From positions 1 to 47,698 of IMG/VR virus record IMGVR_UViG_3300009428_001375: a DNA stretch of 47,698 bases; one strand, 5' to 3'. Below, piece by piece: positions 1 to 47,698 of the stretch; position 1 is the stretch's first letter; the number at the start of each line of letters is the position of its first letter. The notes beneath the pieces are model-generated. The model made no database searches, was not told where the DNA came from, and saw only the letters and a list, made by a program, of their open reading frames with translations. Source of the DNA: a virus. The position numbers were made by a program, and so were the translations under genes.

Positions 1-1
1 A

Positions 2-400
2 ATGAAAAATTTTAAGCAACATATTCAAGAAGCGGCTGAACCTAAAGTCGATTTAAAAACTATGAAACAGTTCGAAGTAGTAGTTGATAAGCTATTCAAA
101 AAGTTTGATATAGATTTTAACTTCACACGTCACTTTGCAGATCGTATGACTGATGAGCGAAACTCTCCACCTATATCGCTCAAAGAGCTAGCTGACTTCA
201 TTAAAAAGATATATGCCAAACAAGGTAAGAGCATTAAAGCTATGCAAGGTGCAGAAGCCGTTATTAAAGACCTTCAAAAGGATTTAAACATTCCTATTGC
301 AATCACTTATGACCAACGTAACGATGAGTTTGATGTTGTTATGAAAACAATTATGCGTAAGAAAAACTTTTCTACGCCAAACAAGGTTATAAAATACTAG
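2..400 (+). CDS. Conserved phage protein with capsid-targeting-like N-terminus
   Basis: This is a 132-aa protein of unknown function whose ATG is the second base of the window, so it appears complete. It begins MKNFKQHIQEA, which fits the M-K-x-F-K-x-x-x-x-E pattern shared by several neighbours and resembles the cleaved N-terminus of T4 internal head proteins (inference). The rest is a compact mixed alpha/beta domain with a HFADR motif near residue 44 and a basic C-terminus (KTIMRKKNF). From memory similar proteins occur in marine T4-like phages. It could be a small virion protein; no catalytic motif is visible. Confidence 0.7.
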   Translation: MKNFKQHIQEAAEPKVDLKTMKQFEVVVDKLFKKFDIDFNFTRHFADRMTDERNSPPISLKELADFIKKIYAKQGKSIKAMQGAEAVIKDLQKDLNIPIAITYDQRNDEFDVVMKTIMRKKNFSTPNKVIKY

Positions 401-421
401 AATAACTCTATAAGATGATAT

Positions 422-429
422 TATAAATA
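422..429 (+). promoter_or_regulatory. T4-type late promoter box (TATAAATA), upstream copy
   Basis: An exact TATAAATA lies in the 162-base gap between the first two genes. This octamer is the T4 late-promoter -10 sequence read by the gp55-type sigma factor. A second copy sits 60 bases downstream in the same TTATAAATAC context, so the pair looks like tandem late promoters for the block that starts at 563. The rest of the gap (401-562) is AT-rich and holds no ORF that I can support. Confidence 0.6.
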
Positions 430-481
430 CAGTTTAATGAGACTAACTGTGAAATATCTTTAAACTACTGTATTTAAAAGT

Positions 482-489
482 TATAAATA
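482..489 (+). promoter_or_regulatory. T4-type late promoter box (TATAAATA), downstream copy
   Basis: A second exact TATAAATA in the same TTATAAATAC context as the copy at 422. It lies about 75 bases before the next start codon at 563, which leaves a leader of about 65 nt. It is the more likely of the two to drive the gene at 563. Confidence 0.6.
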
Positions 490-562
490 CCTTTAATAAG
501 ATGTGTAGTGTAAAGATTTTCTTGATAATATTATATTCTATGGGTAAGCTAGGAACAAATGA

Positions 563-940
563 ATGTCTATCAAATTTAAAGATTTTTTAAAACTCGAAAA
601 CTTAGATGAAAATCTTGACGAAGTTTTAAACATGCAACAACGCAGACAAAAAGCACGTAAGATGCGTGTGATGGGCAAAAAAATGGCTATAGGCCGTAAA
701 AGAGCCATGAAGCGTGCAGCAACCCCAGCAAAATTAAAACAACGCGCTGAAAAAGCGGCAAGAGCTACTGTATTTAAGAAGCTCTCTAAAGGTAAGTCTA
801 AAGACCAAGTGCCTTTAATGAAAAGAATTGAAATTGAAAAGCGTATGGCTAAGATGGGATCAAGGATCAAACGTCTTTCCGTCAAACTCCTTCCTACTGT
901 ACGCACTATAGACAGAGAGCGAAGAAAAACTAAAGCATGA
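563..940 (+). CDS. Small highly basic phage protein, putative internal virion protein
   Basis: This 125-aa protein is extremely rich in Lys and Arg: residues 26-60 and 95-125 carry repeated RR, KK and RK pairs. It probably binds nucleic acid. Its N-terminus MSIKFKDFLKLEN matches the capsid-targeting-like motif of the neighbouring genes. AGGAAC at 551-556 is the ribosome binding site, 6 nt before the ATG, and the stop overlaps the next start (ATGA). A basic protein with this N-terminus suits a packaged DNA-associated head protein, but that role is inferred. Similar proteins occur in marine T4-like phages. Confidence 0.75.
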   Translation: MSIKFKDFLKLENLDENLDEVLNMQQRRQKARKMRVMGKKMAIGRKRAMKRAATPAKLKQRAEKAARATVFKKLSKGKSKDQVPLMKRIEIEKRMAKMGSRIKRLSVKLLPTVRTIDRERRKTKA

Positions 941-2001
941 TTAATTCATTTTCCCAATATTTAGTTGAAGAAGATAAAGTAGTTTATTTTACATTCAGTA
1001 CAATGAATCCACCTACTGTTGCACATGGACAATTACTGGATAAGATAAGCGCATCGGCTAGTCGTAATCCTTACAAAGTATTCTTAACACAATCACAGGA
1101 TGATAAGAAGAACCCTCTATCCTATTCTGATAAGATTAAAAGTGTGCGTAAGATGTTCCCTAAACATGCACGTAGTGTTATGGTCAATAAAAAAGTTAAT
1201 AACGTGTTTGATGCTTTAGTATCATTATATGACGATGGTTTTCGTAAGGTTGTAATGGTTGTAGGTTCAGATAAAGTAAATGAATATGATATTCGTTTGA
1301 ATAAATTTAATGGTAAGAAAAGCCGTGCTGGATTTTATAACTTTATGGATATAAAAGTTGTTTCAGCTGGCTTAATAGATCCTGATAGTAAAAACGTCGA
1401 TGAGAAATACTCTGCAAATAGTATGCGATCATTTGCAGAATCTAATGACTTTGTTTCATTCTCTCAAGGACTTCCAAGAAACACATCAACTGTACCAGCA
1501 CGTAAGCTATTCAATGATGTCAGAAAAGGTCTTGGTCTAAAAGAAAATAGTTCTTTTAAAAATCACATTCAATTACAAACACTATCACAAAAGCGTGAGG
1601 ACTTCATTAAAGGTGATTTATTTGAGCTTGGTGAAAGTGTTATAATCAAAAAGACAGATGCAGTTGGTATAATTACAGTGCTAGGTTCAAACTATGTTAT
1701 TGTAGAAATGTCCGACGGCACACGTTCACGTCAATGGCTAGAAGCTGTTGAAGCAATTGAAATAGTAGAGCCTAAGAAAAGACCTGACGAGGGTACTAAA
1801 GAAGCTGGCAAAAAAGCCAGAAAAGAAACACCAGGACAAAAGACAGAAGAGATTAAAACAAGACGCTCTTATACTGACATTGCTAAAATGCGTATAAATA
1901 GAGAAAAGCAGCTAGATGCAAAGAAGCATGACAGAATTTTAGATAAAGCCAGACTACGTATGGCAAAACAGAAAAACCAGGAGACTAAACCCAATGCATA
2001 A
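937..2001 (+). CDS. Nucleotidyltransferase-fold protein (cytidylyltransferase/NMNAT-like) with C-terminal phage domain
   Basis: A 354-aa protein with an N-terminal nucleotidyltransferase domain (about residues 15-190). The motif NPPTVAHG at residues 24-31 corresponds to the HxGH-class phosphate-binding loop, here with Ala for Ile/Gly. SANSMR near residue 160 occupies the place of the ISSTxIR signature. Such enzymes join a nucleotide to a phosphorylated acceptor such as nicotinamide mononucleotide; the substrate here is unknown. A small beta module follows (about residues 228-276), then a charged Lys/Arg-rich tail. The N-terminus INSFSQYLVEE resembles the capsid-targeting motif, and a second copy-like stretch (SSFKNHIQL) lies near residue 206, as if two cassettes were fused. 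It overlaps both neighbours. Confidence 0.75.
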   Translation: MINSFSQYLVEEDKVVYFTFSTMNPPTVAHGQLLDKISASASRNPYKVFLTQSQDDKKNPLSYSDKIKSVRKMFPKHARSVMVNKKVNNVFDALVSLYDDGFRKVVMVVGSDKVNEYDIRLNKFNGKKSRAGFYNFMDIKVVSAGLIDPDSKNVDEKYSANSMRSFAESNDFVSFSQGLPRNTSTVPARKLFNDVRKGLGLKENSSFKNHIQLQTLSQKREDFIKGDLFELGESVIIKKTDAVGIITVLGSNYVIVEMSDGTRSRQWLEAVEAIEIVEPKKRPDEGTKEAGKKARKETPGQKTEEIKTRRSYTDIAKMRINREKQLDAKKHDRILDKARLRMAKQKNQETKPNA

Positions 2002-3313
2002 GTTCGACGATTTCTTAAAGCTTGAAGAAGCCAAAGCTGGTTACGAATTGTATCATAAAGACTTTTCGAGTGCGATGCAACACGCATACGACCACGCAAA
2101 GAAAAAACATGGTATTACTATTAAACCTAGTGAAATTGACGACAAAGTTGCGTCTGGTCCTCGTAAGCCAAGCAATGGTAAGACAAACACCTATCGCCTA
2201 AAAGGTGATAAGGGTGCTATTCAAGTACAGGTATATAACACTGGTAACAAGTACGAATTGAATATGTATAAAGAATCTATTGATGAAGGTAGAGCCTTAG
2301 ATGCGTTACGTAAAGACATGAGCAAGCGTACTGCAAGCAATCAAAGTGATCATGCCGCAAACAAAGCACGTGCCACTAAAAATCAAAAAGACTTAGAAGA
2401 TTTTCGTAAAAAGAACTCTAAGGTATTAAATAAGAAGAATAACGAAGCTACGACCCCTCAAGAAGAAGGTGTAGAACATACTAAAGACCCAAAGAGTCAT
2501 GTCAAACTTAATAAAGAAACTGGTAAATATTGCGTTTATGATATGAAAGATAAGAAGGTTGCAGAGTTTGATACGAAGGACGAAGCAGAAGCATATGCAG
2601 TAAAGAACCACGATGCATTGATGAATGAAGGTGTAGAAGTAGTACAAGAACTCACTGCCGCCGAAAAGAAGCTTGTCAATACAATGTATGACAAGAAGGG
2701 CAATCTCACCCCTATTGGCAAAAAGGTTATGAACCATGGCAAGACGAAGGGCGACAATGGATTTGTTGAGTCTGTAGAACTTGAAGAAGCTCTTTCACCA
2801 CAACAAATTTCCAAAATGAAAAAGCAATATGCAAATACTGGTGATCGTATTTCTGTTGAAGCTTCAATGAAAATGAGTGCTATGGTCAAGAAGTTTGGTG
2901 ATGAAGAACTTGTACAACTAGCTAAAGCTGATATTAAGTGGATTTCTACATCTGCAATTACTGCGCTTATCATTAAAGGTAAGGCAAAAATGCTTGACGA
3001 GTCTTTTGATATTGACGCCGCCGTTACTGCTTTAGCTGAAGCTGGACTATGGGATAACATCCATAATAAGCGTAAGCGTATTAAAAAAGGTTCAGGCGAA
3101 AAGATGCGTAAACCTGGTTCAAAAGGTGCGCCAAGCAATCAAGATTTTAAAGACGCATCTGAGGATGCAGATATTGATGAAATTAAAATTCCAGACTTAG
3201 CTAAGGTTATTAGAGGTACTGGTCTTAAAACGTTTAAAAATAAACATTACAACGTTAAGAAAACAAAGACTGACCTTGCTGGTCTAAAAGCTAGATTAGC
3301 GAAAATGGGATAA
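1994..3313 (+). CDS. Multi-module phage protein with repeated LEEA-type motifs, putative internal head protein
   Basis: A 439-aa hydrophilic, lysine-rich mosaic protein. It starts MHKFDDFLKLEEA, a capsid-targeting-like N-terminus with a possible prohead-protease site. A second ELEEA occurs near residue 264. Visible modules are a small alpha/beta domain (residues 14-95), a linker rich in K, D and Q, a segment resembling single-domain stress or virion proteins (160-210), a helical module (268-335), and a basic NIHNKRKRIKKGSGEKMRKPG stretch near 355-376 that recurs in marine T4-like phages. No enzyme motif is seen. The modular build suggests cassette fusion. Confidence 0.7.
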   Translation: MHKFDDFLKLEEAKAGYELYHKDFSSAMQHAYDHAKKKHGITIKPSEIDDKVASGPRKPSNGKTNTYRLKGDKGAIQVQVYNTGNKYELNMYKESIDEGRALDALRKDMSKRTASNQSDHAANKARATKNQKDLEDFRKKNSKVLNKKNNEATTPQEEGVEHTKDPKSHVKLNKETGKYCVYDMKDKKVAEFDTKDEAEAYAVKNHDALMNEGVEVVQELTAAEKKLVNTMYDKKGNLTPIGKKVMNHGKTKGDNGFVESVELEEALSPQQISKMKKQYANTGDRISVEASMKMSAMVKKFGDEELVQLAKADIKWISTSAITALIIKGKAKMLDESFDIDAAVTALAEAGLWDNIHNKRKRIKKGSGEKMRKPGSKGAPSNQDFKDASEDADIDEIKIPDLAKVIRGTGLKTFKNKHYNVKKTKTDLAGLKARLAKMG

Positions 3314-3660
3314 TGAAAAGCTTTAAACGATTCCTAGAACATCCTAATTGTGGCACACCAGATTGTTGCCAGAATTGTACAGAACCAGTAGAGGAAGCTC
3401 GTGGAGAAGATTCCAAGGGGCACAAGATAGCAACCAAAGATGGTGCTGGCATGACTGCTAAAGGTGTCGCCGCCTATAGACGTAAGAACCCAGGAAGTAA
3501 ACTCAAAACAGCCGTTACAGGCAAAGTTAAAGCAGGCAGTAAAGATGCTGGACGCCGTAAATCATTCTGTGCTCGTATGAGTGGAATGAAAGGTCCTATG
3601 AAAGACGAGAAGGGTAGACCAACTCGTAAGGCAATGTCGCTTAGAAGGTGGAAGTGTTAA
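3313..3660 (+). CDS. Small Cys- and Lys-rich phage protein (DUF6321-like)
   Basis: A 115-aa protein starting MKSFKRFLEHP, again the capsid-targeting-like motif. Residues 12-24 hold a Cys cluster (CGTPDCCQNC). The second half contains the stretches GVAAYRRKNPGSKLKTAVTG and RRKSFCARMSG, followed by a terminal RRWKC. I recognise this as the domain called DUF6321 in marine T4-like phages, of unknown function. Its high positive charge and spaced cysteines suggest nucleic-acid or metal binding. The start overlaps the previous stop (TAATG). Confidence 0.75.
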   Translation: MKSFKRFLEHPNCGTPDCCQNCTEPVEEARGEDSKGHKIATKDGAGMTAKGVAAYRRKNPGSKLKTAVTGKVKAGSKDAGRRKSFCARMSGMKGPMKDEKGRPTRKAMSLRRWKC

Positions 3661-3701
3661 ATGGAAACGTTTAAAATACACCTGTTGATAATTAATATAT
3701 A

Positions 3702-3709
3702 TATAAATG
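3702..3709 (+). promoter_or_regulatory. Possible late promoter, near match (TATAAATG)
   Basis: TATAAATG differs from the T4 late box TATAAATA at one position. It lies in a very AT-rich gap just before the coiled-coil gene that starts at 3729, with about 20 nt between box and start codon. The match could be chance in such AT-rich sequence. Confidence 0.3.
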
Positions 3710-3728
3710 ATAATAGGAAGTAATGCAT

Positions 3729-4004
3729 ATGCCTCAAGACGCAAAAAGATTGGATAGGATCGAAGAAAAAATCGATACCTTGTATGCTGCAATGATTGCT
3801 TTCGCACGTGCAGAAGAAAAATTGATAAACCTTGAGCAAAGGCATGTTGCTCAGTATGAGAGAATGAACAAATTCTCAGAGAAACTAGATAAAATAGATG
3901 CTCAAATGACTACCAATGCTTTAACAATATCAACAATAAACAAACTTTTCTGGATAGTAACAGTAGCCGTAGTATCGGCACTTGTAGCTAACTTCTGGAT
4001 GTAG
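3729..4004 (+). CDS. Coiled-coil protein with C-terminal membrane anchor
   Basis: A 91-aa protein (MPQDAKRLDRIEE...). Residues 5-65 form an amphipathic, charged coiled coil; residues 70-90 (LFWIVTVAVVSALVANFWM) form one membrane helix at the C-terminus. An in-frame ATG exists at 3723, but AGGAAG at 3715-3720 is 8 nt from 3729 and only 2 nt from 3723, so 3729 is preferred. Proteins of this shape are common in marine T4-like phages; a holin-like or membrane-tether role is possible but not shown. Confidence 0.7.
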   Translation: MPQDAKRLDRIEEKIDTLYAAMIAFARAEEKLINLEQRHVAQYERMNKFSEKLDKIDAQMTTNALTISTINKLFWIVTVAVVSALVANFWM

Positions 4005-4014
4005 GGAGACCACA

Positions 4015-5223
4015 ATGGATACCGAAGACATTAAAAACATGACAACTGCCTACTTGCAAGTGTTGGCAGAAGCTAAGAAGAAAAAAGATGGTATGCACAA
4101 AATGCCAGACGGATCAATGATGAAAGACGATGATCCGAGTATGAAAGAAAAAAAGAAACTTGACCCAGTTGATAAGAACGCTTTAAAAGGCGACCATGAC
4201 GATCGTGAAGATAGTGACATCGACAATGATGGTGATACAGATGCGTCAGACGAATATCTACATAATCGCCGTAAGACTATTAAAAAGTCTATGAAGAACG
4301 ATTCAAAAGACGAAAGCTATGGTAACGTTACACCTAAAATGGCTAAAGGCGTTATGATGGGTAAAGGTAGTAATTTGCCTAAGATTAATAAAGGTGTTAA
4401 AATGGGTAAGCCAATAGCAGGTAAATCTGAGACATATAAAGCTCAACCTAAAAGTCAAGTATCATTAGCACCAAATAATCCTTTAGATAAGATGAAGCCT
4501 AAAAAAGAAATGATGAAGTTAAAGGCTATGAAAAATTTGTATATGAATAAAAAAGAGTCTGCTGATCGTAAATCTTTAAGGAATGAAGAAGTAGAAGACC
4601 TACAGGAGTTAAGTATTGATACACTCAGAAACTACGTTAAGAAAAAAGTCGGTAGAAATGCTCGTGCTAGTGAACTTTTAAAAGCTTACTACGCCGTTGC
4701 CAAAGCAGATGGATTTAAAAAACTTAGTAAAGCCGACGAAGAAGCAGTGGTGCAGTTGATTAAAGACCAAGAAGCTAAAGTAAAGAAAGCTGAAAAGAGT
4801 ATCAATCGTATCCAATTAGCTAAATTAAAAGCTACGGCAAAGGCTGATAATATGGGTATTGATATGATTTTTAGTAAAGATGGCAAAGCAATGAGTAAAG
4901 CAAAGGGGAGCATGGATCCAACAAGATTTATAGAAGAAGTTCAAGTAGCAGAAAATCGTTGGCCTATATATAATAAGATAATGGAAAATCGTGCTATGCA
5001 AACTAAAGGTGCTACAGAACCAGAAGGAATGTATTCTAAATCATCTGAAGGTGAAAAGGCATTTATTGCAATGCACACACCTAATGGAGAAGTTGATCCA
5101 AGGTTCGATGCTAATGTAGCGGCTGAAAAGACTGCACAGAGTATTGCTAATAGTGTTAAGCCTGGTACAGGTAATGATGCAGCTGGTAATGCAGTTCCTG
5201 GTGATAAAGCGATTCGAAAGTAG
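4015..5223 (+). CDS. Large hydrophilic phage protein with EF-hand/dockerin-like Asp repeat
   Basis: A 402-aa, Lys/Asp-rich, low-hydrophobicity protein. It begins with a helix ending YLQVLAEAKKK, where VLAE-A looks like a T4 prohead-protease site (the L/I-x-E rule). Residues 60-88 contain DREDSDIDNDGDTDASDEY, a calcium-loop or dockerin-like pattern that I know from virion-associated proteins of marine T4-like phages. A long helical, basic middle (about 195-280) may pack against DNA. The C-terminus is Gly/Ala/Asn-rich and flexible. GGAGACC at 4004-4010 serves as the ribosome binding site. A virion or scaffold role is inferred. Confidence 0.65.
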   Translation: MDTEDIKNMTTAYLQVLAEAKKKKDGMHKMPDGSMMKDDDPSMKEKKKLDPVDKNALKGDHDDREDSDIDNDGDTDASDEYLHNRRKTIKKSMKNDSKDESYGNVTPKMAKGVMMGKGSNLPKINKGVKMGKPIAGKSETYKAQPKSQVSLAPNNPLDKMKPKKEMMKLKAMKNLYMNKKESADRKSLRNEEVEDLQELSIDTLRNYVKKKVGRNARASELLKAYYAVAKADGFKKLSKADEEAVVQLIKDQEAKVKKAEKSINRIQLAKLKATAKADNMGIDMIFSKDGKAMSKAKGSMDPTRFIEEVQVAENRWPIYNKIMENRAMQTKGATEPEGMYSKSSEGEKAFIAMHTPNGEVDPRFDANVAAEKTAQSIANSVKPGTGNDAAGNAVPGDKAIRK

Positions 5224-5293
5224 GTATATATACTACCCTTCAATATATTACTTCTTTATTATATACACATATGTGAGCTTTGTAAACCCCTAA

Positions 5294-5869
5294 ATGAATA
5301 AAATATTACAAAATGAAAATACAGCACCAGCTGGTAGTGATTTTGCTAGAAAAATGCTTAACGCATCAATGAGCACAGTTGAAGTGGTAGGGGAAAACAT
5401 TGTTCGTAAGACATATAAACGTAATCAGTTTCCTGAGCCTGAACGTTGGTTAAAAAGTTATAATCAACTAAGGGCTTGGGACTATCGTTACATTAAGGTG
5501 CATAAAGTAAGTAATGATTACATTGAAATGGACTACGTAGATGGTGGGATACATTTAATAGACGTGTTAGAGAATAACACAAATCATACTGTTGATGAAA
5601 AGATGAAAATCATCACAGACTTTATTGATATATTAAGTTTATCATATGGCTATATAAGTCAAAGCAATGAAGTATTTTTACATACGGATTTATCTTTGAC
5701 GAATGTGTTAGTGGATAGTGATAATCAATTGATTGTGATTGACCCAGATGCGTGTGGATATGAAGCTAGGCAAGATAAAGGTCTTTCTAATCTAATTTAT
5801 GTACACCACAACGCGATGCATAAATATTATCGATTGTTATCTTATAAGAAGTTTGCTAATGAAAATTAA
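5294..5869 (+). CDS. Protein-kinase-fold phosphotransferase-like protein
   Basis: A 191-aa protein resembling a small kinase of the aminoglycoside phosphotransferase/Kdo-kinase fold. The catalytic loop is HTDLSLTNVLV (about residues 136-146): Asp as catalytic base and Asn as metal ligand. It is followed by VIDPD (about 154-158), the DFG-equivalent metal site. The N-lobe is short: VVGENIVRKTY may supply the ATP-contacting Lys. At 191 aa it is below usual size for the family, so it may be minimal or a pseudokinase. No clear ribosome binding site is seen. The 70-base gap before it is AT-rich with no confident signal. The substrate is unknown. Confidence 0.65.
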   Translation: MNKILQNENTAPAGSDFARKMLNASMSTVEVVGENIVRKTYKRNQFPEPERWLKSYNQLRAWDYRYIKVHKVSNDYIEMDYVDGGIHLIDVLENNTNHTVDEKMKIITDFIDILSLSYGYISQSNEVFLHTDLSLTNVLVDSDNQLIVIDPDACGYEARQDKGLSNLIYVHHNAMHKYYRLLSYKKFANEN

Positions 5870-6221
5870 ATTGACTGATGAAAACTTAGAATTATATGCC
5901 GCAAAGCATTATTATAATCCTAAGTATATTGACATAGAAGAGTTTAATGATGATTTGAAACGTTTCAAATATATCAAAAGACTTTTAAATCGTTACGAAG
6001 AAACTGGTGACATATCTGAAAGATTGGCATTGAACCATTTGATAGTAGTGTTTAATGCATTCGGTATTGAACCTGCATTAGAGATTTTAGAATTAAAGAT
6101 GGATAACACCCATTGGCCTATACTAAAACCTTTTTTGATATTTTTAAAATACATTCGTAATGACCAGTACACAATGATCCCAATGGATCCAGTAGTAGTA
6201 GAAGTATTAAGGAAGATATAA
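5859..6221 (+). CDS. Conserved marine T4-like phage protein, unknown function
   Basis: A 120-aa mostly helical protein (MKIKLTDENLELYAAKHYYN...). It overlaps the kinase-like gene by 11 nt, and the next start overlaps its stop (TAATG), so translation is probably coupled. A longer in-frame ORF reaches back to 5799, but that extension lies inside the kinase gene and lacks a ribosome site, so 5859 was chosen. Residues 25-45 (EEFNDDLKRFKYIKRLLNR) form a charged helix. I recall close relatives in cyanophages, none with a known role. Confidence 0.7.
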   Translation: MKIKLTDENLELYAAKHYYNPKYIDIEEFNDDLKRFKYIKRLLNRYEETGDISERLALNHLIVVFNAFGIEPALEILELKMDNTHWPILKPFLIFLKYIRNDQYTMIPMDPVVVEVLRKI

Positions 6222-6820
6222 TGGGTATTATTAAGTCGGCAGCAGACCTTGTTTATACATTCAGGTTTCTTAAGTTACTTGTGACTCCGTTTGATGAAAC
6301 CCCTGCGTTTAAAGCTGGTATTATTGATGCAGATGGTGTTAAAAGAAAAGACTTTAATACAAACACTATGGATAACAGAAGTGCATATGCTAATAATTTT
6401 ACAGCGTTTCACAGGCTTGTTTACAATGTTAAACGCGCTATATCAAAGGCACCAGGTGGTAAGAGCCGTATAGCAAGCTACGCTTCTGCTTTATACTTAA
6501 TAAGAGAGCAGTTTGGTGTAAAAGAATCTAAACTTGTAGAGGCTTTGAAAGAGCAAGGATTAGATCTTTCAAATATGATAATAGAAGACAACCAATGGTT
6601 TATGTTAGAAAATGAGCAGTTGTCTCCTGGAATATACAGAGTAAAAAATAACAAAGTGCTAAATGGTTCATTAGAAGAAATGGTTAAACCCTTTGATAAG
6701 ATTAGAATTGGTGAGGATACTTTTCCAGTGGGAAATATATTTGGTTTAAATATATACGAGGCACTTCACATTCCAACTAAGCAAAAAATATACATAACAT
6801 CTGAGGAGCTTCTGAAATGA
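6221..6820 (+). CDS. Conserved marine T4-like phage protein, putative structural or assembly protein
   Basis: A 199-aa soluble protein. The N-terminal half is helical (IKSAADLVYTFRFLKLLVTP); the C-terminal half (residues 115-199) is beta-rich with LENEQLSPGIYRVKNNKVL and FGLNIYEALH. It sits between unknown conserved genes and two capsid-targeting-like genes, in a tight run with 1-4 nt overlaps. From memory it has relatives in cyanomyoviruses. No enzyme motif, signal peptide or membrane helix is visible. Its position suggests late expression. Confidence 0.65.
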   Translation: MGIIKSAADLVYTFRFLKLLVTPFDETPAFKAGIIDADGVKRKDFNTNTMDNRSAYANNFTAFHRLVYNVKRAISKAPGGKSRIASYASALYLIREQFGVKESKLVEALKEQGLDLSNMIIEDNQWFMLENEQLSPGIYRVKNNKVLNGSLEEMVKPFDKIRIGEDTFPVGNIFGLNIYEALHIPTKQKIYITSEELLK

Positions 6821-7068
6821 AAACATTTAAAGAACACATGGAAGACACTACTGTTTCAAGCGACGTAAAAGAAGGCACGGGTAGTGCTATTGCTTCGTTT
6901 AGCAATAGAAACGGCGACTATGAAATAAAAGTTTATAAGGACGGAAACGGCTATTATATCGATGCTGGTAATTTCGATATGAAAGCAAAAAATATGGCAG
7001 AACTTAAGCAAAAACTTAAAAAAGCTGGTGCTGATATTAATAATCCTAATTTTGGAAAATTGCGATGA
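6817..7068 (+). CDS. Small protein with capsid-targeting-like N-terminus (copy 1)
   Basis: An 83-aa protein starting MKTFKEHMEDTTVSS. The first 15 residues nearly match those of the next gene, and 30 bases within that stretch are identical. The remainder (residues 20-83) is a small beta-alpha-beta domain with a two-residue-spaced K/Y pattern (YEIKVYKDGNGYYIDAG) and a Lys-rich helix. By analogy with T4 internal proteins the first 8 or 9 residues could direct packaging into the prohead and be cut after HME. The ATG overlaps the previous stop (ATGA). Confidence 0.7.
   Translation: MKTFKEHMEDTTVSSDVKEGTGSAIASFSNRNGDYEIKVYKDGNGYYIDAGNFDMKAKNMAELKQKLKKAGADINNPNFGKLR
6833..6862 (+). repeat. 30-bp direct repeat, copy 1, in N-terminal coding segment
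   Basis: Thirty bases beginning AACACATGGAAGACACTACT and ending CAAGCG are identical here and at 7081-7110, 248 bases apart. Both copies encode the same stretch HMEDTTVSS in the same frame just after the start codon of adjacent genes. This looks like duplication or swapping of the targeting segment alone, because the two proteins diverge completely after it. Confidence 0.9.
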
Positions 7069-7259
7069 AATCTTTTAAGCAACACATGGAAGACACTACT
7101 GTTTCAAGCGTGGCATTACCACCAACTATGATGAAGCCAAAGAAAATTCTACGACGTAGGAAAGATCCTAAAGTCGAGCAGATTGTTGTTGTTGATAGAC
7201 GCTTTAAGAAGGCGGCTAAAGCTGGTGCAACAGTCCTAAAGGCAAAGTACAGAAGATGA
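7065..7259 (+). CDS. Small basic protein with capsid-targeting-like N-terminus (copy 2)
   Basis: A 64-aa very basic protein starting MKSFKQHMEDTTVSS, then a Pro/Lys/Arg-rich body (KPKKILRRRKD, RRFKKAAKAG). It shares its first 15 residues, with only three differences, with the preceding protein and little else. It could be a small DNA-associated internal head protein (inference). The start overlaps the previous stop (ATGA), and the stop overlaps the start of the spanin gene. Confidence 0.7.
   Translation: MKSFKQHMEDTTVSSVALPPTMMKPKKILRRRKDPKVEQIVVVDRRFKKAAKAGATVLKAKYRR
7081..7110 (+). repeat. 30-bp direct repeat, copy 2
   Basis: The second perfect copy of the 30-bp repeat at 6833-6862. It encodes residues 6-15 of the adjacent gene in the same frame. 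Confidence 0.9.
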
Positions 7260-7672
7260 TTAAAGTTTATGTATTTCTTTTTATTATGTCTATAGCCAGT
7301 GCTATTGGTTATGGTGGCTACAGATATATAACAAATCTACAAGAAACTATCGGCACACTAAGAGAAAATAATTTTTTATTAGAAAGTGCAAATAAAGTTA
7401 ATCAGGACACAATCACTTCTATGATTGCCAATGCAGAACGCAATGCAGAATTACAAGCTGGTCTAAACACTAGATTGAAAAAAGCCGAAGAACGTGTAGG
7501 TAGCTTAAGAAGTCGTTTGTCTAAAATTGACATAACTCGTGAAGCCTTAGCCGATCCTGCTGATATGGAATTTCGTATCAATCGTGGCACTAATAGATTA
7601 AGACAAAGAGTATTAAAGGAGACTGGTGGTGAAGTTAATAATAATTCCGTCCCTATTACTGCTACTCAGTAG
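7256..7672 (+). CDS. Inner-membrane spanin (Rz-like)
   Basis: A 138-aa protein with one N-terminal membrane helix (residues 4-22, YVFLFIMSIASAIGYGGY) and a long periplasmic coiled coil (about 25-110). This is the architecture of a type II i-spanin, which bridges to an outer-membrane lipoprotein and fuses the membranes at lysis. The identification rests mainly on the next gene, a lipoprotein whose start is nested in this gene's 3' end, the classic Rz/Rz1 layout. Sequence alone cannot separate it from other membrane coiled-coil proteins, but the pair is convincing. Confidence 0.7.
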   Translation: MIKVYVFLFIMSIASAIGYGGYRYITNLQETIGTLRENNFLLESANKVNQDTITSMIANAERNAELQAGLNTRLKKAEERVGSLRSRLSKIDITREALADPADMEFRINRGTNRLRQRVLKETGGEVNNNSVPITATQ

Positions 7673-7991
7673 TTGTGGATACAGCCCTGAGCCTAAAGTA
7701 GCAGTTCAGACAAATTACGTTGAAAGAAGCATCCCATTACAATCGGCTCCTGATCCTGTTGACATGCCAGAAGTGGAGTGGTACGTAGTTAATGAAGATA
7801 ACCTAGACGAGTTCTTAGGTAGAATTAATAATGATGTGGGTGACATTGTATTCATCTCTATCACACCAAATGGCTATGAGAACCTTGCATTAGGTATCGC
7901 AGAGCTAAGAAGGTATATACAACAGCAGAAAGAAATCATTGCCTATTACGAAGAAGCAGTGACTCCTATTAGCGACAAAGTTACACAGTAA
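7629..7991 (+). CDS. Outer-membrane spanin lipoprotein (Rz1-like)
   Basis: A lipoprotein of about 120 aa. It starts at GTG 7629 (MKLIIIPSLLLLLSSCG), 7 nt after AAAGGAG at 7615-7621; GTG 7626 is an alternative but closer to the site. The lipobox LSSC marks acylation of Cys16. The mature part begins Pro-rich and ends in a helix (about 85-115). The gene starts 44 nt before the end of the Rz-like gene in another frame. At about 105 mature residues it is longer than lambda Rz1. No endolysin is visible nearby. Confidence 0.65.
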   Translation: MKLIIIPSLLLLLSSCGYSPEPKVAVQTNYVERSIPLQSAPDPVDMPEVEWYVVNEDNLDEFLGRINNDVGDIVFISITPNGYENLALGIAELRRYIQQQKEIIAYYEEAVTPISDKVTQ

Positions 7992-8029
7992 ATTTACTAT
8001 TTATTTTTGTGATATAGTCAAAATAACGC

Positions 8030-8058
8030 TTTACAACGTTTCAGTTTGTATATATAAT
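8030..8058 (+). promoter_or_regulatory. Sigma70-like promoter for the nrd operon
   Basis: TTTACA (8030-8035), a 17-base spacer and a perfect TATAAT (8053-8058) lie 93 bases before nrdB. The leader contains a small hairpin at 8101-8122. I searched by eye for an NrdR box in this gap (7992-8150) and saw none. This is probably an early or middle promoter using host RNA polymerase. Confidence 0.65.
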
Positions 8059-8100
8059 ACTACCAACAAACAAAGATATTCACACACATAGTAGAATGAA

Positions 8101-8122
8101 ACGATAGTATTATTACCATCGT
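8101..8122 (+). other. Small hairpin in the nrdB 5' leader
   Basis: ACGAT and GTA pair with TAC and ATCGT around a TTAT loop, with one A/C mismatch, 28 nt before the nrdB ATG. It would be part of the leader transcribed from the promoter at 8030. It may stabilise the mRNA or tune translation; no known riboswitch motif is seen. Confidence 0.35.
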
Positions 8123-8150
8123 ATTGTATGCTTTACGCTAAGGACTGCCG

Positions 8151-9122
8151 ATGCTATTCGAAGAACAAATTTCCCGCAAACCTGATCTATACCCTTGGAC
8201 TAAGCAGTTCATTGAAGCCATATGGCAAGGGTTCTGGACACCTGAAGAATTTAATTTCCGTTCAGACTACTCCCAATTTAAAACAGACTTGACCCCAAAA
8301 GAGCAAGAGGTTGTTGTAAAAACAATGTCGGCAATCGGTCAAATCGAAATAGCAGTAAAAAGCTTTTGGGCAGACATAGGTAATCACTTACCACATCCTT
8401 CTATCAAAGACTTAGGCTTTGCAATGGCTAACTCTGAAGTTATCCACAACATGGCATACGAAAAAATACTTGACGTTCTACACTTGACACATGTGTTTGA
8501 AGAAAACCTGAACGTTGATGTGATTAAAGGTCGTGTAAATTATCTTCGCAAGTACAACAAGAAAGTGTATGAGGACGAGAAGAAACAATACATTTATTCA
8601 ATTATGTTGTTTACTTTGTTCGTAGAAAATGTTAGTCTGTTCTCACAGTTTTATATCATTATGCACCTAAATCGTAATAAGGCAGTAATGAAAGATTGTG
8701 CACAACAAGTTCAGTATACACGTAATGAAGAAATGCTACATGCTCAAGTCGGTATCAAGTTAATCAACACATTGCGCGAAGAGTATCCTGAGCTGTTTGA
8801 TGCAGAGTTAGAAGCACGTGTTAGAGAAGAATGTATTGATGCATTGAAAGCAGAAAGCAAAGTGATTGATTGGATTATGGATGGTTATTCAGCACCTGGT
8901 CTAAATGCAGACATTCTAAAGTCTTTCATTGCCAAGCGTATGGCAGAATCAATTGATCAGATTGGTTTTGATAGTAGTGAGATCGTATATGACGAAGCAC
9001 ATATTAAAGAAACGTTTTGGTTTGATGAAGAATTGTATGGCGCAAACATGACTGATTTCTTTCAAAAGAGACCAGTGGAATACGCCAAAGGTCAGGGTAT
9101 CACAGCAGAAGATTTATTTTAA
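8151..9122 (+). CDS. nrdB: Ribonucleotide reductase class I beta subunit
   Basis: This 323-aa radical-generating subunit works with NrdA to make deoxynucleotides for phage DNA. All expected residues are visible: a first acidic ligand, Glu66, in place of the E. coli Asp84; Glu96, His99 and the radical Tyr103 in SEVIHNMAY; a FVENVSLF helix carrying the next Glu; and EEMLHAQ supplying the last Glu and His. Presence of the Tyr argues for an ordinary tyrosyl-radical di-iron (or Mn-Fe) enzyme. The gene is followed 11 nt later by nrdA, with AAAGGAG between them. Length is normal for a phage NrdB. Confidence 0.95.
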   Translation: MLFEEQISRKPDLYPWTKQFIEAIWQGFWTPEEFNFRSDYSQFKTDLTPKEQEVVVKTMSAIGQIEIAVKSFWADIGNHLPHPSIKDLGFAMANSEVIHNMAYEKILDVLHLTHVFEENLNVDVIKGRVNYLRKYNKKVYEDEKKQYIYSIMLFTLFVENVSLFSQFYIIMHLNRNKAVMKDCAQQVQYTRNEEMLHAQVGIKLINTLREEYPELFDAELEARVREECIDALKAESKVIDWIMDGYSAPGLNADILKSFIAKRMAESIDQIGFDSSEIVYDEAHIKETFWFDEELYGANMTDFFQKRPVEYAKGQGITAEDLF

Positions 9123-9133
9123 AGGAGTATATA

Positions 9134-10777
9134 ATGGGATTTGAATGGGCAAATGATGATTCAAGGCTTTTCTTAAGTCGTGGATATATTGATGGAAATA
9201 TGACTGTTGAAGAAAGAGTACGAGCAATTGCAACGACTGCTGAAACTATTCTTGATAAAGAAGGTTTTGCAGATAAGTTCTATGACTATATGAGTAGAGG
9301 CTTTTACAGTCTTTCTTCACCTGTGTGGTCTAACTTTGGAACTAAGAAGGGTTTACCAATTAGTTGTAATGGTGTGTTCATCAATGACAACATGGAATCA
9401 ATCTTAATGAAGGTTGCAGAAGTCGGTATGCAGACTAAGATGGGTGCTGGCACATCAGGTTACTTTGGTGCGTTACGTCCACGTGGCACTGATATTAAAT
9501 CAGGTGGCACAGCAGATGGTCCTGTACACTTTATGAACCTTACAGAAACAACTGTTGATGTTGTGGCTCAAGGTAATGTTAGACGTGGAAGCTTTGCGGC
9601 GTACCTAGATGTGGAATCTTCTGATATTATGGAGTTCCTTGATGCACGCGAAGAAGGTTCTTCTATCATTAACTTATCGTTGGGCGTCTGTATTGGTGAC
9701 GAATGGATGCAGTCTATGATTGATGGTGATGGAGATAAGCGCACAATATGGGCTAGGATCTTACGTAAGCGTAGAGAATCAGGTTATCCTTATTTATTCT
9801 TTAAAGATACGATAAACAATTCGGCACCCAAAGTATTACGTGATCAGAACATTCCTATTTGGGCGTCTAATCTATGCTCTGAAATTTGTTTGCCTTCTTC
9901 TGAGGATATGTCTTTTGTGTGTAATCTTGCATCAATGAATTGTCTTAAATTCGATGAGTGGGAAGAAACTGATGCAGTAGAAGTTATGATATGGTTTCTT
10001 GATGCTGTAATGGAAGAGTACATTGAAAAAACCAAAGGTGTTAAGTTTATGGAATCTGCACACAACTTTGCTGTCCATTGGCGTGCATTAGGTCTTGGAC
10101 AACTCGGTTGGCACTCGTACTTACAATCTAAAATGATTGCATTTGAATCGTTTGAGGCTCACATGCTTTCTACTAAGATTAGTAAGTTCATTGATGATCG
10201 TTCATTAGAAGCCTCTAAAGAGCTTGCTATAGAGTATGGCGAACCAAAGGGCATGTTAGGTTATGGTCAACGTAATTTAACACGCACAGCAGTCGCTCCT
10301 ACTACAAGCTCATCATTCATCTTAGGTCAAGTGTCACCTTCTATCGAGCCTTTAGCATCCAATTACTTTACTAAAGACTTAGCCAAAGGTAAGTTCACTT
10401 ATCGTAATCCATATTTGAAAGAGGTGTTAGCGTCTCACATGGCAGACACAGAAGAGGTATGGGTAGATATTCTAAAGCATGGTGGTTCTGTGCAACACCT
10501 TGATTGGTTCTCTGAGCATGAGAAAAATGTATTTAAAACATTCTCTGAGATAACTCCTTTAGTTATCGTACAACAAGCTGGGGCAAGACAGAAATTTATT
10601 GATCAATCACAATCATTGAATATTATGATACATCCTGAAATATCAGCAAAAGATGTTAATGCATTAATCATAGAAGGTTGGAAACTAGGTGTTAAGACTT
10701 TTTATTATCAAAGATCGGCAAACCCTGCGCAAGAGTTGGTACGTGATATTATGAACTGCGCAAGTTGTGAGGGATAG
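9134..10777 (+). CDS. nrdA: Ribonucleotide reductase class I alpha subunit, short form without ATP cone
   Basis: The 547-aa catalytic subunit. Visible are Cys78 (ISCNG) and Cys263 (SFVCN) as the redox pair, the active-site N246-x-C248-x-E250 motif (NLCSE), the radical-transfer pair Tyr524-Tyr525 (FYYQR) and a C-terminal Cys542-x-x-Cys545 tail (NCASC) that takes electrons from glutaredoxin or thioredoxin. The N-terminal ATP-cone domain of cellular enzymes is absent, so dATP inhibition is probably lost, as in many phage enzymes. A glutaredoxin gene is encoded 4 kb downstream. Confidence 0.95.
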   Translation: MGFEWANDDSRLFLSRGYIDGNMTVEERVRAIATTAETILDKEGFADKFYDYMSRGFYSLSSPVWSNFGTKKGLPISCNGVFINDNMESILMKVAEVGMQTKMGAGTSGYFGALRPRGTDIKSGGTADGPVHFMNLTETTVDVVAQGNVRRGSFAAYLDVESSDIMEFLDAREEGSSIINLSLGVCIGDEWMQSMIDGDGDKRTIWARILRKRRESGYPYLFFKDTINNSAPKVLRDQNIPIWASNLCSEICLPSSEDMSFVCNLASMNCLKFDEWEETDAVEVMIWFLDAVMEEYIEKTKGVKFMESAHNFAVHWRALGLGQLGWHSYLQSKMIAFESFEAHMLSTKISKFIDDRSLEASKELAIEYGEPKGMLGYGQRNLTRTAVAPTTSSSFILGQVSPSIEPLASNYFTKDLAKGKFTYRNPYLKEVLASHMADTEEVWVDILKHGGSVQHLDWFSEHEKNVFKTFSEITPLVIVQQAGARQKFIDQSQSLNIMIHPEISAKDVNALIIEGWKLGVKTFYYQRSANPAQELVRDIMNCASCEG

Positions 10778-10779
10778 AC

Positions 10780-10944
10780 ATGGAAGATTACATTGCTTAC
10801 GAAACATTCTGTGAAATATGTGAAACAGAATCGTATTTAAATTTAGATGAAGGCGAAACTGAATTACCTATGTTTTGCTCTATGTGTGGTGAGCAAACAA
10901 AATACGAAGAAGTGGAAGACGAAGACGATTACGACTTCGAATAA
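10780..10944 (+). CDS. 54-aa acidic zinc-ribbon protein
   Basis: This short ORF starts 2 nt after the nrdA stop and encodes a 54-aa protein with two CxxC pairs, CEIC at residues 11-14 and CSMC at 33-36. That spacing fits a zinc ribbon. The C-terminal 15 residues are almost all Glu, Asp and Tyr. Its position right behind nrdA suggests co-translation. It might bind zinc and interact with a basic partner; no function is known to me. A terminator follows immediately. Confidence 0.7.
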   Translation: MEDYIAYETFCEICETESYLNLDEGETELPMFCSMCGEQTKYEEVEDEDDYDFE

Positions 10945-10951
10945 ACTGTAT

Positions 10952-10986
10952 AAGTAGCTCTATAGTGATATGGAGCTACTTTTTTT
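10952..10986 (+). terminator. Rho-independent terminator after the nrd operon
   Basis: AAGTAGCTC (10952-10960) pairs with GAGCTACTT (10973-10981) around a 12-nt loop, followed by a T run to 10986. It ends the nrdB-nrdA-zinc-ribbon transcript. The next start codon begins on the base after the T run. Confidence 0.85.
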
Positions 10987-11400
10987 ATGAGTTATTGGTA
11001 TTATAACAACGAGATTATGGAAAATATTCCTGAAAACACTCAGGGGTTTGTGTACATTATTACAGAGAACGCAACTGGTATGATGTATATCGGTAAAAAG
11101 AACTTCTGGTCAAAGAAGACACAACCACCTTTAAAAGGTAAGACACGCAAAAGGCGGTCTATTGTAGAATCTGATTGGCAGACATATTTCGGAAGTTCTG
11201 ATAAAGTTAAACAACTACTATTAGAGCATGGTGCTGATAGTTTTCATAGAGAAATAATACACCTGTGTAAATCTAAATCGGAGATGAGTTACCTTGAAAC
11301 AAAAGAACAATTTGACCGCAACGTACTTTTGGACGATCGTTACTATAATGGGATTATTAATTGTCGTATTAATAGAAAACATGTAGCCCACATGATTTAA
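10987..11400 (+). CDS. GIY-YIG nuclease-like phage protein
   Basis: A 137-aa protein with a GIY-YIG-type core: FVYIITENATGMMYIGKK at about residues 22-39 matches the VYxI...G..YIG pattern, and a conserved Arg/Lys region follows. In other T4-like phages similar proteins are annotated as putative endonucleases. No DNA-binding extension typical of homing enzymes is present. The N-terminus (SYWYYNNEI) appears conserved in relatives, supporting the ATG at 10987, yet that ATG touches the T run of the preceding terminator and has no ribosome binding site. Confidence 0.7.
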   Translation: MSYWYYNNEIMENIPENTQGFVYIITENATGMMYIGKKNFWSKKTQPPLKGKTRKRRSIVESDWQTYFGSSDKVKQLLLEHGADSFHREIIHLCKSKSEMSYLETKEQFDRNVLLDDRYYNGIINCRINRKHVAHMI

Positions 11401-11403
11401 CTA

Positions 11404-11432
11404 TGTACATTCATGTTTACATGTGTTATATT
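11404..11432 (+). promoter_or_regulatory. Extended -10 promoter upstream of RNase H gene
   Basis: TGTACA (11404-11409), a 17-base spacer and TATATT (11427-11432) preceded by TG one base upstream form an extended -10 promoter. It is 24 bases before the start codon at 11456, with AAGGA in between as ribosome site. Confidence 0.5.
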
Positions 11433-11455
11433 ATTTGAAACAGTAAGGAAATATT

Positions 11456-12310
11456 ATGATTTTAATTGACTTCAGTGCTATTACTATTGGTCCTATCGCT
11501 TCTGGTTTTATTAACGGCGAGGATGTAAACATTGTACGACACTTCATTATAAATGAACTCCGTATGTACAGATCTAAATTCAAAGAACAATATGGTGAAA
11601 TAATTGTTGTATGTGATGCTGGTGGAAATTGGCGTAAAGACATTTATCCTGAGTACAAAGGTAAACGTACCAAAGGTCGTGAAGAATCAAAAGTTGATTG
11701 GGACAAAGCGTACAAGTCTATTGGCACTGTAATTGATGAAATAGAAACTGAACTTCCTTATAGAGTAATTCGTGTAAAGGGTTGTGAAGCTGACGATGCT
11801 ATTGCAGAACTGTGCAAGTACACACAAAATTTCGGTTGTTTCGAAGAAGTAGTTATCGTTTCTTCTGATAAAGATTTTCGTCAACTACAAAAGTATAACA
11901 ATGTCAAGCAATATTCCACCTATACCAAAAAGATGCTTGTAGAAGAAAACCCACGTCTTTTTCAAAATATGCATTTCCTTGTGGGTGATCGTGGTGATGG
12001 TGTCCCCAATGTTCTTTCTGACGATAAGGTCTTTGTAGAAGATCGTAGACAGAATACTTTAAGTGCTAAGAAGAAAGAAGCTCTCTTGGCTGATCCTAGA
12101 TCACTTGGGGAAGAAGTTTATCGCAATTATTGGCGTAATAGAACAATGATTAACCTTATGGAAGATACTTTGATGCCAAAAGAGATAAGTAAAGCTATTA
12201 TAGATACATTTGAAAGACAAGACAAAAACCACTTAAAGGGGAACGTACTAAATTATTTGATGGAAAATAAAATGAGACTATTGATTGAATGTTTAGATGA
12301 ATTTATATAA
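11456..12310 (+). CDS. rnh: T4-type RNase H (5'-3' exonuclease, FEN-1 family)
   Basis: A 284-aa flap or 5' nuclease that would remove RNA primers during lagging-strand synthesis. Acidic metal-binding residues are visible in order: ILIDFS (Asp5), VVCDAGGNWR (about residues 56-65), the helical-arch region EYKGKRTKG, GCEADDAIAEL (about 109-119), VSSDKDFRQL (about 135-144) and GDRGDGVPN (about 177-185). This set matches T4 rnh and phage 5' nucleases. Length is close to T4 RNase H (305 aa). Confidence 0.9.
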   Translation: MILIDFSAITIGPIASGFINGEDVNIVRHFIINELRMYRSKFKEQYGEIIVVCDAGGNWRKDIYPEYKGKRTKGREESKVDWDKAYKSIGTVIDEIETELPYRVIRVKGCEADDAIAELCKYTQNFGCFEEVVIVSSDKDFRQLQKYNNVKQYSTYTKKMLVEENPRLFQNMHFLVGDRGDGVPNVLSDDKVFVEDRRQNTLSAKKKEALLADPRSLGEEVYRNYWRNRTMINLMEDTLMPKEISKAIIDTFERQDKNHLKGNVLNYLMENKMRLLIECLDEFI

Positions 12311-12316
12311 CAAACC

Positions 12317-13169
12317 ATGAAAGGTATTAACCTAGATATAACTCATCGATGCTTGTTGCAGTGTCCTAAGTGTATGCGACAGAAGAATCCAGGTCTACAT
12401 AAACGTGGTAAAGATATGTCATTGGGTGCAATGAAAAAGATAGCAGAGTCGTTTCAATATATAGCTTTTTGTGGACAAATGGGTGATCCTATATACCACC
12501 CAAAGTTTTTAGATATTTTGTCTATATGTAAAAATAATACTGTAGATATATCTACTGCTGGAAGTGGTAAAAAAATAGAATGGTGGGAAGAAGCGGCTTT
12601 AATATCTAGTAATCAAACTTGGGTGTTTGGCATAGACGGACTACCTAATCAAAGTCATCAATATAGAATAGGACAAGACGGCGAACGAACGTTTCAAATA
12701 ATGAAACATATATCAGATATGGGTGCTAAAGTTGTATGGCAAATGATTGTGTTTAAATATAATCAAGACTCTATTGAAGAAGCAAGTCTAATGGCAAAAG
12801 AAAATAATATTGAGTTCTTAATAATAGAATCATCAAGATGGGATGTTCCGTATGACAAATACAAACCAGACAAACACTATAAAGATAGACCCAAAGTGTA
12901 GACGTGTCAATCCTGTACATGCGTATTCTGCAACAGGACACATGCTTCCATGTTGCTATGCAGACAATGCTAACCTAAGTGACTTTGATGCTATACTTAC
13001 TGACAATCTTTTAGTAGACAATGTAGAGAATGTTAATAAAGACATCGTGAATTCTAATGAGTGGAAGTTGTTTTTTGAGATGTTAGAGAAAGACCCTGAG
13101 AGCGCACCAAGAGCGTGTAAGTTTTATTGCACTCAAGAGTGGATAACAAAAAATACAATAAGAGTGTGA
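12317..13169 (+). CDS. Radical SAM protein interrupted by a +1 frameshift (two-frame gene)
   Basis: The first frame (12317-12901, 194 aa) carries the CxxxCxxC iron-sulfur site (CLLQCPKC, about residues 12-19) and a radical SAM barrel, then stops. The +1 frame continues to 13169 with the C-terminal Cys-rich region (CRRVNPVHA, GHMLPCCYAD, ACKFYC) expected of a SPASM-like auxiliary cluster. The two frames meet at CCC-AAA-G (12890-12896), where both read Pro-Lys. Joined, the protein is about 283 aa, typical for phage radical SAM proteins. This is a programmed frameshift at CCC-A, a real mutation, or a sequence error. The substrate is unknown. Confidence 0.75.
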
Positions 13170-13170
13170 T

Positions 13171-13200
13171 TTGCACACATATATAACAGTATAATATAAT
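13171..13200 (+). promoter_or_regulatory. Sigma70-like promoter
   Basis: TTGCAC (13171-13176), an 18-base spacer and TATAAT (13195-13200) directly precede the gene starting at 13212. The predicted start of transcription falls only a few bases before the ribosome site, so the leader would be very short. Confidence 0.55.
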
Positions 13201-13211
13201 AGGTGAAGCCC

Positions 13212-13631
13212 ATGAGAAAATTAATATATGAAACATTAGACGCTGTAAGTAAAGCATCTAAAAAAGCCGACAAGATTGAAATCCTACGTGGTAACGATTC
13301 TTGGGCATTGAAAGACGTATTGCGTGCAACGTATGACGAGTCTATTCAATTTTGGCTTCCACCAGGAGAGGTGCCTTACACTCCAAACAGAGAAGGTTCT
13401 ATCCCTTCTAATCTCCTAAAACTGAATACAAAGTTTAAATACTTTTGCAAAGGTGGACCTGCTGACAGAATGTTGGGTTCAAAACGTGAAAGTATATTCA
13501 TTGATCTATTAGAATCGATCCATCCTAAAGATGCGGTTGTATGTACTAAGATGATCAACAAAGAGTCTCTTGGTAAAGGTATTACCAAGAAGCTAGTTCA
13601 GGAAGCTTTTCCTGGATTGATTTTACGATGA
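13212..13631 (+). CDS. Conserved T4-like phage protein (DUF6433-like)
   Basis: A 139-aa protein. ATG 13212 is preferred over the in-frame GTG 13203 because AGGTG lies at 13201-13205. I recognise the pattern KLIYETLDAV..., ILRGNDSWALKDVLRATYD and PPGEVPYTPNREGSIPSNLL as a family widespread in T4-like phages, annotated as DUF6433. The function is unknown. It appears with phoH-region small genes and could be a DNA-metabolism accessory. Confidence 0.75.
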   Translation: MRKLIYETLDAVSKASKKADKIEILRGNDSWALKDVLRATYDESIQFWLPPGEVPYTPNREGSIPSNLLKLNTKFKYFCKGGPADRMLGSKRESIFIDLLESIHPKDAVVCTKMINKESLGKGITKKLVQEAFPGLILR

Positions 13632-13680
13632 AAGAGAGTGACAAACTGTAACTCAACATAACTTCGAAAGGGATCTTTTA

Positions 13681-13839
13681 ATGACAGAGATTCAATTGGC
13701 AAGACTAACAACCGACATTGCAGAACTCAAGGAATATATTAAGCTGGTGGCTTCTAAAGGAAACAATCATCTGGTATCGAAACTTGAGAAGAAACTATCT
13801 TATCTGCAAAGTCGAATTGCTGAACGAATGACTGCTTAA
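13681..13839 (+). CDS. 52-aa helical protein
   Basis: A 52-aa ORF (MTEIQLARLTTDIAEL...) preceded by AAAGGGATC as ribosome site. It is predicted to form two helices, probably a helical hairpin or coiled coil. Codon use and the ribosome site support a real gene. The function is unknown. Confidence 0.6.
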   Translation: MTEIQLARLTTDIAELKEYIKLVASKGNNHLVSKLEKKLSYLQSRIAERMTA

Positions 13840-13859
13840 GTCGTAACGAAGGAGACAGT

Positions 13860-13908
13860 AATTAACTCTGGGGTGCTAAACTTTCACTTTAGTGTCTCAG
13901 GGTTAATT
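13860..13908 (+). other. 21-bp RNA hairpin with five G-U wobbles, upstream of the small gene before phoH
   Basis: Bases 13860-13880 pair with 13888-13908 over all 21 positions around the 7-nt loop CTTTCAC, five of them as G-U. Because the non-Watson-Crick pairs are all G-U on this strand (and would be A-C on the other), the fold is specific to the + strand RNA. The hairpin ends 15 nt before the next ATG, next to its ribosome site (AGGAAAG). No T run follows, so it is not a normal terminator. It may control translation or be an RNase III site. Confidence 0.8.
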
Positions 13909-13923
13909 CATAGGAAAGAAAAT

Positions 13924-14157
13924 ATGCCGACATATACAGTAAGAAATAAAGTAACTGAAGAAGAATACGAGACTATTTGTTCTTGGAATGAGCTACAAGA
14001 AATACTTGAAGTGAACTCTGATCTTGTTCAAGGACTTGCCACAGCCAAATTTGTGACTCAACATGGTAGCACAGTTGGTCGTACTAGTGGTGACTGGCGT
14101 GATCTACTAAAGAAGCTTAAAAAAGGTTCTGGTGTTAACTCAAACATTAATTATTAG
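13924..14157 (+). CDS. Small conserved phage protein (FmdB-like N-terminus without Cys pairs)
   Basis: A 77-aa protein (MPTYTVRNKVTEEEYETICS...). The MPTY start and early beta hairpin recall FmdB-type regulators, but the zinc-binding Cys pairs of FmdB are missing; one Cys remains near residue 19. The C-terminus ends SGDWRDLLKKLKKGSG. AGGAAAG lies before ATG 13924; an upstream in-frame start at 13873 lies inside the 21-bp hairpin and is unlikely. It sits just before phoH, as I recall for relatives in cyanophages. Confidence 0.65.
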   Translation: MPTYTVRNKVTEEEYETICSWNELQEILEVNSDLVQGLATAKFVTQHGSTVGRTSGDWRDLLKKLKKGSGVNSNINY

Positions 14158-14167
14158 AAGTTAGATA

Positions 14168-14890
14168 ATGGTAAAAAAAGTAAATATTAACGGCAAGAAA
14201 AATCGTAGTGTTGCACCAGGTAATAGTGGCCTAGCTAGGCTAGACGATCTTGCAATAGTAGAACCAATCACAACCAATCAAGGTAAAGCGTTTGATGCGT
14301 GGGAAGAAGGTAACAATCTTGTTCTTGCTGGTTGCGCTGGCACAGGTAAAACATACCTTGCAATGTACTTAGCCTTAGAACAGGTGTTAGATCCTAATAC
14401 TCCGTATAACGAATTAGTGTTAATACGAAGTATGGTTCCTACACGTGATATGGGTTTCTTACCTGGTACTAAGCAAGAGAAAGAGGATGCTTATACAGCA
14501 CCTTACATGGCTATATGCAATCAGTTGCTAGGTGCTAATTCATACACAAAGGCTGTTACACAAAGGAAAATTAGATTTGAATCTACATCGTTTATTCGTG
14601 GTCTTACAATAGATAATGCAATTGTCGTATTAGATGAAATGCAAAATTGTAACTTCCATGAACTCGATTCTGTTATAACACGTGTCGGTGAAGATACTAA
14701 AATAATATTGTGTGGAGACTATCGCCAATCAGATTTTAGATTTGAGGACGAGAAAGCTGGCCTATCTAAGTTTATTGCGATTGCAGAACAACTCAAGAAG
14801 TTTGATGTGATTACGTTTGATTGGGAAGACATTGTACGCTCTGGTCTAGTGCGTGATTACTTAATGACAAAAGAAATGTTAGGATTTTAA
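14168..14890 (+). CDS. phoH: PhoH-like P-loop ATPase
   Basis: A 240-aa ATPase of the PhoH family. Walker A is GCAGTGKT at residues 55-62; Walker B is the IVVLDEMQN stretch near 154-162; the ILCGDYRQ motif near 178-185 is a typical sensor region. PhoH is very common in marine phages. Its cellular role (RNA-associated ATPase, induced by phosphate starvation in some bacteria) is not settled, so a phosphate role here is only a guess. The stop abuts the glutaredoxin gene (TAAATG). Confidence 0.9.
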   Translation: MVKKVNINGKKNRSVAPGNSGLARLDDLAIVEPITTNQGKAFDAWEEGNNLVLAGCAGTGKTYLAMYLALEQVLDPNTPYNELVLIRSMVPTRDMGFLPGTKQEKEDAYTAPYMAICNQLLGANSYTKAVTQRKIRFESTSFIRGLTIDNAIVVLDEMQNCNFHELDSVITRVGEDTKIILCGDYRQSDFRFEDEKAGLSKFIAIAEQLKKFDVITFDWEDIVRSGLVRDYLMTKEMLGF

Positions 14891-15166
14891 ATGTCACACA
14901 ATTTAATTATATTCGGTAAAGAGAGTTGTAGTTATTGCGATAAAGCCGTTGATTTAGCAAAGGATCAAATTCAGCATCCTTTGACTTGGATATATCGTAG
15001 CACTTCTGAATCGACTGATGCTATCTTAGAATTATATGAACGAAAGAACGATGTTAAGACATTACCTGCAATATTTTGGAATGACAAATACGTGGGTGGA
15101 TATACAGAGTTTGCTCAAGCAGTTGAAGACATGGCTTTAGGTAACTATGGTGATGGTGGCTTTTAA
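14891..15166 (+). CDS. grx: Glutaredoxin
   Basis: A 91-aa glutaredoxin-fold protein. The redox site is CSYC at residues 13-16, the cis-Pro lies in TLPAIFWND (about 56-64), and GGYTEF (about 68-73) forms the glutathione-binding turn. Phage glutaredoxins reduce the NrdA C-terminal cysteines, and the nrdAB pair lies upstream. The final codon overlaps the tctA start (TAATGG). Confidence 0.9.
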   Translation: MSHNLIIFGKESCSYCDKAVDLAKDQIQHPLTWIYRSTSESTDAILELYERKNDVKTLPAIFWNDKYVGGYTEFAQAVEDMALGNYGDGGF

Positions 15167-16602
15167 TGGAAGATATATACGCTATAATTTTAGGAACAAT
15201 GTATGGTTTAATAATCGGCATAATTCCTGGAGCTGGTGCCACCACTGGCCTGATTGCTATCTTTTCTTTTCTTCATGTGTTTGCAGATCCTTATACTGTA
15301 GTTATATTTTGTATGGCAGTTGTTGCCGCATCTACTACAGGTGATACCTATACAGGAGTGCTATTAGGCATTCCTGGAGCTAACTCTGCGGCAGCTACAA
15401 TGGTAGATGGGTTTCCTTTGGCAGTACAAGGTAAGGCAACTTATGCTATTACAGCGGCAGTCGTCACATCTACAATCAATGGTCTTTTATGGGGTTCATT
15501 AGTATTCTTTTTACTCCCTTGGTATACTCAATTGATTATGGTATTTGGTGTGCCTGAGCTGTGGGCGTTTGTCGTACTGGCAATGACTACTGTTGCGTTT
15601 GTAAGTAATAAGTGGTGGATTAGAAGTATGATTGCTTTAGCGGTTGGTCTAATGATAGGTTTAGTCGGTGTTGATCCTTATACAAACATAGATCGATATA
15701 CATTAGGATGGGACTATCTTGCAGATGGTTTACAACTTATGACAGTGACGGCAGGGCTGTTTGCTATACCAGAAATGATAGAAGGTTTAGTTAAAAGAGA
15801 TAGAACTGCTACTGTCCTAGACGGCAAGAAGCAAACTTGGGATGGTATTAAAGCTGTATGGATACACAAATGGTTGGCTTTAAGAGGTGGTTTTATAGGT
15901 GCTTTCATTGGTGCTTTACCTGGACTTGGCGGTGGCATGGCTGATTGGATGGCCTATGGTCAAGCTGTTGCAACAACTAAGAATCCAGATGTGCCGTTTG
16001 GTAAAGGTAACATACGTGGTGTGATCGGACCTGAAGGTTCTAATAATGCACAAAAGGCTACGTCTATGATACCTACAGTATTGTTTGGTATTCCAGGGGC
16101 AAGCTTTGCCGCAATTCTTATGGCTATCTTTGCATCAGTAGGGTTTGATCTAGGTTCGTATGATCTTGTAGACGATACAAGGTTCTTTGATAGTCTTACA
16201 TACGGCTTTATGTGGGCAACTGCAATCACTGGTATTATATGTTTGTTTAGCACAAAGTACATTGCTAAGATTGCAACAGTACCATATAAGTATTACTTTC
16301 CTATACTATTAGGATTCGTCACTTGGGCATGTGTTCAGTACACAGGTGGCTGGGAAGATTATGCTCTTTTAGCAGTATTCACTGCTTTAGGATTATTAAT
16401 GAAGAAGTTTAAGTTTAGTAGACCTTCAATGCTAATTGGTTTCATACTAGCTTATAAATTTGAGGCATTGACAATACAATTAACCTCTATATATACCTTT
16501 GAACGATTGATAGATCGTCCAATATTTTTAACCTTAATAATACTATCCGTATCTTTATTTGTATGGGGATTGTTTCGTAAATCAGAAATGGAGTTTTCGT
16601 AA
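15166..16602 (+). CDS. tctA: Tripartite tricarboxylate transporter large membrane subunit (TctA family)
   Basis: A 478-aa polytopic membrane protein, about 10-12 helices by eye. Family signatures are clear: GIIPGAGATTGLIA near residue 18-31, GIPGANSAAATMVDGFPLA near 67-85 and GPEGSNNAQKA...GIPGASFAA near 287-313. TctA forms the channel for import of citrate or other carboxylates driven by an ion gradient. It overlaps grx by 1 nt and is directly followed by the tctC-like gene. The usual small subunit TctB (about 150 aa, four helices) is not present between or beside them. Confidence 0.9.
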   Translation: MEDIYAIILGTMYGLIIGIIPGAGATTGLIAIFSFLHVFADPYTVVIFCMAVVAASTTGDTYTGVLLGIPGANSAAATMVDGFPLAVQGKATYAITAAVVTSTINGLLWGSLVFFLLPWYTQLIMVFGVPELWAFVVLAMTTVAFVSNKWWIRSMIALAVGLMIGLVGVDPYTNIDRYTLGWDYLADGLQLMTVTAGLFAIPEMIEGLVKRDRTATVLDGKKQTWDGIKAVWIHKWLALRGGFIGAFIGALPGLGGGMADWMAYGQAVATTKNPDVPFGKGNIRGVIGPEGSNNAQKATSMIPTVLFGIPGASFAAILMAIFASVGFDLGSYDLVDDTRFFDSLTYGFMWATAITGIICLFSTKYIAKIATVPYKYYFPILLGFVTWACVQYTGGWEDYALLAVFTALGLLMKKFKFSRPSMLIGFILAYKFEALTIQLTSIYTFERLIDRPIFLTLIILSVSLFVWGLFRKSEMEFS

Positions 16603-17654
16603 TGAAAAAGATTTTAATACCACTTATAATAGCACTAACATCAATAGCAACCTGTGTGAAAGCAGATTACACAATGTTAGTTCCACAAAAACCAGGCGGT
16701 GGTACGAGCGTTTGGGCTGGCATTGTTGCTGGTGAACTTGAAAAATATCTTGGTGAAAAGATTGTAATTGAGTTTCATCCGGGAGCCAGAGATATACCAG
16801 GATTTAATGAATGGCATAACAATCGGCAAGGTGATGATAAAACAATCATGGTATCTCATGGTGGTAATGGAGTATCTTTCTTACAAGAAAACGTAGATTA
16901 CGACTATGCTGGTTATGATAGTATTGCTTTGATGAACCTGAACATTATTGCTGGTAAAAGGATTGAAGCGGATTTCACTAAAGATCGCATTATCTTTCCA
17001 TCTGGATCAGGTATGGTTCCAGAAGCATTTGCTATGACAATGTTGCAAGCAGGACCTAATTTAACAGTTGATGAATACATTGAGTTCTTTAAGTCTAACA
17101 TCAGTTGGATAAAAGGTATGAATGGTGGTGCACGTCGTCTTGCATTCAAACGTGGCGAGTTAAATGGCACACGTGATAACCCTGCATCATATATTAAGCA
17201 TGTATCCAGAGACGAGAAAGCAGAAGTGTGGTTTCATCATGGTATCTTACAAGCAGATGGTTCACATGCAGACGATCCTAACTATCCTGGATTTCAAATG
17301 GAAATTTTGTTTGAAAATGAGTATGGTGTAGCACCTTCTGGTGAGTTCTATGAAGCATACAAACTTGTTAAAAGTTGGCGTGACGGACTACAGAAAGCAA
17401 TGTGGGTAAGTAAAGGTAATCCTAATACAGAAGCATTACGTAAAGCAATGACTGAAATGGCAAATAATCCTGACAGTCAAGCAGTTATTCTTAAAGCAGT
17501 AGGTCAATATGATTGGGTTATTGCAGAAGAAGGTAACGCACAACGTGACACATTGATGTCTTTTATTACAGAACAAGCGTTGAAGGATTTAATTAAATTT
17601 AATACCGAAGCGTTAGGACTAGCTAGTGTCTATAAACCAAATCTTGTTAAATAG
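16602..17654 (+). CDS. Periplasmic solute-binding protein, TctC-like
   Basis: A 350-aa secreted protein. Residues 1-22 form a signal peptide (KKILIPLIIALTSIATCVKA, cut before DY). The mature start TMLVPQKPGGGTSVWAG resembles the TctC/Bug ligand-binding loop (PxxPGGGxD), here with Thr-Ser in place of the usual Asp. It directly follows tctA with an ATG overlapping its stop (TAATG). Together they suggest uptake of a carboxylate during infection, using host TctB or working without it. The divergence of the loop hints at a different ligand. Confidence 0.8.
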   Translation: MKKILIPLIIALTSIATCVKADYTMLVPQKPGGGTSVWAGIVAGELEKYLGEKIVIEFHPGARDIPGFNEWHNNRQGDDKTIMVSHGGNGVSFLQENVDYDYAGYDSIALMNLNIIAGKRIEADFTKDRIIFPSGSGMVPEAFAMTMLQAGPNLTVDEYIEFFKSNISWIKGMNGGARRLAFKRGELNGTRDNPASYIKHVSRDEKAEVWFHHGILQADGSHADDPNYPGFQMEILFENEYGVAPSGEFYEAYKLVKSWRDGLQKAMWVSKGNPNTEALRKAMTEMANNPDSQAVILKAVGQYDWVIAEEGNAQRDTLMSFITEQALKDLIKFNTEALGLASVYKPNLVK

Positions 17655-18267
17655 ATATATCCTTATGACAGGCGCACCGGGCTCTAAGTGGAGTTCGGTG
17701 TCCAGAACTTTGTGTATAAGTTCTGATATAGATTCTTCTGATATGTCTGTCGAAAGACAATATGTTGCCAGTAATAAAAACTATGCTATGCACGCTGGAG
17801 CTTATTGGGATTCAGGCATGGAGTTCAGTAATCAGCGTGAGGATTGGGACACACCCTTTAAGTCTTTTAGGGGTACGAGAACTAGATTGATTAAGTCCCA
17901 CACGTTTTCACATAAGCTTACTGACCTAGCAAAGGATTATGATTACCCTATTATCATGGTAGTCCGTAATGACTTTGAATGTATGAACCAGTGGTTTGAT
18001 GCTGGCGGTTTTAATATAAAGTATCCAAACTATAAACCATACTATGTTAATGATAAAGTTATGTTTCAAGAAATCAAAAATCAAAACCTTGATATTATGA
18101 ACTTTATTCAAGCTAATCGTAATAGAGTTGTTAGAGTAAAAAATAACATGGAACTAGCAGACGTATGTAGTGTCGCAAGACCTAACGAAAAGAACATATA
18201 TCCTTGTGATTCAGAGGGCGTTCATAATTATGATAAAAAGGATGTACAAGTCTATGTCTATAGATAA
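17626..18267 (+). CDS. P-loop sulfotransferase-like protein
   Basis: A 213-aa protein with TGAPGSKWSSVS at residues 15-26, the 5'-phosphosulfate-binding loop style of sulfotransferases. IMVVRND (about 102-108) resembles the second motif, where Arg contacts the 3'-phosphate. GTG 17626 has AGGA 7 nt upstream and retains the first beta strand (RYILMTG); ATG 17665 would remove it, and TTG 17644 is another option. It starts within the tctC end. A glycan-modifying role fits the island that follows; the acceptor is unknown. Confidence 0.6.
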   Translation: MSINQILLNRYILMTGAPGSKWSSVSRTLCISSDIDSSDMSVERQYVASNKNYAMHAGAYWDSGMEFSNQREDWDTPFKSFRGTRTRLIKSHTFSHKLTDLAKDYDYPIIMVVRNDFECMNQWFDAGGFNIKYPNYKPYYVNDKVMFQEIKNQNLDIMNFIQANRNRVVRVKNNMELADVCSVARPNEKNIYPCDSEGVHNYDKKDVQVYVYR

Positions 18268-18811
18268 ATCTAAAATTAACGATTACTTTGCCAATCATTG
18301 GAAAGGTATGAATAGCGATAGCTATGAACTAAGTAGTGTCAAGAATATCTTAAAGCATATCAGTGTGAATGATGAAGTCCTTGACGTAGGATGTGGTTAC
18401 AATCCATATAAAGAACATCTAGGTGATAAGTTGTATGCGTTTGACCCTGCCATAAACTCTGGTGACGAATTAACTGATGTTGAATCGTTTGATCCTATTG
18501 ATACTAAATGGGATGTGGTGCTTTGTCTAGGTAGTATCAACTTTGGAGATGCTGATGTGATTTATCCTCAAGTTGAAAAAGTAGTTTCTATGGTAAAGCC
18601 AGGCGGTAAGATTGTATGGCGACAAAATCCAGGCAGACAAGATCATAGGAACAAAGAATGTAAGAACGTCAATTTCTTCCCTTGGTCTAAGGAAATCAAT
18701 GAATTATATTCAGAAAAGCTTGGTTGCACATTAGAATGTTGTGAAGAAGACTGGGACGAATCAAAAGAAGCCCATAGTAGAATATTCGCTATATGGGTAA
18801 AGAATGACTAG
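18254..18811 (+). CDS. Class I SAM-dependent methyltransferase
   Basis: A protein of about 185 aa (MSIDKSKINDYFANHW...). Motif I is VLDVGCGYNPY (about residues 36-46); the acidic end of strand 2 (LYAFDPA) and a motif near WDVVLCLGSINF follow, then VKPGGKIVWRQ, typical of small-molecule methyltransferases. The start could be ATG 18242 or 18254; AAAAAGG at 18234-18240 sits awkwardly for both. It overlaps the sulfotransferase-like gene and the next gene. It probably methylates a sugar or lipid headgroup (inference). Confidence 0.75.
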   Translation: MSIDKSKINDYFANHWKGMNSDSYELSSVKNILKHISVNDEVLDVGCGYNPYKEHLGDKLYAFDPAINSGDELTDVESFDPIDTKWDVVLCLGSINFGDADVIYPQVEKVVSMVKPGGKIVWRQNPGRQDHRNKECKNVNFFPWSKEINELYSEKLGCTLECCEEDWDESKEAHSRIFAIWVKND

Positions 18812-19787
18812 CCACTATTCTATTCGTGCCATTCCTGGGGCTGGTAAAAACTTCTTATCCACAATACTAGCCAAACATTATAACATAGACTATTTTATTC
18901 AATACTTTGATAAAGAGTTTAATGAATACTTTAGTAATTCTGAACTAGTGGCTAGAGCAGACGGAAAGATTAAAACTCCTTTTTGGAATGGCTCTTGTTG
19001 GGAGATATTACCTTGCGAAGGCAGAAACCCTGACGAGTACCCTAACAGAATTATACATGAACATGATTGGATTGATAATAATGACAGATATATTAGAAGG
19101 TTCAATGCAAATAAACTTGATAGCAATCTAGGAATTGATCCTGACAATATCATTAAAAACACACTAGAAGGTTATTGGGTCTCTTGCACTTCTAAAGAAG
19201 AAATAGACTTTGTGAAAAAAGTGTTTACTATAAAAAGATATTTTGGATCAAGGCCGCCTATCATATTTGACGATAACAATAGCTCTATTGATGAAGAATA
19301 TAAGGCTATCAGATTACTATCGTCTGTGGGTAATGACAATGAATTAACAGCATGTATCAATCTTGCCATGAATACTATGTCTTTTAAAGAGTTTATGCAT
19401 ATATGGATTGACTATCACAACTTTTTAAAAGAGTTTCCCTTAAACTATCCATTGTCGTATTGGAACAGTGTCTATCTTTTCGACTGGTTGAAACATAGGA
19501 ACTTTAAGTTGTGCGACTTAGACACTTACATAATAAAATTTCATGCGTTTCTATCTCTTGACAAATCACAGCCTATGCTATATATTGATAATGAGATAGA
19601 AAGAAACCCTTTGGATCAGTTAAAATCTTATGATATAAAATTAAATGTCGTAAGATATAAAGACTTGTTCATGGAACCGAAAACGACTAATACAATCTTA
19701 GACCAACACCAAGACGATATGTGCGCTTATCATAAAAGAAACGTGCTATTGCTTAAAACATTCGAAGATTTTTATGATAAAATATAA
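18804..19787 (+). CDS. Putative P-loop protein, sulfotransferase-like
   Basis: A 327-aa protein with AIPGAGKNFLSTIL near residues 9-22, a P-loop-like GxxxGK sequence at the N-terminus, followed by a large alpha/beta domain rich in Tyr, Asp and Asn. The C-terminal segment LNVVRYKDLFMEP resembles a sulfotransferase or kinase lid region. It neighbours another P-loop protein with one methyltransferase between them. I cannot assign a reaction; sulfotransferase is the best guess. Confidence 0.5.
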   Translation: MTSHYSIRAIPGAGKNFLSTILAKHYNIDYFIQYFDKEFNEYFSNSELVARADGKIKTPFWNGSCWEILPCEGRNPDEYPNRIIHEHDWIDNNDRYIRRFNANKLDSNLGIDPDNIIKNTLEGYWVSCTSKEEIDFVKKVFTIKRYFGSRPPIIFDDNNSSIDEEYKAIRLLSSVGNDNELTACINLAMNTMSFKEFMHIWIDYHNFLKEFPLNYPLSYWNSVYLFDWLKHRNFKLCDLDTYIIKFHAFLSLDKSQPMLYIDNEIERNPLDQLKSYDIKLNVVRYKDLFMEPKTTNTILDQHQDDMCAYHKRNVLLLKTFEDFYDKI

Positions 19788-19806
19788 TAGGAAAGAAGAT
19801 TACGTT

Positions 19807-20409
19807 ATGAATTCAGATCAAGATAAGTTAATACTCACAGATTGCGACGGCGTTCTTATGAATTGGGAATACGCCTTTGGTGTTTGGATGAAAAAGATGG
19901 GGTATGCAGTACAGGTACATGGCACTGAAGGCTCTACTTATGATATGAGTTTGCGATATGGCATCACCAGTAAAGAAAAAAGTCAATTAATCAAACATTT
20001 TAATACTTCTTCTGCCATTGGTTATTTGCCACCTCTACGAGACGCTATGTATTACATGGATTTGTTACACCGAAAACATGGTTATATATTTCACATGATC
20101 ACTTCATTATCATTAGATCCTATGGCTCAAGAGTTACGAGAGTCTAATACACGAAAGTTGTTTGGTGATACTGCTTTTGAAAAGTTTATCTATGCAGATG
20201 TTGGTGGAGACAAAGATGAAGTGTTAGCTCCATATACAGGTAGTGGTTTGTATTGGTTAGAAGACAAAATTGAAAACGCACAACTTGGTTTAGATTTAGG
20301 TCTTGAAAGTATTCTTATAGAACATGGTCACAATATGGATTCAGAAATTTGTCCTAAGATGAAGAATTGGGCACAGCTTTATGAGTATATTACAGGAGAA
20401 GTGGCCTAA
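19807..20409 (+). CDS. HAD-family phosphatase or 5'-nucleotidase-like protein
   Basis: A 200-aa HAD-fold hydrolase. LTDCDGVLMNWE (about residues 10-21) is the DxDGx motif I with the nucleophile Asp; MITSLS (about 95-100) is motif II; WLEDKIENA (about 152-160) carries the motif III/IV acidic residues. Start 19807 is chosen because AGGAAAG lies upstream; 19774 would extend into the preceding gene. Such proteins remove phosphate from nucleotides or sugar phosphates; the substrate is not evident. Confidence 0.75.
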   Translation: MNSDQDKLILTDCDGVLMNWEYAFGVWMKKMGYAVQVHGTEGSTYDMSLRYGITSKEKSQLIKHFNTSSAIGYLPPLRDAMYYMDLLHRKHGYIFHMITSLSLDPMAQELRESNTRKLFGDTAFEKFIYADVGGDKDEVLAPYTGSGLYWLEDKIENAQLGLDLGLESILIEHGHNMDSEICPKMKNWAQLYEYITGEVA

Positions 20410-20576
20410 TGACTGTATTTGAATACTTAAATCTTCGTAGCGAGTATGAAAACTTTACTCGTGGTACACCCTTCGAACATGGCACTATAAGTAACATTAA
20501 GAAGTTTAAAGGTTGTGCAATTTCTTTTAATCATCGTGCAAATGAAATATGTGAAAAGATCCTAGAGGAAATATAA
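20409..20576 (+). CDS. 55-aa conserved-looking small protein
   Basis: A short ORF (MTVFEYLNLRSEYENF...) that overlaps the HAD stop by one base (TAATG) and ends 4 nt before the carbamoyltransferase start. The tight fit in an operon of coupled genes supports translation. It has two Cys residues (36 and 48) and a helical C-terminus. The function is unknown. Confidence 0.55.
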   Translation: MTVFEYLNLRSEYENFTRGTPFEHGTISNIKKFKGCAISFNHRANEICEKILEEI

Positions 20577-20580
20577 TAAC

Positions 20581-22011
20581 ATGCGTTATTGTGGAATATC
20601 TGAAATGGCGCACGACGCTGGTATCGCCTTCATTACTTCTGAGGGTGATATTGAGTTTGCCACTCACTCAGAAAGATACACAAAACGTAAATATGATCAC
20701 CGCTTGTCGCGTGAACTAAAACAAATGATAAATGCAAGACACGATGTTAAAGTATTTTACGAAAACATAGTGAAGGATAGCCATTTATATAACGCTTGTG
20801 TTAATCATCATGTAAGTCATGCGGCTAATGCGATGATGACTAGACCTTGGAAATCCAAAGAAGATACAGTCATTCTAACAATTGATGGTATTGGTGAAGG
20901 TCAGGCTATGGGTATATATGACCATAACTATAATTTGTTAGAGAGCGTTGGTTGGCCTAGAAGTATTGGTCTTTTATATTCTTACGTCACAAAAAAGTTA
21001 GGGTATAGACCTAGGTTTGATGAATACGTTGTAATGGGATTGTCTTCGTATGGTCAACCTATATTAGCAGGTGAAATGCTTAGAATATTTAACAATACAG
21101 AAGAATATGACTTAACGTCATATACCAATTCCATCTCTGATACACATATCCAAGATATAAAAGGCGCAGACATACGTAATACTCCAAACCCTCTTTCTGT
21201 TATGTTTGGTCATATAAATCATCTTATACACGGACATAAACCAGAAGACGTTGCATCGTCTATCCAAGGCTTTGCAGAAACAATGATATTTGAATACGCT
21301 TACAGGGCAAGTAAGTATGGGTCTAAGCTAGTTTATGCTGGTGGTGTTGCAGAGAATATAATGGCAAACACTGAAATACGACCACTTTTTGATGACATGT
21401 GGATACCACCAGCACCAGGAGATTCTGGATCTGCATTAGGTTGTGCCGCTTACATTTATGGACAAGAGACAGGTAATGATAGAATTAATTTTAATAGCCC
21501 TTATTTGGGTTACAACATCGATCGTGATGTTAATCCTACCGATATTGTTAAGCATCTTCTCGATACTAATTATTGTGGTATTGCTAATGGTCGGGCTGAA
21601 TTTGGTCCTAGAGCATTGGGAAATCGTAGTCTCATTGCTGATGTTCGCTACGATGTAAAGGATACAGTAAATAATATTAAACGTAGGCAGACATTCAGAC
21701 CTTTTGCGCCTGCTATTCTTGAAGAATTTGCCGAGGATTACTTCGAAGGTTATATGAATACGTCTATGCAATACACTGCCAAAGCTAAACATGACTATAG
21801 TTCGGTCATACACACGGACGGCACATCAAGAGTTCAAATAGTTAAAAAAGATTGTGAGTCTATATTCAGAAAAGTTATAGAAGAGTATTATGAAAAAACA
21901 GGTGTTCCTATGCTTCTTAACACTTCATTGAATGTTAGAAACCAACCTATGGTCAATGACGAAAAAGATGCAGAAGAATGGGAAAAGAAATATAAAGTAA
22001 AAGTGTTTTAA
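20581..22011 (+). CDS. Carbamoyltransferase (NodU/CmcH/TobZ family)
   Basis: A 476-aa enzyme that transfers a carbamoyl group to a sugar or other hydroxyl. The N-terminal Kae1/ASKHA-type domain shows NHHVSHAANA (about residues 76-85) with metal-binding His, ILTIDGIGEG (about 99-108) and VYAGGVAENIMAN. The C-terminal YrdC-like domain has FGPRALGNRSLIAD (about 341-354) and PMLLNTSLNVRNQP. The size is somewhat short of the usual 550-600 aa. It probably carbamoylates a surface glycan made by the neighbouring genes. Overlaps the next gene by 1 nt. Confidence 0.9.
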   Translation: MRYCGISEMAHDAGIAFITSEGDIEFATHSERYTKRKYDHRLSRELKQMINARHDVKVFYENIVKDSHLYNACVNHHVSHAANAMMTRPWKSKEDTVILTIDGIGEGQAMGIYDHNYNLLESVGWPRSIGLLYSYVTKKLGYRPRFDEYVVMGLSSYGQPILAGEMLRIFNNTEEYDLTSYTNSISDTHIQDIKGADIRNTPNPLSVMFGHINHLIHGHKPEDVASSIQGFAETMIFEYAYRASKYGSKLVYAGGVAENIMANTEIRPLFDDMWIPPAPGDSGSALGCAAYIYGQETGNDRINFNSPYLGYNIDRDVNPTDIVKHLLDTNYCGIANGRAEFGPRALGNRSLIADVRYDVKDTVNNIKRRQTFRPFAPAILEEFAEDYFEGYMNTSMQYTAKAKHDYSSVIHTDGTSRVQIVKKDCESIFRKVIEEYYEKTGVPMLLNTSLNVRNQPMVNDEKDAEEWEKKYKVKVF

Positions 22012-22805
22012 TGACACGTAGTATTGATTGGGGCATGTCACCTGGAATGGGTGACGTAATGCACGCACTTAATTGTGCGCACTTCTGGTCTAAAGAGAAT
22101 AAAGAACACCTTATATTAAATCTTCATTGGGCACATGGCATAGACCATTTACATCATTGTGAAGAAACAGAAACTATAATAGAGCGTTGTGACTACATAC
22201 ACAGTCTCTATCTTAAATCAGACGTCACAATAAACCATATAACTAACAGTACGTTGGGAAAGTTTACTGGCGATAGTAGATATGATTGGATGGATGTTCG
22301 TAGGAGAAGGTTGTGTAATGCATGGGTTTTTGATCCTAGGGTTAAACTTCCTACTGATGAAAACAAAGTTGTTATGTGGAGAGCCACGTTCAATGCTAAC
22401 ATTCCACGTTATTGGAAGCGTACTGTTACAGACGAACAATGGAACTCGACTGTTAAGGCGTTGACTGAACTAGGTTATAATGTAGTAGAATTGTGTTACA
22501 GGACACCTATTCGTGAAGCGACTTATCATATAAATACTTGTAACTTTGTATTCTGTTATGACGGAATGTGGCATTATATTGCGGCTAACTTTCATAAGCC
22601 TATGTTTGTTACGACATTAGATAAGATAACTCAGTATCATACGCCTACCGCATTAGATTTGGAGACACAGACGTTTGTAAAGTACCTATATAACTTACAC
22701 ACTCCTATAGACAAAGGGAACGAGTTGATTAAGCCTATTGATTGGGCACACAGAAGAGCAAAAAACAAAAAAGAACACTGGTGGAAATGGTACAATGGAA
22801 ATTGA
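22011..22805 (+). CDS. Putative glycosyltransferase (GT9-like C-terminus)
   Basis: A 264-aa Rossmann-like protein. The C-terminal FCYDGMWHYIAANFHKPMFV (about residues 183-202) resembles the sugar-nucleotide site of heptosyltransferase-type GT9 enzymes (D-G-x-x-H-x-A-A-x-x-x-K-P). The N-terminal GMSPGMGDVMHALNC (about 8-22) resembles the G-x-GD entry loop. Overall similarity is weak by eye, so it is a tentative call. It is translationally coupled to both neighbours. Confidence 0.5.
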   Translation: MTRSIDWGMSPGMGDVMHALNCAHFWSKENKEHLILNLHWAHGIDHLHHCEETETIIERCDYIHSLYLKSDVTINHITNSTLGKFTGDSRYDWMDVRRRRLCNAWVFDPRVKLPTDENKVVMWRATFNANIPRYWKRTVTDEQWNSTVKALTELGYNVVELCYRTPIREATYHINTCNFVFCYDGMWHYIAANFHKPMFVTTLDKITQYHTPTALDLETQTFVKYLYNLHTPIDKGNELIKPIDWAHRRAKNKKEHWWKWYNGN

Positions 22806-23754
22806 CAGAGCGGTAATTGAGATTAATGGTGGTTGTAATTACACTTGTCAGATGTGTCCACAAACTAAAGAAGATGGTAAGACAGGGGCGCGTGGTAAAA
22901 ACTGGCTCAAGAAAATGCCCTTGGACGATTTTGAAGACGCCGTTGCCCAATGTGCTGAAGCTGGATTAAAAGTAGTAAACTTAGAGGGTTCAGGTGAGCC
23001 TACATTAAATAGTAACTTACCAGAGTATATTGCTATTGTTAAAAAATATGGTGCAAAAGCGTTCATGTTTTCTAATGGTATGAAAATGTCTGGTAATTTT
23101 ATGGAAGAAGTCATTGATGCAGGAGCAGACTTTTTTCGTTTTAGTATTATTGGATATGATTCTGCTACATATTTAAAATGGATGAACAGTCCGTTTTACA
23201 ACAAAGTGATTGAGAATTTACATGCCACACAAGAATATGTTAACAGAACTGGGTCAGAATGCACTGTTGCTACATACCACCTTATCCTCGATGATCAGAA
23301 AGTTGATTACGAAAGAAGTCGATACATTAAACTTGTTGAAGCGGCTGGCGTTAAAACAGAAATTTGGAAAATGCATAATTGGTCTGGTGTATATGAGTCT
23401 GAGTACGAGCGTAAAGGTGCTACTCGAACTTGTGGTCGTCCTTTTAGTCCTGATGTGGTTATTCGTGCTGGTGGTCTTTCTGGCTCCACTGGAGCTATTC
23501 ATCCATGTTGTCAAGTGCTTGGACGAGATGATGAAGCGGTACTTGGACACTTATCAGAACGATCCTTAGAGGACATATGGTATGGTGAAGAATACAATAA
23601 ACTTCGTAAACAACATGAGATGGGAGACTATCCAAGTTTTTGTACTGGTTGTGACTTCTTAATAGACGATCCTGAGGTTTTAGTATTCACTAACCACGAA
23701 AGAGACTTATATAAAATGCACGGAACTAGCTTTGATTTAAATGACTATAGATAA
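22795..23754 (+). CDS. Radical SAM protein with SPASM-like C-terminus
   Basis: A 319-aa protein starting MEIDRAVIEINGGCNYTCQMC. Cys14, Cys18 and Cys21 form the CxxxCxxC site for the 4Fe-4S cluster; GSGEP near residues 65-69 is the SAM-contacting GGEP-like motif. The C-terminal half carries several Cys (TCGRPF, HPCCQV, FCTGCDF) likely to bind an auxiliary cluster. ATG 22795 is chosen over 22738, which lies inside the previous gene. A sugar-modifying or dehydrogenase role within the glycan island is plausible but unproven. Confidence 0.85.
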   Translation: MEIDRAVIEINGGCNYTCQMCPQTKEDGKTGARGKNWLKKMPLDDFEDAVAQCAEAGLKVVNLEGSGEPTLNSNLPEYIAIVKKYGAKAFMFSNGMKMSGNFMEEVIDAGADFFRFSIIGYDSATYLKWMNSPFYNKVIENLHATQEYVNRTGSECTVATYHLILDDQKVDYERSRYIKLVEAAGVKTEIWKMHNWSGVYESEYERKGATRTCGRPFSPDVVIRAGGLSGSTGAIHPCCQVLGRDDEAVLGHLSERSLEDIWYGEEYNKLRKQHEMGDYPSFCTGCDFLIDDPEVLVFTNHERDLYKMHGTSFDLNDYR

Positions 23755-24304
23755 TAATGTATGGATGATTGCGTTACTAGACAATCCTGATGCTGGAATA
23801 GTCAGACAAAGCGCATTGGAGTCGTTTGAAGATTTTGATATAAAGGTAAATTTGTTTAATGCTATAACACCAAAAGACGTGTTTAGTTTTATAAACCTAA
23901 CTAGAAAGAACTATCACCCTAGGTTTGGATCACCTCAGGAGTTTACGGAGACAGAGAGAGCTGTATGGTATAGCCATTACTTTCTTTGGGAGAAATGTAT
24001 TGAGACCAATCGGCCTATTGTTATCGTAGAAGAAGATTGCCTGTTGATGGAGAGATTACCTAAATTCATAGGTGTTGACAAAATAGAGACATTTTGCTAT
24101 AATAGTAATCGTAAGTGTACACCAGCTGCAGGATATTACCTTCCAGTTGAGGTTGCTATATACCTAAAAGACTATGCATTGAATAAAGACTGTATGTTTA
24201 ACGTAGATAACTTATTAGCAAAGAAACGTAAAAAATACCCTGAGAGTATATTAAGATTAGCCGTACAAATTGAACGTGATAATAAAACAATAAACCATTG
24301 GTAA
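23741..24304 (+). CDS. GT25-type glycosyltransferase-like protein (short)
   Basis: A 187-aa protein with the GT25 (LPS glycosyltransferase) pattern: WYSHYFLWEKCIE (about residues 70-82) and PIVIVEEDCLLMERLP (about 87-102), the acidic metal-binding segment. GT25 enzymes usually run 250 aa or more; the donor-binding C-terminus is reduced here. Two more GT25-like genes lie at 29.7 and 30.7 kb. Overlaps the radical SAM gene. Confidence 0.7.
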   Translation: MTIDNNVWMIALLDNPDAGIVRQSALESFEDFDIKVNLFNAITPKDVFSFINLTRKNYHPRFGSPQEFTETERAVWYSHYFLWEKCIETNRPIVIVEEDCLLMERLPKFIGVDKIETFCYNSNRKCTPAAGYYLPVEVAIYLKDYALNKDCMFNVDNLLAKKRKKYPESILRLAVQIERDNKTINHW

Positions 24305-24310
24305 AATGTT

Positions 24311-25102
24311 ATGAAAAAGAAAAGATTAATCTATCAAGTATATGTTGGTAAACGTAAAAGACTTTATGACCACTGTACAAAGTCTGTAGCCGAATACTGT
24401 GAGCGTCATGGTATAGATCATATCGTACAAAAAACACCTATCCTTTCAATTAAGCCTGATGTATTTCAGACTAATCGTAGCGTAGAGTCTTATGAAAAGC
24501 ATGGTGGATATTTGCCTATCTATGAGAAAGAAAACGCATTTGCTTACTTTCGAGATTATGATCAGATTGCTATAGTCGATGGTGATATATGGATACGTCC
24601 TGATGCGCCTAACATCTTTGAAGAATTGAATGACGACACAGATTTTGCTGGTGTGATCGAACGTCAAATGCCTTTAACGCCTCAATACTTCGGTAAGATT
24701 ACTGGCTATTCTAAAATGCAATACCAGTCTGTTAGAAATGTTGATTGGAAATGGAATCAGCATGGAGCAGAGTTCTTTAACATGGGTATGATGGTAATGA
24801 ATAAATCATTTGCCAAGCATCTTAATGGTGAAACGCCAATGCAATTCTTACGTCGTCCAAGGTTTAAACCATTGATTGATGGTATGGGTTCATGGAAATG
24901 GTCTACAGATCAGACACTATTGAATATCTTTATACGTGAAGAAAACATGAAGCTACAGCATTTGGGCTATGAGTGGAACGGATTGTTTAATGCCATACCA
25001 CATGAGAAGATGAAAAAGGCTCACTTCTTACACTTCTTTCATAAGGATATTATTCCGCACGAAGGTGAGAACATAGAAGAACTAATGAAGTTGGTAGAGT
25101 AA
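24311..25102 (+). CDS. GT-A-type glycosyltransferase-like protein
   Basis: A 263-aa protein with a GT-A-like fold. IAIVDGDIWIRPDAP (about residues 87-101) carries a D-x-D motif (DGD) that binds metal and the nucleotide sugar. EFFNMGMMVMNKS (about 155-167) and a later HFLHFFHK segment match GT8-like acceptor-site features. Translationally coupled to the following methyltransferase (TAATG). The sugar is unknown. Confidence 0.65.
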   Translation: MKKKRLIYQVYVGKRKRLYDHCTKSVAEYCERHGIDHIVQKTPILSIKPDVFQTNRSVESYEKHGGYLPIYEKENAFAYFRDYDQIAIVDGDIWIRPDAPNIFEELNDDTDFAGVIERQMPLTPQYFGKITGYSKMQYQSVRNVDWKWNQHGAEFFNMGMMVMNKSFAKHLNGETPMQFLRRPRFKPLIDGMGSWKWSTDQTLLNIFIREENMKLQHLGYEWNGLFNAIPHEKMKKAHFLHFFHKDIIPHEGENIEELMKLVE

Positions 25103-25701
25103 TGAAATTTTTAGAGATAGCGGCGGCAAAAAGCAGAGGGCTAAACTGGGATGGTGTGCGTGACGTTCCTACACCAGGATGTATGGTCTATGATATGCGA
25201 AACCTTCCCATGCGAGGTGTCCTTGAAAAAACGTATGATGGTGTATACAATGAACATTTCATTGAACACCTAGAAAAGCAAGAAGGTATTAATTTCTTTA
25301 GAGAGATGTTCAGAGTGATGAAACCAGGTGGTGTTATGCGTACTGTATGGCCTCCTATGGACTTTGTAGACTTCCTTCGCAGTGGTGAAGACTTATCTAA
25401 TCACCCATTTGTTACACACTACTATGATTTCTATGTTGTAAAGCACAACTTTGCACCAGCTGGTAATGAACACAAGTCTAAACAAGAGCAATGCGCATTA
25501 GGTTTGCTACATCAAAATGGTGAACACAAACATCTATGGTATAAAGAAGAAATGATTAATGTATTAAAAGAAGAAGGATTTACTTATGTCAAAGAGTTTG
25601 AATACCAAAGGTCTACGTTTCCAGCTTTCAAAAACATTGATACTCCTGGCCACATTCGGGCGTTGCATTCTGCTGTAATAGAAGCTACAGTCCCATGGTA
25701 A
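25102..25701 (+). CDS. SAM-dependent methyltransferase-like protein
   Basis: A 199-aa protein that keeps the C-terminal half of a class I methyltransferase: YDGVYNEHFIEHLEKQEG (about residues 48-65) and FREMFRVMKPGGVMRTVWPP (about 69-88). The N-terminal glycine motif I is degenerate, though LEIAAAKSRGLNWDG may stand in for it. This form is common among small sugar or glycan methyltransferases. Overlaps the next gene by 7 nt. Confidence 0.7.
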   Translation: MKFLEIAAAKSRGLNWDGVRDVPTPGCMVYDMRNLPMRGVLEKTYDGVYNEHFIEHLEKQEGINFFREMFRVMKPGGVMRTVWPPMDFVDFLRSGEDLSNHPFVTHYYDFYVVKHNFAPAGNEHKSKQEQCALGLLHQNGEHKHLWYKEEMINVLKEEGFTYVKEFEYQRSTFPAFKNIDTPGHIRALHSAVIEATVPW

Positions 25702-26372
25702 AAAAGATTATCTTACAACATATGGATGGTGACTTGCGTGAGCTTGATAAGCTATCTATTGCAAACATAAAAAAGTATGCTGAGTTTGTTGGTGCTGACT
25801 ATAAACTTATAACAGGCAAACCTTTTAGTTCATGGTTGACATCGCCTTGTCAGAAGGTTCACATGATCAACAAAGAGTTTGACGAGTACGACGATGTGCT
25901 AATGCTTGATATTGATATGTTTGCACCTAAAGGCATGGACATTGACATATTTCAAGAAGTTGGAGTGGGTCTATATCATACTGTGCAGAAAAGATTGCAT
26001 GGTCAATTGGCTCAAATGTATCCAATGTTAGGTAGTATAGATGCTCCATATTGGGGCGGAGCGATATATAAAATGGATAGACGTCTTAGACAAACGCTTA
26101 GGGCAGAATTAGTTAGGTCTAATGACGCTTGGATGCAGAAGTTTAATAAACTCTATCACTTTGAAGACGAGGGTATAATGCACGTCTTAGCTAATAGATC
26201 AGGTATGAGTGCCAATATAAAGCACTTGCATCCTAAGTGGTGTCAGTGTAGTTTCTTACCTAATCCACAAGAAGCTGGATTTATACATGTCAGAACAAAG
26301 ATTACGCCACAAGGTCCTAAAAGAGAAAAGCTTGAAAACTATAATGGATTAGTTTCAATGGGTGTATTATGA
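25695..26372 (+). CDS. GT-A-type glycosyltransferase-like protein
   Basis: A 225-aa protein with VLMLDIDMFAPKG (about residues 68-80), a D-x-D motif at the end of a hydrophobic strand, typical of GT-A enzymes. APYWGGAIYKMDRR (about 116-129) and a C-terminal PKWCQCSFLP segment are also visible. It belongs to the same broad group as the genes at 24311 and 27376. It starts inside the preceding methyltransferase and overlaps the mutase start by 4 nt. Confidence 0.65.
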   Translation: MVKKIILQHMDGDLRELDKLSIANIKKYAEFVGADYKLITGKPFSSWLTSPCQKVHMINKEFDEYDDVLMLDIDMFAPKGMDIDIFQEVGVGLYHTVQKRLHGQLAQMYPMLGSIDAPYWGGAIYKMDRRLRQTLRAELVRSNDAWMQKFNKLYHFEDEGIMHVLANRSGMSANIKHLHPKWCQCSFLPNPQEAGFIHVRTKITPQGPKREKLENYNGLVSMGVL

Positions 26373-27379
26373 ATATTCTAGTAGTAGGTGCTGGCTTTGC
26401 TGGTGCTGTTATTGCACATGAACTTGCTAATGATGGTCATAAGGTAAAGGTTATTGATGAAAGAGGACATATAGGTGGTAATGCGTATGACTATGTTAAT
26501 GAACATGGTATTCGAATTCACAAATACGGCCCTCATATATTCCATACAAATAACAAAGTCGCATATGATTGGGTCACAAAGTTTGACGAGTGGGAAGATT
26601 ATCAACATAGAGTAAAAGCACAATTGAGTGATGGTACTTATGTGACTTTGCCTGTTAATGCCAATACAAAGTATGTCGTAGGAGAAGAAAATATACTCGA
26701 CACTTTCTTTAGACCTTACACTAAAAAGATGTGGGGTATGGAACTGGAAGAATTAGATCCTAATATTATTAAACGAGTTCAGACACGTGATGATGTTAAT
26801 GAGTTGTATTTTCCTAATGACCAATATGGTGCTATGCCTAAGAACGGCTACACTAAAGTCTTTGAAGAAATTCTTAATCATAAAAATATTGAAGTGCAAT
26901 TAAACAAAAAGTTTAATCGTAGCATGGAAGGTAATTACTATCATGTATTTAATTCAATGCCGATTGATGTCTATCACGATTTTAAGTTTGGTGAATTGCC
27001 ATACAGAAGTTTAAAGTTTCACCATGTAAATCTTCCTATACCAAAGATACTTCCGACACCTACTGTTAATTTTACGCACTCTGGTGCTTACACACGTATG
27101 ACAGAATGGAAAAACTATCCTAATCATGGTACTAATGATCAAATAACATCATTGACTTATGAAGAGCCGTGTGATTATATTGACAATAATATGGAAAGAT
27201 ATTATCCTGTTAAAGATATTAGCGGTAAAAATAGAGAGATATATAAGAAGTATAAAGAGATATTAACGTCCAACACTACTTTCATAGGTAGGTGCGGAAT
27301 GTATGTGTACATTGATATGCATCAGGCAATAGTATCTTCACTTGCGACAGTCAACAAATTTAGGGATGCAAACACATGA
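26369..27379 (+). CDS. glf: UDP-galactopyranose mutase
   Basis: A 336-aa FAD enzyme that converts UDP-galactopyranose to UDP-galactofuranose. The N-terminal GAGFAGAVIAHELA (residues 7-20) is the dinucleotide-binding loop; RGHIGGNAYD (31-40), YGPHIFHTNN (about 53-62), the FFRPYTKKMWG stretch (about 112-122) and the C-terminal FIGRCGMYVYIDMHQA (about 307-322) are Glf signatures. The length is slightly below the usual 360-390 aa. Together with the epimerase at 28187 it would provide galactofuranose for the glycan. Confidence 0.92.
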   Translation: MNILVVGAGFAGAVIAHELANDGHKVKVIDERGHIGGNAYDYVNEHGIRIHKYGPHIFHTNNKVAYDWVTKFDEWEDYQHRVKAQLSDGTYVTLPVNANTKYVVGEENILDTFFRPYTKKMWGMELEELDPNIIKRVQTRDDVNELYFPNDQYGAMPKNGYTKVFEEILNHKNIEVQLNKKFNRSMEGNYYHVFNSMPIDVYHDFKFGELPYRSLKFHHVNLPIPKILPTPTVNFTHSGAYTRMTEWKNYPNHGTNDQITSLTYEEPCDYIDNNMERYYPVKDISGKNREIYKKYKEILTSNTTFIGRCGMYVYIDMHQAIVSSLATVNKFRDANT

Positions 27380-28197
27380 GTAATTTAATTTATCAGTATT
27401 GGAAAGGACCTTTGAAGTCTGGTGTTCTATCAAGCACTGCATTAATGAAAGCCTATGCAGAAAGAATTGGTGCAGAGTATAGGTTCGATCACAATATAGA
27501 AATAGCCAGTAAGACAGTGAACGTACCTATCTATTACGAGCCAGCTAATCCATTAGTCGATGCGTCATTCGACATATACGATAATGTTGCTTTAGTAGAT
27601 ATTGATGTGTTTCCCACAGATGGTTTAAACGACAATATATTTGATTTATTAGATGGTGAAGACGCTGGTATATGTACTGAACCTAAGCAACCATATTTTA
27701 GAACTATATACAATTCTGGGGGCATAAACAGTGCCGTTGATAAAGTCTGGGCAAAAAAGTGTTTAGATGTATGGGGTATAGAATACTCTTATGATGAAAT
27801 GGGTAGACCAGAAGTGTTTAACACAGGTGTAGTCGTTATATCTAAAGCTGGATTACAAAAAATGAAGACACAGTGGCCTTCATTCCAAGAGTATGTTAAT
27901 AATATGAACGGCTTTCCAAACTTCTATAGGTTGTTTCAAGATTACTTCTCTGCTTTTATCCACTTGCCTGATTTTAAACTAAAGCGTTTACCCAATGAAT
28001 GGAATTGTTATATGCATAAAGTAGGTGCGCATCCGATTGCAGAGATAGGTGATAATAGACCAGACAATGCCAAGCTAGTGCATATTATGTTTAGGACAGC
28101 AGACGATTGGCCTAAAGAAGCGTTATGGGATATTACAAATAAGCCTGTGTCAGAGTGGAATCTGCCTGTAAATAAAGGTTGGCCTAATGATGGATAA
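27376..28197 (+). CDS. GT-A-type glycosyltransferase-like protein
   Basis: A 273-aa protein with NVALVDIDVFPTDG (about residues 71-84) holding the DxD motif, and EVFNTGVVVISKAG (about 151-164) typical of this phage GT-A group. It could be the galactofuranosyltransferase that uses the product of the preceding mutase, but sequence does not decide that. Overlaps glf by 4 nt and the epimerase by 11 nt. Confidence 0.65.
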   Translation: MSNLIYQYWKGPLKSGVLSSTALMKAYAERIGAEYRFDHNIEIASKTVNVPIYYEPANPLVDASFDIYDNVALVDIDVFPTDGLNDNIFDLLDGEDAGICTEPKQPYFRTIYNSGGINSAVDKVWAKKCLDVWGIEYSYDEMGRPEVFNTGVVVISKAGLQKMKTQWPSFQEYVNNMNGFPNFYRLFQDYFSAFIHLPDFKLKRLPNEWNCYMHKVGAHPIAEIGDNRPDNAKLVHIMFRTADDWPKEALWDITNKPVSEWNLPVNKGWPNDG

Positions 28198-29116
28198 AAA
28201 TTATAAAATATTAGTAACAGGTGCAACTGGATATATTGGGGCACACGTGGTGAAAGCATTATCAGAGCGTGGACATGTAGTCACAGGTACTGATTGTGAT
28301 GATAAACAAAATGATATTAGTAAATATGCTGAATTTATTTATTGGGATATAGATTTTAATGACGTTAATGTTATGCTTGAAGAACGTAGTTACGATAAGA
28401 TCATACACCTAGCAGCAAGGACTAAGGTTCCCAACTCTGTGGCAAATCCTTTAAAGTATTATACTACTAATGTTCTTGGTACAAGTCATGTTACTAGCAT
28501 CCCTTGTGACCACTTCATATATTGCTCTACAGGTTCTGCATTTGATCCTGTGGCTAATCCATATGCTGGTAGTAAGTATGCTGGTGAACTTATAACAAAA
28601 CAGTTTTATCCTAATAACCATAGTATTGTACGCTTCTATAATGTGTCAGGCAATGATGGTATGCTTAAATACGATGATGATGTGTCTCATTTAATTCGTA
28701 AGGCTGCAAGAGTAGCAAACTCCATATTGCATAACAGTCTTGACTGTAATGCCATTCTTAACTATAAAATTGCAGAATCAGAGGTTATGAATGTCTATGG
28801 CACAGACTATGACACAAGAGATGGTACGTGTATTCGTAACTATACTCACATCACTGATATTGTAAATGGTATAATTAATATTGTTGAGGCAGAGCCTACA
28901 AATAAAATAGAGTGTCTTGGGTCTCCTGATGGTACGTCGGTAAAAGAAGTTATAGATACTATGAATCGTGTTTCTGGTGTTGAATTAAACCAGAAGGTAA
29001 TGCCGAGACGAGAAGGTGATGTCGCAATATCAGTTGTGCCTGAAGACTCTCCTTTCTTTACACAAACAAAAACATTAGATGATATGTGCATAGATGCACT
29101 TGAGGTGGAAAAATGA
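28187..29116 (+). CDS. NAD-dependent UDP-sugar epimerase (GalE-like)
   Basis: A 309-aa short-chain dehydrogenase of the extended type. TGATGYIGAH (about residues 11-20) binds NAD; HLAARTKVPNSVANPLKYY (about 73-91) matches the epimerase family; YCSTGSAFD and YAGSKYAGE (catalytic YxxxK, near 127) are the active site; RNYTHITDIVNG is close to the RDYIHVxD motif of GalE. A GalE would turn UDP-glucose into UDP-galactose, the substrate of the Glf encoded nearby. Exact sugar specificity is inferred. Confidence 0.85.
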   Translation: MMDKNYKILVTGATGYIGAHVVKALSERGHVVTGTDCDDKQNDISKYAEFIYWDIDFNDVNVMLEERSYDKIIHLAARTKVPNSVANPLKYYTTNVLGTSHVTSIPCDHFIYCSTGSAFDPVANPYAGSKYAGELITKQFYPNNHSIVRFYNVSGNDGMLKYDDDVSHLIRKAARVANSILHNSLDCNAILNYKIAESEVMNVYGTDYDTRDGTCIRNYTHITDIVNGIINIVEAEPTNKIECLGSPDGTSVKEVIDTMNRVSGVELNQKVMPRREGDVAISVVPEDSPFFTQTKTLDDMCIDALEVEK

Positions 29117-29688
29117 TAAACTCTGAATTAGGACATGTAAAGACGTTAAAGAAATTTCATTCTGAAATAGTACGTCAACAAGAAGAAGCCCACGGCGAAG
29201 ATTATTGCCAAATACACGATGCGATTATAAAGTACATGAAAGACTGTAAGAGCTATATGGAATTAGGCACACACCAAGGTGGAACTGCTTCGGCGGCTTT
29301 GCTTACTAATCCAAAGCGTGTGTATCTTGTTGATATGGATATGAGTCGATACAACAAATTCTTAAAACCTATTGCAGAAAAATATGCACAAGATAAAGAC
29401 ATTGAATTGATCACAAACCAGACAGATTCTACAGGGTTTGCTTGTATTAATATGACTGATATGTTGGTTATAGATTCTTATCATCACCCTGCACACATGA
29501 TAAAAGAGTTGACTATGCATGGTAATAACGTAAAGAAATACATACTTGCCCACGATACGACTGCTATGATGGGTAGACCTGATACAAGACTTTATGATTG
29601 TCTAAAGACTTGGGCTGATAGTAATGGCTTTGTTGAATGTGAACGTGGAATTACAAACGTTGGTTATGTTGTGTTTAAACGAATTTAA
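29113..29688 (+). CDS. SAM-dependent methyltransferase-like (Methyltransf_24/cephalosporin hydroxylase type)
   Basis: A 191-aa protein with SYMELGTHQGGTASAALL (about residues 52-69), which corresponds to methyltransferase motif I, and VYLVDMDMSRYN (about 75-86) ending strand 2. MLVIDSYHHPAHMIKEL (about 117-133) is characteristic of the Methyltransf_24 or CmcI-like group. The target is unknown, probably a sugar. It ends the first long run of coupled genes; a promoter-like gap follows. Confidence 0.7.
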   Translation: MINSELGHVKTLKKFHSEIVRQQEEAHGEDYCQIHDAIIKYMKDCKSYMELGTHQGGTASAALLTNPKRVYLVDMDMSRYNKFLKPIAEKYAQDKDIELITNQTDSTGFACINMTDMLVIDSYHHPAHMIKELTMHGNNVKKYILAHDTTAMMGRPDTRLYDCLKTWADSNGFVECERGITNVGYVVFKRI

Positions 29689-29711
29689 TTGTTTTAAATA
29701 GCAAACTAATG

Positions 29712-29720
29712 TGTTATAAT
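29712..29720 (+). promoter_or_regulatory. Extended -10 promoter inside the glycan island
   Basis: TGTTATAAT (TG, one base, then a perfect TATAAT at 29715-29720) lies in the 45-base gap between the methyltransferase and the GT25-like gene. No -35 is at the ideal distance; TTGTTT at 29689 is 20 bases away. AAGGGAAG follows at 29721-29728 as ribosome site. This is the only sizeable break in the island. Confidence 0.5.
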
Positions 29721-29733
29721 AAGGGAAGTTGAT

Positions 29734-30648
29734 ATGCAAGAGGGTGACATGATTAGACCAGATCACGGATATAATGATTGGGCAATAAAAGCCTTTATCA
29801 TTACAATGATGAACGATCATCAATCTTTAGTAAGCACACGTAAACTTTTGTGGTCAATCCGAAACGTTGGCGACGAGAGATCGTTGTCTGATATACAGCC
29901 TCATATAATAGATGCTACATTACCTGAAACTATTGATGCAGACATAAAAACTTATTTTAATAGAGGTTATGCTAGGAAACTTTACAACAATATTGGCAAC
30001 CTTAACTACACTTGGCCTACTAATCCAAGTCAAGATGGTATTGATTTTGCTACAGGGTTATATAAACGAGCCTATGGTGCAAGAAACTATCTTAAAGTTG
30101 CCGCATGTACTATTAGCCATATGAGACTATGGCAACATTGTATTGATCTTAATGAACCAATTATGATCCTTGAGCATGACGCATTTTTTACAAGGATGTA
30201 CACACATAAAGAAATCGTTTTATGCGGTCATAAAGATCGTAAAGGTAAGTATCCGGGATCACCTATTTCAGACAAAGGGAGTTCTAATGAAAAACCTATG
30301 GGTGAATGGAATGGTGGGATTGTTGCAATCAATAGTCCTTTGGGAACAACTAGGAAAGCTACTATATATGACACAAAAGTTAAGCTAGGTGTTAATAACT
30401 CATTCGGTATGGTAACAGTACCTTATGTAGATGATCCTAGTGATATTCCTTTACCTAGTGGACTGCCTGGAAATTCTGCATATATAATTAAACCATGGGC
30501 GGCTAAGATGCTGTTAGATAAGACGTTAGAAGTGGGCATATGGCCTAACGATGCTCTTATGTGTAGACAATTCTTCCCTTGGCTACAACAGTATTATCCG
30601 TATTTTACTGTCGTTCAAAACACAGGTTATTCGTCAACAACAACTTAA
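29734..30648 (+). CDS. GT25-type glycosyltransferase-like protein
   Basis: A 304-aa protein with the GT25 signature: ISHMRLWQHCIDLNEPIMILEHDAFF (about residues 128-153 in two parts, SHxRLWxxCI and the acidic LEHDAFF). A large insert (about 165-235) precedes a C-terminal PGNSAYIIKPWAAKMLL acceptor or donor-site segment. The size is normal for the family. It is separated from the upstream genes by the promoter at 29712. Confidence 0.75.
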   Translation: MQEGDMIRPDHGYNDWAIKAFIITMMNDHQSLVSTRKLLWSIRNVGDERSLSDIQPHIIDATLPETIDADIKTYFNRGYARKLYNNIGNLNYTWPTNPSQDGIDFATGLYKRAYGARNYLKVAACTISHMRLWQHCIDLNEPIMILEHDAFFTRMYTHKEIVLCGHKDRKGKYPGSPISDKGSSNEKPMGEWNGGIVAINSPLGTTRKATIYDTKVKLGVNNSFGMVTVPYVDDPSDIPLPSGLPGNSAYIIKPWAAKMLLDKTLEVGIWPNDALMCRQFFPWLQQYYPYFTVVQNTGYSSTTT

Positions 30649-30664
30649 GCAAGAGATTTATATA

Positions 30665-31345
30665 ATGATAAAAAGAACATCAGGCAATAAACGCACACAG
30701 GCGTATGTTATCACTATTATGGACAATGAAAAGTCTGTGAAGGTGGCAAAGCGGTGCATTGAATCGGCTGATAAGTTTAACATAGAGTGTCACCACTTTC
30801 CAGCAACTACACCTAAAAATGATATTCATAATTTGTTTACTGAGGCTGGCATTAACCCTACGTTGTTTAATGAAGAATACTCTAGGCTTGAAAACTGCAT
30901 GTCTGCATTTTTTTCACACTATTCTTTATGGAAGAAGTGTATAGAGTTAGGACATCAGATTACTATTTTTGAACACGATGCAGTTATCATAGAAAAAATA
31001 CCTGACTTTATTAAGTTTAAAGGTTGTATCAGTCTAGGAAAACCTTCGTATGGTAACTACAAAACACCTAGCCACCTAGGAACAAACGAGCTTATATCTA
31101 AGCAATACTTTCCTGGTGCACACGCCTATAGAATCACTCCATCAGCGGCAAAGATTATGGTCAAACATGCAGAAAAGTATGCACAACCGACTGATATATT
31201 TTTACGCAAAGAAAACTTTACATGGCTTGAAGAATATTATCCTTGGCCTGTAGAAGCCAAAGACAGCTTTAGCACTATCCAAAGTACGAAAGGTTGTTTA
31301 GCCAAACATGGCTATGGTGATCAATATATTATAGAGGAAGTTTAA
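30665..31345 (+). CDS. GT25-type glycosyltransferase-like protein
   Basis: A 226-aa protein: AFFSHYSLWKKCIELG (about residues 79-94) and ITIFEHDAVIIEKIP (about 97-111) match GT25, and FPGAHAYRITPSAAKIMV (about 149-166) is the later conserved segment. ATG 30665 is preferred; the open frame extends back into the previous gene. It is similar in layout to the preceding gene, so the two may be an old duplication. Confidence 0.75.
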   Translation: MIKRTSGNKRTQAYVITIMDNEKSVKVAKRCIESADKFNIECHHFPATTPKNDIHNLFTEAGINPTLFNEEYSRLENCMSAFFSHYSLWKKCIELGHQITIFEHDAVIIEKIPDFIKFKGCISLGKPSYGNYKTPSHLGTNELISKQYFPGAHAYRITPSAAKIMVKHAEKYAQPTDIFLRKENFTWLEEYYPWPVEAKDSFSTIQSTKGCLAKHGYGDQYIIEEV

Positions 31346-31347
31346 TT

Positions 31348-32043
31348 ATGAAAACAGTAGTTTGTGTATGGTGGGGAAATAAATTCCCTATAGAATATGT
31401 CTACAATTTAAAAGCTGGAGTGGAAAGAAACACTACAATTCCATTTAATTTTGTTTGCTACACCGATCAAAACATTCCTGGAATAGAAACTAGGCGACTT
31501 AAACCAGGATTTGATGGTTGGTGGAATAAGTTACAGATATTTGATCCAGCTTTAAAGGCTGGGGATCAAGTGGTTTACATCGACCTTGATACTATAATAG
31601 TAGGTAACATCGATTGGTTGTTAGAACACAAGAGTTGGTTTATGGGCATTGAAGATGTTGGAGCAGTTAATGTGCATCAGCCACACCTTAAAGGCGTTTT
31701 ACAGACTGGGGTAATGTCGTTTGACCACGACGCTAATGGATTTGTCTACGTTGATTTTGTTATGAACTATGAAGATATTAAACATGATTTTCGTGGAGAT
31801 GGTGAGTATTTAAACACTAAAGTTAATCCATACCATCGTAAACTATTACAGCACGAATATCCTAACGCATTAAAGTCTTATAAGTATGACATATATCCTA
31901 ATAGACCACAATCAGAAGAAGTTTCTATCATTTGCTTTCATGGTAGACCGAGTATTATACAGGCTATGGAAGAGACTATAACTACACCAATGGCTACTTA
32001 CGAGCCTCAACCTTGGATCAAAGAATACTGGTATAATAAATGA
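31348..32043 (+). CDS. GT-A-type glycosyltransferase-like protein (GT8-like)
   Basis: A 231-aa protein with GWWNKLQIFDP (about residues 57-67) and VVYIDLDTIIVGNID (about 75-89), the D-x-D motif of GT8-like enzymes. LQTGVMSFDHDANGFVY (about 116-132) and a late CFHGRPS motif are also typical. It probably uses a UDP-sugar. The stop overlaps the next start (ATGA). Confidence 0.7.
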   Translation: MKTVVCVWWGNKFPIEYVYNLKAGVERNTTIPFNFVCYTDQNIPGIETRRLKPGFDGWWNKLQIFDPALKAGDQVVYIDLDTIIVGNIDWLLEHKSWFMGIEDVGAVNVHQPHLKGVLQTGVMSFDHDANGFVYVDFVMNYEDIKHDFRGDGEYLNTKVNPYHRKLLQHEYPNALKSYKYDIYPNRPQSEEVSIICFHGRPSIIQAMEETITTPMATYEPQPWIKEYWYNK

Positions 32044-32654
32044 CACGAACAGTACACATAATAGGAAATGGAGATTGCGCTGTATATTACAAGCCGTCTC
32101 CTGGAATTAAACTGACTTGCAATATGCCAGCATTTGATATTGCAGATGTGTATGGTACAGTCATGGTTGATTTTAAAATGATGAAAGCATTGTATGAAGG
32201 TCATTTACAGCTTGATGCTTATGATTGGATTTTAGGCAATCGTCCTAAAGTGTGGATGGAAATGAAACCAGATTTTTATATGCGCTATTCTAAGAACGTA
32301 AAGGAATTTTACACACACGTCCCTAAGTATTGTCCTGGTGCAACAGAGTTCAACTGTGGTCATATGGCTACACACTATGCCGCATCAAAACTTGGGGCGA
32401 CTGAAATACATATGTATGGTTTTGATTCCCTCTTTGATATGAACCTTAGAAGCATTACAGACACATACTTAGTTTCTGATCGTAGTGATTTAAACTCATT
32501 TAGATTGAATAGTAATTGGCGTCCTATATGGGAAAGGCTATTTGAAGAGTTTCCTGACGTCAAGTTTGTATTATATCATAAGCATGATATGATTAAGATA
32601 CCAGTTCCAAGTAATGTACACATAGATACAAGCAGAGCAAGACGTAGAAAATGA
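32040..32654 (+). CDS. Rossmann-like protein of the DUF115/GT42-like type
   Basis: A 204-aa protein starting TRTVHIIGNGDCAVYY, a short N-terminal G-N-G-D motif. FNCGHMATHYAASKLGATEIHMYGFDSLF (about residues 108-136, in parts) resembles the G-x-x-A...GhexIyLiGfD pattern seen in DUF115 and sialyltransferase-like families. It may be a glycosyltransferase acting on the phage-directed glycan. Overlaps both neighbours by 4 nt. Confidence 0.5.
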   Translation: MTRTVHIIGNGDCAVYYKPSPGIKLTCNMPAFDIADVYGTVMVDFKMMKALYEGHLQLDAYDWILGNRPKVWMEMKPDFYMRYSKNVKEFYTHVPKYCPGATEFNCGHMATHYAASKLGATEIHMYGFDSLFDMNLRSITDTYLVSDRSDLNSFRLNSNWRPIWERLFEEFPDVKFVLYHKHDMIKIPVPSNVHIDTSRARRRK

Positions 32655-33727
32655 AACCTTGGTGTACTGAGCCTTTCATCACCTTAGAAAATAAAGTCTG
32701 GGGTGAATGGGGATTGTGTTGTAGATCTAAAGGTTTACCATACAGTGCTAAAGACGTGTCTCCACTAGATCACTTTAATAGTGATACTATGAAGCGTGTT
32801 CGTAAGGATATGGCAGATCATAATATCACTGATGAGATTAAAAATCTTTGTGACAAATGTATCCTACATGAAACCAGAGGTATCACTAGCAGAAGACAAC
32901 AGAAAGTTGATATGGAAGTCCCCTCAATGGATAAGGATGGTACGATCCACGACTTTAAATTCAATTCTATAGAAGTTAAGTTCTTTGGTAACTTGTGTAA
33001 TTTAAGTTGTCAGATGTGTGATGGTAGGTTATCGTCATCTATTGCGGCAATAGAAAAAAAGAAGGGTAACTGGACAGGTCCTACTCATATCAATATCTAT
33101 GAAGAAATGAAAGATAAAGATAAGTTCTATTCTGACATGAGTAAGATATTACCTTATACAAAACTTGTTAAATTTACTGGTGGTGAACCTACTATGAACA
33201 AAAGCATTATCAAGTTCATTACATGGATAGCCGATAATGGCTTTGCTAAGAACTTAACTTTAAAGATAATAACAAATGGCACACGCCGTAGTGATAGTAT
33301 TATTAAGGCAAGTAAAGCGTTCAGAGAGTTTTATGTTCAAGTATCAGTCGATGGTACATTCGATATAGATGTATTACAACGACCAGGAACTAACTTTGAT
33401 GATGTGATTAATAATATCCATGAATACAAAAAACATTCGACTGTAGGTTTAGGTCCTGTTATTACTGCTCTTAATGTTGGTGACGTACCAAACTTAGATT
33501 CGTTTGCTAGAATGATGGACGTGCCTTTAGATCTTTCGTCTATTGTTATGAGTCCACCTCATATGAGAATAGAAGTGTTACCAATAGAATATAGACAAAG
33601 GTTATTAAAAGAATACGACTATCCTAAAGAGATTAGGACTGCACTAGAAGACACTTTTTGGGACGAAGAACAGTTTAAGGTTCTTTTAAAGTTAAACCCA
33701 AACCTCTATGATTATCTTTTGATCTAA
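32651..33727 (+). CDS. Twitch-type radical SAM protein
   Basis: A 358-aa protein with an N-terminal Cys-containing segment (MKPWCTEPF, GLCCRSKG, CDKC) before the radical SAM core. CNLSCQMC (about residues 117-124) is the CxxxCxxC site and FTGGEPTMN (about 179-187) contacts SAM. Such a layout, with an accessory cluster domain first, is typical of phage radical SAM proteins I know as twitch-domain proteins. It is the third radical SAM gene in this window and closes the glycan island. Confidence 0.85.
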   Translation: MKPWCTEPFITLENKVWGEWGLCCRSKGLPYSAKDVSPLDHFNSDTMKRVRKDMADHNITDEIKNLCDKCILHETRGITSRRQQKVDMEVPSMDKDGTIHDFKFNSIEVKFFGNLCNLSCQMCDGRLSSSIAAIEKKKGNWTGPTHINIYEEMKDKDKFYSDMSKILPYTKLVKFTGGEPTMNKSIIKFITWIADNGFAKNLTLKIITNGTRRSDSIIKASKAFREFYVQVSVDGTFDIDVLQRPGTNFDDVINNIHEYKKHSTVGLGPVITALNVGDVPNLDSFARMMDVPLDLSSIVMSPPHMRIEVLPIEYRQRLLKEYDYPKEIRTALEDTFWDEEQFKVLLKLNPNLYDYLLI

Positions 33728-33730
33728 GGG

Positions 33731-33759
33731 TTGACAACACACTCTACATAGCTTATATT
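33731..33759 (+). promoter_or_regulatory. Strong sigma70-like promoter, probably giving a leaderless mRNA
   Basis: A perfect TTGACA (33731-33736), 17-base spacer, TATATT (33754-33759). The predicted transcription start, 7 bases after the -10, is the A of the ATG at 33766. No ribosome binding site fits between. Confidence 0.7.
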
Positions 33760-33765
33760 ATAAGT

Positions 33766-34179
33766 ATGTTATATGAAATACACACAGGTAAAAGATTCTC
33801 TAAGGTTGTAGATGATGCTATGACCTTTATCGTCAACCATTTAGACTTGCCTTCGCATGTTTGGATAGACATAACTATGCAAAAACTTCCCGAAGGTTCT
33901 TGTGGCGGTTGTGTTGATTTAGGTGACGATGGAGACCATCATTACTTCGACTTAGATATAAATAACAATCTTACGCAACAAGAGATGATGCGTACAATAT
34001 TCCATGAGATGAAACATGTTGAACAAACTGTAAACGGACGACTTGATCAGAATACATGGTGTGGCATTGATTACACTGGTGTTGCATACGAAGATCGTCC
34101 TTGGGAAAAGGAAGCATACGAATTTGAGTCTCGAACAATTTCTGAGTACAACTGTGTCAATAGAGAAGATGTGCATTGA
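33766..34179 (+). CDS. Zinc metallopeptidase-like protein (HExxH)
   Basis: A 137-aa protein with TIFHEMKHVEQ (about residues 81-91), an HExxH zinc site, and a downstream Glu-rich PWEKEAYEFE (about 114-123) that could give the third ligand. The size suggests a minimal metallopeptidase of the ImmA/IrrE or SprT-like kind. It is the first gene after a strong promoter, and its ATG coincides with the predicted transcript start. The target is unknown. It could cut a host repressor or regulator (speculative). Confidence 0.7.
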   Translation: MLYEIHTGKRFSKVVDDAMTFIVNHLDLPSHVWIDITMQKLPEGSCGGCVDLGDDGDHHYFDLDINNNLTQQEMMRTIFHEMKHVEQTVNGRLDQNTWCGIDYTGVAYEDRPWEKEAYEFESRTISEYNCVNREDVH

Positions 34180-34441
34180 TACAATTGATGTTAATATTAA
34201 TATGACAGTGCCGTGGTATCTCATGGCTTCATATGCGTATTACGTAGAAGACAATCCCATATTATCAGACGAATACTTTGACAGGATTAGTCAAAAGATG
34301 ATTAAGAATTGGGGTGATATAGAGCACATGCACAAGCATCTAATCACTTTAGATATGCTAGGAGCTGGGTCTTACTTGGGCGAATATCCTAGTATGGTTA
34401 AAGGTGCATTAGAAGAAATAAGGAAATCCAATAGTGGCTAG
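34169..34441 (+). CDS. Small protein resembling the N-terminus of NAD-dependent DNA ligase
   Basis: A 90-aa protein (MCIDTIDVNINMTVPWYLM...). MASYAYYVEDNPILSDEYFDRI (about residues 17-38) resembles the YY-x-x-D-x-P-x-x-S-D-x-E-Y-D helical region of LigA. No adenylation domain follows, so it is not a ligase; the likeness suggests an NAD or nucleotide-binding helix pair. The start overlaps the peptidase gene by 11 nt. An in-frame upstream extension to 34043 lies inside that gene and was not used. Confidence 0.55.
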   Translation: MCIDTIDVNINMTVPWYLMASYAYYVEDNPILSDEYFDRISQKMIKNWGDIEHMHKHLITLDMLGAGSYLGEYPSMVKGALEEIRKSNSG

Positions 34442-34622
34442 TTTAAAAGATAAGAACGAATTATTCTGGTCAGTTAAGGGGCATATGATTCCTGACAGTT
34501 GGTCACCAGAAGCTATAGACGAAATGTACGATAGTTATTTTAAAAGAATGTGGAATAACAATGAGTACATATATCATACAGTGGGCTTCGAAAAGGCATG
34601 GAAAGATAAACTAAAGAAATGA
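34434..34622 (+). CDS. 62-aa conserved-looking phage protein
   Basis: A short ORF from GTG 34434, with AAGGA about 10 nt upstream. The protein (MASLKDKNELFWSVKGHMIP...) is rich in Trp and Tyr and charged. The function is unknown. It overlaps the previous gene by 8 nt. Confidence 0.55.
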   Translation: MASLKDKNELFWSVKGHMIPDSWSPEAIDEMYDSYFKRMWNNNEYIYHTVGFEKAWKDKLKK

Positions 34623-34631
34623 GACATTATA

Positions 34632-35186
34632 ATGAATATTTTTGTACTAGATAATTGTCCAGTCAAGTCGGCACAAATGCAATGTGATAAACACGTAGTA
34701 AAGATGGTTTTAGAGAGTGGTCAAATGCTATCGACTGCACATCGTATCCTAGATGGTACAATGAGTAAGCGTCCATCTAAGTCTGGCAAGACTATGGCAA
34801 AGTATTACGAGTTAAGTAATCCATCAATGGAAAAAATGTTGTATCGTGTTGCTCACGCAAATCACCCATGTACTATTTGGACTATGAAATCAAACAACAA
34901 TTACAACTGGCACTACGCTCATTTTATTGCTTTATGTGACGAGTATAAATTACGCTATGGTAAAACCCACATGACAGATACAAAGCTACGAAAATTGTTA
35001 GCTACTCCGCCTGTAGACATAGAAGTTGGATACAAAACAAAACAGCCTTTAGCAATGACCCATGAGCCACAATGTATGTTTGAAGATGTTGTTAAATCGT
35101 ATCGTGCATACTATCGTACTAAAGCTGATCGTTTCAAAATGGTGTGGACAAATCGATCTGTGCCAGAGTGGTTTGTTAAAGTTTAA
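34632..35186 (+). CDS. Conserved T4-like phage protein
   Basis: A 184-aa protein beginning MNIFVLDNCPVKSAQMQCDKHVVKMVLESGQML, written here in motif form: D7, two Cys, then DKHVVKM and LSTAHRILDG. I recall a family with this start in many T4-like phages, sometimes placed near pyrimidine-dimer glycosylases; that link is not certain. Basic patches (KRPSKSGK) suggest nucleic-acid contact. The gene is followed by the tRNA promoter. Confidence 0.65.
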   Translation: MNIFVLDNCPVKSAQMQCDKHVVKMVLESGQMLSTAHRILDGTMSKRPSKSGKTMAKYYELSNPSMEKMLYRVAHANHPCTIWTMKSNNNYNWHYAHFIALCDEYKLRYGKTHMTDTKLRKLLATPPVDIEVGYKTKQPLAMTHEPQCMFEDVVKSYRAYYRTKADRFKMVWTNRSVPEWFVKV

Positions 35187-35203
35187 AAATATTAAAATAA
35201 GGG

Positions 35204-35232
35204 TTGACGTTATAGTAAATATATGTTATCAT
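35204..35232 (+). promoter_or_regulatory. Sigma70-like promoter for the tRNA-Trp gene
   Basis: TTGACG (35204-35209), a 17-base spacer and TATCAT (35227-35232) lie just before the tRNA, whose first base is 12 nt after the -10. The tRNA transcript would therefore have an almost mature 5' end. Confidence 0.65.
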
Positions 35233-35243
35233 AACGTTAATAC

Positions 35244-35317
35244 ATGGGTGTAGTGAAATGGTATCACGGCGGATTCCAAATCCGCAAGTCTGGGTTCGAT
35301 TCCTAGCACCTGTGCCA
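35244..35317 (+). tRNA. tRNA-Trp (anticodon CCA)
   Basis: A 74-nt cloverleaf including an encoded CCA end. The acceptor stem is ATGGGTG with CACCTGT; the D stem is GTGA/TCAC; the anticodon stem GCGGA/TCCGC closes the loop TTCCAAA, giving anticodon CCA at 35276-35278; the T arm is CTGGG-TTCGATT-CCTAG. Discriminator base is G, as in bacterial tRNA-Trp. It is the only tRNA I find in this window. Its own promoter lies directly upstream. Confidence 0.92.
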
Positions 35318-35333
35318 AACAAGGACTTGATAG

Positions 35334-35555
35334 ATGATAGATTACGAAACAACAAAATCAAAGATGGAAGAGTTAGCGTTCTCAGAGCCTTTAATAGATT
35401 CTGACTTGATAGACCAACAAAACTTACTTAAAAGAATTGCAAATTTAGAGTATGAGTTAATGGAATTATCTCGATTACTTAAAGAACATCTAAATGCACA
35501 AAAACCTAATCCATACTATCGTACTAAGTATCGGTTGTGGCCTGATGACACTTGA
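35334..35555 (+). CDS. 73-aa coiled-coil protein
   Basis: A small protein (MIDYETTKSKMEELAF...) with a central heptad-rich helix (about residues 25-55, LLKRIANLEYELMELSRLLKEHL). The Pro/Tyr-rich C-terminus ends YRLWPDDT. It follows the tRNA by 16 nt with AAGGAC in between. The function is unknown. Confidence 0.55.
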   Translation: MIDYETTKSKMEELAFSEPLIDSDLIDQQNLLKRIANLEYELMELSRLLKEHLNAQKPNPYYRTKYRLWPDDT

Positions 35556-35571
35556 TAAGGTTTAATATGTT

Positions 35572-36105
35572 ATGGAATTAATAATGGAAAATAGTATGCG
35601 ACTTTTAATAATTGGTTATGGCAGACATGGTAAAGATACTGTGTCAGAATATTTAGAAAAACAACATGGTATGACTTTCGAGTCTAGCTCAAAGTTCTGT
35701 TCTAAAAAATTCATATTCAACGATCTTAAAGACAAGTATGGGTATGATACAGAAGAAGAGTGTTATGCCGACAGACACAATCATAGAAGCGAATGGTATG
35801 ATGCTATATGCAATTATAATAAAGATGATCCTGCTAAGTTAGGCAGAGAGATGTTCGATGAGTTTGACATCTACTGTGGGTTAAGAAACAAAAAAGAATT
35901 TGATGCTATGAATAATGAGCAAGTGTTTGATTACTCTATATGGGTTGATCGTAGTGACCATCTTCCACCAGAAGACTCGTCTAGTATGAGCTTAGAGCAG
36001 TGGATGTCAGATTATACTATTGACAACAATGGTTCTATAGAAGACCTTTATAGAAATATTGACGCTTTGTTGCCAATAATAAAAACATTGATCTATCTAA
36101 GATAG
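35572..36105 (+). CDS. Deoxynucleoside-monophosphate-kinase-like P-loop protein
   Basis: A 177-aa protein with LLIIGYGRHGKDTVSEYL (about residues 11-28), the GxGxxGKDT P-loop of T4 gp1-like dNMP kinases and related phage NMP kinases. RSEWYDAICNY (about 72-82) and the KLGREMFDEFDIYCGLR stretch (about 89-105) resemble the lid and base-binding parts. Start: ATG 35572, with in-frame ATG 35584 and 35596 as alternatives. It could phosphorylate dNMPs made from degraded host DNA. Confidence 0.7.
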   Translation: MELIMENSMRLLIIGYGRHGKDTVSEYLEKQHGMTFESSSKFCSKKFIFNDLKDKYGYDTEEECYADRHNHRSEWYDAICNYNKDDPAKLGREMFDEFDIYCGLRNKKEFDAMNNEQVFDYSIWVDRSDHLPPEDSSSMSLEQWMSDYTIDNNGSIEDLYRNIDALLPIIKTLIYLR

Positions 36106-36145
36106 TAATAAATTTATCACAAAAGAATATATGTTTATTATACGC

Positions 36146-36174
36146 TTGCATCAATATAACAAATAGTGTATAAG
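36146..36174 (+). promoter_or_regulatory. Sigma70-like promoter for tmRNA
   Basis: TTGCAT (36146-36151), 17-base spacer, TATAAG (36169-36174). The predicted transcription start is close to 36181, just before the acceptor piece of the tmRNA. I looked for a glutamine riboswitch before the tmRNA, because one has been described for a related marine phage, and saw no CGTTCA...GGAAGTAGG-type motif. Confidence 0.6.
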
Positions 36175-36180
36175 TAACTC

Positions 36181-36490
36181 ATAAACGTTGAAGCAACGTG
36201 AACGCATACTGGACTTGGGGGCAGTACCCAACTGCTCCACCATAAGCACATTACGCCTTACTGCAATAAGGTGTTTTTGCAGAGACATAGACCTCACGAG
36301 GGTTGAAGATGATGTGCTTTTGATGGGGCAGAAATAGGATCGACAGGTGTTGTAGTGAAGTGGAGTTTATCGGGTGACTGCGTAATTGGTCAAAACTACT
36401 AAATGCAAATGAAAATTTCGCACCTCGTGAATTCGCTCTAGCAGCTTAATTCAACGGAGTTGGCGACTTACTTGGCAACAGAAAAGTCGC
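36181..36490 (+). ncRNA. ssrA: Circularly permuted two-piece tmRNA
   Basis: The acceptor piece comes first and ends CTGCTCC-A-CCA (36232-36242), preceded by a T arm TTGGG-GGCAGTA-CCCAA (36215-36231). After a spacer (36243-36324) closed by AAGCACAT/ATGTGCTT, the coding piece starts with GGGGCAG (36325-36331), which pairs with CTGCTCC to complete a 7-bp acceptor stem, including the G3-U pair needed for alanine charging. The tag frame begins at GCA 36405 and ends at TAA 36447-36449: ANENFAPREFALAA. This is the alphaproteobacterial permuted form. It would rescue stalled ribosomes during infection. The exact 5' end and the 3' end of the coding piece are estimates. Confidence 0.93.
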
Positions 36491-36498
36491 ATTTTTTT
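36463..36498 (+). terminator. Terminator at the tmRNA 3' end
   Basis: GCGACTT (36463-36469) pairs with AAGTCGC (36484-36490), followed by a T run to 36498. It ends the tmRNA transcript 20 bases before the porin gene and may also form the last helix of the coding piece. Confidence 0.8.
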
Positions 36499-36517
36499 AA
36501 ACATCAAGGAAAACAAA

Positions 36518-37303
36518 ATGAACAAATTAATAATTGCAACTACTGCCTTAATAGTTGTAGCGTCTTCATGCCAAGCAGAAATGCTAATTGGTGCAGATGC
36601 AGAAGTTAAAATCAAGAAGAATTCAACGACTAAAAATTACGAAACAGTCACAACATTAGGTCTGAACTTTGCAACAGATCAGGAACTTGCATTCGGTGGA
36701 TTTAACATCGATTCAAAAGATGGTGGCACATTTGCATTAGACGAGTGGAACATTGGTACAACAATAGGTGTTGCTAAAGTTTCTTTCGGTAAGCAAGGTG
36801 GTATATTTCCTGAAGACATTTCTGATACAGGAAATGGTTCTGTAGCAACAATTACAATGAACGAATCATTGTCAGTTGAAGCATATGGTCTTAGTGTTGC
36901 TTTAGGTCTTGACGACTATAAGAACGATGTGTTTGGTAACAACGATAACATACAAGTTGCATACACAATTGACGGCGAAACATTAGACGTGACAGCTGGT
37001 ATCGATTATAATATCGATACAGAAGAAAGCGTCTATGGCACGCGTGTCGATCTTTCAACATCTAATATAGCTGTTGGTGGTATTATGACTTATGGTACAA
37101 ATCTTAAAACAGTAGCATACGAAGCAGATGCAACTATTATGGGCGTAACCGCTTATATCAATGGCGACCAAAACGATATGACTGAAAATGTTGGTGCAGG
37201 TTATGAAATGGAAGTCGGTGGTTTAACAACTGAACTTGACATGAACTACAACTTCGATGCCGAACAAGTGACACCAAAGTTTACAGTAGGCTTTAGTTTC
37301 TAA
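36518..37303 (+). CDS. Porin-like outer-membrane beta-barrel protein
   Basis: A 261-aa secreted protein. Residues 1-20 form a signal peptide (cut after CQA). The mature chain alternates polar and hydrophobic residues in strands of about 10 and ends in TVGFSF, the C-terminal aromatic signature used by the BAM complex. The layout suits a small porin, about 12-16 strands. CAAGGAAAA gives the ribosome site. It lies right behind the tmRNA terminator without a clear promoter of its own. A phage porin could alter uptake or block other phages (both speculative). Confidence 0.75.
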   Translation: MNKLIIATTALIVVASSCQAEMLIGADAEVKIKKNSTTKNYETVTTLGLNFATDQELAFGGFNIDSKDGGTFALDEWNIGTTIGVAKVSFGKQGGIFPEDISDTGNGSVATITMNESLSVEAYGLSVALGLDDYKNDVFGNNDNIQVAYTIDGETLDVTAGIDYNIDTEESVYGTRVDLSTSNIAVGGIMTYGTNLKTVAYEADATIMGVTAYINGDQNDMTENVGAGYEMEVGGLTTELDMNYNFDAEQVTPKFTVGFSF

Positions 37304-37329
37304 TAAACAATAGAATAAGAATACGGAGA

Positions 37330-37387
37330 GTTAGATCCGATAAGACCCACTGGTTGCAAACATGGTCAGGTCGGCGAAGTTCTAACA
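37330..37387 (+). ncRNA. Structured RNA element of unknown identity
   Basis: Three nested helices: GTTAGA (37330-37335) with TCTAAC (37382-37387), CCGA (37337-37340) with TCGG (37371-37374), and GACC (37344-37347) with GGTC (37364-37367), separated by asymmetric and 3x3 internal loops. Part of it (GGTCAGGTCGG) resembles SRP RNA, but the conserved GGAAGCAG strand is missing. It lies in the 197-base non-coding stretch 37304-37500, before a terminator-promoter. It may be a small RNA or a riboswitch-like leader. Confidence 0.45.
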
Positions 37388-37428
37388 CTGAACATCAACT
37401 GTGATATGATCAATACTGTATAAGGAGA

Positions 37429-37457
37429 AAAGGGGGCTTGACAGTCCCCTTTTTTTA
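37429..37457 (+). terminator. Terminator whose loop carries a promoter -35
   Basis: AAAAGGGGGCT (37429-37439) pairs with AGTCCCCTTTT (37444-37454) around the tetraloop TGAC, followed by more T. It ends transcription from the tmRNA/porin side. The -35 hexamer of the next promoter lies in the loop and upper stem. The A run on the left makes it likely to work in both directions. Confidence 0.85.
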
Positions 37458-37467
37458 TATTATAGTA
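37439..37467 (+). promoter_or_regulatory. Promoter overlapping the terminator
   Basis: A perfect TTGACA (37439-37444), 17-base spacer, TATAGT (37462-37467). It starts a new transcript for the gene at 37501. The spacer is formed by the right arm and T run of the terminator, so termination and re-initiation share the same 40 bases. Confidence 0.75.
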
Positions 37468-37500
37468 TAAGTATATTGTAATCATAAGGGGGTATAAATA

Positions 37501-37701
37501 ATGTCAAGTATTAAATACGCGGTATGTTGGGACGAGTGTGGCAAAGAAATTCACATAGAGTGTCCTATATCTGAAATGGCGCACGATATAGTAACGACTT
37601 TTCCAGAATATAGTTTTAGATATTTCAAGGAAGAGGATGAAGACAAGTGGTACGACAACGATCAAGATGATCAATATGATTATGGTAATGGAGAATATTA
37701 A
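37501..37701 (+). CDS. 66-aa acidic protein
   Basis: A small protein with a Cys-containing N-terminal half (MSSIKYAVCWDECGKEIHIEC) and a strongly acidic tail (EEDEDKWYDNDQDDQYD). AAGGGGG lies about 8 nt before the ATG. It is first in a run of small early-type genes. The function is unknown; the acidic tail could mimic nucleic acid. Confidence 0.6.
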   Translation: MSSIKYAVCWDECGKEIHIECPISEMAHDIVTTFPEYSFRYFKEEDEDKWYDNDQDDQYDYGNGEY

Positions 37702-37702
37702 A

Positions 37703-37987
37703 ATGAAACAATTTATATTTGATAAATGGAATGTGGTTATGTGCCACAAAACTAACCCATTAAGTAACATTAAAAATATTGGAATACAGCATATGGTTAT
37801 GCAATTATTAGCATGGATGTGGTCAATTGTATTCGCTCTTGCAATCGGTAGTTGGACTATGTTTGGTTACTATGCAATCGCACACGTTCTTATTATTGGT
37901 GCTATTGTTATCACTGTAGCAACTTTTGAGACTGCCAAGAAAACGCCTACTGTGTTTGGTAGAGCGTCTAACGGAGAACATGAATGA
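37703..37987 (+). CDS. Conserved marine phage membrane protein
   Basis: A 94-aa protein (MKQFIFDKWNVVMCHKTNPL...) with two membrane helices (about residues 34-52 and 55-75). ATG 37703 is 9 nt after GGAG; longer in-frame starts lie inside the previous gene. I recall a near-identical layout (M..FIFD.W...M.H..NPL) in cyanophages. The function is unknown. Confidence 0.65.
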   Translation: MKQFIFDKWNVVMCHKTNPLSNIKNIGIQHMVMQLLAWMWSIVFALAIGSWTMFGYYAIAHVLIIGAIVITVATFETAKKTPTVFGRASNGEHE

Positions 37988-38178
37988 AACATCTGGTGAT
38001 TAGATACAAACTATTTAAAGGCTTGTATAAGAATTTAATTCAAGAAGGCATTGAAATGTATGGTGAGGATCAATCAAGCTTGGATTGGTATGCAAAATAC
38101 AATTGGATCAATTGTTCAATTTGGGCATTCCACAATTCAAGGACACACGAGTTAGATGGAAGCTACAGGAAAAAATGA
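37984..38178 (+). CDS. 64-aa phage protein
   Basis: A small soluble protein (MKHLVIRYKLFKGLYKN...) rich in Tyr, Trp and Lys. It overlaps the genes on both sides by 4 nt, so it is probably translated by coupling. No motif is recognised. Confidence 0.5.
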   Translation: MKHLVIRYKLFKGLYKNLIQEGIEMYGEDQSSLDWYAKYNWINCSIWAFHNSRTHELDGSYRKK

Positions 38179-38333
38179 AACATTTAAAAGAAATTGAAAT
38201 GTCATACATGAGTCATTTGGCTCATGCGTTTTTAATTGCAGGAGTTCTTATAGTACATGGATTACTTCCGTGGATATGGGAAACTAAAGCATCTGATATG
38301 TTATGTAAAGATAGAAACCCTTCTGGTGAATAA
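38175..38333 (+). CDS. Small membrane protein (DUF6356-like)
   Basis: A 52-aa protein (MKHLKEIEMSYMSHLAHAF...) with one membrane helix (about residues 15-34). AGGA at 38168-38171 precedes ATG 38175. The Y-x-x-H-x-x-x-A pattern and WIWETKASDML end match the family called DUF6356, as far as I remember. The function is unknown. Confidence 0.55.
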   Translation: MKHLKEIEMSYMSHLAHAFLIAGVLIVHGLLPWIWETKASDMLCKDRNPSGE

Positions 38334-38354
38334 AAAAATATAGTGAAGTGATAG

Positions 38355-38384
38355 AACTAGGAGAATTTTAAATCCCCTAGTTTT
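38355..38384. terminator. Bidirectional terminator between convergent genes
   Basis: AACTAGGAGA (38355-38364) pairs with TCCCCTAGTT (38373-38382), one mismatch, loop ATTTTAAA, with T-rich sequence on the right and A-rich sequence on the left. It sits between the + strand gene ending at 38333 and the minus-strand gene ending at 38388. Confidence 0.65.
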
Positions 38385-38387
38385 ACT

Positions 38388-38714
38388 TTATGTCTTAGGT
38401 TTAGAGTACACTGTACTTACATAGAATGCAGTAACAATACCAGCAACCGATACAAAATATGTAGGAGCCATGCTTCCTAATATCTTTGCCGCTTCAGGCA
38501 CACCCATTAATATAGCAACGACTACTGCAAATGGATATAATAACATTCCACCTAAAGCAAACCATGCCATATTTCGCATTGCATCTTGCTTTTTATCTGC
38601 ATTTTCAATGCTAATCATTCGTTCGTGTCGATTTAATTCCGCATCTGTTATGATGCCGTCTCCGTCTAAATCAGCATCATTAAGTATGCTGTCAGTTTCT
38701 AGTTTTTTAGCCAT
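38388..38714 (-). CDS. EF-hand membrane protein, only minus-strand gene
   Basis: A 108-aa protein. Residues 14-25 (DLDGDGIITDAE) form a canonical EF-hand calcium loop; two membrane helices follow (about 49-70 and 81-102). AAGGAGATTTT before the start codon on the minus strand is a good ribosome site. It has relatives in cyanophages (from memory). Its TATAAATA promoter is shared, back to back, with that of the curli block. The antisense position makes it the only gene here transcribed leftward. A holin-like or calcium-responsive membrane role is speculative. Confidence 0.8.
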   Translation of the reverse strand: MAKKLETDSILNDADLDGDGIITDAELNRHERMISIENADKKQDAMRNMAWFALGGMLLYPFAVVVAILMGVPEAAKILGSMAPTYFVSVAGIVTAFYVSTVYSKPKT

Positions 38715-38736
38715 TAAAATCTCCTTTAAGTGAGGT

Positions 38737-38744
38737 TATTTATA
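38737..38744 (-). promoter_or_regulatory. Late promoter box for the minus-strand EF-hand gene
   Basis: TATTTATA on the + strand reads TATAAATA on the minus strand, 23 bases upstream of the EF-hand start codon. It overlaps a + strand TATAAATA at 38743-38750, forming the palindrome-like TATTTATATAAATA. Confidence 0.6.
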
Positions 38745-38754
38745 TAAATAAAGT

Positions 38755-38762
38755 TATAAATA
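38755..38762 (+). promoter_or_regulatory. Late promoter box for the curli-like block
   Basis: TATAAATA in the context TTATAAATAG, as at 422 and 482. It is 31 bases before the first gene (ATG 38793), with AAGGAGG between. A further TATAAATA lies at 38743-38750. The curli-like genes are therefore probably late genes. Confidence 0.6.
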
Positions 38763-38792
38763 GTGTATCAAAGCGAAGGAGGAGTATACTAT

Positions 38793-39071
38793 ATGGATTT
38801 TTTATCATTAGTTGGTGACGTTGGATTTCCTATCGCTGGAGCGTTGGCGGCTGGAGGTTTTGTGTTTCTTACACTTAAATTTATCCTAGCTGGTGTGACC
38901 GATTCTGTAACTACGTTAAAGAATATTATTGGATCACTAGACAATCGTGTACAAACAATGAATAACGATTTGGTAAAAATTGATGCACTGTTAAGTTATG
39001 CGTTAAACGTTAAACCTAACATAGATAGAATTGCCGCTAATGAAGGTAAAGACGATGCAAGGCGTGATTAA
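38793..39071 (+). CDS. Membrane/coiled-coil protein upstream of curli genes (A)
   Basis: A 92-aa protein (MDFLSLVGDVGFPIAGALAAGG...). One membrane helix (about residues 12-36) is followed by a coiled coil (about 40-75) and a polar end DARRD. AAGGAGG at 38777-38783 fits the ATG at 38793. It is a distant look-alike of the next gene, both starting with a G-(F/Y)-(G)-FPI helix. It is present next to curli-like genes and may be an inner-membrane partner or a holin-like protein. Confidence 0.65.
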   Translation: MDFLSLVGDVGFPIAGALAAGGFVFLTLKFILAGVTDSVTTLKNIIGSLDNRVQTMNNDLVKIDALLSYALNVKPNIDRIAANEGKDDARRD

Positions 39072-39397
39072 TGGAAGTTGATTTAGCACAAGCGATAGGT
39101 GAATACGGATTTCCTATTATTGCCGCAATGGGCATGGGATATTTTATTTATTTTATATGGAAGTGGGTAACAGAAACAATTGATCCTGTTGTAGGTGAGA
39201 CTATGTTTACATTAATCAGATTAGTTGATCGTATTCGCATGTTAGATAATGATATGATTCGTTTGAATAGTAAATTATCAATGGTATTAGAATATAGATC
39301 CAAGATGGACGGCGAACAACAAAAAGAACTTGATGATATGGTTAACAAGTATCAATCACGTAGTGAAGCATTTAACAGTACAGGAGATGGTAAATGA
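39071..39397 (+). CDS. Membrane/coiled-coil protein upstream of curli genes (B)
   Basis: A 108-aa protein with the same design as its neighbour: EYGFPIIAAMGMGYFIYFIWKW (about residues 11-32) is one membrane helix, then a long coiled coil (about 38-92). It is probably an ancient tandem duplicate. The start overlaps the previous stop by one base and the end overlaps the CsgF-like gene by 4 nt, so all three are coupled. Confidence 0.65.
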   Translation: MEVDLAQAIGEYGFPIIAAMGMGYFIYFIWKWVTETIDPVVGETMFTLIRLVDRIRMLDNDMIRLNSKLSMVLEYRSKMDGEQQKELDDMVNKYQSRSEAFNSTGDGK

Positions 39398-39855
39398 AAA
39401 TACTAATAGCTTTAAGCACAATTTGTTTACTGACTTCTACCGAAGTTAATGCAGAACTTGTCCATAAGTTTAGTAGTCCATCTTTTAATGGTAATGGATA
39501 CAGTAGTCACGTATTAAGTACAGAACAACTTATACACAATCGTAAAGAGGATGTTAAAGATAAAGCCGAGGCCGAGGCCAGACGTATAGAAAGAGAATTA
39601 GGCAACACAACATTAAACAAATTTATTACAAACCTAGAGTCAAGAATATATGCGACGTTAAGTAAACAAATGGTAGACAGTATGTTTGCGGCATGTACAG
39701 GTGACGATTGTGCAACATCAGGAACTACTGAACTTGAAGGTAGTACAATCACTTGGGTAAAAGATAGTACCACTGGTTCAATAACATTGACTATAGCAAA
39801 CGTCGATGGAACTACTGAGATTACTATTCCCGGTGCTGGAGAATTTACGTTCTAA
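39394..39855 (+). CDS. csgF: CsgF-like curli assembly factor
   Basis: A 153-aa secreted protein. Residues 1-20 are a signal peptide (cut after VNA). The mature start ELVHKFSSPSFNGNGYSSH matches the CsgF N-terminus, the part that plugs into the CsgG pore (pattern F-x-N/S-P-x-F-G/N-G-N). A helix (about 45-85) follows, then a C-terminal beta part. In curli systems CsgF forms a second constriction on CsgG and helps nucleate fibres. Directly followed by csgG, as in bacterial operons. Confidence 0.85.
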   Translation: MKILIALSTICLLTSTEVNAELVHKFSSPSFNGNGYSSHVLSTEQLIHNRKEDVKDKAEAEARRIERELGNTTLNKFITNLESRIYATLSKQMVDSMFAACTGDDCATSGTTELEGSTITWVKDSTTGSITLTIANVDGTTEITIPGAGEFTF

Positions 39856-40649
39856 TGAGAATTGGTCTATTAATAATGTTGCTTTTCATGGGAGCGTGTG
39901 CAGACATAGAAGCTCCTATTAATGCTGATCCTAAAGTGCAAGGTTCACCATTAGGAAATTCATTGCAAGATATGCCAGAGCTTGATGGTGCTAAAATGAC
40001 TATAGCAGTTTATCAATTTGCTGACAAGACAGGTCAAAGAAAGCCTGCTGACAATTCAAGTTTGTCAAGTGCAGTCACACAAGGTGGCGAAGTGTGGGTT
40101 ATTAAGGCGTTACAAGATGTCGGTAACTCTACATGGTTTGAAGTAGTTGAAAGGGTCGGTCTTGATAATTTGATCAAGGAAAGACAGTTAGTGCGTAATA
40201 CAAGAGATGTTTATGAAAAGAACCTAAAGACAGGACCTACACCATTAAAGCCTATGGTGTTTGCAGGTTTAATATTAGAAGGCGGTATTGTCGGATATGA
40301 TAGCAATGTTTCTACAGGTGGAACTGGTGCTAGGTATTTGGGTATCGGAATACAGACACAATACAGAGTAGATACAGTCACAATAGTTATGAGATTAGTA
40401 AGTGTTAGCACAGGTAAAGTATTACTAAGTGTAGCCACAGAAAAAACAATAGCTAGTCATAGTAATGGCGCAGATGTATTTAAGTTTTTTGATATGGGAA
40501 CAAAATTAGTTGAGGCCGAATCTGGTTATAGCGTGAATGAACCAGTAAATTATGCAGTTAGAGCAGCGATTGAAGCTGGCGTTATTGAATTGATAAACGA
40601 AGGAGCTAAGAAAGAATTCTGGAAATTCAAGGAACAAAGCAATGAATAG
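39855..40649 (+). CDS. csgG: CsgG-like curli secretion channel lipoprotein
   Basis: A 264-aa outer-membrane lipoprotein. The lipobox ends at Cys15 (FMGAC). AVYQFADKTGQRK (about residues 52-64), the SSLSSAVTQGG turn (about 69-79) and FEVVERVGLDNLIKERQLVRNTR (about 95-117, in parts) are CsgG signatures; GGIVGYDSNVSTGGTGARYLGI (about 140-161) covers the first transmembrane hairpin. CsgG normally forms a nonameric pore in the outer membrane. The length is close to E. coli CsgG (277 aa). Next to CsgF and curlin-type genes. Confidence 0.92.
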   Translation: MRIGLLIMLLFMGACADIEAPINADPKVQGSPLGNSLQDMPELDGAKMTIAVYQFADKTGQRKPADNSSLSSAVTQGGEVWVIKALQDVGNSTWFEVVERVGLDNLIKERQLVRNTRDVYEKNLKTGPTPLKPMVFAGLILEGGIVGYDSNVSTGGTGARYLGIGIQTQYRVDTVTIVMRLVSVSTGKVLLSVATEKTIASHSNGADVFKFFDMGTKLVEAESGYSVNEPVNYAVRAAIEAGVIELINEGAKKEFWKFKEQSNE

Positions 40650-41364
40650 ACGTTTTAAAAAATATTTTTATATAACCACTATGTTAGGTCTATTGACTAG
40701 CCCTAGCTTTAGTAACGACATTTATATCTCACAAGTAGGTGATACACTAGACTTGGATATTGTGCAAGACGGACAAAACAACGTCATTGGTACCTCTGGT
40801 CAAGCTGTTGTACTTGGTAAGACGAGTAATGCTTCAGACAATATGACATTCAGTATTACACAAACAGGTAACACAAACACTATTGCCGCACAAATATTAG
40901 GTGCGACTTATACAGGTACTTGGACATTCACTGGTGATAACAGTGATGTCATATTACTTTGTAGTAGTGCTGCAATAGGTAACTGTGATAGTGTAACACT
41001 CAATATTGCGGCTGTAGGTGATAACCAAGACTACACAATCAAGATAGGCGAGAACGCATCTGGTGATGGTGCAACAGTAAACTTCACAGTAACAGACGAT
41101 GATAACATTATATCAACTGATATTGATGGAACAAGTGCAGTGGTTACTGTTACTATTAATGGTGCATCTAGTCTTGAAACAACTGACAGCACATTAGATA
41201 TTGATATTGCTGGTAACGGAGATAGTATAGGACACACTATTGTATTCAATGCTACAGGTCGAGGTCACGCAGTAGTTCTTAATCAAAGTGGTGTATACGA
41301 TAACATGATTAATCTTACCACGAATGGTGATAATCAAGCTATCAATATCACTCAATCAGACTGA
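40642..41364 (+). CDS. Curlin-repeat protein 1 (CsgA/CsgB-like)
   Basis: A 240-aa secreted protein. After a signal peptide (about residues 1-24, ending SFS), it carries curlin-type repeats with S/N-x-x-x-x-Q-x-G spacing: YISQVGD, IVQDGQNN, SITQTGNTN, and LNQSGVYDN...ININITQ-like units near the end. The middle (about 85-190) is Asp/Thr-rich with G-D-N repeats and fewer Gln. In curli such repeats stack as a beta solenoid that polymerises. It is the likely substrate of the CsgG pore beside it. Confidence 0.8.
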   Translation: MNRRFKKYFYITTMLGLLTSPSFSNDIYISQVGDTLDLDIVQDGQNNVIGTSGQAVVLGKTSNASDNMTFSITQTGNTNTIAAQILGATYTGTWTFTGDNSDVILLCSSAAIGNCDSVTLNIAAVGDNQDYTIKIGENASGDGATVNFTVTDDDNIISTDIDGTSAVVTVTINGASSLETTDSTLDIDIAGNGDSIGHTIVFNATGRGHAVVLNQSGVYDNMINLTTNGDNQAINITQSD

Positions 41365-42482
41365 TGTTGAGACTTTTATCATTACTCATAGTAATGGCAA
41401 CGCCAGTGTATGCAAACATTGGTGAGATAACTTCTGTTAATGGCAGTGGTGCTATTGAAAGAGGCGAAGATGCTATTGAAGCAGAGAAGGGCACAGGTAT
41501 TGATATGCTTGATACTGCTGTTACTGCAAATGCCAATATGCGGATTAACTTTATAGACGATACAGTAGTTGACATAACACAACATTCAAGACTTCTTATA
41601 GACGATTTTGTGTATGATCCTGCAAGTGGTAAAGGGTCTTTGGGTCTAAAGGCGACATTAGGCACTGTTCGTTATGCCAGTGGTCAGATAGCAAAGCGTA
41701 ATAGACAGAACGTAAGAATTAGAACACCTTCTGCAACTATCGGTGTTCGTGGTACTGACTTTGTTATGGTCATAGATGAAATTGGTGGATCTATGATCAC
41801 ACTATTACCTAGCTGTGATACTGCTGGAATGTGTTATGTCGGAGAAATAACTGTCGAAACTGATGCTGGTTTTGTTTTATTAAACCAAGCCTTTCAAGCC
41901 ACAATAGCTTCCAATAGCATGAGTCCCCCAACAAAACCTTTATTATTAGACCTTGACGAATCCATGATAAATTCTTTATTGTTGTTGCGTAAAGTCAAAC
42001 CATATGAAGAAGAAGTGGCAAAAATATTAAAGAAGAAAATTAAAGATGCAGACTTCTTAGGACTAGACTTCCTTCAATTCGATGGACTAGACTATGATGC
42101 ATTGACTGAGGAACTAGAAGGTATTTGGTTGACGGCATTAGATAACACTGACAGTCTATTACAAGACATGCTTATAGACATGCTAGATCAGCTTAATTCA
42201 GCTTTGATGCAATTGTTTTTAGATGAGCTTGCCACACAGAACTCGTCTATGTTGAGAAGAGAACAAAATGTGTACGGATTTGATCCTACGACTGGTATTA
42301 CTTTAATGAACCAAAGCCCTAACTGGGTGTTTTCAAGACGTGACGACAACGGAAATAACTTTGTAGAGTTAACTTTAAATCAAGGATATGGATATACCAT
42401 AGACCTAAAACAAGGAGGCTGGGAATTGTATGACTATAGGTTGGGCGACAACACTGGTAATTCTATTAACATTACCCAATAG
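41364..42482 (+). CDS. FecR-domain periplasmic protein with curlin-like C-terminus
   Basis: A 372-aa secreted protein: signal peptide (about 1-17), then a FecR domain (about 25-175) with NIGEITSVNGSG, INFIDDTVVDITQHS and RTPSATIGVRGTDFVM, the last being the usual FecR signature. A helical region (about 195-300) follows. The last residues, YRLGDNTGNSINITQ, look like a curlin repeat. FecR-domain proteins often sit beside CHASE2 cyclases in bacteria, and a CHASE2 cyclase is encoded two genes downstream. It could anchor or sense the fibre. Confidence 0.85.
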   Translation: MLRLLSLLIVMATPVYANIGEITSVNGSGAIERGEDAIEAEKGTGIDMLDTAVTANANMRINFIDDTVVDITQHSRLLIDDFVYDPASGKGSLGLKATLGTVRYASGQIAKRNRQNVRIRTPSATIGVRGTDFVMVIDEIGGSMITLLPSCDTAGMCYVGEITVETDAGFVLLNQAFQATIASNSMSPPTKPLLLDLDESMINSLLLLRKVKPYEEEVAKILKKKIKDADFLGLDFLQFDGLDYDALTEELEGIWLTALDNTDSLLQDMLIDMLDQLNSALMQLFLDELATQNSSMLRREQNVYGFDPTTGITLMNQSPNWVFSRRDDNGNNFVELTLNQGYGYTIDLKQGGWELYDYRLGDNTGNSINITQ

Positions 42483-42849
42483 CCTTTGGGCTAACGAACT
42501 GATATTAAGCCAAGTCGGTAATGACTTTACGTTGAATGTCGATCAAGATGGTAATAATCACAGTATCACATTCGATGTTGATGGTAATAATAATACTGCA
42601 AATATCACACAAACAGGTGCAGACAAAACTATGATCTTAGATTTTGAAGGCAATCCACACAACTTTAATGGCACTCAAACTGGTAGTGGCAACCATTATG
42701 TCTATATAGATATTAATACACCCAATAATCGTGGCACTGCACAAATAAAATCTACTCAAACAGGAAGCACAAGTCAAAGCTACACTATTACAGGTACTTG
42801 CTCTAGTTATAATGGGTGTGCTTTGAATGTGACTCAAACAGGTAATTGA
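42430..42849 (+). CDS. Curlin-repeat protein 2 (CsgA/CsgB-like)
   Basis: A 139-aa secreted protein with signal peptide (about residues 1-21, ending LWA). The mature chain has curlin-type repeats: LILSQVGNDF, VDQDGNNHSI, ITQTGADK, GTQTGSGNH, STQTGSTSQ and a final VTQTGN. Q-T-G and N-x-x-x-I spacing is clear. There are two Cys near 127 and 134. It overlaps the FecR-domain gene by 53 nt and is directly followed by the cyclase gene. It may be the nucleator (CsgB-like) partner of curlin 1. Confidence 0.8.
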   Translation: MTIGWATTLVILLTLPNSLWANELILSQVGNDFTLNVDQDGNNHSITFDVDGNNNTANITQTGADKTMILDFEGNPHNFNGTQTGSGNHYVYIDINTPNNRGTAQIKSTQTGSTSQSYTITGTCSSYNGCALNVTQTGN

Positions 42850-42850
42850 T

Positions 42851-44887
42851 ATGAAAAAACTATTAAGTCCTTGGTGGGCATTAATCACTCTTATGGCATT
42901 AGTTTATATATTTGCTGTACCATCTAGCTTTGTTCAGAGTGTTAAACTAAACTACTTTGACACGCTTATAGTCAACCAAGAGCCTGTGCAAAACAATATA
43001 TTCGTTGCAGAGATAGACGAAGCCACATTAGACAAGTACGGACAATATCCTTTCCCACGTAAAATATATGGCGATATAATAAGAGACTTATATGATAGAG
43101 GTGCTGGACTTGTCGTATGGAATATTATGATGCCAGAAGAAGATCGCTTTGGTGGTGACGATTATATGGCAGATGTCATGCTAGAACTGCCAGTCGTATT
43201 GCCTAGTAGACCTAGTAATAAAACAAAGAACGAGCCTATTAATCCAGGGGCGGCTATCATTAATGCTGATTACCTTGATGTGTTATTACCTTATGGTGGC
43301 ATTATTGCAAACGTTCCTGTTATAGAATATGCATCTGTTGGTGCTGGTATTGTATCTACAGAACCAGAAATTGATGGTGTAGTAAGGCGTATGTCCACAG
43401 TAGCAGTTGTTGATGGTACGTTATATCCAAGCCTTGCTTTAGAGACGTTACGTGTTCTTGCTGGAGATACAAACTTTCAGATTAAGTTACAACCCAATGG
43501 TGTAGAGAAAATGAGAATACCAAAATTTGGTATTATTCCTACTGATAATGAGGGTCGTGTATGGATTGATTGGAGTCAAAAAAGCCAGAATGTATCCATA
43601 GCAGATCTTCCTGATAATTTTAATGGTGCTATTGTTATTGTAGATGTGACTGCATCGGGTATATCTAATCCAATACCAACGGCTTCAGGCAGTGTATTTG
43701 CTGGTGAAACACAAGCGGCGGTATTGGGAACGATGATAGCAGGCACAAACATCAATAGACCAGACTGGGCTACGTCAGTGGAGCTAATTTGCCTTCTAGT
43801 GGGGTCTTTACTGCTTATTATTCTAAGTCGTTGGATGATAATAGGTTTAATAACAACGTTTATTCTTATTGGGTCTATTGTGCCATACTCTATGTACGCC
43901 TATGCGACAGACAAGATATTAATAGATGTAAGCGCACCTGTTATAACATTTGTTATAATAGCTTTGCAAGTTTATGGTATTAAGTTTGTTCGTGAGTTCC
44001 TAGAGAAACAAGCGATTAAAAAACAGTTTGCTGGCTACGCTTCTAAAGAAGTTGTGGAGATACTACAAAAAAACCCATCTCTTATTAAAGATGGTACTAA
44101 GAAAGAAGTTTCTATATGCTTCTCAGATCTACGTGGATTTACACCTTTAGGAGAATCATTTGGTGATAACGTAAAAGGACTAACATTGATTATGAATAGT
44201 TACATGGATGCTATTACAAAACCTGTGCTTGAAGCCAATGGTATGATTATTAAATATATTGGTGACGCTTCAATGCATATTCATAATGCGCCTATGGAAG
44301 ATCCTAATCACCCTAAAACTGCCGTACAAACAGGACTAAACATGTTAAAAGCAGTGGAGAAGTTTAATGAGTATATTATATCCGAAGGGAGACCGCCTGT
44401 GGGTATGGGTGCTGGTATCAATACTGGTCTCGGTTACATTGGAGAAATGGGATCGACAGCCAGACACTCCTACGACATTCTTGGAGATGCTGTTAGCACC
44501 GCCGCAAGACTTGAATCCGCATGTAAAGGTTATGGAGTTGTATTGATTGTAGGACCTGCAACATACAAAGTCACCAAGGACGATTTCTTTTATTTAAAAC
44601 TAGATGATTTAGCAGTGAAGGGTAAGACTGTAGGACTAGAAATATATACAGTCTTTGATGACATTAAAACACATTACAAGAAAAGTAAAAAGATGCACAA
44701 CATAATGCATGAGCATTATCGTGCACAAGAATTTGACGATGCACTCAGTATGTGCCACACTTTACAAAAGCATTTTGACGAAAGAATGGATGGCTATTAT
44801 GAAATGTGGATTGAACGATGTGAGTTTATGAAAACACAGAAACTACCAAAAGACTGGGATGGAATTTTCGTCGCCACTACTAAATAA
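42851..44887 (+). CDS. CHASE2-domain class III adenylate cyclase
   Basis: A 678-aa membrane protein. One N-terminal helix (about 8-27) and a periplasmic CHASE2 sensor (about 30-300) are followed by three helices (about 302-375) and a C-terminal class III cyclase (about 415-605). Metal-binding Asp426 (FSDLRGFT) and Asp472 (KYIGD), adenine-selecting Lys468 and Asp542, and transition-state Arg553 are present. The Asn usual before AAR (V-N-x-A-x-R) is Ser549. It probably makes cAMP in response to a periplasmic signal; the Asn-to-Ser change may lower activity. Confidence 0.88.
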   Translation: MKKLLSPWWALITLMALVYIFAVPSSFVQSVKLNYFDTLIVNQEPVQNNIFVAEIDEATLDKYGQYPFPRKIYGDIIRDLYDRGAGLVVWNIMMPEEDRFGGDDYMADVMLELPVVLPSRPSNKTKNEPINPGAAIINADYLDVLLPYGGIIANVPVIEYASVGAGIVSTEPEIDGVVRRMSTVAVVDGTLYPSLALETLRVLAGDTNFQIKLQPNGVEKMRIPKFGIIPTDNEGRVWIDWSQKSQNVSIADLPDNFNGAIVIVDVTASGISNPIPTASGSVFAGETQAAVLGTMIAGTNINRPDWATSVELICLLVGSLLLIILSRWMIIGLITTFILIGSIVPYSMYAYATDKILIDVSAPVITFVIIALQVYGIKFVREFLEKQAIKKQFAGYASKEVVEILQKNPSLIKDGTKKEVSICFSDLRGFTPLGESFGDNVKGLTLIMNSYMDAITKPVLEANGMIIKYIGDASMHIHNAPMEDPNHPKTAVQTGLNMLKAVEKFNEYIISEGRPPVGMGAGINTGLGYIGEMGSTARHSYDILGDAVSTAARLESACKGYGVVLIVGPATYKVTKDDFFYLKLDDLAVKGKTVGLEIYTVFDDIKTHYKKSKKMHNIMHEHYRAQEFDDALSMCHTLQKHFDERMDGYYEMWIERCEFMKTQKLPKDWDGIFVATTK

Positions 44888-44895
44888 GGAAAGAA

Positions 44896-45618
44896 ATGGA
44901 AAATATTAAACGAAGCCACGAAATGGCTATAATTGCTAAAGTTGCATACGAAGATAAGGCTAAAGCAAAAGCAGTATTCGAGGCAATGGGATATAGCAAA
45001 CATGAGTTCATTGAACATAATGGAGCGCAGTGCCACGTCGTATGGAACGATGAAGAAGTAATCATTGGATTTCGTGGAACTGAGCCTGATGAATTTTCAG
45101 ATATTAAAGCAGACCTTAACGCTATACCAAAAAAATGGGAAGCTGGTGGTTTGGTTCACAAAGGATTTTGCAATGAGCTAGACAAGGTTTGGACACAACT
45201 ATCTTTGGTATTAAAAAAAGAACTGAAAGATCGTAAACTCTTTATCACAGGTCACTCATTGGGTGCGGCTATGGCAACCTTGGCGGCAAGTAAACTAGAG
45301 AAATCCTGTACTTGCCTATACACATACGGAAGTCCTAAAGCTGGGAGTAGAAGTTTTGTTAAGTCTATCGACGTACTACATTACCGCTTTGTTAATAATA
45401 ACGACGTTGTGGCAAAAGTACCATTTTCGTTTCTTGGATACAGACACCACGGAGAACTACGTTACATAAACTACTATGGTAACATAAGAAAGATGACTAA
45501 ATGGCAAAGAGTCAAAGACCAATTCAGAGGTCGGTGGCGTGCTATAAAGAAATGGCAAATGTTCGATGGTGCTTATGACCATGGGATGGATAATTATAAA
45601 AAATATTTAGGAAAATAA
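44896..45618 (+). CDS. Class 3 lipase-like alpha/beta hydrolase
   Basis: A 240-aa protein with a lipase class 3 triad: Ser121 in GHSLGAA, Asp170 in NNDVVAKVP, His229 in YDHGMDNY. The oxyanion segment GFRGTEPDEFSD (about residues 58-69) is also typical. No signal peptide is seen, so it acts in the cytoplasm or leaves with lysis proteins. It may attack membrane lipids during lysis or recycle them. AAGGAAAG lies before the ATG. Confidence 0.88.
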   Translation: MENIKRSHEMAIIAKVAYEDKAKAKAVFEAMGYSKHEFIEHNGAQCHVVWNDEEVIIGFRGTEPDEFSDIKADLNAIPKKWEAGGLVHKGFCNELDKVWTQLSLVLKKELKDRKLFITGHSLGAAMATLAASKLEKSCTCLYTYGSPKAGSRSFVKSIDVLHYRFVNNNDVVAKVPFSFLGYRHHGELRYINYYGNIRKMTKWQRVKDQFRGRWRAIKKWQMFDGAYDHGMDNYKKYLGK

Positions 45619-45621
45619 AAA

Positions 45622-46083
45622 ATGTATGAATATAGATCTACCATTAATAAAATAATAGACGGAGATACAGTCGATGTTGACATTGATTTGGGATTTGGTG
45701 TTGTACTTTCGAATGAGCGTGTTCGTATTATGGGTATTGATACACCTGAAAGTCGAACTAGTGATAAAGTCGAAAAAGTATTTGGTCTTGCCGCAAAATA
45801 CAGATTGAAAGAGCTATTGGGTGCTAAACCAATTCTTAAGACTGTGATGACTAAAAAGGGAGAAGATATGAAGGGTAAGTTTGGTCGTATCCTAGGTGAC
45901 TTTCTCACAGATGATGGTGTGCGAATTACACAAATAATGATTGACGAAGGCCATGCCGTACCATATACAGGTCAGAATAAAGATGATGTACTAGAACTAC
46001 ACATGATTAATAGAAAAAGACTAATAAGCGAAGGGGTAGTTGACGAGCAAGCAGTTCTTTACGCTGCATCATTTAATAAATGA
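45622..46083 (+). CDS. Staphylococcal-nuclease-like endonuclease
   Basis: A 153-aa nuclease of the SNase (TNase) family. IDGDTVDVDIDLGFG (about residues 11-25) contains the conserved Asp pair, RVRIMGIDTPESR (about 34-46) holds the catalytic Arg and Glu, and KFGRILGDF (about 87-95) holds the second Arg. No signal peptide is visible, so it would act inside the cell, perhaps on host DNA or RNA. Its stop overlaps the next start. Confidence 0.88.
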   Translation: MYEYRSTINKIIDGDTVDVDIDLGFGVVLSNERVRIMGIDTPESRTSDKVEKVFGLAAKYRLKELLGAKPILKTVMTKKGEDMKGKFGRILGDFLTDDGVRITQIMIDEGHAVPYTGQNKDDVLELHMINRKRLISEGVVDEQAVLYAASFNK

Positions 46084-46343
46084 TGGGGTTATTTGATAGC
46101 ACTCTATGGATATACACTAGTATTATTGGTGCGTGTCTTGGTGCGGCGTTCTTGGCATACTTTAAGGACACACGTGCTGGTCTTTGGTCGTACAGACAAT
46201 TAGATAAGGTGTTAAATTATCTTGTTGTGAAGTGGGGTTGGAATTGGTTACAACAACCAGACGATGTTTGGAGAAAGAAGTATCCGCATGTAACTAAAAA
46301 AATTGATGAATTAGAAAAACGTATAAAGGAATTAGAAAAATGA
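46080..46343 (+). CDS. Small membrane protein with C-terminal coiled coil
   Basis: An 87-aa protein (MMGLFDSTLWIYTSIIGACLG...) with one membrane helix (about residues 8-29) and a charged C-terminal helix (KKIDELEKRIKELEK). Start: ATG 46080 or 46083; both overlap the nuclease stop. Tightly coupled to neighbours. The function is unknown. Confidence 0.6.
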   Translation: MMGLFDSTLWIYTSIIGACLGAAFLAYFKDTRAGLWSYRQLDKVLNYLVVKWGWNWLQQPDDVWRKKYPHVTKKIDELEKRIKELEK

Positions 46344-46501
46344 AAGATTGGATCAAGGCTAGGAAAAATGAACGAACTACTTTAGACGGCACTGTTATGA
46401 TAGGTGCAGGTATTGCATTTCTCATACTAGGACCTCTTGCAGTGATAGCCGCATATGCAGTTATTGTATATGGAGTAGTAGTCGTAATCAAAAAAGATTA
46501 A
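46340..46501 (+). CDS. 53-aa membrane protein
   Basis: A short ORF (MKDWIKARKNERTTLDGTVM...) with a basic N-terminus and one long hydrophobic segment (about residues 18-50), probably two membrane helices with a GP turn. It overlaps the previous gene by 4 nt. I recall similar tiny membrane proteins in marine T4-like phages. The function is unknown. Confidence 0.6.
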   Translation: MKDWIKARKNERTTLDGTVMIGAGIAFLILGPLAVIAAYAVIVYGVVVVIKKD

Positions 46502-46520
46502 AACGAATACAAAATTATTG

Positions 46521-46549
46521 AAAAAGGGGGTTGACAGCTCCCTTTTTTT
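46521..46549 (+). terminator. Second terminator with a promoter -35 in its loop
   Basis: AAAAAGGGGGT (46521-46531) pairs with GCTCCCTTTTT (46537-46547), with G-U pairs at the top, loop TGACA, then more T. It is built like the element at 37429. It closes the curli/lipase/nuclease block. Confidence 0.8.
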
Positions 46550-46559
46550 ATTGTAGAAG
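46531..46559 (+). promoter_or_regulatory. Promoter overlapping the terminator
   Basis: Perfect TTGACA (46531-46536), 17-base spacer and TAGAAG (46554-46559). The -10 is weaker, but the leader downstream (GTATGTATAAGTTA...AATAAAAGGGTA) is nearly identical to that after the promoter at 47520. Confidence 0.55.
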
Positions 46560-46597
46560 TATGTATAAGTTAGTTAATAAAAGGGTATTATAAAATG
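46554..46597 (+). repeat. Promoter-leader repeat, copy 1
   Basis: About 44 bases from the -10 through the start codon nearly match 47543-47587: GTATGTATAAGTTA, then AATAAAAGGGTA, then a short variable stretch and ATG. A shared promoter-leader cassette gives both genes the same start and ribosome site (AAAAGGG). Confidence 0.75.
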
Positions 46598-46771
46598 GCT
46601 ACGTTTGAAAAAGTAACTAAAAAAGAATTGTTTATGTGGCAGGCTCCTGCATTTAACTTTGAATTGAGTGCAGACCAATTGCTTAAGAAAGCGTTAAAAG
46701 CAGGCTTTGTTACAAAAACTGGTGATGATGAGTACCTAGTAAATGATAACTTTTATGAGTATTCCGAGTAG
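46595..46771 (+). CDS. 58-aa early-type phage protein
   Basis: A short ORF (MATFEKVTKKELFMWQAP...) with AAAAGGG about 10 nt upstream, within the repeated leader. The protein is helical and mixed in charge. The function is unknown. It is likely to be expressed early. Confidence 0.6.
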   Translation: MATFEKVTKKELFMWQAPAFNFELSADQLLKKALKAGFVTKTGDDEYLVNDNFYEYSE

Positions 46772-46811
46772 TCAAAATAGTGAGTGATGGATTTAAAATG
46801 GGAGAGTTTAA

Positions 46812-46985
46812 ATGAATAGTTATGAAGTAGTTTTTGATGGTGAGTATGGAGTTGTATTCGACACTATTGAAGCCAAAGATAGCAAAGACTTGTTGTCTAA
46901 GTTGTGTGCTGAGTATCCAGAAGACATTGGTGCAGATGGTTGTTATTATGACACCAACGGAGATGAATTTCCTATTGACTGGTAA
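46812..46985 (+). CDS. 57-aa acidic early-type protein
   Basis: A short ORF (MNSYEVVFDGEYGVVFDT...) with GGGAGAG as ribosome site. It is acidic (about 14 Asp and Glu) with two Cys (32 and 44). Possibly a small inhibitor of host function, as often for such genes; nothing shows this directly. Confidence 0.6.
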   Translation: MNSYEVVFDGEYGVVFDTIEAKDSKDLLSKLCAEYPEDIGADGCYYDTNGDEFPIDW

Positions 46986-47018
46986 AAAAAATAAATTAGA
47001 AAGGTTAATATTTAGGGG

Positions 47019-47047
47019 TTGACAACATTAAAATGATTATCTATAAA
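47019..47047 (+). promoter_or_regulatory. Strong sigma70-like promoter
   Basis: Perfect TTGACA (47019-47024), 17-base spacer, TATAAA (47042-47047). It is 40 bases before the start codon at 47088. Confidence 0.75.
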
Positions 47048-47087
47048 ATAAGAGTGAGTTAATCAAAAGTCTTTGAAAGGACAGAAA

Positions 47088-47339
47088 ATGAAAATAGTAG
47101 ACATCAAAAATGCAATGATAGAAATGAGCCAATCAGAGCTTTCACAAATTATCAATATAGCTCAACAGATTAAATCTATCTCTGCTCAAGTGACTTTCAA
47201 CGTAGGCGACTCAGTATGGGTTGTGCAAAAAACAAAACGCACTTCTGGTATTATTGAAAAAATGAACAGTAAAAAAGCAGTCGTTTCTATGCGCGGTTCT
47301 AAGTACAACGTACCTTTCACAATGCTAGAAGCTGCATAA
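47088..47339 (+). CDS. Small phage protein with KOW/SH3-like C-terminal motif
   Basis: An 83-aa protein. The helical N-terminus (residues 1-32) precedes a small beta domain, VGDSVWVVQKTKRTSGIIEKM...KKAVVSMRGSKYNVP (about 40-78, in parts), which resembles KOW/SH3-like barrels that bind RNA or protein. AAAGGAC lies 9 nt before the ATG at 47088. Many T4-like phages carry a version of it. Overlaps the next start by one base. Confidence 0.65.
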   Translation: MKIVDIKNAMIEMSQSELSQIINIAQQIKSISAQVTFNVGDSVWVVQKTKRTSGIIEKMNSKKAVVSMRGSKYNVPFTMLEAA

Positions 47340-47470
47340 TGAGTAATAAAGTAAAAAGTCGTCACCAAGAAGGTGTATGGAACAATCCTGTAAAGATGCA
47401 AATGATAGTCGATAACAAAGGGTGGAAGCCTACAGTTTTAGCAGTTAAGTTGTCAACAAAGAAACCATAA
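47339..47470 (+). CDS. 43-aa basic protein
   Basis: A tiny ORF (MSNKVKSRHQEGVWNNPVK...) coupled to the preceding stop (TAATG). It is basic and ends STKKP. It is supported mainly by the coupling; the function is unknown. Confidence 0.5.
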   Translation: MSNKVKSRHQEGVWNNPVKMQMIVDNKGWKPTVLAVKLSTKKP

Positions 47471-47519
47471 TCTAAATTTTATGTTGTGAAAGAAAGTGTA
47501 AAAATCTGAAAAATTAATC

Positions 47520-47548
47520 TTGACAACATCACAGCGATTCGCTATAAA
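47520..47548 (+). promoter_or_regulatory. Strong sigma70-like promoter
   Basis: Perfect TTGACA (47520-47525), 17-base spacer, TATAAA (47543-47548). This is the best promoter match in the last block. Confidence 0.8.
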
Positions 47549-47587
47549 GTATGTATAAGTTAATTAATAAAAGGGTACTACAGAATG
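47543..47587 (+). repeat. Promoter-leader repeat, copy 2
   Basis: Second copy of the promoter-leader cassette at 46554-46597. The match runs from the -10 region to the start codon with few differences. Confidence 0.75.
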
Positions 47588-47698
47588 AAAAAAATGAAAG
47601 CATCTGAAGAGTATGAGAACACAATACTTAATAGAGCTTCTTACTTTACTGCTGTTAGAGGACGTCAAGTTATTAACAGAATTCGCGTAGTATTTGAT
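47585..47698 (+). CDS. Start of an early-type gene, cut by the window end
   Basis: The ORF opens at ATG 47585 (MKKMKASEEYENTILNRA...) behind the repeated leader with AAAAGGG and stays open for 38 codons to the end of the window. The visible part is helical and basic. The function cannot be judged. Confidence 0.6.
   Translation, partial: MKKMKASEEYENTILNRASYFTAVRGRQVINRIRVVFD

Follow-up and report, generated by a model that had tools for sequence, protein, structure and literature searches.

A circularly permuted tmRNA gene in a virus genome raises three questions: whether the gene is complete and belongs to the phage, where it came from, and whether the stretch between its two mature pieces is waste or encodes something of its own. 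The window analysed here is an entire linear virus record of 47,698 bases. Its gene products include a class I ribonucleotide reductase, PhoH, a T4-type exonuclease and a CHASE2-adenylate cyclase that has relatives in the phages Melnitz (47%) and HTVC008M (34%) and is adjoined by a FecR-domain protein, as it is in Melnitz. Sequence relationships of this kind place the window phage near the OM43 / SAR11 phages Melnitz and HTVC008M. Viral contigs searched with the cyclase as query returned relatives in L007, L056, L008 and L009, each with a tmRNA 5-6 kb upstream. The window also encodes a subunit of a TctA-family tricarboxylate transporter (15166-16602; Pfam PF01970, E 5e-95) and, directly 3' of the tmRNA (36518-37303), a 261-aa signal-peptide protein that ends in GFSF followed by the stop codon and has the look of an outer-membrane barrel. 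This protein has no relative among named phages and no Pfam match; an ORF resembling it sits before the tmRNA in contig L374.

The locus had originally been predicted to encode a phage-borne, circularly permuted tmRNA of the alphaproteobacterial type, and this is borne out by ARAGORN, which calls a permuted tmRNA with the tag ANENFAPREFALAA, and by two Rfam models: alpha_tmRNA (RF01849) aligns to 36128-36493 and scores 121.9 bits against a gathering score of 50 (E 7e-33), and tmRNA_permuted (RF04321) aligns to 36181-36449 with 110.5 bits against 47. The coordinates first assigned to the transcribed gene, 36181-36498, are correct, and the parts listed with them can be read directly (Table 1). 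The acceptor piece precedes the coding piece and ends in an encoded CCA (36240-36242); CUGCUCC-ACCA (36232-36242) pairs with GGGGCAG (36325-36331) in seven pairs that include G3-U, the T arm GGGGGCAGUACCC occupies 36215-36231, and a helix AUAAAC/GUUUAU joins 36181-36186 to 36365-36370. Seven acceptor-stem sequences occur across the phage relatives, and every seven-pair stem among them keeps G3-U. The tag frame is likewise readable, with its resume codon, 14 codons, a hydrophobic ALAA-type end and a stop. By analogy with known permuted tmRNAs, the spacer between the two pieces would be missing from the mature molecule. The 3' hairpin (GCGACUU...AAGUCGC, then A and U7) has a 14-nt loop, and a terminator scan missed it because the loop limit of that scan is 8 nt. 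Because the loop holds the GGCAACAGAA motif of the alpha_tmRNA model, the hairpin belongs to the tmRNA fold, with a U run at its end; the hairpin and U run once read as a terminator are thus present and probably mark the transcription end too, but they do not form a terminator separate from the tmRNA.

Table 1. Features of the permuted tmRNA locus (positions in the window)
Feature	Position	Strand	Basis or remark
tRNA-Trp (CCA)	35244..35317	+	ARAGORN and RF00005; ~0.9 kb upstream of the tmRNA
Promoter TTGCAT-N17-TATAAGTA	36146..36176	+	Position -74 from the CCA end, likeness to phage tmRNA promoters
Acceptor (3') piece of two-piece tmRNA, encoded CCA at its end	36181..36242	+	RF01849, RF04321, ARAGORN
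Intervening spacer, 82 nt	36243..36324	+	Flanked by CCA and by the G that opens the 5' piece
Element X, conserved structured RNA	36244..36321	+	Blind covariance model, pairing counts, fold z-score
X helix P1	36244-36251/36312-36319		
X helix P2	36256-36260/36267-36271		
X pseudoknot CUGCAA/UUGCAG	loop 36261-36266 with 36277-36282		
X helix P3	36291-36293/36301-36303		
Coding (5') piece: acceptor 5' strand, D loop, tag, 3' hairpin	36325..36490	+	RF01849
Tag frame ANENFAPREFALAA and UAA stop	36405..36449 (tag 36405-36446, UAA 36447-36449)	+	ARAGORN
3' hairpin with GGCAACAGAA loop and U7 run	36463..36498 (hairpin 36463-36490)	+	RF01849 alignment, direct reading

Two-piece tmRNA of marine phages has already been published in Melnitz and counted among 53 phage tmRNA structures (PMC9004378), and one acceptor-arm pattern by itself matches more than 100 viral stretches, so the window gene is one more member of a published kind. 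Permuted tmRNAs without overlapping annotation were also seen in the phages RcXuper, Phosso, DSS3P8, CcrBL9 and RcSimone-Hastad (L458-L462), and one further record, that of L134, has besides its complete copy a partial tmRNA-like match of 61.6 bits 3 kb away (G159 50282-50431).

The new part of this gene of known kind is a conserved pseudoknot RNA in the spacer, noted earlier only as a helix. That helix is real, and corresponds to P1 of an element, here called X, that is predicted to consist of an outer helix closing an H-type pseudoknot together with a small hairpin. An alignment of relatives suggested the H-type pseudoknot. On 16 relatives without the window, P1, P2, P3 and the pseudoknot give 97.6% paired cells and nine pairs with double changes, and covariation is 0.287 compared to 0.149 (sd 0.014) in shuffles. 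A covariance model built blind from these 16 relatives, leaving out both the window and the pseudoknot, finds the window spacer with 60.6 bits (E 1.3e-13) as its sole match in 47.7 kb. When the window and L382 are added, in an alignment that the model shaped at P1 and P2 but left free at the pseudoknot, all 399 of 399 cells of P1, P2 and the pseudoknot are paired (100%), and double changes appear at 10 of 19 pairs (44 cells vs 13.5 in shuffles); slid control structures leave about 50% of cells or fewer paired. Of the six pairs of the pseudoknot taken alone, one covaries, three sequences having U-A for A-U, and the other five are invariant. The window spacer folded together with the acceptor strands has a z-score of -4.0. 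A further pairing of CAUAG with the 5' strand before P2 was rejected, being often broken by C-A. No Rfam 15 family was found in the window spacer at lax thresholds, and weak sub-threshold matches lie near one stand-alone copy of X; although all core tmRNA parts match RF01849 and RF04321 above the gathering score, the X spacer is described by neither, and is for the most part an insertion in both alignments. Searches of the open-access literature found no paper describing X.

By these alignments X is often as conserved as the surrounding tmRNA, or more so. The spacers of the window and L382 are 98% identical vs 79-82% for their tmRNA pieces, those of L350 and L358 94% vs 64-67%, and 15 such pairs in all show X as a part exchanged between clearly different tmRNA backbones. 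X also occurs outside tmRNA genes: nine contigs (L359, L370-L374, L377, L379, L380) hold a stand-alone copy between a terminator-like hairpin and tRNA-Trp, 5' of the tRNA, although these copies represent few distinct sequences, several of them nearly identical, and most relatives are contig fragments. Exactly one X is present per record in 20 of 20 records, and four records with a stand-alone X also hold a separate permuted tmRNA that lacks it. With fast filters, X was not found in the roughly 530 genomes sampled (147 Pelagibacterales and 385 alphaproteobacterial); as a positive control, the same search recovers X in all known carriers. Nor was it found by covariance model in eight other phage records, among them Melnitz and six isolates with a permuted tmRNA. 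X is apparently phage-specific. Several candidates were set aside: a partial weak BLAST match among named phages, in Escherichia phage Goslar (E 0.7), was taken as chance; the L144 spacer, with a similar pseudoknot by eye that the model missed, was excluded from the counts; and L369, L375, L378 and most of L381-L389 are chance pattern matches inside unrelated sequence.

All nine stand-alone contigs (9/9) share a further arrangement, in which a very short ORF encoding WPP or WYPP (MSNTTTYITCWPPRDWGMF, MHKTAQQSFYWYPPTGRGLS) is followed by the terminator hairpin, X and tRNA-Trp; among 15,465 distinct ORFs in this size range, only 10 contain W.?PP. We take this ORF to resemble an arrest-peptide attenuator (compare the FxxYxIWPPP peptide).

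The reading we favour, and hold to be probable, is that of a complete phage two-piece tmRNA acting in trans-translation, with X as a second RNA released from its spacer. The acceptor and coding pieces would be cut from one transcript and would then pair; the paired tmRNA would be aminoacylated with alanine, rescue ribosomes that have stalled and append its tag, in what is presumably ordinary trans-translation with the SmpB and proteases of the host. X would be carried by the same transcript and freed as an ~80-nt RNA by the same tRNA-processing cuts. Whether X then has an RNA function of its own is evenly balanced, and it may act only within the precursor. We give a similar, roughly even chance to the broader proposal that X represents a new family of small structured phage RNAs, present in many marine viral contigs inside permuted-tmRNA spacers or beside tRNA-Trp, freed by tRNA-processing enzymes and acting in infection, the phage spacer being a cargo site for structured RNAs or small proteins. 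A riboswitch was considered for X and rejected, since direct reading reveals no expression platform 3' of X in either setting.

Small RNAs in such surroundings have some precedent. The stable RNAs C and D of phage T4 are small, have no assigned role and lie in the phage tRNA cluster, not in tmRNA spacers; X is likened to them by description only, as a small RNA in a phage tRNA setting. The only published RNA within a tmRNA spacer that we found in the open-access literature is a tRNA-Ala inside the intervening sequence of one permuted tmRNA, nominally archaeal (PMC11915505). It resembles X in that a tmRNA spacer accommodates another RNA gene, but it is one case of an ordinary tRNA, whereas X is a fold without an Rfam match found in many phages.

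A possible, though distinctly less probable, account of X is that it serves as a folding or processing module, which holds the acceptor strands, presents the downstream RNase P site and is then degraded. In tmRNA genes its location is exactly between the CCA end and the 5' piece; P1 points to the acceptor stem, with which X forms a stable joint fold. In both of its settings an RNase P site follows X, the stand-alone copies being just 5' of a tRNA. Such a module is not needed, however, because most alphaproteobacterial tmRNAs mature with spacers of 6-40 nt. The loop and linker sequences of X are also more conserved than a mere clamp requires, X is ~50 nt from the tRNA in L359, and related phage tmRNAs have ORFs or short loops in its place.

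We think it rather unlikely that X is a small phage RNA made to block a host factor, for example an RNA-binding protein or, as a decoy of the pseudo-ToxI kind, a type III toxin. X has in its favour here that it is predicted to form a small H-type pseudoknot of seemingly phage-only occurrence, and phage PhiTE makes pseudoknot antitoxin mimics (PMC3475682). Compared by description, however, the ToxI and pseudo-ToxI antitoxins (PMC3475682) are repeats of ~36 nt that lack any further closing helix or hairpin; X occurs as one copy of ~80 nt and has both.

Two readings of the tmRNA itself are disfavoured. It is improbable that the phage molecule, instead of rescuing ribosomes, serves as a poison or decoy by sequestering host SmpB or the rescue machinery: it retains the resume codon, the tag frame, the stop and the ALAA end, and phages share a conserved tag type. 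Integration of prophages into ssrA is common (PMC9004378), but it is scarcely credible that the gene is a chance passenger, a fragment of bacterial ssrA, or that the contig is host DNA binned wrongly, given that the gene is complete, that its neighbours are T4-like phage genes with relatives in Melnitz and HTVC008M, that the promoters of its relatives are phage-type and that a FastTree phylogeny of both pieces places all 56 phage tmRNAs in one clade (0.999) apart from bacteria.

As to origin, the original prediction looked to the alphaproteobacteria for the host or the source of the gene, with SAR11 ssrA as the comparison. An alphaproteobacterial origin in general is plausible, but neither a SAR11-type host nor a gene taken from SAR11 is supported, with tag, spacer and tree all against it. 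SAR11 (Pelagibacterales) ssrA shares the two-piece alpha type with the window gene, but its tag and pieces are unlike: SAR11 genomes have 9-aa tags (ANDELALAA, ANNKLALAA, ANESYAIAA and similar) and spacers of 6-13 nt, compared to the 14-aa tag and 82-nt spacer of the window. Phage tags are mostly 14 aa long and of the type ANDNFAPxxxALAA, to which the window tag belongs, and this type is nearer to Maricaulis ANDNFAEEVALAA than to the SAR11 tags. An unusual 22-aa tag, ANFKPEAFTSIDMSMDSELLAA, was seen in one phage tmRNA carrying X (L376). In the tree, where SAR11 is separate, the distance is 1.25 to SAR11 vs 0.94 to the nearest other alphaproteobacterium, and SAR11 is not the nearest bacterial group; because the sequences are short and SAR11 is AT-rich, these distances speak against a close SAR11 origin and name no donor.

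The promoter described upstream of the gene is readable as well, its place and sequence fitting the promoter common to phage tmRNAs, and a general promoter scan of the window did not list it. Most phage tmRNAs, Melnitz included, have a promoter of the type TTGACA-~17 nt-TATAAATA at -74 to -77 from the CCA end. An exact copy of the octamer TATAAATA is present in 44 of 56 unique phage tmRNA upstream regions vs 2.5% of shuffles, and in 0 of 106 bacterial and 0 of 19 SAR11 upstream regions. We take TATAAATA to be the T4 late box; with TTGACA it is also readable as a putative strong sigma-70 promoter, so that early as well as late expression may be possible. The window promoter combines a sigma-70-like -35 with a -10 (TATAAGTA) one base off this T4-type late box, and is weaker than the TTGACA type.

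A glutamine riboswitch, reported to the contrary for a related phage, is missing from the window, tmRNA leader included, in an Rfam search, in agreement with the original prediction. The conclusion once drawn from this, that control of the window gene differs from that in Melnitz, is not supported: the Melnitz riboswitch (L002 8200-8248, 52.8 bits) lies 3' of the tmRNA match (7775-8192) and precedes a 32-codon ORF, MTLYQQWCYLKAQKEYRRRQKILMYFRIRLKG (L002 8271-8369), and the two phages have one promoter type. With the aptamer 3' of the Melnitz tmRNA, it is not a tmRNA leader in the usual sense, and the published 'riboswitch-controlled tmRNA' misfits this geometry. In other respects ssrA of Melnitz, a Methylophilales phage (L002, PMC9004378), is close to the window gene, being a permuted alpha-type gene of a related marine myophage with a 14-aa tag and 73% identity over 180 nt, but its 142-nt spacer has a small ORF in place of X and its genome has no X. 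A different RNA, GOLLD, was observed ~60-200 nt upstream of the permuted tmRNA in the roseophages DSS3_MAL1 and DSS3P8 (L457 895-1358, L460 714-1147).

Small ORFs in the spacer are not confined to Melnitz. The median phage spacer is 85 nt (18-229; 49 unique) vs 7 nt in SAR11 and 29 nt in other alphaproteobacteria, a phage median biased upwards because the set is partly enriched for X by pattern searches; X-free phage spacers are often long too. An ATG ORF fills 74-93% of the spacer in 14 of the 18 non-X spacers of at least 100 nt, each with p <= 0.035 against shuffles, and ORFs fill the tmRNA spacers of L002, L089, L165, L094, L103, L129, L200, L008 and L374. Estimates of dN/dS, from small ORFs and few pairs in two families, are ~0.16-0.34 for the Melnitz-type spacer ORF and ~0.08-0.35 for the MFDRL type. 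In L374 the X-free tmRNA spacer of 264 nt is taken up by a 77-codon ORF. No free-standing relative of the 66-aa spacer ORF of L008 was found among named phages. The spacers of RcXuper, DSS3P8, DSS3_MAL1 and RcSimone-Hastad are 97-109 nt long and of other sequence, and that of Phosso is ~400 nt.

So far, phage tmRNAs have been regarded as rescue genes and nothing more, with a spacer that is discarded as waste. Two published readings are weakened by the present comparisons, namely glutamine-riboswitch control of the Melnitz tmRNA and a close SAR11 origin of phage ssrA. X passes from one tmRNA backbone to another, and is retained at another genomic site when the spacer serves something else. If X is an active RNA, it would be an unrecognised component of infection by a marine phage group.
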